DNA of 64,000 bases, from positions 1,054,001-1,118,000 of the forward strand of contig NZ_LT960612.1 of NCBI RefSeq assembly GCF_900233005.1, in the 5' to 3' direction. The notes beneath the pieces were generated by a model that saw nothing but the letters and a program-made list of their open reading frames with translations, searched no databases and was not told the DNA's origin. The DNA comes from Vibrio tapetis subsp. tapetis. GTDB lineage: Bacteria > Pseudomonadota > Gammaproteobacteria > Enterobacterales > Vibrionaceae. Each line of letters opens with the position of its first letter. The first letter of the stretch is position 1. Positions 1 through 64,000 of the stretch are shown here, in pieces. A program made the translations under genes and the position numbers.

Positions 1-3000
1 ACGTACAAGCGCTAGACACCGACAGCAAGCCAATCGTTCGTACTATTACCGTATCTTCGGCTGATGGCACCACTCACGACGTGACGGTCACCATCACAGG
101 TACCGACGACAAAGCGGTGATCACACCAAACAGCTCAACGGATGATGCTGGTGCAGTACAAGAAGACGTGACGCTGACCACTTCTGGCAACCTGAACGTG
201 GTTGACCCAGATGCAGGCGAAGCCGTCTTCATTACTCAAACCAACGTCGCTGATGGCAACTACGGCTCATTCAGCATCGATGAAACTGGCGAGTGGACAT
301 ACACGCTCAACAACGACCATGCGGATGTTCAAGCGCTCGACGTCGACAGCAAGCCAATCGTTCGTACTATTACCGTATCTTCGGCTGATGGCACCACTCA
401 CGACGTGACGGTCACCATCACAGGTACTGACGATAAAGCGGTGATCACACCAAACAGCCCGACGGATGATGCCGGTGCAGTGCAAGAAGACGTGACGCTG
501 ACCACTTCTGGCAACTTGAACGTGGTTGACCCAGACGCAGGCGAAGCCGTGTTCATCACTCAAACCAATGTGGTCGATGGTAACTACGGGACGTTCAGCA
601 TCGATGAAACAGGCGAGTGGACATACACACTCAACAACACTCATGCAGACGTACAAGCGCTAGACGCCGACAGCAAGCCAATTGTTCGTATTATCACCGT
701 ATCTTCTGCTGATGGCACCACTCACGACGTGACGGTCACCATCACAGGCACCGACGACAAAGCGGTGATCACACCAAACAGCCCGGCGGATGATGCTGGC
801 GCAGTGCAAGAAGACGTGACGCTAACGACATCAGGCAACCTGAACGTGGTTGACCCAGATGCAGGCGAAGCCGTGTTCATCACTCAAACCAATGTGGCCG
901 ATGGCAACTACGGTTCGTTCAGCATCGATGAAACAGGCGAGTGGACATACACGCTAAACAACGCTCATGCAGACGTTCAAGCTTTGGATGCCGACAGCAA
1001 GCCAATCGTTCGTACTATTACTGTTTTGTCAGCCGACGGCACGACGCACGAAGTGAAAGTAACCATCACAGGCACCGACGACAAAGCGGTGATCACACCA
1101 AACACCCCGACGGATGATGCCGGTGCAGTGCAAGAAGACGTGACGCTGACCACTTCTGGCAACTTGAACGTGGTTGACCCAGACGCAGGCGAAGCCGTCT
1201 TCATCACTCAAACCAACGTCGCTGATGGCAACTACGGCTCGTTCAGCATCGATGAAACTGGCGAGTGGACATACACGCTTAACAACACTCATGCAGACGT
1301 ACAAGCGCTAGACGCCGACAGCAAGCCAATCGTTCGAACGATCACCGTATCTTCGGCCGATGGCACGACCCATGACGTGACGGTAACTATCACGGGTACT
1401 GACGATAAAGCGGTGATCACACCAAACAGCTCAACGGATGATGCTGGTGCAGTACAAGAAGACGTGACGCTGACCACTTCTGGCAATCTGAACGTAGTTG
1501 ACCCAGATGCAGGCGAAGCCGTGTTCGTTGAGCAAACCAATGTCTCCGATGGCAACTACGGCTCGTTCAGCATCGATGAAACAGGCGAGTGGACATACAA
1601 ACTCAACAATACTCATGCAGACGTACAAGCGCTAGACGCCGACAGCAAGCCAATCGTTCGAACGATCACCGTATCTTCGGCCGATGGCACTACGCACGAC
1701 GTGACGGTAACTATCACGGGGACTGACGATAAAGCGGTGATCACACCAAACAGCTCAACTGATGATGCTGGTGCAGTACAAGAAGACGTGACGCTGACCA
1801 CTTCTGGCAACCTGAACGTGGTTGATCCAGACGCAGGCGAAGCCGTGTTCATCACTCAAACCAACGTCGCCGATGGCAACTACGGTTCGTTCAGCATCGA
1901 TGACACAGGCGAGTGGACATACACGCTAAACAATACTCATGCAGACGTTCAAGCTTTGGATGCAGACAGCAAGCCAATTGTTCGTACTATTACTGTTTCG
2001 TCAGCAGACGGCACAACGCACGAAGTGAAAGTAACCATCACAGGTACCGACGATAAAGCGGTGATCACACCAAACAGCCCGACGGATGATGCAGGCGCAG
2101 TACAAGAAGACGTGACGCTGACCACTTCTGGCAACCTGAATGTGGTTGACCCAGACGCAGGCGAAGCCGTATTCATCACTCAAACCAACGTCGCCGATGG
2201 TAACTACGGCTCGTTCAGCATCGATGAAACAGGCGAGTGGACATACACGCTCAATAACACTCATGCAGACGTACAAGCGCTAGACGCTGACAGCAAGCCA
2301 ATTATTCGTACTATTACCGTTGCTTCGGCCGATGGCACGACTCATGAAGTGACGGTCACCATCACAGGCACTGACGATAAAGCGGTGATCACACCAAACA
2401 GCCCGACGGATGATTCAGGCGCAGTGCAAGAAGACGTGACGCTAACGACATCAGGCAACCTGAACGTGGTTGATCCAGACGCAGGCGAAGCGGTCTTCAT
2501 CACTCAAACCAACGTTGCCGATGGTAATTACGGCACGTTCAGCATCGATGAAACAGGCGAGTGGACATACACGCTAAACAACGCTCATGCAGACGTTCAA
2601 GCTTTGGATGCCGACAGCAAGCCAATCGTTCGTACTATTACTGTTTCGTCAGCCGACGGCACGACGCACGAAGTGAAAGTAACCATCACAGGCACCGACG
2701 ACAAAGCCGTGATCACACCAAACACCCCGGCGGATGATGCAGGCGCAGTGCAAGAAGACGTGACGTTGACCACTTCTGGCAACCTAAATGTGGTTGACCC
2801 AGACGCAGGTGAAGCCGTGTTCGTTGAACAAACCAATGTGGCCGATGGCAACTACGGTTCATTCAGTATCGATGAAACTGGCGAGTGGATATACACACTC
2901 AACAACACTCATGCAGACGTACAAGCTTTGGACGCCGACAGCAAGCCGATTGTTCGTACTATTACCGTATCTTCTGCCGATGGAACGACTCACGACGTGA

Positions 3001-6000
3001 CCGTAACCATCACAGGCACCGACGACAAAGCCGTGATCACCCCGAGCTCGCCAAATGACGATGCAGGTGCAGTGCAAGAAGACGTGACGCTAACGACATC
3101 AGGTAACCTGAACGTGGTCGACCCAGACGCAGGCGAAGCCGTGTTCATTGAGCAAACCAACGTCGCCGATGGCAACTACGGCTCATTCAGCATCGATGAA
3201 ACTGGCGAGTGGACATACACGCTTAACAACACTCATGCAGACGTACAAGCGCTAGACGCCGACAGCAAGCCAATTGTTCGAACGATCACCGTATCTTCTG
3301 CCGATGGCACGACTCACGACGTGACGGTCACTATTACAGGTACCGATGACAAAGCGGTGATCACACCAAACACCCCGGCGGATGACGCCGGCGCAGTACA
3401 AGAAGACGTGACGCTGACCACTTCTGGTAACCTGAACGTGGTTGACCCAGACGCAGGCGAAGCCGTATTCATCACTCAAACCAACGTCGCCGATGGCAAC
3501 TACGGCTCATTCAGTATCGATGAAACTGGCGAGTGGACATACACGCTTAACAACACTCATGCAGACGTACAAGCGCTAGACGCCGACAGCAAGCCAATTG
3601 TTCGAACGATCACCGTATCTTCTGCCGATGGCTCGACCCATGACGTGACGGTCACTATTACAGGTACCGACGACAAAGCCGTGATCACACCAAACACCCC
3701 GGCGGATGATGCTGGCGCAGTGCAAGAAGACGTGACGCTGACCACTTCTGGCAACCTGAATGTGGTTGACCCAGACGCAGGCGAAGCCGTATTCATTACT
3801 CAAACCAACGTCGCTGATGGCAACTACGGCTCGTTCAGCATCGATGACACAGGCGAGTGGACATACACGCTTAACAACGCTCATGCAGACGTACAAGCGC
3901 TAGACGCCGACAGCAAGCCAATCGTTCGTACTATTACCGTATCTTCGGCTGATGGCACCACTCACGACGTGACGGTCACCATCACAGGTACCGACGACAA
4001 AGCGGTGATCACACCAAACAGCCCGACGGATGATGCTGGCGCAGTGCAAGAAGATGTGACGCTAACGACATCAGGCAACCTGAACGTGGTTGACCCAGAT
4101 GCAGGCGAAGCCGTATTCATTACTCAAACCAACGTCGCTGATGGCAACTACGGCTCGTTCAGCATCGATGAAACTGGCGAGTGGACATACACGCTTAACA
4201 ATACTCATGCAGACGTACAAGCTTTGGATGCCGACAGCAAGCCAATCGTTCGAACGATCACCGTATCTTCTGCCGATGGCACGACCCATGAAGTGACGGT
4301 CACGATCACAGGCACCGACGACAAAGCCGTGATCACACCAAACACCCCGGCGGATGATGCCGGTGCAGTGCAAGAAGACGTGACGCTGACCACTTCTGGC
4401 AACTTGAACGTGGTTGACCCAGACGCAGGCGAAGCCGTGTTCATCACTCAAACCAACGTCGCCGATGGCAACTACGGCTCGTTCAGCATTGACGAAACAG
4501 GCGAGTGGACATACAAACTCAACAATAATCACGCAGATGTTCAAGCACTCGACGCCGACAGCAAGCCAATCGTTCGAACTATCACCGTTTCGTCAGCAGA
4601 TGGCACGACGCACGAAGTAAAAGTAACCATTAAGGGTTCGGATGATAAGCCAGAATTCATCAGTGGTGCGAACGACGCAAAAGGACTGAACGCACAGGGG
4701 CAAGCGGATGCTGATACGTACCAATTCGAAGTGAATGAGAACAGTGCTGGTGCAGAAGTTGGCACAGTAAAAGCGTTTGATAATGATAACGGTGACACTC
4801 TGTCTTATGTGTTAACCAACCATACCGATCTGTTTGAAATTGATAGCGTCAGTGGCGTAGTTAGCCTCAAGTCTGGTGTATCGCTCGATCATGAAAGCAC
4901 GCCGAGCTATCAACTTGATGTAGAAGTTGTCGATTCAGATGGCTTGAAAGACACAGCGAAAGTAGACGTAGTCGTGAAAGACATCAACGAAGCCCCTATT
5001 GCCGTTGATGATCAGGGATTGACTACTGAAACAAAAACTCTAGATGCGAGTAACTGGGATAGCCATAAGGATATCCAAGTCAGCTATTACGTAATCGATA
5101 CCAAAACAGGTGCAAAAACCGCAGACGCGACAAAGGCGGATTACGATGGCGATGGTGGTACCAGTAAGTTTGGCGTTAATTCGGGTCTAGATACCGGAAC
5201 CGATCAAGTCAAAAACAAGCAAATAGGCTACGACGACGCGACAGAACAAAGTGAAGCGGTACGATTTAGCTTTGCTGAAGGCCAACTTGCCAATCACGCA
5301 GAAGTTGAATTGAAAAATCTGTGGACGGATACCAAGCACGGCAGTTGGGAACCGGGCATAGAACGCGGTACGTGGAAAGCCTACTATCAGGGTGAAGTGA
5401 TCGCTAGTGGTGTATTTGAAGGTACTGGCAGTGGTTCCCCGATGGTTGTCGTTGATGCGAATGGACGATACTTCGATAGCATTGAAATGTCGGCGCTCAG
5501 CTATAAAGATGGTGTGGTTGATCCGAAAGGTTCTGAATATTTCATTACTGAAGTAAAAGCGAACCTAACTTCGTTTGATGACGCCTACCACACCCATGGT
5601 ACGGGCACACTAGCGCTCGACGTACTGGCTAATGACAGCGATCCAGAAAATGACAAAATAACCATTGTTGACTATCCAAAAGATGGCTACTTAACCTTAC
5701 AAGATGGCAAGTTAGTCTTTGATTCTGAAAAATATCTGAATACATTGCCTGTCGATCAGCGAGATATCCAAGCTGGCGCGGTGCGTCATGTTAAGTTTGA
5801 CTACACGATACAAGACGAACATGGTCTACAGGACACTGCATCCGTAACCGTAACCATTATTGGTGAAGCCATTTCTCTGGATGATTCGCAAGTAACATTG
5901 TCGGAATCTGACTTGAGTACAGGGCAGCCAGTTCAGGCGGAGGGTGATCTTTCTGCGGATATTGGTTCGGCTAGCGACGCCACCTATCAGTTTGGTGAAA

Positions 6001-9000
6001 ATCAAACGCTGTCTGGAATTACTTCAGAAGGTAAGGCTGTTCAATTTGAAGTCAGCAGTGATAAGGCGACGTTAACTGGGTTTGTTGGACAAGGCGCAGA
6101 CCGTGTCGAAGTCTTAAAGGCAACATTAAATTCCGATACAGGGCATTACAAAGTTGAACAGTCGGCACCGATCGATCATCCAGATCAAGGGGCTGACACA
6201 CTGACGTTACCAGTCAACATCGCAGTTAATGTAGGAACACAAACAGACACCGCGACATTGAACCTTAATGTCATCGACTCCGTCCCGACGGCGAATAATC
6301 AACATCATGTCATCAATGATGTTGAACCACAAAACAACAGCTTGATCATTGCATTAGATGCCTCTGGTTCTATGAAAGATGTCGTCAAAAATGCTGATGG
6401 ACAGGACGTAACTCGATGGGATTTAGCAAGAAATGCCATTAAAGACATGTTCGAAAAATACGATGATCTCGGTGATGTTAAGCTCAAAATAGCCACTCAC
6501 AGTGGTTATCCTTCTGGGAAAGTGTCGGGTTGGATTGAATCTGTTGATGATATCGATACATTCTTTGATTCAGTTCGTCCTGCGGGTTGGACGCCTTACT
6601 CTCAAGCGATCAATCAAGTTAATGACGTGCTCAATGAGCAAGAAAGCCAAGATGAAATCGCTGGCACAACTAGCCAGTTGTATTTCATCTCTGATGGTAG
6701 CCCATCAGATTTTAATAATTGGACTAATCAAACTGATCAATTTTATATCAAAGCCCGTACGGATCTGATGAAGAATATGCAGGCCGATGACTTTGACAGC
6801 GACCAACGCTATCAAGACTTGCTCAATGGTCGCGTAACGCCAACCAAAGCGGAAGAGCAACTTATTCTTGAACAGGCGATGGAAAGCGGCATCACGGCAA
6901 ACGGCCATGCGTTTAATAATATTTGGTCTATAGGCATTGGTGCCGGAGCGTCTTTGGAATACTTAACGCCAATTGCGACCGACAAAGGTTCTGCGATTGT
7001 GGTCGAAGATGATGCCAATATTGGAGATGTACTTGCCAAGACCATTTCAGGGCAGCTGCAAAGCACCATTAGTCCCTCGCATCAAGGTGAAGTTGAACAG
7101 GTACGCAGCATTTCTGTAGGCGATGACGTTTACCATTTTGATAAAGATTCTGGTCATGTGCTCAAGACGGATCAATTTGGTATTCAGCATCAGTTTGAGG
7201 AAGGCTCGCTAGCTAAGTTACCAACAGAACATGGTTTTCTAACGATCAATTTTGAAAATGGCTGGTACGACTACAAGGCATCGAATGTTTCTGGGCATCA
7301 GAAAGAAACTTTCAAAGTCATTGTCGTCGATTCTGATGGCGATACAGCCAACAGTGAAATCGTTATCGACATTCGTGACCGAGCGCCTGAAATCATCAGT
7401 CCAACGGATTCAGACCAAGTCCATGGTACAGATGCGACGGGAGCCCCAACTGACGATCAAATCAGCTTTAATGTGAACGAGAAAGAAACGGGCATTCTCG
7501 TTGGAAAAATTGACGCATATGACCCAGACGGTAACGATACTGTCAGCTACAAAATTGTCAGTGGGGACGAAAATAAATTCGAAATAAACCAGCGTACTGG
7601 TGAAATCTGGTTGCGTGATGGAGAAGAGCTCGATTACGACGCGCAAAAGCAATACCAATTGACTGTTGAAGCCTCAGACGGGCAAGACACTGATACAACC
7701 AATGTGACGCTCAATACGGTGGAAAACAGTGCGCCAACGACAGCGCCAGTTCAAGGGTTTGCCGAAGTTGAAGATCAACCGATCAATAAGTTAACGGTGG
7801 TGTTCGACTTTTCAAGCAGTATGACGCGAACGTTTGACGGATCAAATACGGTTCGTGGTAATAGTAATCCCGATGAGATTTTGGCACCTCGTGAAGAGTC
7901 TCGCGCTTATAAAGCAGCTGAAGCTTTGCACGATATGGTAGAAAAACTCATAGCGGAAGGCGGCAACTCGAATACCTATGTTCGATTGGTGAAATTTGCG
8001 GGTGAGGCTGAAGTTGCTGGTTGGTATGAACTTAAAGATCTTGAATACATGACTCGACCCCCGGAACTGGCTGGGCTTGATCCCGCTAGCATGGACTATA
8101 AATCGAAGGTTAACAGCTATGTCAATGACTGGTGTTGGGTAGACAGCCGAGGCTTGAACACCGACTACAGCGAAGCCTTGGATACCGTGATGGGCAAAAT
8201 GGATAACCCAAGTTTTCCTTGGCAAGATGGCCTTGATGAAAATGGTAAATTTGATTGGGACTTACACCTAAACGAACAGCCAGTAGAGAGTAAAGACACC
8301 GTATTCTTTATTTCTGATGGAGCGCCAAATCCTAAAGATGGCACACCACCCACCGATGCGTTATATCAGCGTTGGGCTGAATATGTGAAAGCGAACGATG
8401 CCAAAGTCTATGGGATTGGCATTGCAAGTTCAGATGACGCTAAGGTAGCAGAAGCGATGGATAAGCTGAGTCACGAAGTGATTTACGCGGATTCAGGTGA
8501 GAACCTAGGTCAATATTTAAATCATATATCACCGACACCGATTGCAGGTGAGCTGTTGGCTGGTGCCAGTGATGTTGATGGTGATTCACTGACTATTTTA
8601 CTAAACGACGGCGATTTCGCACTGTTAAACGCCGAAGGAACTGGCGTTGATGCTAATCATGAATTAGTGACTCAGGCGGGCATGTTAGAAGGTTCGTATC
8701 AAATAGAAACGGCCTTTGGTACTCTGGCAATTGAATCCAATGGTAGCTACCGATTTACTCAAGATAAGGACTTTAGCCTAAATGATGGCGAGCAAACACA
8801 TTTAAACTTTTCATTTAAAGTGAGCGATGGCAAGGGAGGGGTGACTGACAACCTATTTACCCTGACATTGACGGGAGAAGGTTCAGAGAAGGTCAACTCA
8901 GACTCAAGACATCATGTAATGGGTGATGACGACAATAATTCTTTACTGGGTACTGATGGCGCGGATGTGTTATTTGGTCAAGGTGGAGAAGACTCACTGC

Positions 9001-9428
9001 ACGGTGGAACGGGCAACGATATTCTTATCGGAGGTGACGCCAATGATATACTCAATGGCGGTCTCGGAGATGACATCTTGACAGGTGGCAGCGGGCAAGA
9101 CGTATTCGTTTTTGACCGAGCTTCGCTGAGTGACTCTGAGTCTACTGATGTCATTACAGACTTTAAATTTGGTCAAGATAAGCTCGATGTGAGCGATATT
9201 CTTTCGAATGATGCATCGAAGTCTCCGATGGATAATTTGCTTGCGCATGTTGAAGCAACGTACGATGGCGATGACCAAATAGCAATTAAGATCACCTCTG
9301 ATTCGGGGCAGATCGATAACATTGAAATGAACAATCTGGATCTCTCTGGGCTTGATATCTCAGCGACGTCATCTTCACATGACATTGTTGACCAGCTGTT
9401 CCAACAACAAGCGTTTAAAGTTGATTAA
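1..9428 (+). CDS. Giant type I-secreted VCBS/cadherin/VWA/RTX adhesin (5' end outside window)
   Basis: The reading frame is open at the left edge (first full codon at 3), so the N-terminus is missing; 3141 residues are visible. In order come 14 VCBS-type repeats of 108 residues, a cadherin-like domain (nt 4660-5005), a unique domain (5010-5600) and a tandem-95/cadherin-like segment (5620-5870). Then follow a VWA domain (6340-7060, MIDAS DASGS), a second cadherin-like domain (7440-7720), a second VWA domain (7795-8510, MIDAS-like DFSSS), a VCBS-like segment (8540-8880), RTX GGxGxD nonapeptides (8923-9105) and a C-terminal secretion region. This is the layout of LapA-like surface adhesins exported by a type I system, with calcium-binding RTX repeats driving folding outside the cell. 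The role in attachment or biofilm is inferred from the family. No cognate ABC exporter lies in the window. Confidence 0.9.
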   Translation, partial: VQALDTDSKPIVRTITVSSADGTTHDVTVTITGTDDKAVITPNSSTDDAGAVQEDVTLTTSGNLNVVDPDAGEAVFITQTNVADGNYGSFSIDETGEWTYTLNNDHADVQALDVDSKPIVRTITVSSADGTTHDVTVTITGTDDKAVITPNSPTDDAGAVQEDVTLTTSGNLNVVDPDAGEAVFITQTNVVDGNYGTFSIDETGEWTYTLNNTHADVQALDADSKPIVRIITVSSADGTTHDVTVTITGTDDKAVITPNSPADDAGAVQEDVTLTTSGNLNVVDPDAGEAVFITQTNVADGNYGSFSIDETGEWTYTLNNAHADVQALDADSKPIVRTITVLSADGTTHEVKVTITGTDDKAVITPNTPTDDAGAVQEDVTLTTSGNLNVVDPDAGEAVFITQTNVADGNYGSFSIDETGEWTYTLNNTHADVQALDADSKPIVRTITVSSADGTTHDVTVTITGTDDKAVITPNSSTDDAGAVQEDVTLTTSGNLNVVDPDAGEAVFVEQTNVSDGNYGSFSIDETGEWTYKLNNTHADVQALDADSKPIVRTITVSSADGTTHDVTVTITGTDDKAVITPNSSTDDAGAVQEDVTLTTSGNLNVVDPDAGEAVFITQTNVADGNYGSFSIDDTGEWTYTLNNTHADVQALDADSKPIVRTITVSSADGTTHEVKVTITGTDDKAVITPNSPTDDAGAVQEDVTLTTSGNLNVVDPDAGEAVFITQTNVADGNYGSFSIDETGEWTYTLNNTHADVQALDADSKPIIRTITVASADGTTHEVTVTITGTDDKAVITPNSPTDDSGAVQEDVTLTTSGNLNVVDPDAGEAVFITQTNVADGNYGTFSIDETGEWTYTLNNAHADVQALDADSKPIVRTITVSSADGTTHEVKVTITGTDDKAVITPNTPADDAGAVQEDVTLTTSGNLNVVDPDAGEAVFVEQTNVADGNYGSFSIDETGEWIYTLNNTHADVQALDADSKPIVRTITVSSADGTTHDVTVTITGTDDKAVITPSSPNDDAGAVQEDVTLTTSGNLNVVDPDAGEAVFIEQTNVADGNYGSFSIDETGEWTYTLNNTHADVQALDADSKPIVRTITVSSADGTTHDVTVTITGTDDKAVITPNTPADDAGAVQEDVTLTTSGNLNVVDPDAGEAVFITQTNVADGNYGSFSIDETGEWTYTLNNTHADVQALDADSKPIVRTITVSSADGSTHDVTVTITGTDDKAVITPNTPADDAGAVQEDVTLTTSGNLNVVDPDAGEAVFITQTNVADGNYGSFSIDDTGEWTYTLNNAHADVQALDADSKPIVRTITVSSADGTTHDVTVTITGTDDKAVITPNSPTDDAGAVQEDVTLTTSGNLNVVDPDAGEAVFITQTNVADGNYGSFSIDETGEWTYTLNNTHADVQALDADSKPIVRTITVSSADGTTHEVTVTITGTDDKAVITPNTPADDAGAVQEDVTLTTSGNLNVVDPDAGEAVFITQTNVADGNYGSFSIDETGEWTYKLNNNHADVQALDADSKPIVRTITVSSADGTTHEVKVTIKGSDDKPEFISGANDAKGLNAQGQADADTYQFEVNENSAGAEVGTVKAFDNDNGDTLSYVLTNHTDLFEIDSVSGVVSLKSGVSLDHESTPSYQLDVEVVDSDGLKDTAKVDVVVKDINEAPIAVDDQGLTTETKTLDASNWDSHKDIQVSYYVIDTKTGAKTADATKADYDGDGGTSKFGVNSGLDTGTDQVKNKQIGYDDATEQSEAVRFSFAEGQLANHAEVELKNLWTDTKHGSWEPGIERGTWKAYYQGEVIASGVFEGTGSGSPMVVVDANGRYFDSIEMSALSYKDGVVDPKGSEYFITEVKANLTSFDDAYHTHGTGTLALDVLANDSDPENDKITIVDYPKDGYLTLQDGKLVFDSEKYLNTLPVDQRDIQAGAVRHVKFDYTIQDEHGLQDTASVTVTIIGEAISLDDSQVTLSESDLSTGQPVQAEGDLSADIGSASDATYQFGENQTLSGITSEGKAVQFEVSSDKATLTGFVGQGADRVEVLKATLNSDTGHYKVEQSAPIDHPDQGADTLTLPVNIAVNVGTQTDTATLNLNVIDSVPTANNQHHVINDVEPQNNSLIIALDASGSMKDVVKNADGQDVTRWDLARNAIKDMFEKYDDLGDVKLKIATHSGYPSGKVSGWIESVDDIDTFFDSVRPAGWTPYSQAINQVNDVLNEQESQDEIAGTTSQLYFISDGSPSDFNNWTNQTDQFYIKARTDLMKNMQADDFDSDQRYQDLLNGRVTPTKAEEQLILEQAMESGITANGHAFNNIWSIGIGAGASLEYLTPIATDKGSAIVVEDDANIGDVLAKTISGQLQSTISPSHQGEVEQVRSISVGDDVYHFDKDSGHVLKTDQFGIQHQFEEGSLAKLPTEHGFLTINFENGWYDYKASNVSGHQKETFKVIVVDSDGDTANSEIVIDIRDRAPEIISPTDSDQVHGTDATGAPTDDQISFNVNEKETGILVGKIDAYDPDGNDTVSYKIVSGDENKFEINQRTGEIWLRDGEELDYDAQKQYQLTVEASDGQDTDTTNVTLNTVENSAPTTAPVQGFAEVEDQPINKLTVVFDFSSSMTRTFDGSNTVRGNSNPDEILAPREESRAYKAAEALHDMVEKLIAEGGNSNTYVRLVKFAGEAEVAGWYELKDLEYMTRPPELAGLDPASMDYKSKVNSYVNDWCWVDSRGLNTDYSEALDTVMGKMDNPSFPWQDGLDENGKFDWDLHLNEQPVESKDTVFFISDGAPNPKDGTPPTDALYQRWAEYVKANDAKVYGIGIASSDDAKVAEAMDKLSHEVIYADSGENLGQYLNHISPTPIAGELLAGASDVDGDSLTILLNDGDFALLNAEGTGVDANHELVTQAGMLEGSYQIETAFGTLAIESNGSYRFTQDKDFSLNDGEQTHLNFSFKVSDGKGGVTDNLFTLTLTGEGSEKVNSDSRHHVMGDDDNNSLLGTDGADVLFGQGGEDSLHGGTGNDILIGGDANDILNGGLGDDILTGGSGQDVFVFDRASLSDSESTDVITDFKFGQDKLDVSDILSNDASKSPMDNLLAHVEATYDGDDQIAIKITSDSGQIDNIEMNNLDLSGLDISATSSSHDIVDQLFQQQAFKVD
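105..4640 (+). repeat. 14 tandem 324-bp VCBS-repeat units
   Basis: Each unit is exactly 324 bp (108 codons) and begins at a DDKAVITP-coding block; successive blocks fall at 105, 429 and so on to the diverged block at 4641. Units differ at only a few positions (NSP/NTP/NSS, SIDE/SIDD, FITQ/FVEQ/FIEQ). Synonymous variants are shuffled among units, for example two alternative spellings of the LTTSGN block. This suggests exchange between units. The array begins left of the window, so 14 is a minimum. Confidence 0.95.
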
Positions 9429-9458
9429 TGAACTCATTTTGAACGTTCAAAAGGTTAA

Positions 9459-9495
9459 ATTAAGGCCAAAATCAAATAGGGATTTTGGCCTTAAT
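9459..9495 (+). terminator. 15-bp perfect hairpin after adhesin gene
   Basis: The arms at 9459-9473 and 9481-9495 are perfectly complementary around a 7-nt loop, 30 bp after the adhesin stop codon. The position fits a transcript end, but there is no clear T-run after the stem. It may act as a 3'-end stabiliser or a weak terminator. Confidence 0.55.
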
Positions 9496-9543
9496 CATTG
9501 GAGATCTATCTTTAACACGTGCCCAATTCGCGATTGAAACGGG

Positions 9544-10083
9544 CTAGTTATGTTTCAAAAACGCGACAATCTCCTCTGCTGCCTGTTCTGGTGACTTAGT
9601 GCTGGTATCAACCACTAAATCGTAATCGATATTCTGATGGACAAGAGGGTATTCATAGGCGGCTAAACCGATGGCTCTGTCGCCTCGATCTTTTTCTCGT
9701 TGATTCGCCACGTTAAGCTCGCAATGCACGCCAATCTTAATGACATGATATGGCTCTAATAGCGCAAGTAAGGCGTCTATCTCTTGCTTATCAATCCAAG
9801 CGTTATCAATGATTAGGCGGCAGTTTGCTTGGATTAAACCCGGAAGACATAAGTGATAGCCTTTGACTAAGTTTGCGTAATCGTAGCCATCTCTTGTGAT
9901 CGGCGCACCTTGTATCATGGCTTGTAAATCGGTGGGTGGTAAAGCATACAAAACGCTATCAATGCTGAAGTTCAAGTACTGAGTTTTTAGCGTTTCTTGC
10001 AAAATCTTTGCGACACTGGTTTTTCCACTACTGCCGGTTCCGTTAAGTAAAATGACGTCGGGATACATGTGCTGCTCCATCAA
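9544..10083 (-). CDS. Chloramphenicol phosphotransferase-like P-loop kinase
   Basis: The 179-residue protein has an N-terminal Walker A motif GTGSSGKTS and resembles the chloramphenicol 3-O-phosphotransferase-like family of small P-loop kinases (ILLNGTGSSGKT start, FSIDS segment). Known members phosphorylate small molecules with ATP in the cytoplasm; the substrate here cannot be read from sequence, and chloramphenicol resistance should not be assumed. The start at 10083 gives MMEQHMYPDV; an internal ATG at 10068 (MYPDV) is equally possible. It is a single gene, convergent with the adhesin and divergent from the MATE gene. Confidence 0.72.
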   Translation of the reverse strand: MMEQHMYPDVILLNGTGSSGKTSVAKILQETLKTQYLNFSIDSVLYALPPTDLQAMIQGAPITRDGYDYANLVKGYHLCLPGLIQANCRLIIDNAWIDKQEIDALLALLEPYHVIKIGVHCELNVANQREKDRGDRAIGLAAYEYPLVHQNIDYDLVVDTSTKSPEQAAEEIVAFLKHN

Positions 10084-10387
10084 ATTAAGAACCGTTATCT
10101 TAGATGAACAACCTTATTCAAAATCAGGGTAAAGATTTATTTTCGGCGCGCTTCACAGAACAAATTGTAATGTAAACCATCTATCATTCTGAATATTATG
10201 AGATTTTAAAATCAGAGACAATGAAACCTTGTGCTGTTGCGGTTGTGATGATGCGTTGTCTAACAATTCCTTGCTTGATAATCCTGCGTAACTCATCTAC
10301 ATTGCCTGCCGCCCCAAGGGCACACCCTAAAATGCATCCACGCTATCCTGCCTCCTTTGGTGCATTTATATTGGTGTTCTAAGTACT
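10084..10387. other. Intergenic region between kinase-like and MATE genes
   Basis: About 300 bp separate two divergent genes, so it should hold both promoters; no strong -35/-10 pair was identified. A short inverted repeat (AAATGCATCC at about 10329, then GGTGCATTT at about 10359) lies shortly before the MATE start. No coding region was recognised. Confidence 0.4.
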
Positions 10388-11809
10388 ATGCCTAACTCGA
10401 ATACATCTAAATCTGGATTCTTGACCGAATCAGGATCTCTTTTACAACTTTCTATTCCAATCATTTTTACCCAACTGGCTACCCAAGCAATGGGCTTTGT
10501 GGACACGACAATGGCCGGCCAAGTTAGCCCTGTCGATCTTGCTGCTATCGCGCTAGGTGCCAGCCTATGGATCCCGGTTTCACTACTGTTACGCGGAATC
10601 ATAATGGCGTTAACACCGGTTGTTGCGTTTCATCGTGGTGCTAGAGACTTTCAGAAAATATCCATTGAATTGTTCCAAATGATCTGGATAGCGACAGCGG
10701 TCAGTACGCTATTAATCGTGTACTTACTGCAAGCCGAAAATATTCTTAATGCCATAGGAGTGGCACCAGAAATTGTCCCTATCGCGAGCGATTATGCGGT
10801 TGCCTTGACCTTTGGCGTTCCTGGTATTGCGCTGTTCTATGTGCTGAATGGTTTTTGTGAGGGCATGAATAACACTCGTGCACCGATGATCATCTCGGTA
10901 ATTGGTTTACTGATAAACATACCCACGAATTACATACTGATTTATGGTGAATTTGGCTTACCAGCGATGGGCGCAGTAGGTTGTGGAGTCGCGACCAGTT
11001 TGGTGTTTTGGTTGATGTCTTTCATGCTCATTAGCTACATAAAGTCACACCATCACTATAAAAAAGTGATTGATACTAGTGATATAAAGCCAAGAAAAGA
11101 CGAGATTGTACATATGCTCAAACTAGGATTCCCTATTGGTTTGAACATAGCGATCTGTGGCAGCATTTTTGCTGTGATTGCGTTGCTTATTGGCCGAATA
11201 GGTGCCGAAAACGTCGCTGCAGCCCAAATTGCTTTGAACATATCAAGTATGACTTACATGATCCCGATGAGTCTGTCATTTGGTATTACCATACGAGTTG
11301 GGCATGCGTTAGGTGCAAAAGATAACCGAGGAGCGGTTCATCGAAGTCACGTCGGAATCATTGTTGCCGTATTGCTGTCGTTGATTTCGGTGAGCGGGCT
11401 TTTACTCTTCCCTGAGTGGCTAATCGGTCTATATACGTCTGATCCTGTCATCGCTTCAACGGCGAGTTTGCTGCTTGTATACACTGCTGTATATCAAGTT
11501 AGCGACGCTATTCAAACGTCGGCCAATGGTGCACTTCGAGGTTACAAAGATACTAAAATACCGATGATCTTCGCAGTATTTGCATATTGGGGCGTCGCAT
11601 TGCCTTTGGGTATTATCTTAGGGATGTCGGATCTCGCAGGTCCTGCAATGGGAGAGGTTGGCTTTTGGATTGGTATTATCTCGGGTCTCACGGTGGCGGC
11701 ATTGTTTATGTTGATCCGCTTGAGGTTTGTGATTAAATCTCATGCGTATGCGTATGCGTATGCGTATGCGTCTGCGTTAGGCAGCGAAAACCAAGTATCC
11801 GCTACTTAG
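10388..11809 (+). CDS. MATE family multidrug efflux transporter (NorM-like)
   Basis: The 473-residue polytopic inner-membrane protein has about 12 predicted hydrophobic segments and the typical MATE start (LSIPIIFTQLATQAMGFVDTTMAG). Family members export cationic drugs and metabolites in exchange for Na+ or H+. The second half repeats the fold (LKLGFPIGLNIAICGSIF), as expected for MATE. The C-terminus ends in an odd alternating Ala-Tyr tract (HAYAYAYAYASA) coded by a hexanucleotide repeat. No clear Shine-Dalgarno site precedes ATG 10388, but no better start leaves the first helix intact. It ends 31 bp before a strong terminator. Confidence 0.88.
   Translation: MPNSNTSKSGFLTESGSLLQLSIPIIFTQLATQAMGFVDTTMAGQVSPVDLAAIALGASLWIPVSLLLRGIIMALTPVVAFHRGARDFQKISIELFQMIWIATAVSTLLIVYLLQAENILNAIGVAPEIVPIASDYAVALTFGVPGIALFYVLNGFCEGMNNTRAPMIISVIGLLINIPTNYILIYGEFGLPAMGAVGCGVATSLVFWLMSFMLISYIKSHHHYKKVIDTSDIKPRKDEIVHMLKLGFPIGLNIAICGSIFAVIALLIGRIGAENVAAAQIALNISSMTYMIPMSLSFGITIRVGHALGAKDNRGAVHRSHVGIIVAVLLSLISVSGLLLFPEWLIGLYTSDPVIASTASLLLVYTAVYQVSDAIQTSANGALRGYKDTKIPMIFAVFAYWGVALPLGIILGMSDLAGPAMGEVGFWIGIISGLTVAALFMLIRLRFVIKSHAYAYAYAYASALGSENQVSAT
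11742..11777 (+). repeat. Hexanucleotide ATGCGT microsatellite
   Basis: Five perfect ATGCGT copies (11742-11771) and one variant (CTGCGT, 11772-11777) lie inside the MATE 3' end and code for the Ala-Tyr tract. Copy-number change would be in frame and alter only the cytoplasmic tail length. Confidence 0.9.
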
Positions 11810-11840
11810 GCATCGTTAATGTTTGACGTTCTTTGAATTA

Positions 11841-11869
11841 AAGGAAGCTCGAGAGTGCTTCCTTTTTTT
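11841..11869 (+). terminator. Intrinsic terminator of MATE gene and intron insertion point
   Basis: The stem AAGGAAGC/GCTTCCTT (11841-11848 and 11857-11864, 8-nt loop) runs into a run of Ts through 11869. The group II intron begins immediately after the T-run, so this hairpin is the likely 5' exon recognition element. Confidence 0.88.
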
Positions 11870-12608
11870 GTTTGCCCAGCGAAGCTGGCAAACCCATTAG
11901 GCTGAAAGAAGCCTAAATCACCCTGATTGAGGGGAAGATAATCCGAATCGCAAGGGCGTTGCTGGCCAACGGCAGGGTTTGAAGGAAGCGATAGGAAGTT
12001 AACAGTACACAACGAAAGTGAACCTGATTCGGCAATTTAGGTGGGTAAGCGTGCAAAATAGCGTGAAGCCCGATACTCAATCAGACCTAGATTGTGCTTG
12101 AGGGTGGCATTGTTAACAGGGAGCCAGTGCAGTAACTGGGGAAGCCTGACACCACATCCGAGCAAACGTCGGAAGCATAAACTCAAGGCGAGAGCCAAGA
12201 TCTATGTTGGTGCGAGGTGGCAGATGAATCCGTAGTAGTGAGTAAAGCTCGGCCGGTGAAGCCCAGTAATGGTGTGGAGGATAAAACTGAGCTGACCATC
12301 AGTAACACGTCTGATGGGACAACATTTTGCCAAAAGCAATCTGGTGTTGCGAAGGGATGAAGTACATTTTAAGTCTGTGATGAGCAGATGTTTTTTTTTT
12401 CAGTGGTATACAAGTTGATTAGCTATCGAGGTATTCCGTCTCGGTCTTTGTGAAAGCAAAGCACTGAAGCGAGAAACCGTACAAGGGAGTAACTCTGACT
12501 CACTCTAGTAAATTGCCATTGAGCTAGAAGGCTAGAGAGTGGAGTGAAATACACCAACACTGTGAGAGAGCATTTGTCCCCACACGGCACACAATCTAAA
12601 GGAAAAAG

Positions 12609-13892
12609 TTGAGAGTTTACTACAGTTTATATGGTCACTTGCTCCACAAAGAGCGACTCTATAAAGGATTTAAAAAAGTGTGGAAAGCGAAAGGCGCGGC
12701 CGGAATAGATAGGCAGAGCCTAAGCGATTACGCCCAAAATCTGAGTGATAACCTAGATCAACTTCTTCTGGAACTCAAAACCAAGCGATACACCCCTCAA
12801 CCCGTCAGACGGGTAGAAATACCGAAAGATGATGGTGGGGTGCGATTACTTGGGATCCCAACAGTACGGGATAGAGTTGTCCAACAAGCTCTAAATGATC
12901 TATTAACCCCAATCTTCGAAGAGCAGTTTCACCCATCCAGCTTTGGGTATAGACCGAATCGAAGTTGTCACGATGCTATAAACAAAGCGACGATGTTCAT
13001 CCGTCGATACGGAATGCAACACGTCGTAGATATGGACTTATCGAAGTGCTTCGATAAGCTCGACCACGAGCTTATTCTAAAAAGCATTAAGAAACGAGTC
13101 ACAGACAGTAGCGTACTGGAGCTCATCAAACAGTTCCTGAAAAGTGGCGTAATGGTTGATGGAGAGTGGCAGCATACCGAGATAGGTAGTCCGCAAGGTG
13201 GAGTAATAAGCCCACTGATAGCGAACATCTATCTGGATGCGTTTGATCAAGAGATGCGAAAGCGAGGACATCGAATAGTCCGTTATGCCGACGACATACT
13301 GATCTTCTGTCGCAGCCGTAAAGGTGCAGAAAATGCGCAAGTACAGGCAACGAAGGTCCTGGAAAAACAGCTCAAGTTAACGGTGAACGAAACCAAATCA
13401 CACATAGCGCACAGCGGCGAAGGTGTGAAATTCCTTGGAATAGAAATCGGTAGCCATTATAGCCGTATTCAGCCAAAGAAAATGTCGACGTTCAAAGGAA
13501 AGTTGAAGCGAGTGACAAGACGCAATGGCGGTAAGCCATTGTTAGAAGTCATTAAACAACTGAATCCACTTCTGAGAGGGTTCAGCCAGTACTTTCGAAT
13601 AGCGAATGCCAACAGGGAGTTTAAGAAACTGGCCGCGTGGTTAAGGCGAAGACTTCGCAGCGTCCAACTACGATTATGGAAAAAACCGACCCGACTCCAC
13701 CGCAGGCTAAGACAGCTAGGTTACGAAGGGTCATTCAGGTATATCTGTATGGATAGTTGGAGAAATGCTGCGAGTCCATTAGCCAGTTACTCGATGCCAA
13801 ATCAATGGTTTAACGACCTTGGATTAGTGAATCTTGAACACGTTAGGACAGGATATGTGTTCAGCCATTATGCTGAATGGAAATGTGCATGA
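12609..13892 (+). CDS. ltrA: Group II intron reverse transcriptase/maturase
   Basis: The 427-residue protein carries the RT palm motifs (SPQGGVISPL, then catalytic YADD in RYADDILIF) and a C-terminal maturase (GIIM) region around LLRGFSQYFRIAN. It reverse-transcribes the intron RNA and assists its splicing. No HNH endonuclease domain follows, so target-primed integration probably depends on nascent strands at replication forks (family knowledge). Translation most likely starts at TTG 12609, with AAAGGAA a few bases upstream. The stop codon overlaps the first bases of domain V, meaning the gene fills domain IV as expected. Confidence 0.93.
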   Translation: MRVYYSLYGHLLHKERLYKGFKKVWKAKGAAGIDRQSLSDYAQNLSDNLDQLLLELKTKRYTPQPVRRVEIPKDDGGVRLLGIPTVRDRVVQQALNDLLTPIFEEQFHPSSFGYRPNRSCHDAINKATMFIRRYGMQHVVDMDLSKCFDKLDHELILKSIKKRVTDSSVLELIKQFLKSGVMVDGEWQHTEIGSPQGGVISPLIANIYLDAFDQEMRKRGHRIVRYADDILIFCRSRKGAENAQVQATKVLEKQLKLTVNETKSHIAHSGEGVKFLGIEIGSHYSRIQPKKMSTFKGKLKRVTRRNGGKPLLEVIKQLNPLLRGFSQYFRIANANREFKKLAAWLRRRLRSVQLRLWKKPTRLHRRLRQLGYEGSFRYICMDSWRNAASPLASYSMPNQWFNDLGLVNLEHVRTGYVFSHYAEWKCA

Positions 13893-13961
13893 GCCGTATA
13901 CGAGGTCCGTACGTACGGTTCTGTGAGAGGGATGAGGCGGAGACGCCTCACCCTACTCGAT
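13891..13961 (+). ncRNA. Group II intron domains V and VI
   Basis: Domain V at 13891-13921 pairs GAGCCGTA with TACGGTTC, retains the catalytic AGC triad and the 2-nt CG bulge, and is capped by a TACG/CGTA hairpin. Domain VI at about 13925-13958 pairs GAG with CTC, GGG with CCC and TGAGGCG with CGCCTCA. It leaves A13955 bulged on the 3' strand, the expected branch point, with the 3' splice site near 13961. Confidence 0.85.
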
Positions 13962-14044
13962 GATCTAGCGGAGCGGTAAAGTGGCCATATGTTCAATTGA
14001 GTATTAAGAAATTATTAATATGAGAAATTGCTCTAATAAGGCAG

Positions 14045-14074
14045 TTGCACAAAAAGGTGATCTAGATCTACTAT
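14045..14074 (+). promoter_or_regulatory. Predicted sigma70 promoter of the fluoride-riboswitch operon
   Basis: TTGCAC (14045-14050) and TACTAT (14069-14074) are separated by 18 bp and would start transcription around 14081, just before the aptamer. The promoter lies downstream of the intron, so the insertion has not separated it from the operon. Confidence 0.5.
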
Positions 14075-14083
14075 AGGTTCCAC

Positions 14084-14134
14084 AGGTGATGGGGTTCCAC
14101 CTACTTAACCGCCAATTTGGCTGATGACTCCTAC
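14084..14134 (+). promoter_or_regulatory. Fluoride riboswitch (crcB motif) aptamer
   Basis: The segment matches the crcB-motif core. The AGGTG/CACCT hairpin (14084-14088 with 14098-14102) encloses the conserved ATGGGGTTC. It is followed by a TTAACC linker, a GCC/GGC hairpin (14111-14121) and the conserved tail TGATGACTCCTAC (14122-14134). GGGGT (14091-14095) can form the diagnostic pseudoknot with ACTCC (14127-14131). These RNAs bind fluoride with Mg2+ and usually switch genes on when fluoride rises. It lies about 105 bp upstream of the IscU-like gene. Confidence 0.9.
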
Positions 14135-14235
14135 AGAAACGAAAACAGGTGTATCTGTTGGTGTAGCAATGTAGATTGCTTATCGTTCTGTGGGAATAAC
14201 GCCACAACCACACTTGTTTTCCTTACCATAGGAAA
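14130..14235 (+). promoter_or_regulatory. Predicted expression platform with sequestered ribosome-binding site
   Basis: CCTACAGAAACGA (14130-14142) overlaps the aptamer tail and can pair with TCGTTCTGTGG (14183-14193, one bulged A and one G-U pair), so this helix and the folded aptamer should exclude each other. Two small hairpins (AACAG/CTGTT, 14144-14159; AGCAAT/ATTGCT, 14165-14180) sit inside. Immediately before the start codon TTTCCT (14218-14223) can pair with the Shine-Dalgarno AGGAAA (14230-14235). No hairpin with a T-run is present, so control of translation is more likely than of termination. Confidence 0.5.
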
Positions 14236-14240
14236 GCAGC

Positions 14241-14933
14241 ATGCAATACTCTTCAGATATTCAATCCATGTGCCCAATTCAGCGGGGCGATTTACATCTC
14301 TCTGCGCCAATTCCAGTCGAAGGTCGAATGGTTCGTCCAACGGATGTGATCGCTATTTCGGGCTTAAGTCATGGGGTTGGCACTTGTGCTCCTCAGCAAG
14401 GTGCAGCCAAAATTACGCTTAACGTCAAGCAAGGTCTTATTGAAGAAGCGCTTATTGAAACAATTGGGTGCTCAGGTATGACGCATTCCGCAGCCATGGC
14501 CTCAGAAATCTTGCCTGGAAAAACGATTCTAGAAGCACTAAACACAGATTTGGTGTGTGATGCAATCAATGTCGCGATGAGAGAAATCTTCCTGCAGTTT
14601 GTATACGGTCGTACCCAATCCGCATTTTCTGAAGATGGATTAGAAATTGGTGCAGGGTTAGAAGACTTAGGTAAAACCGTAAGAAGCCAAGTTGGTACAA
14701 GCTATTCCACACGCCTTAAAGGAGCGCGTTATATGGAATTAGCGGAAGGTTATGTCACCGAGTTAGCGTTAGATGAAGACGATGAAATTATCGGATATGA
14801 ATATTTGAACCTAGGAAAAATGATGGCTCTGATTGGTCAAGGGGAATCGGCCGAAAGTGCCATGGCCGAGGCAAAAGGAACATACGGTCGTTTCGATGAA
14901 GCCGTTAAAACCATTAACCCACGTCACGCGTAA
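14241..14933 (+). CDS. IscU/NifU-like iron-sulfur scaffold family protein
   Basis: The 230-residue protein aligns by eye with the IscU/NifU fold. GVGTCAPQQGAAKITLNV, with Cys49, corresponds to the first ligand region. IETIGCSGMTHSAAMASE, with Cys77, corresponds to the GCGxxIASS loop, and LPGKTILEAL to the following helix. Cys11 and Cys106 are additional. The conserved Asp two residues after the first Cys of IscU is absent (CAP instead of CGD), and the C-terminal 100 residues extend beyond a plain IscU. Assembly or repair of Fe-S clusters in the cytoplasm is the family role; the client is unknown. It is first in a two-gene operon led by a fluoride riboswitch, which points to a role in fluoride stress. 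The start at 14241 follows AGGAAA with good spacing. Confidence 0.75.
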   Translation: MQYSSDIQSMCPIQRGDLHLSAPIPVEGRMVRPTDVIAISGLSHGVGTCAPQQGAAKITLNVKQGLIEEALIETIGCSGMTHSAAMASEILPGKTILEALNTDLVCDAINVAMREIFLQFVYGRTQSAFSEDGLEIGAGLEDLGKTVRSQVGTSYSTRLKGARYMELAEGYVTELALDEDDEIIGYEYLNLGKMMALIGQGESAESAMAEAKGTYGRFDEAVKTINPRHA

Positions 14934-14947
14934 TCAGAGGCTCTATT

Positions 14948-15931
14948 ATGAACAATCAAGCGATCCAAATTCTAAAAGACATGAATTTTTGTACCATAGA
15001 ACAGGCATACCAATACTGTTTATCTAACGGCATTGATGCTAAAAAAATGGTGCTCGATACACAGCCCATTGCGTTTGATAATGCATGTGACGCGTATACC
15101 TTGGGTACGGCTCTCGCGCTCTTCCGACACAATCAAAATGCTGAATCTGCGGCATTAAGTATTGGTGAGGGCCTGCAGGCATTTTGTAAACCAGGCAGTG
15201 TTGCTGCTCAAAGGCGTGTTGGACTAGGTCATGGGGCTCTTGCTGCCCGTTTGCTAAATGAAGAAACAAAGTGTTTTGCGTTTTTAGCGGGTCATGAGTC
15301 ATTTGCAGCCGCCGAAGGGGCAATAAAAATTGCACTGAACGCCAATAAATCACGTAAAACACCCATAAAAGTGATCCTAAATGGATTGGGTAAAGATGCC
15401 GCTTACCTTATCTCTCGCATAAATGGTTTTACTTATGTAAGAACTGAATACGATTATGAAACTGGGGAGCTAAACGAAGTCAGTCGTAAACGTTTTTCGA
15501 AAAGTTTACGTGGCGACATTCTCTGTTACGGGGCTGATGATGTCAGAGAAGGCGTGGCAATCATGCACAGAGAAGACGTTGATGTGAGTATAACGGGTAA
15601 CTCGACTAACCCTACTCGATTTCAACACCCTGTTGCAGGTACGTATAAATTAGAAAGGCTCAATCAAGGAAAATCGTACTTTTCAGTGGCTTCAGGAGGG
15701 GGGACTGGCCGTACACTTCATCCCGATAATGTAGCAGCAGGCCCTGCTTCGTATGGTTTGACGGATACGATGGGCAGAATGCATGCAGATGCCCAGTTTG
15801 CTGGCAGCTCCTCTGTACCTGCGCATGTTGCCATGATGGGCTTCATTGGAATGGGCAACAACCCTATGGTAGGCGCAACGGTAGCACTTGCTGTTGCGGT
15901 AGAGCAACAAGAACAGCATGAAGTGGCTTAA
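14948..15931 (+). CDS. GGGtGRT family protein
   Basis: The 327-residue protein carries the family signature SGGGTGRT at about residues 249-256 and glycine-rich stretches near the C-terminus (GFIGMGNNPMVGA). This is a family of unknown function found next to IscU-like scaffold proteins. Eight or so cysteines are scattered through it, with no CxxC pair. It starts 14 bp after the upstream gene with AGAGG at 14936-14940, so the two are almost certainly co-translated under the riboswitch. A dehydratase-like or Fe-S client role is only a guess. Confidence 0.75.
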   Translation: MNNQAIQILKDMNFCTIEQAYQYCLSNGIDAKKMVLDTQPIAFDNACDAYTLGTALALFRHNQNAESAALSIGEGLQAFCKPGSVAAQRRVGLGHGALAARLLNEETKCFAFLAGHESFAAAEGAIKIALNANKSRKTPIKVILNGLGKDAAYLISRINGFTYVRTEYDYETGELNEVSRKRFSKSLRGDILCYGADDVREGVAIMHREDVDVSITGNSTNPTRFQHPVAGTYKLERLNQGKSYFSVASGGGTGRTLHPDNVAAGPASYGLTDTMGRMHADAQFAGSSSVPAHVAMMGFIGMGNNPMVGATVALAVAVEQQEQHEVA

Positions 15932-16470
15932 TGGCACTGGTTAAGGTAGACATTAAGTTCAATAGAAGATTTACATTGTAAATTTCCTCAGGAATGTCCG
16001 TAATTCAAACAACTTGTGATTTAAAAGGGGAAATGTAAAGGTTTGATTATTACTCTTTTATTGTTTTCCAATGTTATGCATACTAAAACCAACCAAAAAT
16101 GCTAAAAAATATTCATATCCGAGATTTTTTAGCCCCCTATAATTGGTTACCTAATCCCACGTCTAGTCAACGTGGGATTTTTTATTATCTCACTTAACTT
16201 GATTCCTAAAAGAGCGCTCAGCCTTGGTGCGGCTTTGTCTAAGAGATTATTTAGGTAATCTATAATTGATGAAAAGCACTTTCTTTTAGAAACGAGTAAA
16301 GTGCAGGTAAAGTACAAAGAGAGGTTGCTGATGAATCCACTATTGAATCATCCCCGAATCGTTTGACGCGATGTGTTCTGAGCGTGAACATATCGCCACT
16401 GTTACTGTCAGTTTATTAATTGGCATAACGTTCCGTGGCAAAAGTTTAAATCTATACAGAGAATCTTGTC
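15932..16470. other. Intergenic region with operon terminator
   Basis: It holds an AT-rich hairpin (GCTAAAAAAT at 16101-16110 with ATTTTTTAGC at 16124-16133), then the terminator at 16153, then about 280 bp leading to the acetyltransferase gene. A 12-codon reading frame at 16331 has no recognisable partner. No attC-like or IS end sequence was identified. Confidence 0.5.
16153..16185 (+). terminator. Intrinsic terminator of the riboswitch operon
   Basis: Arms AATCCCACG (16153-16161) and CGTGGGATT (16171-16179) with a 9-nt loop run into a T-rich tract. Confidence 0.88.
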
Positions 16471-17109
16471 ATGAAAGAAAAACATTGGTCTAAATTCCAG
16501 TTACTGCATGAAGTGGTAACGAACGAAAACATCACCGTTAAAGGTAAACACAGTTACTACAGTGATTGCTGGGACAACGGGTTCGAAGAGTCGGTGGTTC
16601 GCTATCTTCATGGAGATAAAATAAGCCGCGAGTGGGAACCAAGGTGGGAGATCGACAAACTCCATATTGGTGATTACGTCTGTATTGGTGCAGAGGTCGT
16701 CATCCTCATGGGAGGTAACCATACTCACCGAGCGGATTGGTTTTGTTTATACCCATTTATGGATGTGATCGACCAAGCGTACGTTTCTAAAGGGGATACG
16801 CACATACATGATGGCGCTTGGCTAGGAATGCGAGCGATGATCATGCCGGGCGTTACTATTGGTGAGGGAGCGATCATAGCGGCAAACAGCGTGGTTACAA
16901 AAGACGTTGCACCTTATAGTATCGTTGGTGGAAGCCCTGCAAAGCTGGTCAAGCACCGTTTCGATGAAGAGACAGTACAACAGCTGCTTTCGATGAATAT
17001 CTACGATTGGCCCGAGGCCAAATTTGAGGCGTTAAAACCTTACTTGTGTGATTCGAATTTGAGTCAATTAGCCAGTGCAGTAGAAGCCTACGATCAGGTT
17101 GCTAAGTAA
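16471..17109 (+). CDS. CatB/Vat-type xenobiotic O-acetyltransferase
   Basis: The 212-residue left-handed beta-helix (hexapeptide repeat) protein resembles type B chloramphenicol acetyltransferases. It shares the SYYS segment near the N-terminus, IGDYVCIGAEVVILMGGNHTHRADW with the catalytic His, the VTIGEGAIIAANSVVTKDV repeats and IVGGSPAKLVKHRF. These trimeric enzymes transfer acetyl from acetyl-CoA to hydroxyl groups of antibiotics or other small molecules. The real substrate is unknown, and resistance is not implied by sequence alone. It is a single gene, with no integron attC site recognised next to it. Confidence 0.85.
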   Translation: MKEKHWSKFQLLHEVVTNENITVKGKHSYYSDCWDNGFEESVVRYLHGDKISREWEPRWEIDKLHIGDYVCIGAEVVILMGGNHTHRADWFCLYPFMDVIDQAYVSKGDTHIHDGAWLGMRAMIMPGVTIGEGAIIAANSVVTKDVAPYSIVGGSPAKLVKHRFDEETVQQLLSMNIYDWPEAKFEALKPYLCDSNLSQLASAVEAYDQVAK

Positions 17110-17118
17110 TCATTTTAA

Positions 17119-17151
17119 AACCATGGTGGTTAGTGTCACCATGGTTTTTTT
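17119..17151. terminator. Bidirectional intrinsic terminator
   Basis: Arms AACCATGGTG (17119-17128) and CACCATGGTT (17137-17146) are followed by Ts on the plus strand, and TTTTAAAA lies on the minus-strand exit side. It can serve both the acetyltransferase and the convergent LysR gene. Confidence 0.8.
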
Positions 17152-17169
17152 ATATCATTATTGTTTCGC

Positions 17170-18048
17170 TTAACCTTTGGGTGCTAGCTCATTTAACAAG
17201 AAGCGCATCACTGGACCTTGCTGCGCGTTCGCTTTCCAAATAAGATCGATAACGCTGTGCATATTGGTTTTTTTAAACTCAGGGTTGAACTCAATCAAAG
17301 TACCGAGCGCGAGTTTTTCCAAAGACATCTGTTTAGGCAAAAATGCCCAGCCAATTCCTTGCTCTACTAGGCGAACCATGTCGTCTTGATCGGATGCCGT
17401 CCAAATATCTTGAGAAATTTTCCCTGTCGCACTTAATAGCGGGTTAATCATCATGCTGTCACAAGCTATTTGTCTTTTTGATATCAAGGTTTCGTTGTCA
17501 ACTTCGTCCATATCGGCGAGTTCTGAGTCTGGGCTACAAACACAAATCCACTCTACTTGTTCTATGGCGATGAACTCCAGATTATCGGGTATGCCTTTAT
17601 GAGTAATATGTAGCCCGAGATTTACCTCTTCACTGAGTAACAAGCTGGTTATTTGTTCGTTGTTATATTTCGCTATGTGAATTTGAGTATACGGAAACTG
17701 CTGAGCCAGCTTTTCCAAAGTCGAATCAATCACATCAAATGGCACCAACGGGTCGATCGCAATTTTAAGTTCGCCCTCCACCTCATTCACTACTTCTTGA
17801 GCGTAGCTTTGAATTCGTTCCGCTTGACGTATTAATACCTTGGCTTGGGCGTACAAACGCTCACCTTGTGGTGTTAGGGTCGGGTATTTTGTGCTTCTAT
17901 CAAACAAAGTTACGCCGAGATCCAGTTCCAGATTGTTAACTCCGATACTGACCGAGCTTTGGCTTTTGCCAAGGTGCCTTGCGGCTGCAGAGAAAGAGCC
18001 TTTTTCGGCAGCTGCAACAAATGCAGCCAATTGATCCATGTTGAGCAT
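17170..18048 (-). CDS. LysR family transcriptional regulator
   Basis: The 292-residue protein has the LysR N-terminal winged helix-turn-helix (MDQLAAFVAAAEKGSFSAAARHLGKSQSSVS) and a periplasmic-binding-like effector domain from about residue 90. LysR proteins usually control a divergent neighbour; here that is the outer-membrane protein gene starting 101 bp away at 18150. The effector is unknown. A second ATG at 18039 (MDQLAAF) is an alternative start. Confidence 0.9.
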   Translation of the reverse strand: MLNMDQLAAFVAAAEKGSFSAAARHLGKSQSSVSIGVNNLELDLGVTLFDRSTKYPTLTPQGERLYAQAKVLIRQAERIQSYAQEVVNEVEGELKIAIDPLVPFDVIDSTLEKLAQQFPYTQIHIAKYNNEQITSLLLSEEVNLGLHITHKGIPDNLEFIAIEQVEWICVCSPDSELADMDEVDNETLISKRQIACDSMMINPLLSATGKISQDIWTASDQDDMVRLVEQGIGWAFLPKQMSLEKLALGTLIEFNPEFKKTNMHSVIDLIWKANAQQGPVMRFLLNELAPKG

Positions 18049-18149
18049 TGGTCCACCTATTCGATAACCCGTTAGATACTAATTCGATCTATTAAAGCTC
18101 ATTTGTGATGATTAAGCCATACAAGATATCCATGAAAGAGAGCATTATT

Positions 18150-18854
18150 ATGAAAAAGACACTTCTAGCAGTACTTATCTGTGCGACAAGCGCAACAACA
18201 ATGGCACAGGAAGCGCCTAAAGAAGACATCAATTATGGAGATCCAACAGCAAGTTTCAGCACTGTCGGTGTGAGTGGTACTGACCGTGCAGGCCAAGTGA
18301 ATATGATGTATGGAGCAGGCTCCAATATCTTCCAACTTGATCTTGGCTATGATGCAAAAGTGAACAAAGTAGAAGATCGCTTTAATTACCGCGGTCGCTA
18401 TTTCCATGTAACCGATGGCTTAGGGTATTCTGTTGATGTGTTGGGTGGTGTTAACAACACAACGGTACTCGGTGGTTTAATATACAAAATGCCGGTTTCT
18501 GAGAGGGTGACGGTATTCCCAATGTTGTCTGCAGGTTATTCCGCGACTAAAGATGGCAAAAACAATTCAGGTATGGCGAAAGACAGCGGTCTAGCACAAG
18601 CCGGTGTGTATGCGATGTATGCGTTTGATGATGGGCACTGGCTATATGCAAACCCTAAAACGACGTATCATGTTGAAGGTAAGCAGTTTGTCAATCAGAT
18701 TGAAGTGGGCGGCGGTTTGATGACTTCAGATGTGACGTCTGTTGGTTTCAAGCTAGAGCACACTACCGACATGAAAGCCAATAGCAACAATAAGCTAGGG
18801 GTAGACCAAAAAGCCGACACCGTCGCTTGGTTGCAAGCTAACTACTACTTTTAA
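18150..18854 (+). CDS. Outer-membrane beta-barrel-like protein
   Basis: The 234-residue protein has a clean signal peptide (MKKTLLAVLICATSATTMAQ), alternating beta strands and a C-terminal aromatic (NYYF), all typical of a small outer-membrane barrel. No specific family was recognised. The start at ATG 18150 is preferred over the upstream in-frame ATG at 18105 because it begins the signal peptide. It is divergent from the LysR gene, which may regulate it. Confidence 0.7.
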   Translation: MKKTLLAVLICATSATTMAQEAPKEDINYGDPTASFSTVGVSGTDRAGQVNMMYGAGSNIFQLDLGYDAKVNKVEDRFNYRGRYFHVTDGLGYSVDVLGGVNNTTVLGGLIYKMPVSERVTVFPMLSAGYSATKDGKNNSGMAKDSGLAQAGVYAMYAFDDGHWLYANPKTTYHVEGKQFVNQIEVGGGLMTSDVTSVGFKLEHTTDMKANSNNKLGVDQKADTVAWLQANYYF

Positions 18855-18878
18855 GTAAGTTTAATACCTTTGATAACA

Positions 18879-18912
18879 AAAAATCCCAGCAATTAACTTG
18901 CCGGGATTTTTG
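18879..18912 (+). terminator. Intrinsic terminator after outer-membrane protein
   Basis: AAAAATCCCAGC (18879-18890) pairs with GCCGGGATTTTT across a 9-nt loop with one mismatch. Flanking A and T runs make it usable from both sides for the convergent HlyD gene. Confidence 0.78.
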
Positions 18913-18941
18913 CTATTTACTTCCTATTTAGCCTTTAGCCT

Positions 18942-20072
18942 CTAATGATCTAAATACAAATAATTCTGCCAACTTTTCATTCTAATCAATACTTTACGCA
19001 TGATAGACACATGAGTGAAGCTATCAGAATAAATGGCGATTTCAGCATTGCTACCCATAGGTAAATGGTATTTCGATAAATCATCCGTGATACGAAGTTT
19101 TACCATAGTACGGCCATTACTGCGTAAAGCATTGGTAGTAAGCAAGCTACCTGACGCTTGTATTTGGCCTTCACCAATAGCGGGAATGACTTCTACGATT
19201 TCACCTGTAAAGACTCGGCCAGGCAATGCTCGGAATAAAAATTCTGCTTGAAAACCCGGCTGTAATCGCTGTAAAGAATTCTGGCGAAATGCACCAACAT
19301 AGAACTTGTCTTCAGTATGAACAAACGTCATGACTGGACGCAGTGGAATGGGAACGGCCATCATACCTGGGCGAAGAGCCAACTGAGTGACATAGCCATC
19401 GGTTGGCGCTCTAACAGTGGTTTCGTCAAAGTTAAACTGAGCTTGCTCTAGTTCGGCTTTTCTTTGTGCAACTGTGGTGTTTTCACCGTCGATTTCAGAA
19501 GTAAACGCTAATTCCGCTTGTTTGGTGTTGGCGATGGCCGCTTCCAAACCCGCTTGAGCCGCTTTATAAGCTTGACGACGAGTATCTACTTGTTGCTCGG
19601 TAAACGCGCCTTTAGCGAAGCCTTTTTCGTATCTTGCGAACTCGCGTTTGGCTTTATCTCGATCCGCTTCTGCTTTGATTGATCCCGCTTGCGCCTCTTT
19701 AAATTGAGACTCTAACTGCAATGCTCCTTGTTCTGCCGCGACTAACGCTGCTTTCTTGCGGATTAACTCAGCTTTAAATGGTGTTGGATCGATCTTGAAA
19801 AGAATATCTCCTTCTTTCATCGGCGTATTCGGTTGCGCATTCACCTCGATCACTTTGCCTTTAACACTCGGCACGATTGGAGTGGTAGTGTAATACTGCC
19901 CACCGAGTTGAGTGAACGGATGGTTGTAGTTCATCAGTAGAATTAGAGTACCAATGAGAACGACACCACCGAGTACGGCAGTGGGGACTGTCCATTTGTT
20001 TAACGGGATCTTGAAGATTTTAAATACAGCAATACACAGTGCGGCGTAGGTGAGAATGAGTAATAGATCCAT
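18942..20072 (-). CDS. yiaV: HlyD-family membrane fusion protein, YiaV-like
   Basis: The 376-residue protein has an N-terminal membrane anchor (first 50 residues, two hydrophobic segments), a biotinyl-lipoyl-like half (VPSVKGKVIEVNAQPNTPMKEGDILFKIDP), a long alpha-helical coiled hairpin (about 95-210) and the second lipoyl half (VRAPTDGYVTQLALRPG). This is the adaptor type of multidrug or secretion pumps. The pairing with a DUF3302 gene just upstream matches E. coli yiaVW. No pump protein follows, so its partner is unknown. Its ATG overlaps the upstream stop in TAATG. Confidence 0.82.
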   Translation of the reverse strand: MDLLLILTYAALCIAVFKIFKIPLNKWTVPTAVLGGVVLIGTLILLMNYNHPFTQLGGQYYTTTPIVPSVKGKVIEVNAQPNTPMKEGDILFKIDPTPFKAELIRKKAALVAAEQGALQLESQFKEAQAGSIKAEADRDKAKREFARYEKGFAKGAFTEQQVDTRRQAYKAAQAGLEAAIANTKQAELAFTSEIDGENTTVAQRKAELEQAQFNFDETTVRAPTDGYVTQLALRPGMMAVPIPLRPVMTFVHTEDKFYVGAFRQNSLQRLQPGFQAEFLFRALPGRVFTGEIVEVIPAIGEGQIQASGSLLTTNALRSNGRTMVKLRITDDLSKYHLPMGSNAEIAIYSDSFTHVSIMRKVLIRMKSWQNYLYLDH

Positions 20073-20467
20073 TATTTCTCTCCTTCAGATGTATTCTGAG
20101 TTTCAACCACTAGAGAGTCAGTTGACAGCGTTTTTGCTGCTTGTAACGTCTGTACTTGCTCTTCCAAGTTTTTTACTTGGTCAATCAATACGTCGACACG
20201 ATGGTGAATATCATGTTGCTCTTCTTCTAATTTATGAAAGCCCCAGCCACGTTCTTTACGCCAGAGTGTTGCCCAAATCCAAAGAAACGGCCAAATAGCA
20301 TGCAAAGTGAATAAGCTGACCCAGCCGGAGACGTGAATAGCATCTTGATGGGGGTGATCGCGTTCTTTGGCAATTTCGTAAGGAATATCGTGAATAACGA
20401 TGATGCCGTAAAAAATAACGAGGGCGACAAAGATCAGTAGCGCGAGGGCAAAGTAATCTAGAAACAT
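20072..20467 (-). CDS. yiaW: DUF3302 inner-membrane protein, YiaW-like
   Basis: The 131-residue protein has two hydrophobic helices (residues 1-25 and about 48-68) and a C-terminal coiled-coil region rich in Glu and Gln. It matches DUF3302/YiaW by its FYGIIVIHDIPYEIAKERDHP segment and its position upstream of a YiaV-like HlyD protein. Function is unknown; it is probably a partner of the fusion protein. AAGGA lies before the ATG on the minus strand. Confidence 0.82.
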   Translation of the reverse strand: MFLDYFALALLIFVALVIFYGIIVIHDIPYEIAKERDHPHQDAIHVSGWVSLFTLHAIWPFLWIWATLWRKERGWGFHKLEEEQHDIHHRVDVLIDQVKNLEEQVQTLQAAKTLSTDSLVVETQNTSEGEK

Positions 20468-20648
20468 AATTCGTCCTTGATTGATTATGATTAAAGATAG
20501 ATTAGCAATACTTTATCTATTTGAAAAATAGTAATTTACGCTATGACACATTAATCATTTTCTTCCTGCTGGTTGTATCTGATTTGGCTTCAGTGCCTAT
20601 TGCTTAAGTTCGTCACACTTTATACAGTGATAAAAAAGTGAGGTGGTG

Positions 20649-21533
20649 ATGTATTTAGGTGAATTGGCTGCGGTATCAGCAGCGATAGTATGGGCAGTAG
20701 CAACGTGGATATATAGCCAGTTTAGTCATCAATTTACGGCGTTACAGCTCAATATCGTAAAAGGGACGATTGCTTCTGCGATGATGCTGGTGGTCATGCC
20801 ATTTCTGTCAATGCCAACGATGTCGATTAACTCTGATCACCTGATGATATTGGCTATTTCAGGGGTTATTGGCATCGCAATAGGTGACAGTGCCTATTTT
20901 GCGGCTCTCAAGCGTATTGGTGCAAATAAAACACTCTTGCTCGAGTCCTTGGCTCCGCCGTTGTCGGGTGTTCTTGCTTTACTCGTTCTTGGCGCGAGTT
21001 TGAGTTTGCAAAGTTGGTTGGGTGTCCTCATTACCACTTTGGCAGTGACGTTTGTTATGTTTAAACCCAACACGATTGGTGAAAAGACTTCTGCATCCGG
21101 TATTGGTTTTGGCTTGTTGGCTAGCGTGTGCCAAGCAACAGGTGTGGTTATCTCACATTATGCACTGGTAGCGGGTGATATAGCGCCGCTTTTAGGTGCG
21201 TTAATTCGTCTTGCTGTTGGTGTTATCACCGTAATGATTTGTATCCCTTTTCTAGAGAAAAAACCTTACTCTAAGCTCGCAAGCAACGCCAGAAGCTTAA
21301 CAAAGCGATCTCGCTATATATTGCTGTTGGCTATTTTTGTGGGCACTTTTTTGGCGCTATGGTTACAGCAAATCGCTCTCAAGCACGCAAATCCTGCGGT
21401 CGCTCAGACCCTTATCGCAACAAGTCCGCTGTTTATTTTATTCATTTACTACTGGAAAGGTGAGCCGATAGGGAAAAGTGCCTTATTGGGTACGCTGGCG
21501 GCCATCGGTGGTATCTCCTTGTTCTTTCTTTAA
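20649..21533 (+). CDS. EamA/DMT family transporter
   Basis: The 294-residue protein has two EamA halves totalling about ten membrane helices (GELAAVSAAIVWAVATWIYSQF at the start; the second repeat from about residue 155). DMT transporters export amino acids, metabolites or drugs; the substrate is not deducible. ATG 20649 is preferred to GTG 20643 because GTGAGGTG lies a few bases upstream. It is a lone gene. Confidence 0.85.
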   Translation: MYLGELAAVSAAIVWAVATWIYSQFSHQFTALQLNIVKGTIASAMMLVVMPFLSMPTMSINSDHLMILAISGVIGIAIGDSAYFAALKRIGANKTLLLESLAPPLSGVLALLVLGASLSLQSWLGVLITTLAVTFVMFKPNTIGEKTSASGIGFGLLASVCQATGVVISHYALVAGDIAPLLGALIRLAVGVITVMICIPFLEKKPYSKLASNARSLTKRSRYILLLAIFVGTFLALWLQQIALKHANPAVAQTLIATSPLFILFIYYWKGEPIGKSALLGTLAAIGGISLFFL

Positions 21534-21659
21534 GAATGAACGGATTGATTGTGTTAACGAACCTTGACTGAACTTACATTATTTGAAGTAACAATTTGTT
21601 AACATCGTGACGACTGATTCATCTGTCATGGATGGCAAGAGACTTAAATAATGGAGTGA

Positions 21660-22106
21660 ATGATGTTGAAAGAAGAGTTTGAAAAGGTGTTTCCTTGTAT
21701 CACGGAGATTAAAGTCGCGTGGGGCGAAATGGATGCATTGAATCATGTTAATAACGCGGTCTATTTTCGATATTTTGAAATTGCGCGATTAGAATATTTC
21801 AATGAAGTTCAATTAATGGAATCAATGCACGAAACCAATATTGGTCCGGTGCTTGGATCGACAAATGCGAAATATTTCTTGCCTGTAACCTATCCAGATA
21901 CCTTACACATCGGCACACGTGTGACCAATATCGCCGATGATCGCTTTGATATGGAGTATCAGGTGTTTAGTTCAAAGTTGGGCAAAGTCGTTACTAAAGG
22001 TGAGGCCCAAGTGGTTATGTTTGACTTTAACACTCATCAAAAAGCGACACTATCGGAACGGTTAAAACGTGAAATGTCGGAAATGGAAGCGATGTCTCCT
22101 TGCTGA
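21660..22106 (+). CDS. Hotdog-fold acyl-CoA thioesterase (4HBT family)
   Basis: The 148-residue single hotdog domain carries the 4HBT signature VAWGEMDALNHVNNAVYFRYFE, where the Asp in GEMD is the usual catalytic residue. It probably hydrolyses an acyl-CoA in the cytoplasm, similar to YbgC/FadM. GGAG at about 21653 supports ATG 21660 or 21663. No operon partner is present. Confidence 0.87.
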   Translation: MMLKEEFEKVFPCITEIKVAWGEMDALNHVNNAVYFRYFEIARLEYFNEVQLMESMHETNIGPVLGSTNAKYFLPVTYPDTLHIGTRVTNIADDRFDMEYQVFSSKLGKVVTKGEAQVVMFDFNTHQKATLSERLKREMSEMEAMSPC

Positions 22107-22515
22107 CTTTGTTCTGCCACTTTAAGAGAAATACCTGTGTTTAATCAGTAATCTTACCAAACAATATTGTCATGTTTTTGGTGCTAATCTGGCGGCGAAA
22201 TCGTTGCCAGATTGGTTTTATTTGTAGCTTAAATAGCCAAATAATTTAAACCATTGGATTAACGTGGTCTTACTTATACCCCTTATTCTATCTAGCTCTC
22301 TTCTCTTTTTATACGCCAAAATCTTAGCTCAAACTGGCACCATTTTAATGACGTCACCCCATGATGCGTTCGGTAATTCAGTGATTTATTAGCGAAATAT
22401 CTGCATGCATATCGAAGATTGTTTCTTGAACATATCGGAATAAGAACCTAGCTTTATTAACATTGGTATAACAACTTCATGTTGAACAGGGAACGATCAT
22501 GGGAGGGAACACCTT
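22107..22515. other. Intergenic region upstream of cox operon
   Basis: About 410 bp of moderately AT-rich DNA without a recognisable gene; it must carry the cox promoter. A 6-codon ATG frame at 22499 overlaps the coxB start region out of frame. No strong hairpin or operator was identified. Confidence 0.4.
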
Positions 22516-23649
22516 TTGAGAAGATCAGGATCTTTATGGCTAATAGCTGCGTTTTATTCTCCAACTGGATGGAGTGATAGCCAGTTCAATATGACGAAAG
22601 GCGTTACAGAAATCAGTGCTCAAGTGTATGAGCTACATATGTTGATTTTCTACATATGCGTAGCCATTGCAGTTGTTGTGTTTGGTGTCATGTTTTATTC
22701 AATCTTTAAGCACAGAAAGTCTCAAGGTGCCGTGGCTGCTAATTTTCATGAAAGCACCAAAGTAGAGATCATTTGGACTGTTATTCCAGTCATCATCCTC
22801 ATTGCTATGGCCATCCCAGCAACCACAACACTCATTGCAATGGAAGATACCAGTGAATCTGATATTACGATTAAGGTGACAGGGTCACAGTGGAAGTGGC
22901 ATTACAGTTATTTTGGCGAGGATGTTGAGTTTTATAGCTTCATGACAACCAGCGCTGAGCAGATCGAAGGACAAGAAATCAAAGGTGCGAATTACCTACT
23001 TGAAGTTGATAACCCCTTGGTTTTACCAATCAATAAAAAAATCCGCTTTCTTTTCACCTCTGATGACGTGATTCACTCATGGTGGGTTCCTGACTTTGCC
23101 GTTAAAAAAGACACCGTACCCGGTTTCATTAATGAGTCGTGGACCAAAATAGATGAACCAGGTGTGTATCGTGGTCAATGTGCAGAGTTGTGTGGTCGAA
23201 ACCACGGTTTCATGCCCGTTGTGGTGCATGCTATGGAGGAAGGGAAGTTTAACGAATGGTTAGCAGAGCAAAAAGTGTTAGCACAGGAAAAAAAATTGGC
23301 TGAACAACAAGCACTTGCAAGTACTCGTAGCATGGAAGAGCTCATGGTTTTAGGTGAAAAGGTTTACCTTGATCGTTGCAGTGTATGCCATCAGCCGAAT
23401 GGACTTGGTTTGGCGGGGGTATTCCCTGCGTTGAAAGACAGCCCTGTCGCGTTAGGAGACATTAATAAACACATTGATGTGATCGCGAATGGTGTATCGG
23501 GGACGGCGATGCAGGCGTTTGCTAATCAATTAAGCGATGAAGAAATAGCGGCCGTCGTGACTTACGAAAGGAATGCGTGGGGCAACAATACCAATGATGT
23601 GGTGCAAGCCTCCGATGTTAATCAACTGGGTAGTGAGGATGCGCAATGA
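22516..23649 (+). CDS. coxB: Cytochrome c oxidase subunit II with fused cytochrome c domain
   Basis: The 377-residue protein has a signal segment, two membrane helices (about 40-62 and 85-107) and a CuA cupredoxin domain with ligands His187, Cys222, Glu224, Cys226, His230 and Met233. A C-terminal cytochrome c domain has CSVCH at 288-292. The fused heme marks a caa3-type oxidase, accepting electrons from soluble cytochrome c. The start codon is TTG 22516 with GGAGG about 9 bp upstream; the nearby ATG at 22499 is out of frame. It is first gene of a tight operon. Confidence 0.95.
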
Positions 23650-25292
23650 GTGAGACGAATGAGAATCTAACCAATCACAGCGCAGAATCCACCTATGACG
23701 GCGGGACAGACCATGATCGCGGGATAGACATTGACAGCGAGCATCATGGGGCGCCGAAAGGGATCGGTCGCTGGCTCTATTCCACTAATCATAAAGACAT
23801 AGGAACACTGTATCTTTGGTTTAGCTTCAGTATGTTTTTGATTGGCGGCTTGTTCGCTATGCTTATTCGGGTCGAGTTATTTCAGCCAGGCTTACAGTTC
23901 ATCGAACCCAATTTGTTTAATCAGATGACGACCATGCACGGTTTGATTATGGTGTTTGGTGCGGTAATGCCTGCCTTTGTCGGGTTAGCCAACTGGATGA
24001 TTCCGCTTATGATCGGTGCGCCAGATATGGCATTACCTCGGATGAATAACCTAAGCTTTTGGATTCTCCCCTTTGCTTTTTTAATCTTGCTCAGTTCATT
24101 GTTTATGGAAGGGGGCGGCCCTAACTTTGGTTGGACCTTCTATGCGCCGCTGTCGACGACTTACGCTCCAGATAGTACCGCGCTGTTTGTGTTCAGCGTA
24201 CACATCATGGGGATCAGCTCGATCATGGGTGCAATTAACGTGATCGTGACCATATTCAATATGCGTGCTCCCGGCATGACCTTAATGAAAATGCCAATGT
24301 TCGTTTGGACTTGGTTGATTACCGCATTTTTGCTCATCGCGGTGATGCCCGTTTTAGCCGGGGCGGTGACCATGATCTTAACGGATAAGTACTTTGGCAC
24401 CAGTTTCTTTGATGCTGCTGGTGGCGGCGATCCGGTGATGTTCCAACACATTTTCTGGTTCTTTGGGCATCCAGAAGTGTACATCATGATATTGCCGTCT
24501 TTTGGCATCATTTCGGCGATTGTTCCTGCATTCAGCGGTAAGAAGTTGTTTGGTTATCATTCCATGGTGTACGCAACGTGCAGTATCGCTCTGCTGTCTT
24601 TTTTGGTTTGGGCGCATCACATGTTTACCACAGGTATGCCCGTGTTTGCTGAGCTGTTTTTTATGTATTGCACCATGTTGATTTCAGTTCCAACCGGAGT
24701 GAAAGTATTTAATTGGGTCGCGACGATGTGGCGAGGCTCATTAACCTTCGAAACACCAATGCTGTTTTCTATCGCCTTTATTGTTCTGTTCACGATAGGT
24801 GGCTTTTCCGGCTTAATGCTGGCGATTGTCCCTGCTGATTTCCAGTATCACGATACCTATTTCGTGGTGGCTCACTTCCATTATGTTTTGGTGTCTGGTG
24901 CTGTATTTTCCATTATGGCCGCGGCTTATTATTGGCTGCCGAAATGGACGGGACATATGTATGACCAACGTCTGAGTTTGTGGCATTTCTGGTGTTCTGT
25001 CATCTCAGTCAACGTGCTGTTTTTTCCTATGCATTTCTTGGGTTTGGCTGGCATGCCAAGACGTATTCCTGACTATGCGATCCAGTTTGCTGACGTGAAC
25101 CAAATTGTTTCTATTGGCGGATTTGCGTTTGGGCTGTCGCAACTGATTTTCTTATGGCTTGTTATCAAATGCGTACGTGGTGGAGAAAAAGCGCCCGCGA
25201 AAGTTTGGGAGGGGGCAGAAGGTTTAGAGTGGACAGTTGCAAGCCCTGCGCCTCACCATACGTTTGAAACGCCTCCGAAAATCGAGAATTAG
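23646..25292 (+). CDS. coxA: Cytochrome c oxidase subunit I
   Basis: The 548-residue polytopic protein has the heme-copper oxidase core. It carries the heme a His in [10 protein letters not shown], the CuB/Tyr motif [12 protein letters not shown] in WAHHMFT, and the heme ligands in VAHFHYVLV. It reduces O2 to water and pumps protons at the inner membrane. It overlaps coxB by four bases (ATGA), giving translational coupling. Heme A is supplied by ctaA/cyoE downstream. Confidence 0.97.
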
Positions 25293-25300
25293 GAGCGTTT

Positions 25301-25939
25301 ATGAGTGACATTAATCAAGCAAATAAAACCCTAACCAAATGGCTGTTGTTGGCCGTTGTGGGCATGTTTGGTTTTGGTTTTGCTCTTATTCCTTTGTACG
25401 ACATCATGTGTGAGCAGTTAGGGATTAACGGAAAAACAAGCAGCAATGCGGTTGAAACGCCAACCGGAATGCAAGTAGATGAAAGTCGTTTGATTAAAGT
25501 GCAGTTCATTGCTCAGGTAGATTCAGACATTCCATGGGAATTTGGTCCAATACAGGCGGAAATGTTGGTGCACCCAGGGGAAGTCATTCAAACGGCGTAT
25601 CGCGCTTTTAATACTGCGACGAAGGATCTAACCGGGCAAGCCGTTCCTTCTGTTTCTCCGGGATTGGCCGCCAGTTATTTCAATAAAATTGAGTGTTTTT
25701 GTTTTAACCAACAGCCTCTTGCGGGCCAAAGTGCCGCTGAGCTACCCGTTATTTTCTATATAGAACCTGATATTCCAGAAAGCATTCATACGTTGACGCT
25801 TTCTTATACTCTTTTCCAATTCAAAGAGAATACGGCTACCGAACCTACGGAATCTGTTTCGAACAGCATTACAAACGACAAATTGGCTTATCAGGGCCTA
25901 ACGCCAGAGCATGCGCAAGAGCAAGGAGCGTCACAATGA
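25301..25939 (+). CDS. ctaG: Cytochrome c oxidase assembly protein CtaG/Cox11
   Basis: The 212-residue protein has one N-terminal membrane helix and a periplasmic domain with the copper-binding CFCF motif (IECFCFNQQPL). Cox11 proteins insert CuB into subunit I. It lies 8 bp after coxA and overlaps coxC by four bases, in the standard cox gene order. Confidence 0.94.
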   Translation: MSDINQANKTLTKWLLLAVVGMFGFGFALIPLYDIMCEQLGINGKTSSNAVETPTGMQVDESRLIKVQFIAQVDSDIPWEFGPIQAEMLVHPGEVIQTAYRAFNTATKDLTGQAVPSVSPGLAASYFNKIECFCFNQQPLAGQSAAELPVIFYIEPDIPESIHTLTLSYTLFQFKENTATEPTESVSNSITNDKLAYQGLTPEHAQEQGASQ

Positions 25940-26811
25940 GTACCCAACCTTCAACCTATTATGTTCCTTCCCATAGCGTTTGGCCATTAGTGGGCGCGAT
26001 AGCTTTGTTTTTTATCGCTGTAGGGGCGGGCGTGACAGTGCAGAGCTTAGAAAGCGGCAGTGTTTTCGGCAAAATGATGCTGTTTGCAGGAGTGGGGATT
26101 TTCTTGTTCATGTTTATAGGCTGGATGAGGAATGTGATTCAAGAATCCATGGCGGGGCTTTATTCACGACAATTGGATATCTCTTTTCGACAGGGCATGA
26201 GCTGGTTTATTTTCTCTGAAGTGATGTTTTTTGCGGCGTTTTTCGGTGCGCTGTTTTATGCACGTATGATTGCTGTTCATTGGCTTGCGGGTGGCGATAA
26301 TAATGCAATGACCAATGCTGTGCTGTGGCCCGGATTTGAAGAAATGTGGCCGTTGACCATCACACCTAGCGGTCAAACTACGCAGGCAATGGGCTGGCAA
26401 GGCTTACCACTGTTTAACACCATTATCTTGATTACCTCGTCGATTACTTTACACATGGCTCACACCAGCCTGGAAAAAAATCATCGAACGGCATTGGTGG
26501 TGTGGTTAGAGCTGACCATTATTCTTGCCGTGACTTTTTTATATTACCAAGGCCAAGAATACATACATGCCTATCAGGATTTGGGTTTAACGCTTCAATC
26601 CGGAGTGTATGGGAATACCTTTTTCTTGCTCACTGGCTTTCATGGCATGCATGTATTTTTAGGGACGGTGTTTTTGATAGTACTGCTGGCACGTATAGCG
26701 TGTGACCATTTTAATCCGAAAAATCACTTTGCTTTTCAAGCTGGCAGTTGGTACTGGCACTTTGTAGACGTGGTCTGGCTGACTCTGTTTATTTTCGTTT
26801 ATGTGCTTTGA
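25936..26811 (+). CDS. coxC: Cytochrome c oxidase subunit III
   Basis: The 291-residue protein has seven predicted helices, including SEVMFFAAFFGALFYAR and FHGMHVFLGT with subunit III-type residues. It stabilises the oxidase core. It ends just before a palindromic repeat region and a convergent DUF2909 gene. Confidence 0.95.
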   Translation: MSTQPSTYYVPSHSVWPLVGAIALFFIAVGAGVTVQSLESGSVFGKMMLFAGVGIFLFMFIGWMRNVIQESMAGLYSRQLDISFRQGMSWFIFSEVMFFAAFFGALFYARMIAVHWLAGGDNNAMTNAVLWPGFEEMWPLTITPSGQTTQAMGWQGLPLFNTIILITSSITLHMAHTSLEKNHRTALVVWLELTIILAVTFLYYQGQEYIHAYQDLGLTLQSGVYGNTFFLLTGFHGMHVFLGTVFLIVLLARIACDHFNPKNHFAFQAGSWYWHFVDVVWLTLFIFVYVL

Positions 26812-26822
26812 TGGGGGAAGGG

Positions 26823-26987
26823 GAAGTACTAAAAGCTAAGTGCTAAAAGCGAAGTGGTAGAAGCTAAAAGCGGAGCGCTAAAAAGCTAAGTAGTAAGTGT
26901 TGAGTGGAGTTTATAAAGTCGACGCACCTGAAGCTAAAACGAACACGCTCTTCCACTTAGCTTTTAGTACCTAGCTTTTAGTACTTC
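26823..26987. repeat. Inverted and direct repeat cluster between coxC and DUF2909 gene
   Basis: GTACTAAAAGCTAAGTG (26826-26842) has an exact inverse at 26954-26970, and GAAGTACTAAAAGCTA (26823-26838) has an exact inverse at 26972-26987. Degenerate copies of the CTAAAAGC-AAGT unit fill 26843-26895. The region could fold into a large hairpin and may act as a bidirectional transcript end. Confidence 0.75.
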
Positions 26988-27196
26988 TAATAAGGCCTTG
27001 GGTTTGGGGTTATCCAGCCAAAATTGAGGGCGACCAATAGTAGGACAATAACAAACGCAGAGTACATCAAGCGACGGCCTAGGAAATGGCTGGTCGGTTT
27101 ATCACTGTTGCCTTTCATCATGGCAACGAGAGCTCGACCTAAGTTAAGGATAACAATTAGCAGCATGCAGACCAGAATCAATTTAAACCAAGACAT
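26987..27196 (-). CDS. DUF2909 twin-helix membrane protein
   Basis: The 69-residue protein has two membrane helices separated by a short basic loop (GRALVAMMKG and FLGRRLMYSAF) and ends NPRPY. It matches the DUF2909 family often found in cox clusters; function is unknown, presumably oxidase assembly or stability. ATG 27196 is preferred because it starts the first helix and has GGAG upstream; a longer frame to 27289 would overlap SURF1. It is divergent from SURF1 by 25 bp. Confidence 0.75.
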   Translation of the reverse strand: MSWFKLILVCMLLIVILNLGRALVAMMKGNSDKPTSHFLGRRLMYSAFVIVLLLVALNFGWITPNPRPY

Positions 27197-27221
27197 TTCA
27201 ATAATTGCTCCATGGAGAGTG

Positions 27222-28061
27222 ATGTTGACGCGTGTGTGGTTTTGGGTGGCGTTTGTATTAACTGTGGTGGTGTTTTCTATTTTGATCAAGTTAGGGCTGT
27301 GGCAACTTGATCGATCTGCGCAAAAATCCGTGATGGAACAACAATTAGAAGAAAGACAAAATCAAGCCGCAATGCCACTGACTCAACTATCAGAACTGCC
27401 TATCGACTCTAATATCACGGGCGTAATTGGTGTCGCTCATGTAGAGCCAATGCCCGATCAAATCGTGTTATTGGATAATCAAACCTTTAATGGCAAAGTC
27501 GGTTATCTGGCTTATCAATTAGCGGTGGTTACGGCGCAACTAAATCCGCCACTTTACGTGCTACTCGAACTCGGGTTTGTTGACGCGCCTCTAAGCCGCA
27601 ATGAATTACCTAAAATTGCTGTTTTAAGAAACAAGCAACAAGTATCTGGTCGAATGTATCGGCGGGAAACCAATCCAATTAGCCATCAATTACATGCGGA
27701 ACCGGGCTGGCCCAAACGTATTCAAAACCTGAACTTACCTGAATTGGCGATGTTGCTAGAGGAGGAGAGTGCAGATTTGAAAAGTCGCGCTTCATTCACA
27801 CTCATGCCTTGGGCGATGCAGATTCAAAATATTGAGAACTGGCCATATGAACAGCCATGGAAACCCGTCAGCATGAGCGCCGATAAACATATGGGCTACG
27901 CCGTGCAGTGGTTTGCGATGGCCAGCGTATTTCTTATCATTATGTTAACCCTTTTTCTACGTAGCCTTCGCCAAGTGACTTTATTGGTGGGCTCTAAAAC
28001 TCAAGCAGAACTCGGTGTTAGCGCAGGATCGGTTAATCCCACAGGAGATCACCATGAATAA
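27222..28061 (+). CDS. SURF1 family cytochrome oxidase assembly protein
   Basis: The 279-residue protein has one helix at each end (residues about 4-24 and 225-247) and a periplasmic domain between them, the SURF1 layout. SURF1 aids heme a delivery to subunit I. The start at ATG 27222 follows GGAGAG; the long upstream extension in frame is antisense to DUF2909 and is not coding. It overlaps the next gene by 8 bp. Confidence 0.88.
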   Translation: MLTRVWFWVAFVLTVVVFSILIKLGLWQLDRSAQKSVMEQQLEERQNQAAMPLTQLSELPIDSNITGVIGVAHVEPMPDQIVLLDNQTFNGKVGYLAYQLAVVTAQLNPPLYVLLELGFVDAPLSRNELPKIAVLRNKQQVSGRMYRRETNPISHQLHAEPGWPKRIQNLNLPELAMLLEEESADLKSRASFTLMPWAMQIQNIENWPYEQPWKPVSMSADKHMGYAVQWFAMASVFLIIMLTLFLRSLRQVTLLVGSKTQAELGVSAGSVNPTGDHHE

Positions 28062-28599
28062 TACGGTTTTAAGAGGACGTTTAATGCTGATTGCTTTGGT
28101 GGTGGTCTTTGCATTACCGGCATTAGCGGCAAAAGTTATTTTGACCATGAACTGGTATCAGCCAGGGGTAACCAATCAAGGGCAATTAGTACAACCGAGC
28201 GTATCAACAGCGGATTTCGCCATACCACAATTAGAGGAAAAACAGTGGAGGCTTGCATACGTACTGCCAAATGAATGCACTGAACTTTGCCAACAGCAAT
28301 TGCATTTGTTGCAGCAAAGCCATGTTTCATTGGGGAAATATCAAACCAGAGTGAGGCCGACAATATTGGCTTCTAAGAGCAGTGATACTAGCCAGTTAGC
28401 TCGTTATGATTTTGCGCGTATCAGCGTGGATGAGAAATTAATCCACCGCTTTCCAGAGCAAGAGTTTGTGATTATCGACCCATTGGGTCAGTTTGTTATG
28501 CATTACCCAAAATTAGACGACCCAAGTTTACTCATCTCCCAGAGTAAAGGCATGTTAGCCGATTTTCGTAAACTGCTGAAACTCTCTCGTGTCGGTTAG
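28054..28599 (+). CDS. SCO-like membrane-anchored thioredoxin-fold protein
   Basis: The 181-residue protein has a single N-terminal helix and a periplasmic domain. It contains CTELC, a CxxxC motif as in SCO copper chaperones, and a SCO-like end (FVIIDPLGQFVMHY) with a His shortly before. It is more diverged than true Sco1. Given its place between SURF1 and ctaA it probably helps load CuA or reduces its cysteines. ATG 28054 has AGGAG 7 bp upstream and overlaps SURF1. Confidence 0.7.
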   Translation: MNNTVLRGRLMLIALVVVFALPALAAKVILTMNWYQPGVTNQGQLVQPSVSTADFAIPQLEEKQWRLAYVLPNECTELCQQQLHLLQQSHVSLGKYQTRVRPTILASKSSDTSQLARYDFARISVDEKLIHRFPEQEFVIIDPLGQFVMHYPKLDDPSLLISQSKGMLADFRKLLKLSRVG

Positions 28600-28638
28600 G
28601 GGTTAGCCAATTGATGGAATGCAAGTAAGGAGGCTGTT

Positions 28639-29709
28639 ATGAAGTCACTGCTGTCGTTGAATTTACTGATTAAATTGTGCGTATTGCTCACTATGGTGGT
28701 CATCGTACTTGGCGCGTACACAAGGTTGTCGGACGCAGGGTTAGGCTGCCCAGACTGGCCAGGGTGTTATGGTCATTTGTTGGTGCCTGAACAAGCCAGT
28801 GAATTAAGCGCAGCGAAGGCCTTGTATCCCGAATTAACGGTAGAGCCGCATAAAGCGTGGCTGGAAATGATTCATCGATATTGCGCTGCAAGTTTGGGGT
28901 TCATTATTTGTGTGATCGCAATGTGGAGTGCAAAAGAGAAAGGACAACTACAAATACTGCCTTCCGCCTTAGTATTGCTGGTTATCGCACAAGGGGCATT
29001 AGGAATGTGGACGGTGACATTAAAGCTGTTACCAGTTGTTGTTATGTTGCATCTCATCGGCGGTTTTACTTTATTAAGCCTGTTGTATTTGCTTCATTGC
29101 CAACAAGTCAGAACACTGCGGGTTAATACTAACGAATCACAACATCTAGAGAACCGTGACGAAAATAGGGGCGTTTTCCCTAGAAAATTAGCCATTTTGA
29201 GCATCGTTGTCTTGCTTGGTCAAATCTTACTAGGTGGGTGGACATCGTCCAATTACGCGGCACTTATGTGTACCAGTCTTCCTATATGCCAAGGAGATTG
29301 GCTATCTCAGCTTAATTTTACTCAAGCCTTTGATTTACTGCAAAGTGGGCATGATAACTATGAATTTGGCGTGCTTGATTACTCCGCCAGAATGACGATA
29401 CATGTCTCCCATCGGTTCGGGGCAATTCTAACGACAGCGGTACTGCTTGGATTGATATCGCAATTATGGAGCCATCCTTTAGCGTCATTAAGAGGGCCGG
29501 GAAGAGTGCTACTGTTGCTACTTATTGGCCAAATCGCGTTAGGCATTAGTAACGTATTATACCAACTTCCTCTATCTGTGGCGGTTGCTCATAACTTGGG
29601 CGCTGCTTTGTTGCTACTGTGTTTGGTTCGTATTAATTACGTTTTATCTATTCAAACGGTGAAAATTAAACATTCTCAGCCAATGATGAGCACTGGAGGC
29701 GAATCATGA
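28639..29709 (+). CDS. ctaA: Heme A synthase (Cox15/CtaA)
   Basis: The 356-residue protein has eight helices in two four-helix halves, with the family start [21 protein letters not shown] and His-bearing helices ([28 protein letters not shown]). It oxidises the heme O methyl group to a formyl to make heme A. It overlaps cyoE by four bases, matching successive steps of the heme A pathway. Confidence 0.94.
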
Positions 29710-30617
29710 TCGATAAATCATCTTCTCAAACCGCGTCATTATCAAATACGGACGCTTCATTTCAATGGCAAGATTACTATCGGTTAACAAAACCAAAAGT
29801 GGTCGCATTGATGTTGCTTACTGCGTTAGTGGGCATGGCATTGTCTTCTAATCAAGCTTTACCTTGGTTAAGTGTGACGGCGGGTCTCGTCGGGATTGGC
29901 TTAATGGCAGCAAGTGCGGCGGCCTTTAATCACCTGATTGATCGCAGAATTGACGCCGTGATGGCAAGAACGTATAAGCGCCCTTTGCCGTCAGGGAATG
30001 TAAAAGCCGTTAACGCGTTCTTGTTTGCTGTTGCCATCGGGGCATTGGGTTTTGCTATTTTGTATTTATGGACGAACCCTTTGACTGCGTGGCTCACATT
30101 TGCAAGCTTACTTGGGTATGCGGTGGTTTATACCTTGTACTTAAAACGCGCGACACCTCAAAACATTGTGATCGCAGGGATCGCAGGGGCAATGCCACCA
30201 TTACTCGGTTGGACGGCTATAACGGGGGAGCTGCACTCGCATGCGTGGTTATTGGTGATGATTATTTTCATTTGGACGCCGCCACACTTTTGGGCGTTGG
30301 CCATTCATCGTAAAGATGACTACGCAAAAGCAGACATTCCCATGTTGCCTGTGACTCACGGCGTTGAATATACCAAAACCAGCATTTTGCTCTATACCAT
30401 CTTAGTGGCCATCGCATGCTTATTTCCGGTTTTGGTCGGCATGAGCGGGCAGTTTTACATGGTGGTCTCTACGGTACTAAGTGCAGGGTTTATCTATAAA
30501 GCGTGGCAACTTAAGTTTCATGATAGACCTGGTTATGCAATGGGGGTGTTTAAATACTCCATCTATCAGTTGATGTGGCTTTTCGCAGCACTGCTGGTGG
30601 ATCATTATTGGTTCTAG
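29706..30617 (+). CDS. cyoE: Protoheme IX farnesyltransferase (heme O synthase)
   Basis: The 303-residue UbiA-superfamily prenyltransferase has the Asp-rich motif [19 protein letters not shown] and nine or so helices. It adds a farnesyl group to heme B, giving heme O for CtaA. It is the last gene of the oxidase cluster, followed by a good terminator. A plain SCO1 gene, common at this place in related clusters, is absent here. Confidence 0.95.
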
Positions 30618-30656
30618 ATGGGGAAGATGACTAGGTAGCACTAAGCATAATAACGA

Positions 30657-30692
30657 AGCGAGCCGCTAAATTTATCACGGCTCGCTTTTTTA
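30657..30692 (+). terminator. Intrinsic terminator of cox/heme A operon
   Basis: AAGCGAGCCG (30657-30666) pairs with CGGCTCGCTT (30679-30688), followed by Ts to 30692. Confidence 0.88.
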
Positions 30693-30698
30693 CGTCTG

Positions 30699-31862
30699 CT
30701 ATCGTTCAACTTTCGGAGGATAAATAGAGTAGGCGGTGACTTGCCCTGCCACAATGGCCGAAAACATAAATAAGGCCGACAAGCCAATGCTCGGGATAGG
30801 TAAAATAGATTGCTCAAACACAGATTGACTGGCACTGATTAACACGCGGCTACCCGGAACCAAGATGATAATGCCTTGAAGAATGTATATTGCGCCAGTC
30901 AGGTTCATTTTTTTAGCAACCCAAGTACCGTACAAAGTAATGAGGACGGTTGTTACCCAAGTGCCTACCACCCATCCACTGTCTAGCCCTAGATAGAATG
31001 GCCCCCACATGCCTAAAACGGCAACAGGAAGCCCCAATAGTATGTCCATTGGTCGGGCATTAAAGATGATGCCGATAGACACCGACAGTAAAAACAAACC
31101 AATGACATGTAAAAACGTCGGAACTTCATTGAGGTAGCTGGTATCTGGCGCATGACCCCATACGGACTCGCCGATATTCAGCCCAATCACAATACCGACA
31201 AAGAGCTTTATCAAGGTGAGCGCGCTTTGACCTAACAAGCTAGTGCCAGATACGAGATCGTTAAAGGCGAGACATTCTAATGCGTTGGCGATAGAGAGCC
31301 CGGGCACAAACAAAATCACAGCAGCAATGCAGATGGTCCAAACGGGAATAGGTAACCCCGTACTGGCTACAAATGCCACCAAAATTCCCGTAATGAGCGA
31401 GGAAATAAATTCAACGGCAATGCTTCGGCGTCCTTTGCAAATCAGCTGACAAACCCAAACCATGAAGCCCAAAAATATCGAGAATAATACCGCTTCCATC
31501 GTGCTGCCAACCAGCATGAGGTATGCCGGTGGAATACCCATATTTGCCAGTGCGACCACCCATTTTGGGTAACCTACAGGTTCGTCAACGGCTTCGTGGC
31601 TCGGCTGATTAATGCGAATAATGGTGTTAGCGAGCAATGCAAGGTTGATTGAAGCCGGCTTCAAACGCTTCATCACCACGGCGTTGTTATCATCAGGGAA
31701 TTGGTAGTTGATGGTGGTCGGTGTTGCTTGAATCATCACCTCAACATTGTGCTTAGACGCGTAATGTTGAGTGTATTTTTCCACTTTGTAAGGCGCGCAA
31801 CCGCTGCGATGAAGCTTGTCGCCAATCTCAACAATTTTCTTAATTCGATATTCTGAAGGCAT
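30699..31862 (-). CDS. Threonine/serine exporter family protein (ThrE-like)
   Basis: The 387-residue protein has a soluble N-terminal part (about 100 residues, starting RIKKIVEIGDKLHRSGCAPYKVE) and some ten helices, corresponding to fused ThrE domains (DUF1212 plus DUF3815). Family members export Thr and Ser from the cytoplasm. It stands alone, convergent with the cox operon. The start at 31862 begins MPSEYRIKK. Confidence 0.85.
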   Translation of the reverse strand: MPSEYRIKKIVEIGDKLHRSGCAPYKVEKYTQHYASKHNVEVMIQATPTTINYQFPDDNNAVVMKRLKPASINLALLANTIIRINQPSHEAVDEPVGYPKWVVALANMGIPPAYLMLVGSTMEAVLFSIFLGFMVWVCQLICKGRRSIAVEFISSLITGILVAFVASTGLPIPVWTICIAAVILFVPGLSIANALECLAFNDLVSGTSLLGQSALTLIKLFVGIVIGLNIGESVWGHAPDTSYLNEVPTFLHVIGLFLLSVSIGIIFNARPMDILLGLPVAVLGMWGPFYLGLDSGWVVGTWVTTVLITLYGTWVAKKMNLTGAIYILQGIIILVPGSRVLISASQSVFEQSILPIPSIGLSALFMFSAIVAGQVTAYSIYPPKVER

Positions 31863-32124
31863 AGGAAAAATAAGGTGGGTCTATAGTGTCGCAAAGGTAA
31901 CAAACAACAGCTTTACTGACAAAATAAGTAATGCGATTTAGTCGGTAAGTTCACGAACTAAGAAATATGGAAATACTCTGATTGACAGCGGGAAGGAGTT
32001 AAATGGAGGAAATGACGTATTGTTCGATATCGGAACATAATAATTGTCAATATCATCATTACTATCCTAGTGTTAACATAATAATAACAAAGACTAATGG
32101 TTGAATCACAGTATGGGGATTAAT

Positions 32125-32907
32125 ATGAGGTCGTGTTTTAAGTGGGTTAGAGATGGTCTCCTAGGTACTGCAGTCTTAATCAGTTTTTCCGTTTTATCAT
32201 TTAATGATCTAACCATTTACACCGAAGAGTTTCCTCCTTATAACTTTACTGAAAACGGAGAGCTAAGGGGCATCACCGTCGATCTGCTACTTGAAGCCAC
32301 TAAACGAGTTGGTAAGCCTATTGAAGCCGATGATATTAAAGTACATCCGTGGGCGCGCTCATATCGACGAGTTCAAGTAGAACCCAACACGATGCTGTTT
32401 TCCATGGCGCACATTCCCAGTAGAGAGAAGTTGTTTAAATGGGTTGGACCCATTGGCCAAACTCGTGTGGTGTTGCTGGCGAAAAAGAACAGAGGCATCA
32501 ATATTAGCGAACCAAGTCAATTGCTCAACTATAAAATTGGCACAATCAGAGACGACGTGGCACAGAAGTTGGTTGAACAAAGTGGAGTCGATGCCGAGAC
32601 AATAGAGCATACATCGACAACAACATCGCTCGCAAAAATGCTCGATCTTGGTCGTATCGATTTATGGGCCTATGAGGAAAATGCGGCTCTGTGGGTTATG
32701 GAGCAATCCGGGCTTGATAGCCGAGACTTTGAACCCGTATATGTTCTGATGGAGCTGGATATGTACTTTGCGCTCAACCGAGGTACGGAGCAAAGTACCG
32801 TAGATGAATTGCAAAAAGCGATTGAAGATGTGATGAGAATTAAAGTAGATACAGGCCGAAGCGACTTTCAAGATATTTTTGCACACTACTTGCCCGAAGG
32901 TAGCTAA
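32125..32907 (+). CDS. Periplasmic solute-binding protein (SBP_bac_3-like)
   Basis: The 260-residue protein has a signal sequence (residues 1-25), then a family 3 solute-binding fold (LTIYTEEFPPYNFTENGELRGITVDLL; IGTIRDDVAQKL). No permease or ATPase genes lie nearby, so it may be a stand-alone sensor or orphan binding protein. Starts at TTG 32101 and ATG 32113 are possible; ATG 32125 is preferred because GGGGA lies about 7 bp upstream and the signal peptide begins there. Confidence 0.8.
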   Translation: MRSCFKWVRDGLLGTAVLISFSVLSFNDLTIYTEEFPPYNFTENGELRGITVDLLLEATKRVGKPIEADDIKVHPWARSYRRVQVEPNTMLFSMAHIPSREKLFKWVGPIGQTRVVLLAKKNRGINISEPSQLLNYKIGTIRDDVAQKLVEQSGVDAETIEHTSTTTSLAKMLDLGRIDLWAYEENAALWVMEQSGLDSRDFEPVYVLMELDMYFALNRGTEQSTVDELQKAIEDVMRIKVDTGRSDFQDIFAHYLPEGS

Positions 32908-32987
32908 AAGCTTGCCAATATCAAGATGCGGCAGAACCAAGTGCTATTGGCCTGCCATACATAAATTTTACCTGCTCAAAGCATCGC

Positions 32988-33767
32988 TTATACGTCAACA
33001 ATAACAACGTTGACACCCGCCTCTCTAAGAGATTCAAGTACCGTTTCATCAGCGAGGTTATCGGTGATGAGAGTATCTAGCTGATTTGCGGCTGCGAGTA
33101 CTTTTCCGCTATGTTTTCCTATTTTACTGCTGTCTACTAGCGCGACTAATCTGTCGCCATATTCCAACAGTTTTTTTTCTGCCATGTAGACCAATAGATC
33201 TGAAGTATGAACTCCAGATTTAGAAACACCTGCGCCAGTAAAGAAAATAAAGCGGCTTTTAGTATCGTCGCTGGCTTCAGGGTCGGGCGATATGGTGATT
33301 TGTCGCTCTGGTAAATACTGCCCACCTAATATGATGATATTTTGGTGATCTTGCTGGATCAGTTGGCATGCCAGCGGCATAAAATTCGTAACCACTTGCA
33401 CATCACGTCCTGCTAGGTGATCAGCCATTAAGAATGTTGTGTTACTACCACTGATCACGACGCTGTCATGCTCATCACACATCATTGCTGCAGCTTCTGC
33501 GATAGCTTCTTTACGATCGTACCCTTCTATATCTTTTTCGCTAGGAATAAAGCTGACCGGTGTTTGCCTTATTTGCTCCGAGTCTGCATCGATGGCTTCG
33601 GCCCCATTTCTGATCTTTATCAGCCTTCCTTCTCTTCCAAGTTTCGTAATATCTCGTCTTGCAGTAGATAGAGATATATCCAGCATGCTGACGTAGTCAT
33701 TGGTTGAGATAAATCGGTGACTGACTAAATGTTCCAATAACCGTCTATGACGTTGAGATTCATTCAT
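32988..33767 (-). CDS. DeoR family transcriptional repressor
   Basis: The 259-residue protein has an N-terminal DeoR helix-turn-helix (VSMLDISLSTARRDITKLGREGRLIKIRNGAE) and a C-terminal sugar-phosphate sensor domain (SGSNTTFLMADHL; VDSSKIGK). DeoR repressors sense phosphorylated sugars and repress neighbouring catabolic operons. It is divergent from the 33981-44354 sugar operon, the likely target, with direct-repeat operator candidates between them. Confidence 0.93.
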   Translation of the reverse strand: MNESQRHRRLLEHLVSHRFISTNDYVSMLDISLSTARRDITKLGREGRLIKIRNGAEAIDADSEQIRQTPVSFIPSEKDIEGYDRKEAIAEAAAMMCDEHDSVVISGSNTTFLMADHLAGRDVQVVTNFMPLACQLIQQDHQNIIILGGQYLPERQITISPDPEASDDTKSRFIFFTGAGVSKSGVHTSDLLVYMAEKKLLEYGDRLVALVDSSKIGKHSGKVLAAANQLDTLITDNLADETVLESLREAGVNVVIVDV

Positions 33768-33798
33768 TTTTATTCTCTCCTGAACTTTTCTTGATTTA

Positions 33799-33868
33799 TT
33801 TTGACCCCTTTTGACCGAAAAAGCAATTCAAGATTGACAATGGCTATAATTGACCTCTTTTGACGCAT
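33799..33868. promoter_or_regulatory. Candidate DeoR operators: TTTTGAC direct repeats with 10-bp period
   Basis: TTTTGACCCC and TTTTGACCGA are adjacent at 33799-33818; ATTGACCTCT and TTTGACGCAT are adjacent at 33849-33868. Both pairs have a 10-bp (one helical turn) period, and a TATAAT hexamer at 33845-33850 touches the second pair. The layout fits a repressor binding between the divergent promoters. Confidence 0.5.
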
Positions 33869-33980
33869 AAATTGTGACTAATGACACGTTTGTGACCATA
33901 AAAAGATCAAAATGACTTTACGTGACCGATTATGGTCGGTTATGGTTGTTTTGCGCCGAGAGAGTTCACTAGGAGTCAAT

Positions 33981-34820
33981 ATGAAGTATCAAGCCGTTGT
34001 GTTGGATTTAGATGGAACATTACTAAATGACCAAAATCAGATAAATGAAGTGAATCAAGCTGCTGTAAAACTAGCCATTAAAGAGGGCTATAAAGTAACG
34101 CTCGCGAGTGGAAGGCCACATCAGATGATGTTGCCTTACGCAAAGAGTTTAAACATTCAAGAGCCTCTAGTTTGTTGCAACGGTGCTTACTTATTTGATG
34201 TGACAACCAATTTGAAAATTGATGCATTGGCGATTAGCAAAATGAAACTCGTTAAATTGCTTCAACTGCTTAACGATGGGCAATTTGACTTCACTCTTTA
34301 CGCTGAAAACGGAATTTTCGCTCAGCGTGAATCGCAGCATATTGCGGGTATCTTGACGCAAGGTTGCGAATTAGCTGTGGATTTGAATGTTCAGCTTATC
34401 TCTGACCTAGATTCATTGGTTAGTGCGGCCGGAGCGGTGTTCAAAATATTAGTACCAAATCAAGACAACGCATTACTAGCCGAACTTAGAAATACCTTGT
34501 CGACACAGTTTCAAGCTGACTTATCAACACCCAACAAATTGGATATCACTGCGAAAACCGCCAGTAAAGGCCGAGCACTTCAAACTTGGTTAAAGCGTTG
34601 TGATATCTCTTCTCATTTCACGGTGGCTTTTGGCGACGGGGACAACGATTCATCCATGCTTAATAGCGTTGGAGAACCCGTTGCTATGGCGAATGCCAGC
34701 CCACGTCTTAAGGGCATCGCCAATGTCATTATTACTGATAATAACGGTTGTGGTATCGGTCAGTACCTTCGCTTGATTATTCAAGAAGGTCAGCGTTTTC
34801 ACAATCACTCGTATAGCTAA
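33981..34820 (+). CDS. HAD hydrolase, Cof-type sugar phosphatase
   Basis: The 279-residue protein has HAD motif I in VVLDLDGTLLND, motif II/III regions (LASGRPH, KASKGRAL-like TASKGRALQTWL) and motif IV GDGDNDSSML; the large cap domain is Cof/type IIB. These enzymes dephosphorylate sugar phosphates. ATG 33981 follows AGGAG at 33971-33975; the frame extends upstream without merit. It is the first gene of the DeoR-controlled operon. Confidence 0.85.
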   Translation: MKYQAVVLDLDGTLLNDQNQINEVNQAAVKLAIKEGYKVTLASGRPHQMMLPYAKSLNIQEPLVCCNGAYLFDVTTNLKIDALAISKMKLVKLLQLLNDGQFDFTLYAENGIFAQRESQHIAGILTQGCELAVDLNVQLISDLDSLVSAAGAVFKILVPNQDNALLAELRNTLSTQFQADLSTPNKLDITAKTASKGRALQTWLKRCDISSHFTVAFGDGDNDSSMLNSVGEPVAMANASPRLKGIANVIITDNNGCGIGQYLRLIIQEGQRFHNHSYS

Positions 34821-34832
34821 TAAGGAAAAATC

Positions 34833-35573
34833 ATGAAAAAAGTAAAAATCGCCGCAGGTCTTGCACACGTTGATTACGGTCATATTGCAGACGTCGTTAA
34901 AGAAGTTTCCGATGCGGGTGCTGACTACATTCACTGTGATGCAGCCGATATGCATGACTTGAAAAATTTACAGCTAATGGGTGGTCACCAGATCGTTGAA
35001 GGCATTCGTCCGTACACTGAAAAACCAATTGAAGTACACGCTTACTTTAAAGATTGCGACCGTCTTTTCATTGAAAAAATCGCAGCGGCTGGTGCAGACA
35101 TGCTTATCTTGCCTGCGGAGCATTTCATTGGCGCACCACTTTGTTACATCATTAAATACTGTAAAGACATGAACATGAAGTTTGGTCTAACAGTGGGCGC
35201 TCTAACGCCAGTGTCGTTTGTAAAAGAATCTATTTACTACTTGGATCGACTACATATTGTTATTCACGGCATCAACGATGACGACGATGAATGGCTATGG
35301 CGTGAATCTGCTATCGCGATGATCCGTGAAGCGCGTCAGTTGATTAACGAACGTAACCCTAACTGTGAACTGTGTGTAGACGGCGGCATTCGTAATCACA
35401 ATATCGAACTGCTTCTAAACGAAGACATCGATGTAATGGTTGCGTCAACCAATATCTTCGGCCACGAAGATGGCATTACTGCCGGTGTACGTGATTTCAG
35501 AGCGGCTATCGACCAGCTAGAAAACAAAGCGGAAACAGCGACAAAAGCGAAAGTTGAAGCTGAAACGGCATAA
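34833..35573 (+). CDS. Ribulose-phosphate 3-epimerase-like TIM-barrel protein
   Basis: The 246-residue barrel is related to ribulose- or allulose-phosphate epimerases, with AGLAHVDYGHIADVVKEV at the start and a phosphate-binding end CVDGGIRNHNIELL and VASTNIFG. The usual VMDGHFVPN loop is replaced by HCDAADMHD, so the substrate may differ from ribulose 5-phosphate. A hydrophilic tail of about 20 residues is rich in Lys, Glu and Ala. It follows the HAD gene by 12 bp and sits with other pentose phosphate genes. Confidence 0.75.
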   Translation: MKKVKIAAGLAHVDYGHIADVVKEVSDAGADYIHCDAADMHDLKNLQLMGGHQIVEGIRPYTEKPIEVHAYFKDCDRLFIEKIAAAGADMLILPAEHFIGAPLCYIIKYCKDMNMKFGLTVGALTPVSFVKESIYYLDRLHIVIHGINDDDDEWLWRESAIAMIREARQLINERNPNCELCVDGGIRNHNIELLLNEDIDVMVASTNIFGHEDGITAGVRDFRAAIDQLENKAETATKAKVEAETA

Positions 35574-35650
35574 CTTCAATCATCACTTTTGGCGCTGAGC
35601 TGCTCCCCCCTAATGCTCGCAGTAAGGCGCCAATATTAAAGGAAATAGGT

Positions 35651-36808
35651 ATGACATCATTTAATCATTATCAACCGACTCAGCTGACATTTGGTGCTGG
35701 GAAAATTGAACAAATCGGCCAACTTGTTGCTCGATATGGTCAACGCTGTTTGGTTGTGTCTGAGCCTGTGTTTGCAGCTGTAGAACCTGCTTATCAACGT
35801 ATTTTTGCTTTGCTCGAACAAAGTGGAGTCGACGTCGTACATTTTGATGGTGTAGTACCTAACCCACCAACCGAAGTGGTTGAACTGGGGAGGCAAGCAG
35901 CGATAGACGGTCAATGTGATGTGGTTTTAGCGATTGGTGGAGGCTCATCCATTGATACTGCAAAAATTATTTCTGCGACAACAAAAACGGAACGTATTGA
36001 TTGGCCGCATTGGTTTAACAGTTACGACAAGCCGTTTGGTGAAATAGAAGCGCTTCCTGCTGAAGTTTTGCCTCTAATCGCCGTGCCAACAACATCTGGA
36101 ACCGGTTCTCAAGTTACGCATGCTGCCGTCATTACAGACCAAGCACAACACGCAAAACTAACCCTATTTCATCCAGAGTTTTACCCGCTTGAAGCCGTGA
36201 TAGATCCCGAGCTGATGCTCACCTTGCCTGCACGAATGACAGCCATGACAGGGTTTGATGCATTTTCGCATGCATTTGAATCATTTACGGGCGCTATGCC
36301 ATCTCCTTTTGTCGACAACCTTGCGTTGCAAGCGATGAAATTGGTAGTGGATAACCTACCTAATGTAGTGAAAAACGGACTGGATTTGGATGGAAGATGC
36401 CAACTAGCCGTGGCCGACACTTTAGGTGGTATTTCATTGGCCAATGGTGGCGCGGGGGCACCGCATCCATTGGGTGAAATCCTTGGTGGTAAAAATACAT
36501 CGTTACCACACGGCCTGACTTTGGCCATTGTTTATCCAGCTTATGTACAGATTCAATGGCGTAAACAACCAGAGCGATTTGCACAAGTTGCCGAACTGTT
36601 TGGTGCCGTGGGAAGTGCTGAAGAGAAAGCACAAGCATTAGCCGGACACCTTGTTCAATTCTTATCGGAAATCGGCTTAGAAAGTAATCTGACGCAAGTT
36701 GGCATTACCGAGCAAGACGTACTCGATTTAGAACCCGCATTTTGTTTCGATTTACCGTTAACCAGCGCTGAAGAGATGAAGAAAGTGCTTCACGCGAGCT
36801 TAGTTTAA
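35651..36808 (+). CDS. Iron-containing alcohol dehydrogenase
   Basis: The 385-residue protein has the group III ADH layout: N-terminal NAD-binding half (VLAIGGGSSIDTAK, PTTSGTGSQVT) and metal-binding half with FDAFSHAFES, GAPHPLGE and LPHGLTLA supplying the Asp/His ligands. It interconverts an alcohol and an aldehyde or ketone with NAD(H). Within this operon it may oxidise a sugar alcohol phosphate or reduce an aldehyde product; that is inference. Confidence 0.88.
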   Translation: MTSFNHYQPTQLTFGAGKIEQIGQLVARYGQRCLVVSEPVFAAVEPAYQRIFALLEQSGVDVVHFDGVVPNPPTEVVELGRQAAIDGQCDVVLAIGGGSSIDTAKIISATTKTERIDWPHWFNSYDKPFGEIEALPAEVLPLIAVPTTSGTGSQVTHAAVITDQAQHAKLTLFHPEFYPLEAVIDPELMLTLPARMTAMTGFDAFSHAFESFTGAMPSPFVDNLALQAMKLVVDNLPNVVKNGLDLDGRCQLAVADTLGGISLANGGAGAPHPLGEILGGKNTSLPHGLTLAIVYPAYVQIQWRKQPERFAQVAELFGAVGSAEEKAQALAGHLVQFLSEIGLESNLTQVGITEQDVLDLEPAFCFDLPLTSAEEMKKVLHASLV

Positions 36809-36833
36809 ATCGAATAAAACAGGAGGCACGACC

Positions 36834-37577
36834 ATGGAAAAATCAATGAATCAATTGAGTAACGGCTGTAATGAAATGGAAAGAGAGGATTCATTACAAG
36901 CAAACACTAAAGCGGTCATTTTTGATTTCGATGGTCTCCTTGTCGACACTGAAACTTGTATGTACGAAGCCTGGGAAGCTTTGTTGTCATCGTATCAAGT
37001 CTCGGTATCGCAACTCCAGGTTGCTGGCCTAGTAGGGTGCTCAGCGCCAGCAACCGACCTCTATAACCTCTACCGTCAGGCTTCAGGGTTATCAATCAGT
37101 AATGAAGAAATTGTTGAGCAGGTACTTCGTATTGCTTACCAGCGGATTGAAACCATTACTGAGCGCGAAGGTGTATTGGATTACCTGCAACAGGCTCGTA
37201 AGTTAGGCTTTAACATTGCGTTAGCCACCAGTTCAGAACAATCACATTACTTACCAATATTAGAACGTCTTCAATTAACTCATTTTTTTGACCACTTTGT
37301 TGGCGCAGAAGACATCGCTAAAGAAAGACGTAAACCCCAGCCAGATGTTTACTTACAAGCTCTAAGTTTACTCGGTGTTTCTGCCAGTCAAGCTATCGCC
37401 TTTGAGGACTCACCTCCCGGAGTAACGGCAGCTCGAGCGGCAGGGATACGGACAGTCGCCGTTTCAAACACATTAACGCGGCATTTAGATTTATCCGAAG
37501 CTGATGTCGTCCTTAGCTCAATGACCGACATGCCCCTTATCCCTTTAATTCATCACTTATCAGAGAAGTCATCATGA
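36834..37577 (+). CDS. HAD hydrolase, beta-phosphoglucomutase-like
   Basis: The 247-residue protein has motif [12 protein letters not shown] at about residues 28-38, a four-helix cap, TSSE (motif II), KPQPDVY (motif III) and FEDSPPG (motif IV). It belongs to the phosphatase/phosphoglucomutase group of HAD enzymes acting on sugar phosphates. The first 24 residues extend beyond the usual start; AGGAGG at about 36820 supports ATG 36834. It overlaps the transaldolase by four bases. Confidence 0.86.
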
Positions 37578-38527
37578 ACAAATTAGAACAACTGAAGCAG
37601 TTTACGACCGTTGTAGCTGATACAGGCGATATTGAGGCGATTGATGCATTCCAACCTCAGGATGCAACCACAAACCCATCTTTGGTACTCAAAGCGGCGG
37701 AAATGCCGCAATACGATCACCTAATTCAAGATGCTATTACATGGGCTAAACAGCAAAGTACGCAACGAGACCAACAAGTCATTGATGCGGCAGATAAGCT
37801 TGCGGTCAACATTGGCCTTGAAATACTAAAAACCGTTCCGGGCAAAATTTCGACCGAAGTCGATGCTCGTTTGTCTTTTGATAAAGAATCAAGCTTGAGC
37901 AAAGCACGTAAATTAATCGCGATGTATAACCACGCTGGTATCGAAAACGACCGAATCCTGATTAAGCTGGCCTCTACGTGGGAAGGCATTCAAGCGGCAA
38001 AAGTATTAGAGCAAGAAGGCATTAACTGTAACTTGACGTTGTTGTTTAATTTCGCACAAGCAAAAGCGTGTGCTGAAGCGGGCGTATTTCTAATTTCCCC
38101 GTTCGTTGGTCGTATATTGGATTGGTTCCGCAGTAATACGGACAAGCAAGAGTACGCACCATTTGAAGACCCGGGCGTGGTTTCAGTGAGTGAAATTTAC
38201 GATTACTACAAAGATCATGGTTACAAAACTGTGGTGATGGGCGCAAGTTTCCGTAATACCGATGAAGTATTGGCTCTTGCTGGTTGTGATCGTTTAACCA
38301 TTGGCATTGCCTTGTTAGATGAGTTAGCAAGTTCAGAAGGTGATGTGACCGCAGCGCTTGAAGCACATAGAGACACAGTAAAGCCTGCACCTGAAGCAAT
38401 GCTTGAAGCCGCGTTCCGTTGGGAAATGAATCAAGACCCAATGGCCACCGAGAAATTGTCTGAAGGCATTCGTAATTTTGCGGTTGACCAAGGCAAGCTT
38501 GAATCCATGTTAGCGGCACGTTTGTAG
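37574..38527 (+). CDS. tal: Transaldolase
   Basis: The 317-residue protein has the transaldolase signatures [18 protein letters not shown] and the Schiff-base lysine region [11 protein letters not shown]. The length equals E. coli TalB. It moves a dihydroxyacetone unit between sugar phosphates in the non-oxidative pentose phosphate pathway. Being in a PTS operon, it is probably a second, inducible copy beside the core enzyme (which is outside the window). Confidence 0.95.
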
Positions 38528-38531
38528 GAGC

Positions 38532-40544
38532 ATGACCATGATTTTACGTTCAAAACTGGCTGATGCCGTTCGTGTGTTAAGTATGGATGCGGTGCAAAAA
38601 GCAGGCTCTGGTCACCCGGGAGCCCCTATGGGTATGGCTGACATTGCAGAAGTGCTTTGGCGCGATTTTTTAAAGCATAACCCAACCAATCCAAATTGGC
38701 CTGACCGAGACCGCTTCATTCTATCCAATGGTCACGGGTCAATGCTGATTTACAGCTTGCTTCATTTGACGGGTTACGAACTGTCAATGGACGATATTAA
38801 GTCGTTCCGTCAACTGCATAGTAAAACGGCAGGCCATCCAGAATACGGTTATGCGCCGGGTATCGAAACGACGACAGGTCCACTAGGGCAAGGCATTACT
38901 AACGGAGTTGGTATGGCGCTGGCCGAGAAAGTACTTGCTGAACAATTTAACCGCCCAAGCCACGATATTGTCGACCACCATACTTATGTTTTCATGGGTG
39001 ATGGTTGCATGATGGAAGGCATTTCGCATGAAGCATGTTCGCTTGCTGGAACGTTAGGTTTAGGTAAGCTGGTTGCTTTTTGGGATGACAATGGCATTTC
39101 GATTGATGGAGACGTTGAAGGTTGGTTCTCTGACGATACGCCTAAACGCTTTGAAGCTTACGGCTGGCATGTTATCTCGGAGGTGGATGGTCATGATGCT
39201 GATGCCATTCATGCTGCGATTACCGCTGCAAAGAAAGAAACCAATAAACCGACGCTTATTTGCTGCAAAACCGTTATTGGCTTTGGTTCACCAAATAAAG
39301 CCGCTAGTCATGATTGCCATGGTTCACCATTAGGCGAAGAAGAAGTGGCGCTGGTTAGAAAGTCACTTGATTGGAATGCACCCGCATTTGAGATACCGAC
39401 GGATATAGCCAAAGCGTGGGACAGAAAAGAGCAAGGTAAGCAGCATGAAGCACAGTGGCAAGCCCGTTTCGATGCTTATCAAAAAGCCTACCCTGAATTA
39501 GCAGCCGAATTTGAGCGTCGAGAAAAAGGAACCTTGCCTGAGAACTGGCAGGCGGTGAGTGAAGCGGTTATTAATAAATTGCAGGCCAACCCGCAAACTA
39601 TTGCGACACGTAAAGCATCGCAAAACACCTTAGAAGCATTCGGTTCAATTTTGCCAGAATTCTTAGGCGGTTCAGCGGACTTAACGCCATCAAATTTGAC
39701 GAACTGGTCCGGCTCAAAAACCATCAGCGCTGATGATGCATCAGGAAATTACTTAAGCTACGGCGTTCGCGAATTTGCGATGTCGGCCATGATGAATGGT
39801 ATCGCGCTTCATGGTGGCTTTATCCCTTACGGCGGCACGTTCCTAATGTTCATGGAATACGCACGCAATGCACTTCGAATGGCCGCATTGATGAAGCAGC
39901 GCAGTATTTTCGTCTATACCCATGACTCGATTGGGCTAGGTGAGGATGGGCCAACACACCAACCTGTTGAACAAATTGCGTCATTACGCTTAACGCCGAA
40001 CATGAGTACGTGGCGCCCGTGTGACCAAGTAGAAACAGCAGTGGCTTGGAAGTCTGCGATAGAGCGAACTGATGGCCCAACCTCACTTATTTTCTCTCGT
40101 CAGAATCTAGAGCAATTTGAGCGTAGCCCCGAGACGTTGGCAAATATAGCTAAGGGTGGTTATGTCCTTTCTGATTGTGATGGTGAACCAGAGCTTATCT
40201 TCATCGCAACAGGTTCTGAAGTGGCACTTGCTATGAGCGCTAGTGCAAAGCTATCAGCTCTAGGCAAGCGAGTTCGAGTGGTGTCAATGCCATCAACTGA
40301 CTTATTTGATGCACAAGATAAAGCTTATCGCGATTTAGTATTGCCTTCAAATGTGACGGCTCGGATTGCGGTTGAAGCGGGCATCAGTGATTTCTGGTTT
40401 AAATATGTTGGTTTAAACGGCGATATCGTTGGTATGACAAGCTTTGGTGAGTCGGCGCCTGCAGAGCAGTTATTTGAAATGTTTGGGTTTACCGTAGATA
40501 ACATTGTCGACCGTGCAAACACTTTACTTGAGGTGAGTGTATGA
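38532..40544 (+). CDS. tkt: Transketolase
   Basis: The 670-residue protein has the thiamine diphosphate motif [13 protein letters not shown], the N-terminal [11 protein letters not shown] and the central [16 protein letters not shown]. It transfers two-carbon units between ketoses and aldoses. It is four bases after tal and overlaps rpiA by four, so the three are coupled. Confidence 0.96.
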
Positions 40545-41317
40545 CCCTGACGGCGCATTATTTTTCAAATGAAGATGTCGGCGATAACTATTTAACGACG
40601 GATGATTGCTTGAGAACCAAAGCCGCTAAAGTTGCGTTAACTCATGTGTTGGCCAACCTAAAATCGGATTCAATTATCGGTATTGGGACCGGGGCAACAG
40701 TCGAAGTTTTTGTTGAGCTGCTTGCGAGTAGCGGAGCAAAATTTTCCGCTTGTGTGTCTAGCTCCAATCGTTCGACCAAGGCGATAGAAAAACACAACTT
40801 ACCATTGATAGAAATGAAGGAATGCAGCCAAGTTGACTTTTACATCGATGGTATTGATGAAGGGCTTAAAAATGGAACAACCATTAAAGGCGGCGGCGCA
40901 GCACTTGCTCGCGAAAAAGTGCTAGCGACACTGGCCAAAACCTTTATCACCATTGCTGATAGTGGCCGTAAGGTACAAGGATTAGGGCAATTCCCACTAC
41001 CTATCGAGGTATTGCCTAGTGCGCAACTTGCGGCCACTCTCGCTTTTAGCCAAATGGGTGGTGCCGTGACATTACGAGCAGGCTGTGTGACCGATAACGG
41101 CAACATTATTCTTGATGTTACTGGGTTTGATATGACTGAACCAGAGCAGCTCGAAGTTGAGCTAAATTCGATTCCTGGTGTGGTTGAAAATGGCATCTTT
41201 GCAAACAGAAAAGCCGATTTAATGCTGTTTTCAGAGCAGCGTGGTGTGAACCTATTTTCACGAAATGAGAACTTGATTACAAATCTATCAATAGCTCTGT
41301 CAGAGCAAAGTCAATAA
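40541..41317 (+). CDS. rpiA: Ribose-5-phosphate isomerase A
   Basis: The 258-residue protein has [24 protein letters not shown], the [20 protein letters not shown] region with the catalytic Asp and Lys, and a C-terminal LMLFSEQRG. It interconverts ribose 5-phosphate and ribulose 5-phosphate. It is about 30 residues longer at the N-terminus than typical RpiA. The start overlaps tkt in ATGA. Confidence 0.9.
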
Positions 41318-41327
41318 GGCGATAAAC

Positions 41328-42731
41328 ATGAAGGATTGCAACGTAACAAATCAGGTCGCAGGGTATCTTGAATACAACCAAGCAGCACTGTTATCCGACC
41401 TTGCTAAATTGGTTGCAATACCTTCGGTTCGCGATGAATCGACTCGTACGGAAAATGCCCCGTTTGGCGCAGCAATAAGACAGGCGTTTGATGCGCTGAT
41501 CGCTATCGCAAAACGTGAGGGCTTTACAGTTCGAGACCATCAAGGATACGCACTGGATATTACTTATGGTGACGGCGAAGAAGAAATTGCTCTACTGCAT
41601 CATATTGATGTGGTCTCCGAAGGTGATGTATCCAAATGGCGAACGCCGCCTTATCAATTGACGCAAGAAGGTGACTTGTTATTTGGTCGCGGTGTTACTG
41701 ATAACAAAGGGCCGCTTGTCGCCAGCTTTTACATCTTGAAGATGATCAAAGAACTTAAGTTACCTGTAAACAAGCGTGTTCGCTTGATTGTTGGTGGCGC
41801 AGAAGAAACAACGTGGGAGTGTGTTGAACATTATTTCAAACACAACCCACAACCGAAATACGGTTTTTCTCCCGATGGCGACTTCCCAATCGTCAACGGC
41901 GAAAAAGGGATCATTTATGGTTCATTTATTAAGGATTTCCCATCCGAGATCGATAACCAAGATCCGAGCCTTGTGATTGGCATTTCCAGTGAGCGTGACC
42001 GCAGTTCTACCTGTCACAATTTGGAAGTGGAATTAACGGGCAAAAAAGGAGCGCAACTGGCCAATGAAATGACCCATGTTGCGAGTATTTATCAGTCAAA
42101 GGAGTGCAATCGCGTCTTGTTTGAGACGCCGTGGGAGAAATCCCGCAACCCGCATCGAGTGAACAACTGTATTGATCAGCTTGTTCACGTGCTGCGAGAT
42201 GTGGATCACCTAGATCGCCGTACCTATGAGGTTGTAAGTTTGTTAGATACATTGTTTACGAACTCATGGGATGCAAAGAAACTGGGTCTTTATCATGTTG
42301 ATGACGAGATGGGCAGCACGACTTGCTGTGTGTCTTCACTCAATATGGATCAGCATCAGTACAATTTGGATTTTGATTTTCGGTTTCCTAAAGGATTGAC
42401 GGTCGAACAGGCTCGTACCCAGCTTCATTTATTTGCACGCCAATTTGGAGTGAGCTTTGTGGAACATCAATACTTACCTCTATCTTACCTCTCACCCGAA
42501 GACCCCTTAATCCGAGCGATGGGAAACGCCTATCAATCGGTCACCGGAACTGAAGCAAAGTGCTTTAGTAAGGGCGCAGCATCTTATGCTCGCGCACTTG
42601 AACACGGTGTCGCGTTTGGTCCTACTTTCCCAGGAGATGTGACTTTTGTGCATGAGCCGAACGAACAACTCAGCTTAGAGTCACTTATAAAATCTATAAC
42701 AATTTACGTGAACGTTCTCATATCGCTTTAG
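41328..42731 (+). CDS. M20 family dipeptidase (PepV/Sapep-like)
   Basis: The 467-residue protein has the M20 zinc sites: HHIDVV with metal ligand His, GRGVTDNKGP, and EETTWE with the catalytic Glu pair; a lid domain lies between about 180 and 360. M20 dipeptidases are cytoplasmic zinc exopeptidases. Its place inside a sugar operon, 11 bp after rpiA and 10 bp before the PTS gene, is unexpected and suggests an N-acyl or peptidyl sugar substrate; that is speculation. Confidence 0.82.
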   Translation: MKDCNVTNQVAGYLEYNQAALLSDLAKLVAIPSVRDESTRTENAPFGAAIRQAFDALIAIAKREGFTVRDHQGYALDITYGDGEEEIALLHHIDVVSEGDVSKWRTPPYQLTQEGDLLFGRGVTDNKGPLVASFYILKMIKELKLPVNKRVRLIVGGAEETTWECVEHYFKHNPQPKYGFSPDGDFPIVNGEKGIIYGSFIKDFPSEIDNQDPSLVIGISSERDRSSTCHNLEVELTGKKGAQLANEMTHVASIYQSKECNRVLFETPWEKSRNPHRVNNCIDQLVHVLRDVDHLDRRTYEVVSLLDTLFTNSWDAKKLGLYHVDDEMGSTTCCVSSLNMDQHQYNLDFDFRFPKGLTVEQARTQLHLFARQFGVSFVEHQYLPLSYLSPEDPLIRAMGNAYQSVTGTEAKCFSKGAASYARALEHGVAFGPTFPGDVTFVHEPNEQLSLESLIKSITIYVNVLISL

Positions 42732-42740
42732 GAGTAAATT

Positions 42741-44354
42741 ATGAGAGATAAGGTACAAGCATTCGCCGGGGCAATGATGATCCCAATTATCCTACTGGTT
42801 ATGGTAGGTCTATTTGTGGGCATCGGCGCCGCCTTTGTAAACTACATTTTACCGGAAGGTACATTCCTTTGGGCTATATTCAAGATTATCGTGGATATGG
42901 GCTTTATGGTAATGAATTACCTACCATTCTTCTTTGCTATGGGTTTAGCATTTGGCTTAGCGAAAGCTGAAAAAGGCTGGGCAGCCTTTACAGGTTTCAC
43001 TATGTTGATGGCCTTTAACGTTGTTATCCGCACCGTCGCGGGGATCAATGGTTGGACGCAAGAAACCATCGAAGTAGAGAATCTCATTACCCAAATGGGT
43101 ATGGAGAAGCAAACCGCACAAAACTTCAATGCACTTTGGGGTGATGTCGGTGGTATTTTCACTTACAACATGGGCATCTTTAGTGGCCTACTTGTGGGTG
43201 CTATTGTCGCTGCTGTGCATAACCGTTACTACAAGACTGAATTACCTAACTTAATCAGCTTCTTTGGCGGCCCGCGCTTTGTTGTGATTATTTTGTTCTT
43301 CGTCATGATCCCTGTTGGTGGCATTTCTTACTACGTATGGCCTTACATTGCAGGTGGCTTGCAGTCGATTACCTATGCGATTACAGAGTCTGGTGTGTTT
43401 GGTTCGTTCCTCTTTGGTGTGGTGGATAAATCACTATTGCCGTTAGGGCTTCACCACTTAGTTGCGTTCCCGATTGAATACACTCGAGTGGGTGGTGTTC
43501 TGGAAGTCGACGGTCAAATGATTGAAGGTGTCCGTAATATTATGTTAGCTCAGGCGAAATCAGCCGATGCGACAGAATACATCGTTCATAACTTCACTAC
43601 GGGTCGTATTCTTATTCAATTTGGTGGCTTACCAGGAGCGGCACTTGCTATTTACATGACAGCAAAAGCTGAGAATAAGAAGAAAGTGGCGTCGTTATTA
43701 GTGCCTGCTGTGTTTACTTGTGCGTTCGTAGGTATTACTGAGCCACTCGAGTACACCTTCCTATTTGTTCAACCGTTGTTATATTTTGCTATCCATGTGC
43801 CACTGAACGGCCTTGCATACATTTTGGCTGAGATGACGAATGTGTCAATCTTGGGTAACCAATTGTTGTTCATGGTACCAAACTTGTTCCAGCCGCATAA
43901 AGTGCACGCTTGGTCGTTGTTATACCTTGTACCGATTTACTTTGTGGTTTACTTCTTTGCCTTTAAATACGCGATTCTTAAATGGAATGCGAAAACACCA
44001 GGGCGTGAAGATGAAACTGAAGGAGAAACGAAACTGTTTACTAAGAAGGACTTCTTAGCAAAAGACGGTAAACAAGCAGGCGCGGCTGCAGGTGGTATTG
44101 CAGCAACAGGTTTAACTCTGGGCATCATTGAGGCTCTGGGTGGTGCAGACAACATCGAAAACGTGGCGAACTGTGCAACCCGTTTACGTATTTCACTTCA
44201 TGATGAATCATTGGCTTCCAACGACCAAACCTGGAAGCAAGACTTGAACGCCATCGGAGTGGTACGTATGAACAAAGGCATTCAAGTTATCTATGGTGCC
44301 AACGTGATCACCATTGCGTCCAATGTCAAAGAAGCCTTAGGTTTCGATTCCTAG
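42741..44354 (+). CDS. PTS sugar transporter EIICB, glucose family
   Basis: The 537-residue protein has an EIIC membrane domain (about residues 1-430, roughly ten helices, with GITEPLEY) and an EIIB domain (about 455-537) whose phospho-accepting Cys478 lies in NCATRLRIS. It imports and phosphorylates a sugar using a glucose-type EIIA encoded elsewhere. It resembles MalX-like members in layout. The sugar is not evident; the operon genes argue for entry into pentose phosphate metabolism. Confidence 0.88.
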   Translation: MRDKVQAFAGAMMIPIILLVMVGLFVGIGAAFVNYILPEGTFLWAIFKIIVDMGFMVMNYLPFFFAMGLAFGLAKAEKGWAAFTGFTMLMAFNVVIRTVAGINGWTQETIEVENLITQMGMEKQTAQNFNALWGDVGGIFTYNMGIFSGLLVGAIVAAVHNRYYKTELPNLISFFGGPRFVVIILFFVMIPVGGISYYVWPYIAGGLQSITYAITESGVFGSFLFGVVDKSLLPLGLHHLVAFPIEYTRVGGVLEVDGQMIEGVRNIMLAQAKSADATEYIVHNFTTGRILIQFGGLPGAALAIYMTAKAENKKKVASLLVPAVFTCAFVGITEPLEYTFLFVQPLLYFAIHVPLNGLAYILAEMTNVSILGNQLLFMVPNLFQPHKVHAWSLLYLVPIYFVVYFFAFKYAILKWNAKTPGREDETEGETKLFTKKDFLAKDGKQAGAAAGGIAATGLTLGIIEALGGADNIENVANCATRLRISLHDESLASNDQTWKQDLNAIGVVRMNKGIQVIYGANVITIASNVKEALGFDS

Positions 44355-44443
44355 CTCTACCTTCCAATAATAATAAGATGACCCACTCCATAACACACCG
44401 TTATGGAGCTGGGTTCCCTGTACCCAAAATATGGAAAAATACG

Positions 44444-45869
44444 ATGATCTCTAAGAAAAGTTGTACTCTGTCAGTGCTTGCACTGAGTGTATCTGGTGCG
44501 TTGTATGCTAACGAAACTCCTCCTAATCCTGAATGGTCAGAACGAAGCCCTATTGTATTCTGGGGGGACAGAGCGAATGAAGACTGGACTTATGTCGATG
44601 GTTTGACTGAATCGGAAAAGAGTTTTTCGGAAAAACTGAAACGCATTGATTTTGGCGAATCTGGTGATTGGAAAGTGTCATTTGGCGGCAACTTTAAAGC
44701 GTCGTTGGATAACCGTTGGAATCACATGTATGACAGCAGTGATCGTAAAAAAAATGAAGTCCGTACGCGTTTATATCTAAGCTCTGATGTTACTTACCAA
44801 GACTGGATGCGTGTGTTTGGTGAAATTCGAACTAATTATACCAATTTGGAAAGCCCTGGTCCCGTTGACGATGGCGGTACTGATGTACATCAATTATTTG
44901 CTGAATTTAAGCTTCTTGATGATGGTGAGCAGTTCTTAAGTACACGCCTTGGTCGACAAGAAATTTATTTAAATGACTGGCAAATGATGAACCGTGAGCC
45001 TACGCCTGTTCAGTCTAGTTGGAATGCGGCCAGTTTTAAATATCAAGTAAGCGGCATTAACTTTGATGCGTACTATGGTGAAGAAGTGTTCCCGACCAGA
45101 ACTGATGCCGGTTGGGGCGGCAATTGGGATGACAAAGTAAACGGTAATAAATCGGTTGGTTGGTTTGTTTGCAAATTGGAAAACCGATTTTGGTTCTATG
45201 CAAAGCTATTTAATGAGCAATAAACTGACGAACTCGAGCTTCGTTAATGCGCCAAATGGTGATGTTGACATTCAAGTGCTTGGTTTGCACGCTCATAACT
45301 TCGTTAGCGAAGGCTTTGGCTACATGGCTGACGGTATTTACCAGTTTGGTGATCATGCTGGGAAAGATATTTCGGCCTACATGGGTTACTTAGATCTTAA
45401 CTACAACTGGAAAGCCGATTGGAATTACCGTTTAGGTATGAACATGCATTACGCCTCTGGTTCGAGCAAAGACAGCGATAAGGTCAACACCTTTAACCCA
45501 TTGTGGACAGGTGACCCACTAGGCTTTGCACATGATGGAGCATACGGCAACGCCATGCAGCTTGGTTCTTATACGGTAATCGAATACATGCCAAAACAAA
45601 GTGTTATTGCTGGCTTTATGTCGACGTGGCGAGCGAATACTGAAGACGCAATCTACACTCTGAATCAAGACGTTTTGTTTGACTCGAACTCAGATGAAAA
45701 ATACGCATACACTCAGTTCTACTTGCAGTTTCATAATTACTTAACCACTAATGTGAAAGTAGAAAGTAATTTCTACTATGCATTGGATAGCCAATACACA
45801 CGTGATGTGGTTGGAGAAGACAGTAGCAATATTGCTCGCGTGGAACTTGCACTTATCTACAACTTCTAA
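44444..45869 (+). pseudogene. Alginate-export-type outer-membrane porin, broken by GGTT frameshift
   Basis: Residues 1-24 form a signal peptide (MISKKSCTLSVLALSVSG then ALYA). Two overlapping frames, 44444-45223 and about 45166-45869, together make one outer-membrane barrel of about 470 residues resembling the Alginate_exp (AlgE-like) porins and ending in an aromatic (IYNF). The frame changes at the (GGTT)3 tract at 45154; removing one GGTT restores a continuous SVGLFANWKTDFG. As sequenced the protein is truncated, unless the tract switches. It lies 90 bp after the EIICB gene and probably supplied outer-membrane uptake for the same sugar. Confidence 0.8.
45154..45165 (+). repeat. (GGTT)3 tetranucleotide tract at frameshift point
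   Basis: Three GGTT copies precede TGTTT; two copies would keep the porin in frame. The extra copy shifts the frame by one and leads to a stop at 45221-45223. Confidence 0.85.
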
Positions 45870-45895
45870 TAATTAAATAGTCCCGTCCTAATTTT

Positions 45896-45926
45896 GCGCC
45901 TAGTCTTATAGCTAGGCGCTTTTTTT
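45896..45926 (+). terminator. Intrinsic terminator of the sugar operon
   Basis: GCGCCTAG (45896-45903) pairs with CTAGGCGC (45912-45919), followed by seven Ts. Confidence 0.9.
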
Positions 45927-45987
45927 GTGTTTAACGTTTTAAGTATCAATGTGCTAGTATCGCCGCGAATTTATCTTGTGAGGTCCT

Positions 45988-46764
45988 ATGGTTAAGAGCT
46001 TTCAACTGTTGGGTGTAAAAGAAAAGTGCAGCGTACAACGAGCGCAGCAACAACATCAGCAACTGCATCAACTGATCCAACAATCAGACCATGTGCCAGA
46101 GCCTTTGCTTAATTTGATCGATAAAGCGTTAGAGCGCATCGAGCAAGGTAAAGGTTCCGACAGCTTATTTGGTGTAGACGAAAAACTGATGCTTAAGATC
46201 GTAGCGATGCATCAAAAAGTTAATTTACTTGAACATCAGAATCAGGTGTTGAGGAACCAACTGCGTAACAGCGAGAATAGTGAGTTAACCGCAGAGGAGG
46301 AACCAGGTAAATCGACTAAATTAAAATGGGGATTTCTGGTTGCTTTTGTGTTGTTTGGTTTGGTGTTTGTGCTTACAAGCACGGGGGTGTTACGGAACCC
46401 TTATTTGCCGGAAAATAAGCCTTTAATTGCTAAACAATTAGAATCAAGCTACACAAGCAATCTAAGCAATATTTCGACCACTAGGTGGAGTCACATGACC
46501 TTTAAAGGTCATGGCTACTTAGCGGTTAGAAATGAAATGGGTTCTTTGCTAGTCAAAGAATGTGCAGATACTTGGTATCACTTAACCCGGACAGATAGGG
46601 CTTCACCTGGTGTGTGGCAAGAGGCTAAGCTGGTTGGGCAATATCAGAAGTTTCTTATTTACAGTACCAACCCTCCTTTTATCCAAGAGAAAAAACTACT
46701 TAGCAATGGTGAAGAGTTTTCAGCGCAAGGTTTAAATGAAATCAGTCATATGGGCTGCCCTTAA
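45988..46764 (+). CDS. Membrane-anchored hypothetical protein
   Basis: The 258-residue protein has a Gln- and His-rich coiled-coil N-terminal half (about residues 15-105), one membrane helix near 112-132, and a C-terminal domain of about 125 residues with a few conserved-looking cysteines (KECADTW, MGCP). No family was recognised. Its topology suggests a cytoplasmic coil and a periplasmic domain. It stands alone between two sugar islands. Start at ATG 45988, 27 bases after GTATCGCC; AGG lies close upstream. Confidence 0.55.
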   Translation: MVKSFQLLGVKEKCSVQRAQQQHQQLHQLIQQSDHVPEPLLNLIDKALERIEQGKGSDSLFGVDEKLMLKIVAMHQKVNLLEHQNQVLRNQLRNSENSELTAEEEPGKSTKLKWGFLVAFVLFGLVFVLTSTGVLRNPYLPENKPLIAKQLESSYTSNLSNISTTRWSHMTFKGHGYLAVRNEMGSLLVKECADTWYHLTRTDRASPGVWQEAKLVGQYQKFLIYSTNPPFIQEKKLLSNGEEFSAQGLNEISHMGCP

Positions 46765-46803
46765 TCGTTTTCCTTCTTACGACTTTTTGAACACCCCTAA
46801 ATG

Positions 46804-46830
46804 AAAAAAGCCAGCAAGGAGCGTGCTGGC
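46804..46830 (-). terminator. Intrinsic terminator for the mannose-PTS operon
   Basis: GCCAGCA (46810-46816) pairs with TGCTGGC (46824-46830); on the minus strand the stem is followed by six Ts (46809-46804), correct for the leftward operon ending at 46870. Confidence 0.82.
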
Positions 46831-46869
46831 TTGGGTGCGCATGGGGGAGGTGCGCCAAAGGCCGTTGAA

Positions 46870-47408
46870 TTACGGTTTTTCAACTAGCCTATAATGGTCT
46901 CCGTCTTTGATCACGGAGACATTAAAACCGTTTTGTTTAAGGGCGTCGTAGTTGTGTCCTGCCACGGCTGGCCAAACCGCCATAGCAGACAGGCGGGTTT
47001 TACCAGTATTAACGAGGCGGTGTGCCAAATAACCACCAATATGGTGAACACTGCCTGCAAAAACGTTCTCAACACGAACTTCACCTAGCCTTCTCCTTGG
47101 CAACCTAAATAGAATTCAGCTTGTTCAATGCGCTGGTGGAAGTGCCCTCGGGTCATATAAAACTCATCGCCGACGGTGCCTGCTTCAAGGTGAGTGACAC
47201 CAAAATTGAGTTCACCTTCCGCGCTTTGGGCGGGTAACATTTCCACTTGGTAAACCGTTTGTTCACTATCCACAGCTTGATAAGCATCAGTATCACGAAA
47301 AACACCTTGTAGATCGGATAGCTTGGTCACTTTAGATTGTTTGTTGATGGTATTAATTTGTCCGGTATTGAAATCAATACTCGGTGGTATCGACAGTGCT
47401 ATTGGCAT
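46870..47408 (-). pseudogene. Cupin-type glucose-6-phosphate isomerase, broken
   Basis: The first 107 residues (from 47408) carry the cupin metal motif GHFHQRIEQAEFY and then stop right after GCQGEG. The remaining family sequence (VRVENVFAGSVHHIGGYLAHRLVNTG, ending AVWPAVAGHNY) continues in another frame down to 46870. Compared with intact relatives about seven or eight codons (the LLL beta strand) are missing at the junction near 47085, so an internal deletion rather than a single-base slip broke the gene. The intact enzyme would isomerise glucose 6-phosphate and fructose 6-phosphate using a metal. It is last gene of the mannose-PTS operon. Confidence 0.8.
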
Positions 47409-48556
47409 GAGATCCCCTTATTGGCAATGCGGTTGAGTTCACTAAATGCGAGAAACAGGTGGTAGAAAGTGCTGGCCGGTGAGTTATGGTGAAGTGCTTG
47501 ACCATATTGATCCAACTGATCTATCCATAAACCAGACTTAGCGGGTGTTAGATAGAAATCGAAAATGCGCTCTACCGCGTCAATGATGTTATCTCGGTAA
47601 CTAGGGAGGCGGCTGTCTTCCCATAAGGCAATCTGAGCTTTTAGATATTCTGTTTGGCACCATAATCGCGAAGTAGAACGGAATGGTGTTCCATCGAAAA
47701 GCACTTCATCTCTAACCAGTCCATTAGGATTATGACCGTATTGGTTGGCAAATTGCTCTAGTGCCGTAATGTGAGCTGAAACATCGGTACCAGAAAGTTT
47801 GCGGTATTGGTGTAAAAGCCATATCCACTCGTAGTGATGGCCAGGGTCAACTTGATGACTAAGAGGGTGCTGGCTACGCCACGTAGCGGTGAAAAACTCG
47901 CCTAAATAGCCTTCATTTGAGTGGTTTTTGCGTAGAAAAATGGTTTCAAATAAGCGGTATATGGATTGAGCACGTGTTAGCCAAATAGTGTCGTCGGTTA
48001 ACTCATAACAAACCATGAGCGCTTCAAATAAATGCATGTGCGGATTTTGACAGCGAAGTTGATTTTCGTTTGTCGACGAGCGGAATCCTGGCGTAAATGG
48101 GGCTTGCAGAGAAGATTCAAACCATTGGTAAATTCGTTCGAGTTCCTGCTTACTGTCAGGGTCTAACGTTAGGTGGTAATGCCACGCATACCCCAGCAGA
48201 GCAAAAGCGTGCTCATAGGCATTGGCGCTGCTATCGTTTGGCTTTAACTGTTCGTCTAGTGAAAAGACAAATTCACCGCTCTGGTTATAAAAGTGGGGCA
48301 GCCCTTTTTGGATGCACTGGTCAACTTGGTTACGTGAGCTAATTAGCCCCTGTAGATGGGCGTGGCTGAATACATAGATTTGTCGTGGTTGAACCCGAAA
48401 ACGACGTGCGCTCTCTTGATAGGGGTTACCGTCGGCATAAAGCCCTTCATGAAATAGTGCGGATTCAGGTGAAAAGCCTGCTTTTAGCCACGTTGGTAGT
48501 GCCTGTTGGGTCAACCACTTTTGGCACCGTTGCGCTTGAGAATGAATGGTATTCAT
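47399..48556 (-). CDS. AGE-family sugar epimerase/isomerase
   Basis: The 385-residue protein is an alpha/alpha barrel of the N-acylglucosamine 2-epimerase/mannose isomerase family, with motifs such as RVQPRQIYVFSHAHLQG, NPHMHLFEA, DPGHHYEWIWLL and SRLWCQTEYLKA. Conserved His in these segments are the usual catalytic residues. It probably interconverts an aldose and ketose (for example mannose and fructose). ATG 48556 has GGAAG upstream; the longer frame to 48631 would run into the IID gene. It overlaps the broken isomerase gene by 10 bp. Confidence 0.87.
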   Translation of the reverse strand: MNTIHSQAQRCQKWLTQQALPTWLKAGFSPESALFHEGLYADGNPYQESARRFRVQPRQIYVFSHAHLQGLISSRNQVDQCIQKGLPHFYNQSGEFVFSLDEQLKPNDSSANAYEHAFALLGYAWHYHLTLDPDSKQELERIYQWFESSLQAPFTPGFRSSTNENQLRCQNPHMHLFEALMVCYELTDDTIWLTRAQSIYRLFETIFLRKNHSNEGYLGEFFTATWRSQHPLSHQVDPGHHYEWIWLLHQYRKLSGTDVSAHITALEQFANQYGHNPNGLVRDEVLFDGTPFRSTSRLWCQTEYLKAQIALWEDSRLPSYRDNIIDAVERIFDFYLTPAKSGLWIDQLDQYGQALHHNSPASTFYHLFLAFSELNRIANKGISCQ

Positions 48557-48608
48557 TGTGTCTTCCGTTAAATATAAGAGGGCCGCAGCCCCCTTAATTA
48601 AGAGATGA

Positions 48609-49451
48609 TTAGAACAAGCCGACCGCAACACCGAGTGCGGATAGCGCCACTAAAGACAACATGGCTTTGACTGGGCTTAAATTTTTCTTCGCCATGGCAT
48701 ACCACGTCCCAAGTACGACGAGTAGCGGTAGCAGTTTAGGGAAGATGCCGTCAATCATGGCTTGAACATGGATATTCACCCCGTCGCTAGTCACGTATTC
48801 TAGTCCTGTACTTAGGTTGACGTAACTTGCTGCTACTCCGCCCATAACAAACACCCCAAGTAATGACAGAGCTTCTCGAATTTTGGTGGATTTATGACTC
48901 ACCAGCACCTCTACTGAGCCTGCCCCCATTTTGTAGCCCTTCATAAATAGCGCGTACGAGCCAAAAATGACGATGACATTAAATGAAATAATGTAGAACA
49001 GCGGCCCAAGAATGTTGCCGCCAGCGGCGAGCGCCATACCAATACTAAGTAAGATTGGGATAAGCATGCCCGGGATCATCGAATCGCCAATGCCGGCAAC
49101 CGGTCCCATTAGGCCGACTTTTAAGGTGTTAATGGTTTCGCCATCAACCGGTTCGCCATTGGCCTTTTTCTCTTCCAGCCCGACAGCCATACCAGATATG
49201 ATGGCGCCCAGTTGTGGCTCAGTGTTATAAAACGATGCGTGACGTTTCATCGCTTCTTGGCGTTTATTCTTATTTGGGTAGAGTTTTTTAAGTGCGGGCA
49301 TCATGCCAAGGCAAAAGCCAAAGGATTCCAAACGCTCAAAGCTCATTGAGGAAAGGTTATACATCATCCATGCGCGCCAACACTTAGTCAGGTCTTTTTT
49401 ATCCAACGCAATTTGGCTGTTTTCGATGCTGTTTTGAGTTGTATTAGTCAT
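48609..49451 (-). CDS. PTS mannose-family EIID
   Basis: The 280-residue protein has the EIID start (LTKCWRAWMMYNLSSMSFERLESFGFCLGMMPAL) and membrane segments in the second half. EIID and EIIC form the channel of the mannose-type permease. It abuts EIIC (stop and start at 49451). GDSMIPG and PVAGIGDS are family-typical. Confidence 0.93.
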   Translation of the reverse strand: MTNTTQNSIENSQIALDKKDLTKCWRAWMMYNLSSMSFERLESFGFCLGMMPALKKLYPNKNKRQEAMKRHASFYNTEPQLGAIISGMAVGLEEKKANGEPVDGETINTLKVGLMGPVAGIGDSMIPGMLIPILLSIGMALAAGGNILGPLFYIISFNVIVIFGSYALFMKGYKMGAGSVEVLVSHKSTKIREALSLLGVFVMGGVAASYVNLSTGLEYVTSDGVNIHVQAMIDGIFPKLLPLLVVLGTWYAMAKKNLSPVKAMLSLVALSALGVAVGLF

Positions 49452-50254
49452 TAGAATTCGTCCTCATCGTCGTCCATTACTTGAGCCGATGCGGCAGGCG
49501 CTGGCTGCGGATCTGGTTTGTAGTTGTAGTGGAGCAGTGCCAGTAGAGCCCCTACCATAACTAGGCCAACCATATTGAGCTTAAGGAACACGATGCCAAC
49601 AAACCCAACGAGGAAGTAGATCAGCATAGTGGACTCTTTGATGATTTGTTTAAGCAAGATAGCGATACCAACGGCAGGCAAAATACCTCCGAGTACCGTC
49701 ATTGTATTGATCACCAAGTCGGGCAAACTGGCCATAAAGCCTTCGATGTATTGATTACCAAAGTAGACCGCGATAAAAGTTGGAATAAAGCGCATTAAGA
49801 AGTTGGTGATTTGCGGATAAATGGCGGTGTTCATGTAAACGCCTTTATCATCGCCATCTTCGATGGATAAGTCCGCTCGGTGGTTCCAATAGGAGTTGAG
49901 TACCATCATAAAGTTAAAAATGATGGTGCCCGCGATACCGATGGTGGCAGCAATGGCGACGGCCACTTCGACCCCTTGCCCTGACATTACGCCAAGGGCG
50001 ACGGCAGGATAAGCGACAAAGTTTAGGTCTGCGGGCATTGCACCGCCAGGGGTTACCATCGCGATATATACTGCCTGAACAGCAACCCCGACCATGATAC
50101 CCGTTTGCAGATCGCCCAATATCAATCCGACTAACATACCGGATACCAGTGGGCGGGTGAGGGTGTACCATCCTCCTGTTAGGCCAAGTAGCCAAGGGGT
50201 GGATAGTGCACCGAGATAGCAGAGTATCCCGATTAAGACAGCTTCAAAAAACAT
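49451..50254 (-). CDS. PTS mannose-family EIIC
   Basis: The 267-residue polytopic protein of the sorbose/mannose EIIC family has the GTGGAMPAD-like segment (TPGGAMPADLNFVAYPAVALG) and an acidic C-terminus (MDDDEDEF). It carries the substrate through the inner membrane with EIID. It follows EIIB by 28 bp. Confidence 0.93.
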   Translation of the reverse strand: MFFEAVLIGILCYLGALSTPWLLGLTGGWYTLTRPLVSGMLVGLILGDLQTGIMVGVAVQAVYIAMVTPGGAMPADLNFVAYPAVALGVMSGQGVEVAVAIAATIGIAGTIIFNFMMVLNSYWNHRADLSIEDGDDKGVYMNTAIYPQITNFLMRFIPTFIAVYFGNQYIEGFMASLPDLVINTMTVLGGILPAVGIAILLKQIIKESTMLIYFLVGFVGIVFLKLNMVGLVMVGALLALLHYNYKPDPQPAPAASAQVMDDDEDEF

Positions 50255-50282
50255 AATATAGTCCTTTAGTTCACGTCATTTT

Positions 50283-50780
50283 TTATTTGTTTAATTTGGC
50301 TTGTGCATCTTGCCAGGTGTAGGAACTGGCGTCGGGCACGAGTCGGAAGTCGATTTGATGACCAAGTGTTGTTAAATAATCGAACGCGGCGATCTCTTCT
50401 GGATTTACGCATTGATTACTGCCAATGGTGACGGTGTTGGCGCGGGCACTCATTGGCCCAACGTTAATGTTGTTATTTAAGTTTTGGAGGTCGATCCCTG
50501 CTTTGCAGATGTTCTCCAATGTCACTGGCGACTTGGCAATCACGAAGTATTTCTTCTCGCTGGCAATCACTTTTGGCAACTTGGCAATGGCGGTTTGGGT
50601 GTCAAATAGCCATACTTTTACATCAGTGACGGCGCCTTTCATTACTTGAGATAGCAAGGGGTCAGCGGCAACCGCGTCGTCAATCGCGACGATACCGTCA
50701 CAAGGACGTTCTTTAGCCCAACGGGTCATTAATTGACCGTGGATCACTCGGTCGTCTATTCGTACAAATGAAATAGCCAT
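50283..50780 (-). CDS. PTS mannose-family EIIB
   Basis: The 165-residue protein starts FVRIDDRVIHGQLMTRW, with His14 as the phospho-acceptor. It passes phosphate from EIIA to the incoming sugar. The length fits stand-alone EIIB of this family. Confidence 0.94.
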   Translation of the reverse strand: MAISFVRIDDRVIHGQLMTRWAKERPCDGIVAIDDAVAADPLLSQVMKGAVTDVKVWLFDTQTAIAKLPKVIASEKKYFVIAKSPVTLENICKAGIDLQNLNNNINVGPMSARANTVTIGSNQCVNPEEIAAFDYLTTLGHQIDFRLVPDASSYTWQDAQAKLNK

Positions 50781-50789
50781 GTTTGCTCC

Positions 50790-51224
50790 TTAAAAATCGT
50801 CGTCTTGTTCCACTGTCGTCGGTCTTTTTGCCATTACGATGGTGCCAAGCGCTTCTTGTTGTAGGGTATGGGCAACCGAGGTTGGGTTGTTCTCTTCGGT
50901 TAAGTCGGCTGCCATTAATAGGGTGGGGAAGTTAATCCCAGTTAATATGGTTACTGGGACAGACAATCTGTCATCGAAAGCATAGGTGCAGGCTACGTTA
51001 TAGGGAGTGCCGCATTCGAGATCGCACAGAACCACGATGCCGTTCAAATTTTGCTGCTGAAGCGCAAGCATGTGGGTAGCAAAATCTTGTTTAAACTGTT
51101 CAATACCACCAACTTCGGTGAGAGAGAGGCTGGAAGTATTGGGTAGCTCACCAAACACCATTTTCGCGCTGGTAATCAGGGCGTCGGCTAGTGGGCCGTG
51201 AGTCGCTATAACAAAGTGAATCAT
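50790..51224 (-). CDS. PTS mannose-family EIIA
   Basis: The 144-residue EIIA-Man-like domain has the active His9 in IATHGPLADAL. It receives phosphate from HPr. ATG 51224 has GAGAGG upstream; a longer frame to 51284 would overlap the isomerase gene's coding sequence. It sits directly after the isomerase gene (stop at 51227). Confidence 0.92.
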   Translation of the reverse strand: MIHFVIATHGPLADALITSAKMVFGELPNTSSLSLTEVGGIEQFKQDFATHMLALQQQNLNGIVVLCDLECGTPYNVACTYAFDDRLSVPVTILTGINFPTLLMAADLTEENNPTSVAHTLQQEALGTIVMAKRPTTVEQDDDF

Positions 51225-51226
51225 GA

Positions 51227-52987
51227 TTAACCTCTCACGTAAGCTTTGATTGTGGCGAGCGTTTTTTGGTCGCTCTGCTCGCAAGGTTGAATTTGGTATT
51301 CATCGACGTTGGCTGGAATGATAAACGTTTCAGCGTAATGGACGACAAATGGGGCAAACTGGTGAGTTGGGCTGCTTACTATGGCTTCGCGCCCTTCCAC
51401 TAAGTTAAGTACATTTACTTTGCCTCCGGTTCTATGCAAAACAGGTTTGCTAAACCAATGACGGCGAGTTTCGATGAACTCTCGCTCATGTAGACCCGTG
51501 CGCTCTTCTTTCCAGCCATCCCCTTCACTTAGTGGCGTTACAGCATTGACTAGGTTGTCAGTGACCCATTGTGTATCGCGATCCCACTGAATCACTTCCT
51601 TACCATGATCCAAATGAACGGGGCGTGGCTGCCCGTCTAATCCGATTCGGTCCCAATCCCATAACTTAAAGGTGAATATGTAAGGAGTGGCGCTGATCTC
51701 TAGCACCATTGAGTTTGCGCCAGAGCAGTGAATGGTGCCCGCAGGGATCAAAAAGTGGTCGTGTTTCTTAGCCGGGAACTGATTAATAAACCGTTCATCG
51801 TCAAAAGACTTCTCGCCTCGTTGGGCTGCGTGTAAGTCGGCCATCATATCGTCTGGGTCAATGCCTGTTTTTGTCCCCAGATAAACGCTTGCATCGTCAC
51901 CGACATCCAGCATGTAGTAGCTTTCATCTTGGGTATAGTGCATGCCGAATTCCTGTTGGATGTATTCGGTTAGTGGGTGAACTTGTAAGCTTAAGTGCTG
52001 ACCTTGCATGGTATCGAGAAAGTCGAAACGAATAGGGAATTCAGCGCCAAATCTCGCATGAACTTCTTCTCCTAGAAGCGCTTTTGGTTCGAGCATGACG
52101 AGGTTTTGTGATGGGATCTCGATGATGATGTCGTTGTATTTAAGCAGTAAACTGTTCTCTTCTGGTACGCAATCAAAACACCAAGCATAGTTTTGTTTAC
52201 TTGGGTCAAGATCGCACACCTCTTTCATCCATTGGCCGCCCCAAACTCCCGGGTCGAAAAAAGGAACCAGACGAAATGGTTGTTCGGTGGTCTGTTTTAA
52301 CCCCGAGATCAGTGCCTGTCCGGTTAATAGCTTGGGTGTATTGATGTTGTTGGTGTCGAGTAGGAAATCAGCCTGAGGCAACAATTTGCTTTTGTAGCGG
52401 TCGAATACGCGCCATTCGATAAAGAAAGAACGTTTGTAACGGCGCAGCAGATCTTCATCGAAGTTATTAACGCCCCAGTTGCCTAGCTCGCCGCGACGAA
52501 AGCGCTGTTGAATCTCCCAGCGGGCTAGATCGGCGTAAATCAACGTATCGGCATTAGCAAAAAGAGACGCTCCGTGGCCGTAAACCACAACCAAGCCAGA
52601 CTCAATTCGTTCTATTTGTTGCTGTAGGTCGCAAAGTTTGTCCCTATCAAAGAATTCATCTAATTTATGGGGAGCAATAACACCGAATACTCGGTCGTCG
52701 GTGATGTGGCGTTCTAGCATGTCGAAGATGCGTTCTTCGCTGTATTTAGCTTGATCGGTAAAGAAAAGGTGTTTGCCACCTAAAGGGGTGATTAGGTGTG
52801 TCAGTAGATCATCGTGATTAACCCCATGGTAGGTATCAATCACTAAAACATGCTTGCTGCCCGGTTCAATGCGCTTTTGAATCTCACGGGTAATCTCTGG
52901 CCAATTTTGCCAAGCGTGGTGATCAAATCCCGTGACAGTGACGTGGGGAAACTTGTCGTAATTCGGGCTTTCAGATAGATACGTCAT
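51227..52987 (-). CDS. Class I mannose-6-phosphate isomerase homologue with N-terminal extension
   Basis: The 586-residue protein is longer than usual ManA (about 390). The first ~200 residues resemble a P-loop nucleoside/uridine kinase-like fold (VIDTYHG; VVYGHGASLF; DLARWEIQQRF) but lack a Walker A motif. The rest is a ManA-type cupin with zinc ligands in LQVHP, the DESYYML segment and IPAGTIHCSG. It should interconvert mannose 6-phosphate and fructose 6-phosphate. First gene of the leftward operon, divergent from LacI. Confidence 0.87.
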   Translation of the reverse strand: MTYLSESPNYDKFPHVTVTGFDHHAWQNWPEITREIQKRIEPGSKHVLVIDTYHGVNHDDLLTHLITPLGGKHLFFTDQAKYSEERIFDMLERHITDDRVFGVIAPHKLDEFFDRDKLCDLQQQIERIESGLVVVYGHGASLFANADTLIYADLARWEIQQRFRRGELGNWGVNNFDEDLLRRYKRSFFIEWRVFDRYKSKLLPQADFLLDTNNINTPKLLTGQALISGLKQTTEQPFRLVPFFDPGVWGGQWMKEVCDLDPSKQNYAWCFDCVPEENSLLLKYNDIIIEIPSQNLVMLEPKALLGEEVHARFGAEFPIRFDFLDTMQGQHLSLQVHPLTEYIQQEFGMHYTQDESYYMLDVGDDASVYLGTKTGIDPDDMMADLHAAQRGEKSFDDERFINQFPAKKHDHFLIPAGTIHCSGANSMVLEISATPYIFTFKLWDWDRIGLDGQPRPVHLDHGKEVIQWDRDTQWVTDNLVNAVTPLSEGDGWKEERTGLHEREFIETRRHWFSKPVLHRTGGKVNVLNLVEGREAIVSSPTHQFAPFVVHYAETFIIPANVDEYQIQPCEQSDQKTLATIKAYVRG

Positions 52988-53049
52988 AAATCATCCTTCG
53001 TTTATTTTCTGTTGATATATTAATCAGCAAAGATGAATAACGGCAAATA

Positions 53050-53066
53050 GGTTAACGTGGTTAACC
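53050..53066. promoter_or_regulatory. Candidate LacI operator 1
   Basis: GGTTAACGTGGTTAACC: arms GGTTAA and TTAACC with a 5-bp centre, 63 bp upstream of the mannose-6-phosphate isomerase start on the minus strand. Confidence 0.55.
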
Positions 53067-53150
53067 CGTCAATTAAGCCCGACAGAAGTGCAATCTGATG
53101 ATAAACGTCGGTTAGATCACAGCATGAAACGGTCAAAAAAGCTCCAATTA

Positions 53151-53168
53151 AGGTTAATCGATTAACCT
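53151..53168. promoter_or_regulatory. Candidate LacI operator 2
   Basis: AGGTTAATCGATTAACCT is an 18-bp perfect palindrome with a central CG, as LacI-family operators usually have, ending 23 bp before the regulator's start codon. Its GGTTAA/TTAACC arms repeat those of operator 1 about 100 bp away. Confidence 0.65.
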
Positions 53169-53191
53169 AGGTGTTAACCACAGGAGATGTG

Positions 53192-54202
53192 ATGGGTAAG
53201 GCGACGATTGCCGATGTTGCGAAGTATTGCCAAGTGTCGACCGCAACGGTGTCGATGGTGTTGACTAATAAGGGACGAATTTCGGAGGCAACTCGCGCAA
53301 AAGTACTTAAAGCGGTAGATGAGCTTGGTTATATCTATAATCAAGCCGCCGCGAACTTGCGCCATAAACGCAGTAATCTCGTGGGGTTACTTATTCCTGA
53401 TATTACGAATCCATTCTATGCTGAGCTTATTGCCGGATTAAGCCATTGGCTGGAAGAAAATGACTCATTGTTGTTTCTTGCCAATGCGGAAGAGAATGTC
53501 GCAAGACAAGACAAATTTATTGAATCTTTGATAAGCCAGAACGCAGGAGGGCTGGTGTTATGCCCTGCAAAAGACACCGATGTTAGTTTTCTTAATACCG
53601 TGAGAGGACGGGGGTTTCCTATCGTACTTGCAGTGCGTCCGGTAGGAGAAGATCAGTTTGACTATGTCGGTACGAACAATTTCATGGGGTTACAGGCAGC
53701 GACGGAGCACTTAATCAACCTTGGCCACCGAAATATTGCATTTATTGGTGGCTTAGAAGGCTCACAAACCCGTTCTCATCGCCTTGGGGGGTACATGTCT
53801 AAGTTACTTGAGCATGGTATCTCTCCCCAAGAAAAATACATATTAAGTTGCGGTGCAAGCCGGCCTGAAGGGGCAGCTGCAACCAAAAAGATGCTTAACC
53901 TAAATCCGGAAATTACCGCTGTGATTGGATACCAAGATATTGTCGCTTTTGGTGTCATGCGGGCGATAAAAGACATGGGGCTGAAGGTTGGAAAAGACAT
54001 TGCCGTCGTTGGGTTTGATGATGTGCCTGAAGCGACAGACACAATCCCTAGTTTAACGACGATTTCTGTTTCAGCACGTCAAATTGGTCGAGCGGCAGGT
54101 GAGATCCTTTTGACGCGGATGAAAGGAGGAGATAAGCCTATTAAAAGTCTTATTTTCCCACCCAAGCTGATTGTACGCAGTTCCTGTGGCTCAAATGAGT
54201 GA
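53192..54202 (+). CDS. LacI family transcriptional regulator
   Basis: The 336-residue protein has the LacI helix-turn-helix and hinge (ATIADVAKYCQVSTATVSMVLTNKG; AAANLRHKRSN) and a sugar-binding core (LVGLLIPDITNPFYAELIAG; GFDDVPEATDTIPSLTTI). It probably represses the divergent mannose-PTS operon and itself. ATG 53192 with AGGAG at 53182-53186 is favoured over GTG 53171, which lies inside the operator region. Confidence 0.93.
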   Translation: MGKATIADVAKYCQVSTATVSMVLTNKGRISEATRAKVLKAVDELGYIYNQAAANLRHKRSNLVGLLIPDITNPFYAELIAGLSHWLEENDSLLFLANAEENVARQDKFIESLISQNAGGLVLCPAKDTDVSFLNTVRGRGFPIVLAVRPVGEDQFDYVGTNNFMGLQAATEHLINLGHRNIAFIGGLEGSQTRSHRLGGYMSKLLEHGISPQEKYILSCGASRPEGAAATKKMLNLNPEITAVIGYQDIVAFGVMRAIKDMGLKVGKDIAVVGFDDVPEATDTIPSLTTISVSARQIGRAAGEILLTRMKGGDKPIKSLIFPPKLIVRSSCGSNE

Positions 54203-54206
54203 TGGG

Positions 54207-54611
54207 CTACCGTACATAACCTGCAATTGCGCTCACGTACCAGTGGTGCAGTTTGCCATCGGGTAATTCTAGCCAGAGATCATTCTTATATTGAGTGATC
54301 TTGCCATTGACCGTAATTGTTAAGGTATGCTCTTCATTGCCCGTCAAACGTACAAACGGGTCGGTGGTGATCAAGAAAGGGTCAATGTCACTGATTTTAG
54401 TGTCATCTGTGGTCACATAATAATGGTACATCGGGTCGACTTCAGGATCGGTCGAGATACTTCTAAATCCGACCATTTTGAACGGTGCATCTGAAAATGG
54501 CGCATCGAGAACTTGTTTTTCAAGTGTTGATTGGGCTGGCATCAACAGCCAAGCTGCAAATGCAACAGTACAAAATAGGGCGATAAAAAAAATGGATTTG
54601 AGAGCTTTCAT
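54207..54611 (-). CDS. Small single-helix hypothetical protein
   Basis: The 134-residue protein has an N-terminal helix (about residues 5-25) that could be a signal anchor, followed by a beta-rich domain with HTLTITVNGKITQYKND. No family was recognised. The topology suggests a periplasm-facing domain anchored in the inner membrane. It is convergent with the LacI gene, with stops only five bases apart. Confidence 0.6.
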   Translation of the reverse strand: MKALKSIFFIALFCTVAFAAWLLMPAQSTLEKQVLDAPFSDAPFKMVGFRSISTDPEVDPMYHYYVTTDDTKISDIDPFLITTDPFVRLTGNEEHTLTITVNGKITQYKNDLWLELPDGKLHHWYVSAIAGYVR

Positions 54612-54897
54612 GATCTGATGGTCTGATATTAAAGACGGGCGTCGATAATACCACGCAAAAGAGCGCTATCCATTATAATTAGTGTTGGTAGTTTGCTTCG
54701 CGTCTCATCTGTGCCCGGCGTGTGTGAAGGTCGAAAACTCTGTTATGCCGTGTTTGTTTACCCGTATGCTGAAGAAACCATCATAATTGTCATTTTTTGA
54801 TGAATTTTAATTCTATTGAGTGGTTACGTATTGCAAATTTGTTCATTCAGGTGCAGCCTTTCCAAAAAACATTCTATGACTGAATAGGAACCAACGA

Positions 54898-55563
54898 ATG
54901 AAATGGACAAAAACGATTGTCGGCTTAGCGGCATTGACCTGTGCAAATATCGCAATGGCTGATGTCAAATTGGTGTTTCCAGATACGGTAGATATCATTG
55001 TTGCTAACGAATACGGTGTAAATATGAAGTCGGGTGGTTTGTTCTCGTCGACTAAGAGCGTCACATTGCCTGATGGCGTAAATCAAATCGTATTCCGTTT
55101 CACTCCGTATTTTGAGCAAGGCAACGACCGAGTTAAAGTACCAAGTGAGCCAATTGTCGCGAAGTTCAATGCCCACGATGCAGAATTAGAATTCCAACTC
55201 CCTAAGTACCGTGATGCTCGTCAGGCGGAAGCAAACATCGACACGATGAAATGGGCTTTGGTAGACGAAAGTGGCGCATCGATTCAAATTGTTGAAGATA
55301 AGCTGATCAAGCATGGCTTCCAGATGAGCCGTGATTTACAGCGTGAAATTCAAGACTATAACCGCCAAGGTAAAGGCGTTGCTGTGATCGCAACTGCAAC
55401 GGCCACATCAGCAGCCGCGTCGGCCGATACACGAGCGATGAAAAGCGGTACTGAAAGCGGAGCAAGCGATGACTCTACGGCAGAAGAAATGCTGCATTTT
55501 TGGTACGATAAAGCCGACGCAGAAACTCAAGCTCGATTCAAAGATTATGTGAATCAAAAATAG
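54898..55563 (+). CDS. DUF2057 (YccT-like) periplasmic protein
   Basis: The 221-residue protein has a signal peptide ending ANIAMAD and a beta-rich N-terminal domain typical of DUF2057/YccT (VKLVFPDTVDIIVAN; LPDGVNQIVFRFTPYF). E. coli YccT is reported to lower curli formation; the role here is not known. The C-terminal part is Ala- and Ser-rich (about 160-195). It is a lone gene. Confidence 0.8.
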   Translation: MKWTKTIVGLAALTCANIAMADVKLVFPDTVDIIVANEYGVNMKSGGLFSSTKSVTLPDGVNQIVFRFTPYFEQGNDRVKVPSEPIVAKFNAHDAELEFQLPKYRDARQAEANIDTMKWALVDESGASIQIVEDKLIKHGFQMSRDLQREIQDYNRQGKGVAVIATATATSAAASADTRAMKSGTESGASDDSTAEEMLHFWYDKADAETQARFKDYVNQK

Positions 55564-55952
55564 CAACACGACAAAACTCTGAGTTTTGATAATGATAAAA
55601 CCAAAATTGGATGATGTTCAGTTTTGGTTTTTTGCCATCTCCCTTCCAAAAAAACAATTTCACTTCTTAAATTTATATAAAATCACGCGCATAATGTAGG
55701 GTGATTCAACCCTAAAGAGCGGTTAAACCCACGAAAAATAAGAATAAATATTATGATCAATGATGTGATTGGCTAATTTTTTTTGAAATGTCGATTATCT
55801 AACATTATGTTATTAATAGTAAAATATAAAAAATCCGCGTATATCGACCATTTGAAACTAACCTCGATGGTTATACTGTAAAATTTCTTTACAAGTGGTA
55901 ACTTCTAGATAGAATATCGATGATATTCATACCGTAAATTAGAGACAAATCA
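55564..55952. other. Intergenic region with hairpins
   Basis: It contains the hairpin CAAAACTC/GAGTTTTG (55572-55588) and a terminator-like stem AAAACCAAAA (55597-55606) with TTTTGGTTTT (55622-55631) followed by T. The remaining AT-rich 300 bp leads to rarD and shows no gene. Confidence 0.5.
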
Positions 55953-56861
55953 ATGAAACCGACACGTTATGGTGACGTGATGGCGGCGATCTCCTTTTTA
56001 ATTTGGGGACTTTTGCCGCTCTATTATCATTTTCTCCCAAATGCAGCCACGGATGAGTTGCTGGCATTGAGGCTTATTGCTTCAGTCCCTGTTGGGCTAT
56101 TGATAATAGTGGTAATTCAAGGACGTTTACCTAACTGGTCTGCCATTCTTTCTGACAAACGATCTCTGCTGTTTTCGTTTCTTGCCAGTGCCATGATGAG
56201 TATATCGTGGTATAGCTTTACTTGGGCTTTGACCAATGAGCAAGTGATGGAAGCGAGTCTTGGCTTTTTTATAAGCCCTTTGGTGTTCGTTGCTTTGGGT
56301 GTCGTGGCGCTAAAAGAAAAGCTCAGTACGGGTAAGAAACTAGGGGTGTTCTTTGCTGCGTTGGGCATTAGTTACCAAGTGTATCAGTATGGACATGCTC
56401 CCTATATAGCAATATCGATGGCCGTTTTTTTCGCGCTGTATGGGTTATGCAAAAAGTACATTCGTTATAGTTGGAGTACCGCATTGTTCATGGAAGCTTT
56501 GCTGCTTACTCCGGTCGCACTTGGCTACATGATTTATAAGTCATATACCGTGGGTAGTGTTGCTCTTACATCTAACTATGATGTGTTCTTACTTTACTTA
56601 GGAGCCGCTCCTATCACTTTATTGCCTTTGGTGTTTTATTCATTGGCAATCAAGTACACCAGCCTCACTAATGTTGGGTTAATGCAATATATTGAGCCTA
56701 GTTTGCAGTTTGTCTTGGCGGTATTGTTATTTGGTGAATTGTTTGATGAAGTAAAAGTGGTGAGCTTTGGTCTCATATGGTTTGGTTTGGCCATGACTTT
56801 AATTGAAACGCTTTGTGTTCGTTATAAACGGCGATCATTGCGAAAGGCGAATCAAGAATAA
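55953..56861 (+). CDS. rarD: RarD-type EamA transporter
   Basis: The 302-residue protein has about ten helices and RarD features (MAAISFLIWGLLPLYYHFLP; SWYSFTWALTNEQVMEASLGFFISP; YTSLTNVGLMQYIEPSLQF). RarD proteins are inner-membrane transporters of unknown substrate, named for a link to chloramphenicol sensitivity. It is single, convergent with the phospholipase D gene. Confidence 0.9.
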   Translation: MKPTRYGDVMAAISFLIWGLLPLYYHFLPNAATDELLALRLIASVPVGLLIIVVIQGRLPNWSAILSDKRSLLFSFLASAMMSISWYSFTWALTNEQVMEASLGFFISPLVFVALGVVALKEKLSTGKKLGVFFAALGISYQVYQYGHAPYIAISMAVFFALYGLCKKYIRYSWSTALFMEALLLTPVALGYMIYKSYTVGSVALTSNYDVFLLYLGAAPITLLPLVFYSLAIKYTSLTNVGLMQYIEPSLQFVLAVLLFGELFDEVKVVSFGLIWFGLAMTLIETLCVRYKRRSLRKANQE

Positions 56862-56914
56862 TGTGAGTTAATAATAGGGGCACTTATCGTGCTCCTATTT
56901 GGTTATTAGCCTGC

Positions 56915-58438
56915 TTACAAATGATCTTCAATGGGCATGATGCCACTAAACCATGCTCCTATTTTCCTAAACACGCTGGCATCAGGTTCGCTGGTGTATG
57001 TCACGCCATTTTGGTGATCCACCCAAATGATGTCGCCATCTTTGGTTTGAATGTCAAAGGCGGCTCGGCGCAGTAAGTGAGGCATTTCTTGCCATACTTT
57101 GCTTGAGTATTTCGGCTGGTGGATAATAACGCCCATTTCGGTGTTCAAAACCGCGGATCTTGGATCCCAATTCATTGAACCGACAAACAAGTCTTTTTTA
57201 TCTATTACAAAAGCTTTCGCATGAAGACTGGTACGCGAACTGCCAGTAAAGCTCCATTTCTTTGTGATGTGAGCGTTAGCCTTCATCTCCCATAGTTCGA
57301 CCCCCCCTTCGACTAATTGTTGTCGATATTTGGCATACCAGCCATGTACCGCGAAAACGTCATTGGAAGCCAAAGAATTGGTAACGACGACAATGTGTTT
57401 GCCATTTTTCACCGCATCGATCATTTTATCTGTGCCTTCCTGAGTGGGAACAAAATAGGGCGATATAATGAGAAGAGAGTGTTCAGCTTGTTCTAGCAAA
57501 ACTGAAATGCTGTCGATTAGATCACTTTGCTGCGTCTCAATTTTACTGGGTAGATCATACAAGACTTCGGCCTCACCCCAATAGAAATGCAATTCACCAT
57601 TGATGAAGCGATGATAAATGGGCAGTTTTTTGAAATCGTATCGCCCGTGAGAGAACTTTTCTGCAAGATCCACTTCAACCGCCCAAGTTTCGATTTGCTG
57701 TTTTGTAATGGCGGTGGTTTCATCGGTTAACCATTCAATTGGGATAGCATAATCGTCATTCCAATAGAGATCGAATTGTTCACCAATTTGCGTGACGGTA
57801 TTGCCTACCAGTAAGAGGTCAAGGTCGCCAAACTCGACACCCGCCGACACCGAGAAGTACTCGTTACCAATGTTGCGACCGCCAATGATGCTAGCGGCGC
57901 CATCGACTGACAACGACTTGTTGTGCATGCGACGATTCAGCCGATCAAAATCGCTTAAAAGTGCCAACCCTCGAGCGGTACGATATTGGTGAGGATTAAA
58001 CAGCCGAACTTCGATATTTGGATGGTGGCTGAATTGAGCCAGTTCGGAATCGCTGCGGTTTTGCATGTCATCTAATAATACTCGTACTCGCACTCCTCGC
58101 TCAGCCGCTTCGAACAACCGCCAAGAAAGGAGTTGGCTTGTTTCGTCGTCGCGATAAATATAGTACTGAAGGTCTATGGTCTCCTGGGCAGCTTCAATCA
58201 GCGCTATTCTAGCGAGTAACGCATCATGACCAAGGTTTAAAGGCACAAATCCGGTGAGTGTTTCACGTTGTTCATTAGGTATTGCTAGGTATGAGTCTAA
58301 CGAAGTGCCGACGATGTAGCCTTTGTGATGGGAGGAGACTTTATCATAGCGTTGTGGATCGATTGTCGCCGAGCATCCTGCCAATGAAGCAAAAGACAGC
58401 GCAACAATCAGCAGCAAACGGTATGAGTGAGAAAACAT
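56915..58438 (-). CDS. Phospholipase D-family lipoprotein (cardiolipin synthase-like)
   Basis: The 507-residue protein has a lipoprotein signal with lipobox LAGC (Cys22) and two HKD motifs, HNKSLSVD with GGRNIGNEYF following, and HAKAFVID with GSMNWDPRS following. Family members transfer or hydrolyse phosphatidyl groups; ClsC/YmdC-like proteins make cardiolipin. The lipid anchor places it in the periplasm. No partner gene is adjacent. Confidence 0.88.
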   Translation of the reverse strand: MFSHSYRLLLIVALSFASLAGCSATIDPQRYDKVSSHHKGYIVGTSLDSYLAIPNEQRETLTGFVPLNLGHDALLARIALIEAAQETIDLQYYIYRDDETSQLLSWRLFEAAERGVRVRVLLDDMQNRSDSELAQFSHHPNIEVRLFNPHQYRTARGLALLSDFDRLNRRMHNKSLSVDGAASIIGGRNIGNEYFSVSAGVEFGDLDLLLVGNTVTQIGEQFDLYWNDDYAIPIEWLTDETTAITKQQIETWAVEVDLAEKFSHGRYDFKKLPIYHRFINGELHFYWGEAEVLYDLPSKIETQQSDLIDSISVLLEQAEHSLLIISPYFVPTQEGTDKMIDAVKNGKHIVVVTNSLASNDVFAVHGWYAKYRQQLVEGGVELWEMKANAHITKKWSFTGSSRTSLHAKAFVIDKKDLFVGSMNWDPRSAVLNTEMGVIIHQPKYSSKVWQEMPHLLRRAAFDIQTKDGDIIWVDHQNGVTYTSEPDASVFRKIGAWFSGIMPIEDHL

Positions 58439-58978
58439 GATAAAGACGAACCCTAATTAGCGCATACGGTGTGATGGCCGCATATTATGCACAAAGCCAT
58501 GTTGTCTCGCTATTTTAAATTGATGAAAGAGGTAAACAAGATAGCCATCGCCGCAATCGTTTTTTAGCTTAGTACATGATTTTATGCCTTAAAGCAGGCT
58601 CTTATAGCTTAGTGCAGTTTTTCTATCTGTGGAAACGATTATCCAAATTGGCGTTAGAAATGTTGTGGGTAATAAAACATCATCAATGAGATGAAATGGA
58701 CGCTTTGAGCAATTGTATTCTCAGTTGTTTGTTTTTCATGGTTATCTATAGGGTATGTTGTGCTATGAACTGGTGGAGATGTGGTGTTTATCTACATAAT
58801 AGCCTTTTTAAACAATAATATAGTGCCAATTTTTGTTGTTTAGTGTGATTTAAGGTAATCGTATTCTAAATGCATCTAAATATCATTTTAGTTTGTATAA
58901 TTCGGTCGTTGAAGTTATTGTAGATATTAAATGTGTTGCATTTTTAACCACGCATTGGAACCTTAGTAAGGAGCATTA
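58439..58978. other. Long non-coding gap before MFS gene
   Basis: About 540 bp without a convincing gene. The left half carries promoter sequence for the leftward lipoprotein gene; the right part is AT-rich. Two copies of TAGCTTAGT lie at about 58566 and 58604, resembling the unit in the 26823 repeat cluster but too short to define a family. Confidence 0.4.
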
Positions 58979-60238
58979 ATGACAGACGATGGAAGTTTAT
59001 TTCAATGGCAAAGAGTGGGGCACTTTAACCTCCCTATTTGGACGGTTTTATCGGGAACCTTGTTAGCTCGAACCAGTTATTTTATGGCGTGGCCGTTTCT
59101 CATCGTATTTCTTTATCAGGATTATGGCGCAAGTGAAATAGAAGTAGGGGCGATGCTCGCGGCCTCGGCGCTTGTTGGCGCATTTACTGGGCTGTATTCC
59201 GGTTATCTCTCGGATAAGTTTGGTCGTAAATGGGTTATGGTGACTGGCAGTACCATTGCAGCGTTTGCGTATGCAGGCATTGGGTTTGCAGACCAAATTT
59301 GGCAATTCTTTGTGTTGATATTATTGACGGGTTTTATGCGGCCGATGATAGAAGCACCCTCAAAGGCTGTGATCAGTGATAATTTGTCCAATTTAAAAGA
59401 CAGAGAGTTGGCGATGAATATTCGTTACTTTTTGATTAACTTAGGCGGTGCGATTGGGCCATTAATTGGTATTACCTTGGCGCTGGAGCAACCTCAGTCT
59501 TTATTTGTCGCTACTGGAATCGTCTATGTTGTTTATGGTGTGTGGTTACTCATTGGTATTGAGCCTAAACTATCTCAGAAAGAAGACGGTAAACCTCAGA
59601 TTGATAAAAGCTCGGTTCCCAATTTTTCTGCGATTGTGCGAGTGATCAGCAAAGACACCATTTTTGTGAAATTGATGGTGGCAAACTTCTTGATGATGTT
59701 TGTTTATGCTCAGGTCGAATCGTCCATTCCTCAAGTCATTGTACGCTCATCCATACAAGATGCGGGTCAACTCATCGCCAGTTTGGTGTTGGTGAATACG
59801 TTAACGATCATCATATTCCAGTTCCCAATGCTGAAGTTGATGGAGCATCTACCACTCTTTGTTCGTACCCGAATTGGCATGGCTCTGATGGGGCTTTCTC
59901 AAGTGGGCTTTTTACTGACTCCGGTAGATTCAGTGATTGGCTGGGGGTTAGCGTGTTTTGTTTTAAGCATGGGCGAGGTGATCGCGTTTCCAACCTTGAA
60001 TGTGCAAATAGACCGCTTAGCGCCACCTCATTTAAGAGGCTCTTATTTTGGTGCTGCAGCGTTATACAGCTTAGGTTTTGCCGTTGCCCCGCTTGTTGGT
60101 GGCATGGTACTAGGGACGTTAAGCTCTAACTGGCTGTTTGGTCTGTGTATTGTTCTGTGTGGCGTCATGATGGTGCTTTATCGCCGAGTTGAGCAAAGTG
60201 ACGAGCTCGCCAATAGGCCAATGGAAGCTGAGGCATAA
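58979..60238 (+). CDS. MFS family efflux transporter
   Basis: The 419-residue protein has 12 predicted helices and MFS motifs (GYLSDKFGRKWVMV between helices 2 and 3). It belongs to the drug-proton antiporter type; the substrate is unknown. AAGGAG at 58968-58973 supports ATG 58979. It ends before a strong terminator. Confidence 0.88.
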   Translation: MTDDGSLFQWQRVGHFNLPIWTVLSGTLLARTSYFMAWPFLIVFLYQDYGASEIEVGAMLAASALVGAFTGLYSGYLSDKFGRKWVMVTGSTIAAFAYAGIGFADQIWQFFVLILLTGFMRPMIEAPSKAVISDNLSNLKDRELAMNIRYFLINLGGAIGPLIGITLALEQPQSLFVATGIVYVVYGVWLLIGIEPKLSQKEDGKPQIDKSSVPNFSAIVRVISKDTIFVKLMVANFLMMFVYAQVESSIPQVIVRSSIQDAGQLIASLVLVNTLTIIIFQFPMLKLMEHLPLFVRTRIGMALMGLSQVGFLLTPVDSVIGWGLACFVLSMGEVIAFPTLNVQIDRLAPPHLRGSYFGAAALYSLGFAVAPLVGGMVLGTLSSNWLFGLCIVLCGVMMVLYRRVEQSDELANRPMEAEA

Positions 60239-60263
60239 GCATAGAGCTTAGAGCTTTATTGAT

Positions 60264-60300
60264 AAAAAGGCATCCATTCGTATGATTGGATGCCTTTTTT
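60264..60300. terminator. Bidirectional intrinsic terminator
   Basis: AAAAAGGCATCCA (60264-60276) pairs with TGGATGCCTTTTT (60288-60300) around an 11-nt loop; it separates the MFS gene from the convergent barrel gene. Confidence 0.9.
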
Positions 60301-60329
60301 ATTAATAGGAGGCTAACGTAAGTAACTCG

Positions 60330-61490
60330 CTAAAAATAGTACTCTAGCGCGGCTTCTACAAAATCATCTTGTCTACCAAAATAGAGTAAATCTGTCGGGG
60401 TATCATTTTGAAGTAACCACGCATCAATTCGCCATTTCCAATTGTTATTGAATCGGCTTGATGCTTCTACGCGACCGTTGTACACGTCACTGTTGTCGAG
60501 ATCCTGAGTTAGCCCAACTAAGATTTCTGTGCCCTGTATGTCATTGGCAACCCATCGAGTACCGATGAATATATCATTTTGGCCTATCGTCTGAGCGTTG
60601 TTACCACGGGAGTCGTAGAGGTATTCACTGATTAGGCCAATATCCCAACTACTATCCCATACGCCAATCATGGTGTATTCAAACCCAGTAACAAGACCTG
60701 TATGTGTATCTCGGCTGTCTCTATATATGCTCTCCAGTTTCCATAGCCAATCGCCTACGATGCCTTGGAGATCCAAACCCACTTGCGACATTTGAGCGTA
60801 ATAAGGCGTAATGCCGTTGCTACCCAGTAAGTAATAAGGGTCTCGGTTTGTGCCGTTAAAATAGCTAAGGCCGATATCCCAATCTCCCAGCATTTGTGTG
60901 TAGCGTAGTGCATAGTCAACGTGCTCTGCTTCACGAGAAGATTCGTATTGAGCGCTTTTTCTGACGGGCGTCGGCGGTCTTAATCTACCATCGGAACCGG
61001 CGAAAGTACGCTCGCGAAAGTAGGGTAAAACCAGCGCATCCAGCGTTCCCCATTGGCTTGGATAGGTAAAGTGAACCATGGGTTGTCCCAGTTTTTGTTC
61101 ACCATCAAGGGACTCAACCGAATCAGACTGGTTGACTACATCAACCAAATGCGCAGACTCAGTGACGCCCCAGAAAACCTTACTGATGCCGATACGAACT
61201 TCCGCAGTGTCGAACAAATGCAAATATTGCGCTTCACGAATATCGGCATGTGTGCGCTCGCCGTCCATGCTATCTAGCCGAGCAAAGGGAGTAAAACTCC
61301 AGGCACCATTGTCGGTCTGCCAATACCACTCTGGCTGGGCAGTGATGGATGACTGAGATTTACCCTGGTCATCCAATCCAGATTGAAAGAACTGCCTATG
61401 CTCGACACTGATTTTCCCCGAGACTTCAGCATACAAAGTGGGTGATGCAGTTACCGCTAAGGCGAACCACAGAATCGATGTTTGTTTCAT
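60330..61490 (-). CDS. Outer-membrane beta-barrel protein of an export operon
   Basis: The 386-residue protein has a signal peptide (MKQTSILWFALAVTASPTLYA) and alternating strands to a C-terminal YYF. No pore family is certain; it resembles DUF1302-like barrels found beside MMPL proteins. It lies 10 bp after the LolA-like gene, so the three gene products may form a trans-envelope lipid or lipoprotein route. ATG 61490 has AGGA upstream; a TTG at 61496 is less likely. Confidence 0.7.
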   Translation of the reverse strand: MKQTSILWFALAVTASPTLYAEVSGKISVEHRQFFQSGLDDQGKSQSSITAQPEWYWQTDNGAWSFTPFARLDSMDGERTHADIREAQYLHLFDTAEVRIGISKVFWGVTESAHLVDVVNQSDSVESLDGEQKLGQPMVHFTYPSQWGTLDALVLPYFRERTFAGSDGRLRPPTPVRKSAQYESSREAEHVDYALRYTQMLGDWDIGLSYFNGTNRDPYYLLGSNGITPYYAQMSQVGLDLQGIVGDWLWKLESIYRDSRDTHTGLVTGFEYTMIGVWDSSWDIGLISEYLYDSRGNNAQTIGQNDIFIGTRWVANDIQGTEILVGLTQDLDNSDVYNGRVEASSRFNNNWKWRIDAWLLQNDTPTDLLYFGRQDDFVEAALEYYF

Positions 61491-61499
61491 GGCCAATCC

Positions 61500-62294
61500 T
61501 TAGCGAATGCGTTTAAGGGCATTTTTATTGAAATCACTTTCTTTAAGCCCTGTTTTGAATTCCATATCTTGAGTGGTTAGTGTCGTTTTCTTACCGGACT
61601 GATGGTTAACCATTTCCATCTTGTGGGCGCGCCAGTATTGGCCTTGATATTGTTCATACTGTGCAAAGGTTAGCGTTTTTAGTAGTGACCCCTTTCGGTC
61701 ATAGAATTCGACCTTGAGTGGGCGGTACTCAGCTTGTTCTAACCAAACCAATTGCTTGGTATAACCTGAGTTCTTATCGGTAGGGATTTGCTCCATAACA
61801 AAGGTGCTGTAGCCGTTATACTCTTCGTCTTTTAAGTAGTTAAAGGTGTATTTTTCTAGCTCAAAGGAGCTTAAGTCCTCATAGGCAAACTCACTGCCCA
61901 TAAATGGGCCTGATTTGTTGCGAGAAGAGATGCGCTTGACTCGTTTCAGCGCTGGGAGATATAGCCACTGATCGTCTGCTTGTTGTATGTGCGAGTGGTT
62001 AAGAAAAGCGGTGCCTTTTACATCCCTTGGTTGGTCAAATATGGTTAAGCCTTTATCACCGTCTTGTTCTACCTCCAATGACTTCATTCGCATTAGTCTT
62101 GTGCTACTTTCTCCGTGAGCGTTGCTCAGTTCCATATTCATTGTTGCTGTTGAATCTTGCCAGCCGGTATCTCTTGCTTTTCGTTCCATAGCGATTTCAA
62201 GCCCACGAGACGCGTCGGCGAAAACACTGACACTAAATAATGTCGCGGTAATCAATAGAGTAGAGCGGGCAATGGTGTTAAATGATGTATTCAT
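61500..62294 (-). CDS. LolA-like outer membrane lipoprotein-sorting protein
   Basis: The 264-residue protein has a signal peptide and the LolA-like half-barrel domain (FLNHSHIQQADDQWLYLPALKRVKRI; FAYEDLSSFELEKYTFNYL). It is not the housekeeping LolA but the family encoded with MMPL/RND exporters. It probably carries a lipid or lipoprotein across the periplasm between the RND protein and the outer-membrane barrel. AAAGGA precedes ATG 62294. Confidence 0.83.
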   Translation of the reverse strand: MNTSFNTIARSTLLITATLFSVSVFADASRGLEIAMERKARDTGWQDSTATMNMELSNAHGESSTRLMRMKSLEVEQDGDKGLTIFDQPRDVKGTAFLNHSHIQQADDQWLYLPALKRVKRISSRNKSGPFMGSEFAYEDLSSFELEKYTFNYLKDEEYNGYSTFVMEQIPTDKNSGYTKQLVWLEQAEYRPLKVEFYDRKGSLLKTLTFAQYEQYQGQYWRAHKMEMVNHQSGKKTTLTTQDMEFKTGLKESDFNKNALKRIR

Positions 62295-62323
62295 GGTTAG
62301 TCCTTTAAATTGAGTCGTTGTTT

Positions 62324-62361
62324 GACAGGGCTAAGTCCGTCCTTAGCCCTGTCGTTTTTTT
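62324..62361 (+). terminator. 12-bp hairpin with plus-strand T-run in minus-strand operon
   Basis: GACAGGGCTAAG (62324-62335) pairs with CTTAGCCCTGTC (62342-62353); Ts follow at 62355-62361 on the plus strand, overlapping the RND stop codon. For the leftward mRNA it is only an intercistronic hairpin, but it would stop antisense transcripts entering the RND gene. Confidence 0.6.
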
Positions 62362-64000
62362 ATGCCTGCTGCGGGCTTGGGTTGTTTGCTTGATTGATGG
62401 CATCGTTTGTTTGGGATTCTGGCTGGGTATCTTTGTCAAACAACATCAACAAAGTAGGCAGGAAGATGAAGTCCACCACTAGCGCCAAGAAGATGACTAG
62501 AGCACTAAGTTGGCCCATATCGGCGTTAAGCCTGAACGACGACAAACCTAATATTGCGAAGCCTGCGACAAGCACTATGGTCGTAATGACCAATGCTCTT
62601 CCCACCGTGTGGAACGCATACCTAACGGCTTGTTCTGCGTTGTTTCCCTCTTTTCGAGCTCGTTGGTATTTGCTAAGGAAGTGAACGGCGTCGTCGACCA
62701 CAATGCCTAACGTTAAGGTAACCACCACAGAAAGACCTAGGTTGATCTCCCCTGAATACAGCGCCCAAATACCAAAGCCAATAACGGCCGGAGCCATGTT
62801 GGGCACGATGCTGATTAGCCCCAACTTGAACGAACGCAGAGCAAAGATCATGAGGCCGGAAATGAGTATTAAGGTGATGGGTAACGTAGCAAGCATGCTA
62901 GCCATATTGGCTTCACCGATGTGAGCAAACATGAGTGAGGGGCTAGACGCTTGAATTTGATACTGGGGTGCATTGTCGGCAAACCATTGATGGATACGTT
63001 GTTCAATATCGACCAGTTGCTTGCTGCCTAAGTTCTGAGTCGTTAGCATCATGCGAACCGAAGACTTATCAATGTTGATCTGATTATTGAGATCGAGCCC
63101 GTAGGGTAATGACATCTCATACATTAATAAGTATTGCGCGGCGAGCTCTCGGTTGAGTGGCAACTGGTAATAGGTTGGATCATCACCGTGCATGTTTTGG
63201 TTTAGGCGCTTGTATACATCGGAAAGGGACGCAACGTGATCCGTTTCGGGTTGTGCACGTAGCCAATCGGTGAATTCACCAAGCACCGTCAAGAATTTCG
63301 GGTCAGCGATGCCTTGAGATTCTCCAGTTTTAACCGCAATTGCGATGTTGGTCATTCCACTGATGCGCTCTTCCATAAAGTCAGCGGCTTGTCTAAAGCT
63401 GTTACTGGTATCAAAGTACTTTACTGAGTCGTCGTTAATCTGGTTGAGAGGTAACAATGAGGCGGAAATGGCAATCACTAGTGCTGAAATAGGCAAAAGT
63501 GCTTTTCGCTTGGCGACAACAAAATCCCCCAGTCGATCCATATAATTGGGTTTTTGCTCAGCTTGAAGTGTTACTCGAATTGGAAGCACTTTCAGCAATG
63601 CGGGAAGTAAAGTAAAAGATAAAATGCAGGCGATCATAACGCCAAGAGCGGCCAAGTTACCGAAGTCCCTCAATACCGGAGAGTCAGACATATTCATCAT
63701 CAAAAAACCGATGGCAGTCGTCACGGAAGTAATCAAAATCGGCATGAAGTTGACCCAAATACTATGAGCTATGGCTTCTTGCTTGCCTTTTCCTTGCAGC
63801 ATTTCGTGGCGCATCGTCGCAATGACGTGCACACAGTCTGCAACGGCGAGCGTTAATACCAAGGTTGGGATGTTTACGGTTGCAGTGCTTAGGAACATAC
63901 CCGCCCAACCAGAAAGTCCCATTGTTGCCGCGACAGAACCTATGATGACCAGAAGAGTGGCGATAACGCTAAAGATCGAACGCAACATTATGGTCAGAAA
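62360..64000 (-). CDS. MMPL/RND family exporter (5' end outside window)
   Basis: The frame remains open through the right edge, so the N-terminal helix and first periplasmic loop are missing. The visible part has the middle of the first RND half (LALAVADCVHVIATMRHEM), a periplasmic domain (about nt 62900-63500) and the second helix bundle with GIVVDDAVHFLSKY. Such proteins export lipids, hopanoids or lipoprotein-related substrates using the proton gradient. A short helix start at 63988 (MLRS) is internal and not the true start. Confidence 0.88.
   Translation of the reverse strand, partial: FLTIMLRSIFSVIATLLVIIGSVAATMGLSGWAGMFLSTATVNIPTLVLTLAVADCVHVIATMRHEMLQGKGKQEAIAHSIWVNFMPILITSVTTAIGFLMMNMSDSPVLRDFGNLAALGVMIACILSFTLLPALLKVLPIRVTLQAEQKPNYMDRLGDFVVAKRKALLPISALVIAISASLLPLNQINDDSVKYFDTSNSFRQAADFMEERISGMTNIAIAVKTGESQGIADPKFLTVLGEFTDWLRAQPETDHVASLSDVYKRLNQNMHGDDPTYYQLPLNRELAAQYLLMYEMSLPYGLDLNNQINIDKSSVRMMLTTQNLGSKQLVDIEQRIHQWFADNAPQYQIQASSPSLMFAHIGEANMASMLATLPITLILISGLMIFALRSFKLGLISIVPNMAPAVIGFGIWALYSGEINLGLSVVVTLTLGIVVDDAVHFLSKYQRARKEGNNAEQAVRYAFHTVGRALVITTIVLVAGFAILGLSSFRLNADMGQLSALVIFLALVVDFIFLPTLLMLFDKDTQPESQTNDAINQANNPSPQQA

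What the first reader, a model, noticed from the sequence alone, without database searches (positions are those of the whole stretch)
14084..15931. Fluoride riboswitch controlling an IscU-like protein and a GGGtGRT protein, not an exporter
Seen: a full crcB-motif aptamer with its pseudoknot pairs, a promoter in front, and a two-gene operon behind. Known: fluoride riboswitches commonly control CrcB/Fluc channels, CLC-F or fluoride-sensitive enzymes. Here the target is an Fe-S scaffold-like protein lacking the IscU Asp after Cys49, and a GGGtGRT protein of unknown function. Inference: the pair could repair or replace a fluoride-sensitive metalloenzyme, or form an undescribed fluoride tolerance system.
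Basis: partly seen in the sequence, partly recalled or inferred. Interest (0 to 1): 0.88.

Follow-up and report, generated by a model that had tools for sequence, protein, structure and literature searches.

The report
Fluoride-switched iron operon, perhaps spare enolase
A fluoride-sensing RNA switch in this marine bacterium controls two genes for an iron-linked protein pair that is common in gut anaerobes, and the combined evidence suggests, without proof, that the pair is a back-up for enolase, the sugar-burning enzyme that fluoride poisons.

Summary
Window 14076-14140 is a fluoride riboswitch (RF01734, 60.8 bits) ahead of a two-gene operon: U (14241-14933, IscU/NifU fold) and G (14948-15931, GGGtGRT, PF14057). 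Of 197 genomes drawn from the window's family (Vibrionaceae), 86 carry G and 85 of those have the riboswitch just upstream. Leader covariation supports a translational ON switch. Shewanella, Motilimonas and, separately, one Clostridia genome share the arrangement. In three Bacteroidota loci of one clade, without a riboswitch, U-G lies in or beside crcB-DUF190(-enolase) clusters; in one Vibrio relative a CLC-type exporter gene follows G. Most anaerobes carry U-G with no riboswitch, so fluoride control is an add-on.

Function is inferred. The pair rises with iron, G is highly expressed in gut anaerobes, and neighbours include enolase (5 of 149 loci), iPGM (3) and PFP (8). Enolase is the classic fluoride target and is reported missing from several anaerobe groups in which U-G occurs. 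My leading hypothesis is an iron-dependent, fluoride-resistant substitute for enolase (about 0.37). Genome-by-genome complementarity with enolase could not be tested. No paper in the held library holds both GGGtGRT and fluoride.

The parts
14045..14074 (+). promoter-like element TTGCAC - 18 nt - TACTAT
   Evidence: read directly; partly conserved in alignment A5 of 18 leaders; not listed by the consensus scan
14076..14140 (+). fluoride riboswitch aptamer (RF01734)
   Evidence: cmscan 60.8 bits, E 2.1e-14; only RF01734 match in the genome
14130..14138 (+). segment D (3' end of the aptamer), pairs with E 14186-14194 as an anti-aptamer helix
   Evidence: 88.8% of cells paired, 3 of 9 pairs with changes on both sides
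14141..14152 (+). segment A, pairs with B 14210-14221 as an anti-sequestor
   Evidence: 96.7% of cells paired, 5 of 12 pairs with changes on both sides, slid controls 46-57% paired
14186..14194 (+). segment E, 3' arm of the anti-aptamer helix
14210..14223 (+). segment B, shared arm: pairs with A (ON) or, through 14215-14223, with C (OFF)
14230..14238 (+). segment C, holds the Shine-Dalgarno AGGAAAG, sequestered by B
   Evidence: 98.1% of cells paired; variation on one side only
14241..14933 (+). gene U: IscU/NifU-fold protein, 230 aa, invariant Cys49, Cys77, Cys106, extra C-terminal domain
14948..15931 (+). gene G: GGGtGRT protein (PF14057), 327 aa, helical N-terminus and Rossmann-like domain
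16153..16179 (+). terminator-like hairpin with T tail downstream of the operon
   Evidence: pattern scan found 2 in the region, 2.2 expected by chance, so weak

Best explanation
The locus is a fluoride-induced operon. SHOWN: a fluoride aptamer precedes U-G and this is conserved in the family. SUPPORTED BY COVARIATION: a translational ON switch. Without fluoride, D pairs with E, traps A, B pairs with C and hides the ribosome site. With fluoride the aptamer keeps D, A pairs with B and the ribosome site is free. INFERRED: U, an IscU relative whose C-G-D element is replaced and which keeps three invariant cysteines, holds an iron-sulfur cluster as a working subunit rather than passing it on; G, a Rossmann-like protein rich in invariant His, Asp, Arg and Gly loops, binds the substrate. 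HYPOTHESIS: together they form an oxygen-sensitive iron-sulfur hydro-lyase that does enolase's job (2-phosphoglycerate to phosphoenolpyruvate, or a reaction bypassing that step) without the magnesium site that fluoride blocks. Anaerobes would use it routinely; Vibrios would switch it on when fluoride inhibits ordinary enolase.
For: Fluoride link: riboswitch; 85 of 86; Shewanella and Motilimonas; a separate case in G684 (class of Clostridium saudiense), with a second sub-threshold aptamer, a crcB remnant and two MutS-like genes, on another branch of the tree. Exporter neighbours without a riboswitch: crcB-DUF190-U-G in L081 and L161, crcB-DUF190-enolase converging on U-G in L160; CLC-F-like gene after G in G104. 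Glycolysis link: enolase beside U-G in 5 of 149 non-gamma loci (three clades of the tree), iPGM in 3 (three clades), PFP in 8 (two clades); in L161 U-G follows DUF190 where L160 has enolase. Iron link: in C. pasteurianum GGGtGRT 7.1x and NifU spots 2.4x and 3.7x higher with iron in early phase, enolase spots 4.1x and 4.8x higher without iron (PMC5395762, section read); in B. thetaiotaomicron the pair drops 11-12.8x in low iron (PMC10434189, passages). Gap in biology: Oscillibacter valericigenes ferments glucose but no enolase gene was found (PMC3558957, passage); Butyrivibrio strains and others lack it and the substitute is unknown (PMC6118326, PMC11187502, passages). U-G is present in an Oscillibacter MAG (L145), Oscillospiraceae, Bacteroidales and a Spirochaete. 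GGGtGRT is called highly expressed in vivo while enolase and PGM are low or absent in Bacteroidetes isolates (PMC11204068, passages). Fluoride riboswitches often control enolase itself (PMC11139923, passage).
Against: No biochemical evidence. No genome was shown here to have U-G and lack enolase; the overlap is at taxon level only. Several U-G carriers have enolase (C. pasteurianum, L081, L085, L089, L101, L160), so the pair is at most redundant there. L081 and L160, and all three crcB loci, lie in one eight-row clade, so they are not independent; iPGM recurs in as many clades as enolase. PMC6118326 searched for a gained function in enolase-negative Butyrivibrio and found nothing substantial (expected only if U-G is in both groups, not checked). 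PMC2914790 found only very low enolase activity in B. proteoclasticus extracts; whether that species has U-G was not checked. In the C. pasteurianum table many other proteins also rise without iron, so the enolase change is not specific. The G fold shows no clear relative. Riboswitch beside U-G in only 1 of 78 non-gamma genomes. The partial look at G684 (800 kb of 3.13 Mb) found no enolase but also no iPGM or PFP, so it says nothing.
Confidence: 0.37

Rival explanations
1. U-G is an iron-dependent enzyme that bypasses some other fluoride-sensitive step (phosphoglycerate mutase, a phosphatase, pyrophosphate metabolism, serine branch), not enolase.
For: Same regulatory and iron evidence; PFP neighbours in 8 loci and iPGM neighbours in 3 loci of three clades, as many clades as enolase; PGM as well as enolase is low in Bacteroidetes isolates (PMC11204068, passages).
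Against: Enolase is the glycolytic neighbour that is also part of crcB clusters (L081, L160), is a known fluoride target under riboswitches (PMC11139923), and is the step with a published gap.
Confidence: 0.28
2. U-G is an iron-sulfur cluster assembly or repair system that protects or rebuilds clusters damaged in fluoride (or accompanying oxidative or acid) stress.
For: U has the IscU fold; co-regulation with iron-sulfur proteins in C. pasteurianum.
Against: U lacks the IscU C-G-D element. No cysteine desulfurase or ferredoxin is among the neighbour families shown (first 25 of 72 and of 75 families; first 28 clusters); HSP90 appears once and flavodoxin three times. The conserved G partner is unexplained, and expression rises with iron.
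Confidence: 0.2
3. U-G binds fluoride, a metal-fluoride complex or a metal, or assists the exporter.
For: Operons with CrcB, DUF190 or a CLC gene.
Against: High expression in anaerobes, most without fluoride control (PMC11204068, PMC7035244, passages); 45 of 130 family riboswitch hits lie elsewhere, at exporters in the four read, so exporters do not need U-G.
Confidence: 0.1
4. The riboswitch is accidental or captured by chance, with no functional link to fluoride.
For: Most U-G operons outside Gammaproteobacteria lack it.
Against: 85 of 86 retention, leader covariation, a separate riboswitch case in G684, and exporter operons.
Confidence: 0.05

Closest known systems
Fluoride (crcB) riboswitch, RF01734
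   Same: Full aptamer match, 60.8 bits; upstream of a conserved operon; ON logic as recalled for known members.
   Different: Target is not CrcB, CLC-F or another response gene named in the passages read; translational platform with a 12-bp anti-sequestor shared by the clade.
GGGtGRT family, PF14057
   Same: E 1.6e-169, full length.
   Different: In this clade it is under fluoride control; family function is unknown.
IscU/NifU scaffold (PF01592, TIGR01999, TIGR03419)
   Different: Below every curated sequence cut-off; C-G-D element replaced by Q-G-A with an invariant Cys four residues earlier; about 80 extra C-terminal residues; tied to G in 78 of 80 loci, the other two cut by contig ends.
Enolase (PF00113/PF03952) under a fluoride riboswitch
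   Same: Proposed role and regulation; enolase is reported under fluoride riboswitches (PMC11139923, passage).
   Different: No sequence match and no fold relation seen; proposed cofactor is iron-sulfur rather than magnesium.

Membership tests
Fluoride riboswitch RF01734 | Covariance-model score above the gathering threshold | tested here: met
   60.8 against 34 bits
Fluoride riboswitch RF01734 | Fluoride-dependent structural change and gene induction | not testable with these tools
   needs in-line probing or a reporter
Fluoride riboswitch RF01734 | Expression platform coupled to the aptamer | tested here: met
   mutually exclusive helices with covariation; the switching itself is inferred
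GGGtGRT PF14057 | Profile score above cut-off over the full length | tested here: met
   563.5 against 27 bits
IscU/NifU scaffold | Curated sequence model cut-off | tested here: not met
   PF01592 19.3 against 22; TIGR01999 18.8 against 192.4; TIGR03419 26.3 against 187.9
IscU/NifU scaffold | IscU fold | tested here: met
IscU/NifU scaffold | First Cys followed by Gly-Asp (C-G-D) needed for a labile cluster (role recalled) | tested here: not met
   aligned letters are Q53-G54-A55; Cys49 invariant
IscU/NifU scaffold | Interaction with cysteine desulfurase and cluster transfer | not testable with these tools
   needs biochemistry
Fluoride exporter (CrcB/Fluc, CLC-F) | Membrane channel or antiporter family match | tested here: not met
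   no such family in U or G; the genome's CrcB lies on another contig without a riboswitch
Enolase superfamily | PF00113/PF03952 match | tested here: not met
   no match in U or G at E up to 1
Works like an enolase | Conversion of 2-phosphoglycerate to phosphoenolpyruvate | not testable with these tools
   needs enzyme assay or complementation
Works like an enolase | Present in genomes that lack enolase | not tested
Iron-sulfur enzyme | Invariant cluster ligands | tested here: inconclusive
   U Cys49, 77, 106 invariant in 53 rows; G Cys109 invariant, Cys24, 80, 193 nearly so in 55 rows; no cluster shown

The most novel reading that the evidence does not exclude
U-G is the long-missing second enolase: a non-homologous, two-subunit iron-sulfur hydro-lyase that makes phosphoenolpyruvate in anaerobes (explaining bacteria that ferment sugar without an enolase gene) and that Vibrios, Shewanella and at least one Clostridia lineage have placed under a fluoride riboswitch as a fluoride-proof substitute for magnesium enolase.
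Probability: 0.35. Interest if true: 0.97.

Novelty: new variant of a known kind. Interest (0 to 1): 0.86.

Why it matters
[quoted passage not shown]). A fluoride riboswitch pointing at an uncharacterised iron-linked pair that is abundant in gut and rumen bacteria turns that question into one assay and one complementation test. Even if the enolase reading fails, this operon is the most frequent fluoride-riboswitch target in the family sample (85 of 130 hits) and gives a handle on the function of a conserved, highly expressed protein family.

Tried and rejected

iPGM then recurs in as many clades. I lowered the best explanation from 0.40 to 0.37 and the novel case from 0.38 to 0.35 and raised the first rival from 0.25 to 0.28 for that reason.

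Searches made for novelty: GGGtGRT alone, 9 papers, of which six were seen in passages or a section and three in the listing only (PMC12101220, PMC12014591, PMC9942572); GGGtGRT with fluoride, 0 papers; GGGtGRT with enolase, 3 papers, two of them seen in passages that do not link the two, PMC12014591 in the listing only. The 2012 paper that introduced the fluoride riboswitch and its gene list is not held, so it may already list this gene.
Full report
Observation. The Rfam scan of the whole window gives three matches: the fluoride riboswitch RF01734 at 14076-14140 on the + strand (60.8 bits, gathering score 34, E 2.1e-14) and two parts of a group II intron further upstream. Behind the aptamer lie gene U (14241-14933, 230 aa) and gene G (14948-15931, 327 aa). 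G is PF14057, GGGtGRT, E 1.6e-169; U matches NifU/IscU models only below their cut-offs. The genome that holds the window (5.73 Mb, 3 contigs) has one RF01734 and one PF14057 match, both here. It has one CrcB gene, on contig 1, with no riboswitch beside it, and no match to a CLC-F query at E 1e-60.

Conservation of the pairing. In a draw of 197 genomes of the window's family, PF14057 is found in 86 genomes and RF01734 in 115 genomes with 130 hits, 8 of the hits below the gathering score. The family is Vibrionaceae: contigs of G049, G095 and G099 have the lengths of the Aliivibrio sifiae, Photobacterium piscicola and Photobacterium aquae records. In 85 of the 86 the riboswitch lies on the same strand 812-1026 bases upstream of the G match, which leaves room for U; the exception is G011. 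The other 45 of 130 hits lie elsewhere; the four read precede CLC-F-like genes (L055, L056, L061; GREGT motif recalled) or CrcB (L054). In G104 the order is riboswitch, U, G, CLC gene on one strand; that gene is PF00654 and 62% identical to the L055 protein.

Beyond this family. U lies directly upstream of G in 78 of 80; the other two are cut by contig ends. In 100 further regions U is found in 99; in the remaining one, L158, G lies next to a contig end. Rfam was run on 73 of the 80 named loci: 8 have the fluoride riboswitch, namely Aliivibrio sifiae, Vibrio splendidus, Vibrio fluminensis, Photobacterium aquae, Photobacterium piscicola, two Shewanella and Motilimonas pumila; 65 have none, among them the gammaproteobacterial L096 and L099 (L135, L137, L138, L141, L142, L144, L145 not scanned). 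G is rare in Gammaproteobacteria at large (in 369 genomes only the window's own, plus one false sub-threshold match) but common in anaerobes: 117 of 245 in the class of Clostridium saudiense, 36 of 198 in the order of Segatella copri, 3 of 247 in the phylum of Draconibacterium.

A separate riboswitch case. In 80 chosen genomes (78 from the Clostridia and Bacteroidota draws, plus Motilimonas and Shewanella; stricter filters that lose some weak matches), RF01734 is found in 21 (17 over the cut-off), so the search works there, but it lies beside U-G only in Motilimonas, Shewanella and one of the 78 others, G684. In G684 (L212) the order on one strand is riboswitch (38.5 bits), U, G, a crcB remnant in two short frames (my reading of the letters), a second aptamer match (33.2 bits, just under the gathering score) and two MutS-like genes (names recalled). 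On a tree of 180 G proteins, 28 of the 29 rows of one gammaproteobacterial clade (SH-aLRT 99) carry the riboswitch, while L212 falls elsewhere, with Oscillibacter L145, Oscillospiraceae L137 and Bacillota L114 (85); the label needs three changes (quick method; rows not scanned were counted as without).

How the switch works. Alignment A5 holds 18 leaders. Helix D-E (14130-14138 with 14186-14194) uses the 3' end of the aptamer and is 88.8% paired with compensatory changes in three of nine pairs. Helix B-C (14215-14223 with 14230-14238) hides the Shine-Dalgarno and is 98.1% paired, varying on one side only. For these together (with a small inner hairpin) the number of pairs changed on both sides is not beyond shuffles (61 of 500 reach it), though paired cells and covariation score are (0 of 500). 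Helix A-B (14141-14152 with 14210-14221) is 96.7% paired with compensatory changes in 5 of 12 pairs (1 of 500 shuffles), against 46-57% paired when slid by up to three columns. A lies inside D-E and B lies outside it, so A-B and D-E exclude each other, and A-B and B-C share an arm. The simplest reading is that fluoride keeps D in the aptamer, frees A to take B, and so frees the ribosome site. The direction (ON) is inferred. The helices were chosen from the window's sequence, so percentage paired leans towards them. A fold of the leader alone is not remarkable (z -1.61).

Fluoride and glycolysis neighbours. In Bacteroidota without a riboswitch there are three cases: L081 (Draconibacterium), crcB, DUF190, U, G, C_GCAxxG, enolase on one strand; L161, crcB, DUF190, U, G, C_GCAxxG on one strand; L160, U-G with crcB, DUF190 and enolase on the opposite strand downstream (nine of these proteins confirmed by Pfam). 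All three lie in one eight-row clade of the tree. No RF01734 was found in these loci even at E up to 1. By phmmer CrcB was found in 2 of 20 Bacteroidales regions (L160, L161) and in none of 59 Clostridia regions; L207 has a CLC-type gene (E 5.4e-72) near U-G. The remnant in L212 was missed by that search. In 149 non-gammaproteobacterial loci, enolase is near U-G in 5 (L081, L085, L089, L101, L160), C_GCAxxG in 4, crcB and DUF190 in 3 each; with direct queries iPGM is near in 3 (L112, L151, L159) and PFP in 8 (L120, L155, L157, L159, L164, L166, L167, L168). In L151 iPGM lies directly upstream of U on the same strand. In the tree the enolase loci fall in three clades (L081 with L160; L085 with L089; L101), the iPGM loci in three and the PFP loci in two. 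Larger clusters were ABC-transporter ATPases (18 loci) and shadow frames; integrases, FprA-like flavoproteins and a methionine-salvage block (names recalled) recur in 5-6 loci, so enolase is not alone at that frequency.

Iron and expression in print. In C. pasteurianum GGGtGRT is 7.1-fold and the NifU-related protein of the neighbouring locus tag 2.4 and 3.7-fold higher with iron in early phase, while enolase spots are 4.1 and 4.8-fold higher without iron (PMC5395762, section read); many other proteins also rise without iron there. In B. thetaiotaomicron BT0173-74 fall 11 to 12.8-fold in low iron (PMC10434189, passages). In chicken caecum isolates GGGtGRT is called highly expressed in distant taxa and NifU is expressed too, while PGM and enolase are low or absent in Bacteroidetes (PMC11204068, passages). 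Rumen proteomes list GGGtGRT, and one of them NifU (PMC7035244, PMC12643325, passages).

Why enolase. Fluoride inhibits enolase and enolase genes are often under fluoride riboswitches (PMC11139923, passages). Several anaerobes lack enolase without a known substitute: Oscillibacter valericigenes (PMC3558957), about half of sequenced Butyrivibrio strains (PMC6118326), B. proteoclasticus (PMC2914790, PMC11187502), and Endomicrobia, with Treponematales, Bacteroidales and Clostridiales cited (PMC11257099); all these were seen as passages. U-G carriers here include an Oscillibacter, several Oscillospiraceae, Bacteroidales and a Spirochaete. This is overlap of taxa, not of genomes. Against it: PMC6118326 found no complementing gain, PMC2914790 found hardly any activity in extracts, PMC11257099 cites also Saccharibacteria, and several carriers also have enolase. 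The one partial genome look (800 kb of 3.13 Mb of G684) found no enolase, iPGM or PFP and says nothing.

Judgement. That this is a conserved operon of a non-exporter pair behind a fluoride riboswitch is close to certain. That the pair is an iron-dependent metabolic enzyme is likely. That it stands in for enolase is my best single hypothesis at about 0.37, lowered from 0.40 in the draft because the enolase neighbours reduce to three clades and iPGM recurs as widely.

Noticed in passing
window 11870-13960: A group II intron with a reverse-transcriptase frame (12609-13892) is a clean insertion, absent from the close relative G136 (L235), ending 115 bases before the aptamer and leaving the promoter region in place.
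   Followed up: yes
L190, L199, L216, L228, L229 (Clostridia draw): Stretches of 82-123 bases at the 3' end of the G gene are repeated 1.7-15 kb downstream in the same direction at 91-100% identity; Phage_integrase matches 7 of 72 nearest downstream frames. The 3' end of G looks like a favoured attachment site for mobile elements.
   Followed up: partly
L230 (G057, same family as the window): G is split: residues 10-305 and 299-326 lie about 7 kb apart with phage-like frames between, as if an element sat in the 3' end of G.
   Followed up: partly
L212 6819-7020 (-) and 6747-6817 (-): A degenerate crcB remnant and a second, sub-threshold fluoride aptamer ahead of two MutS-like genes follow U-G in a genome of the Clostridia draw.
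   Followed up: partly
L120, L155, L157, L159, L164, L166, L167, L168: A pyrophosphate-dependent phosphofructokinase-like gene (PFK family; PFP name recalled) lies near U-G in eight Bacteroidales loci.
   Followed up: partly
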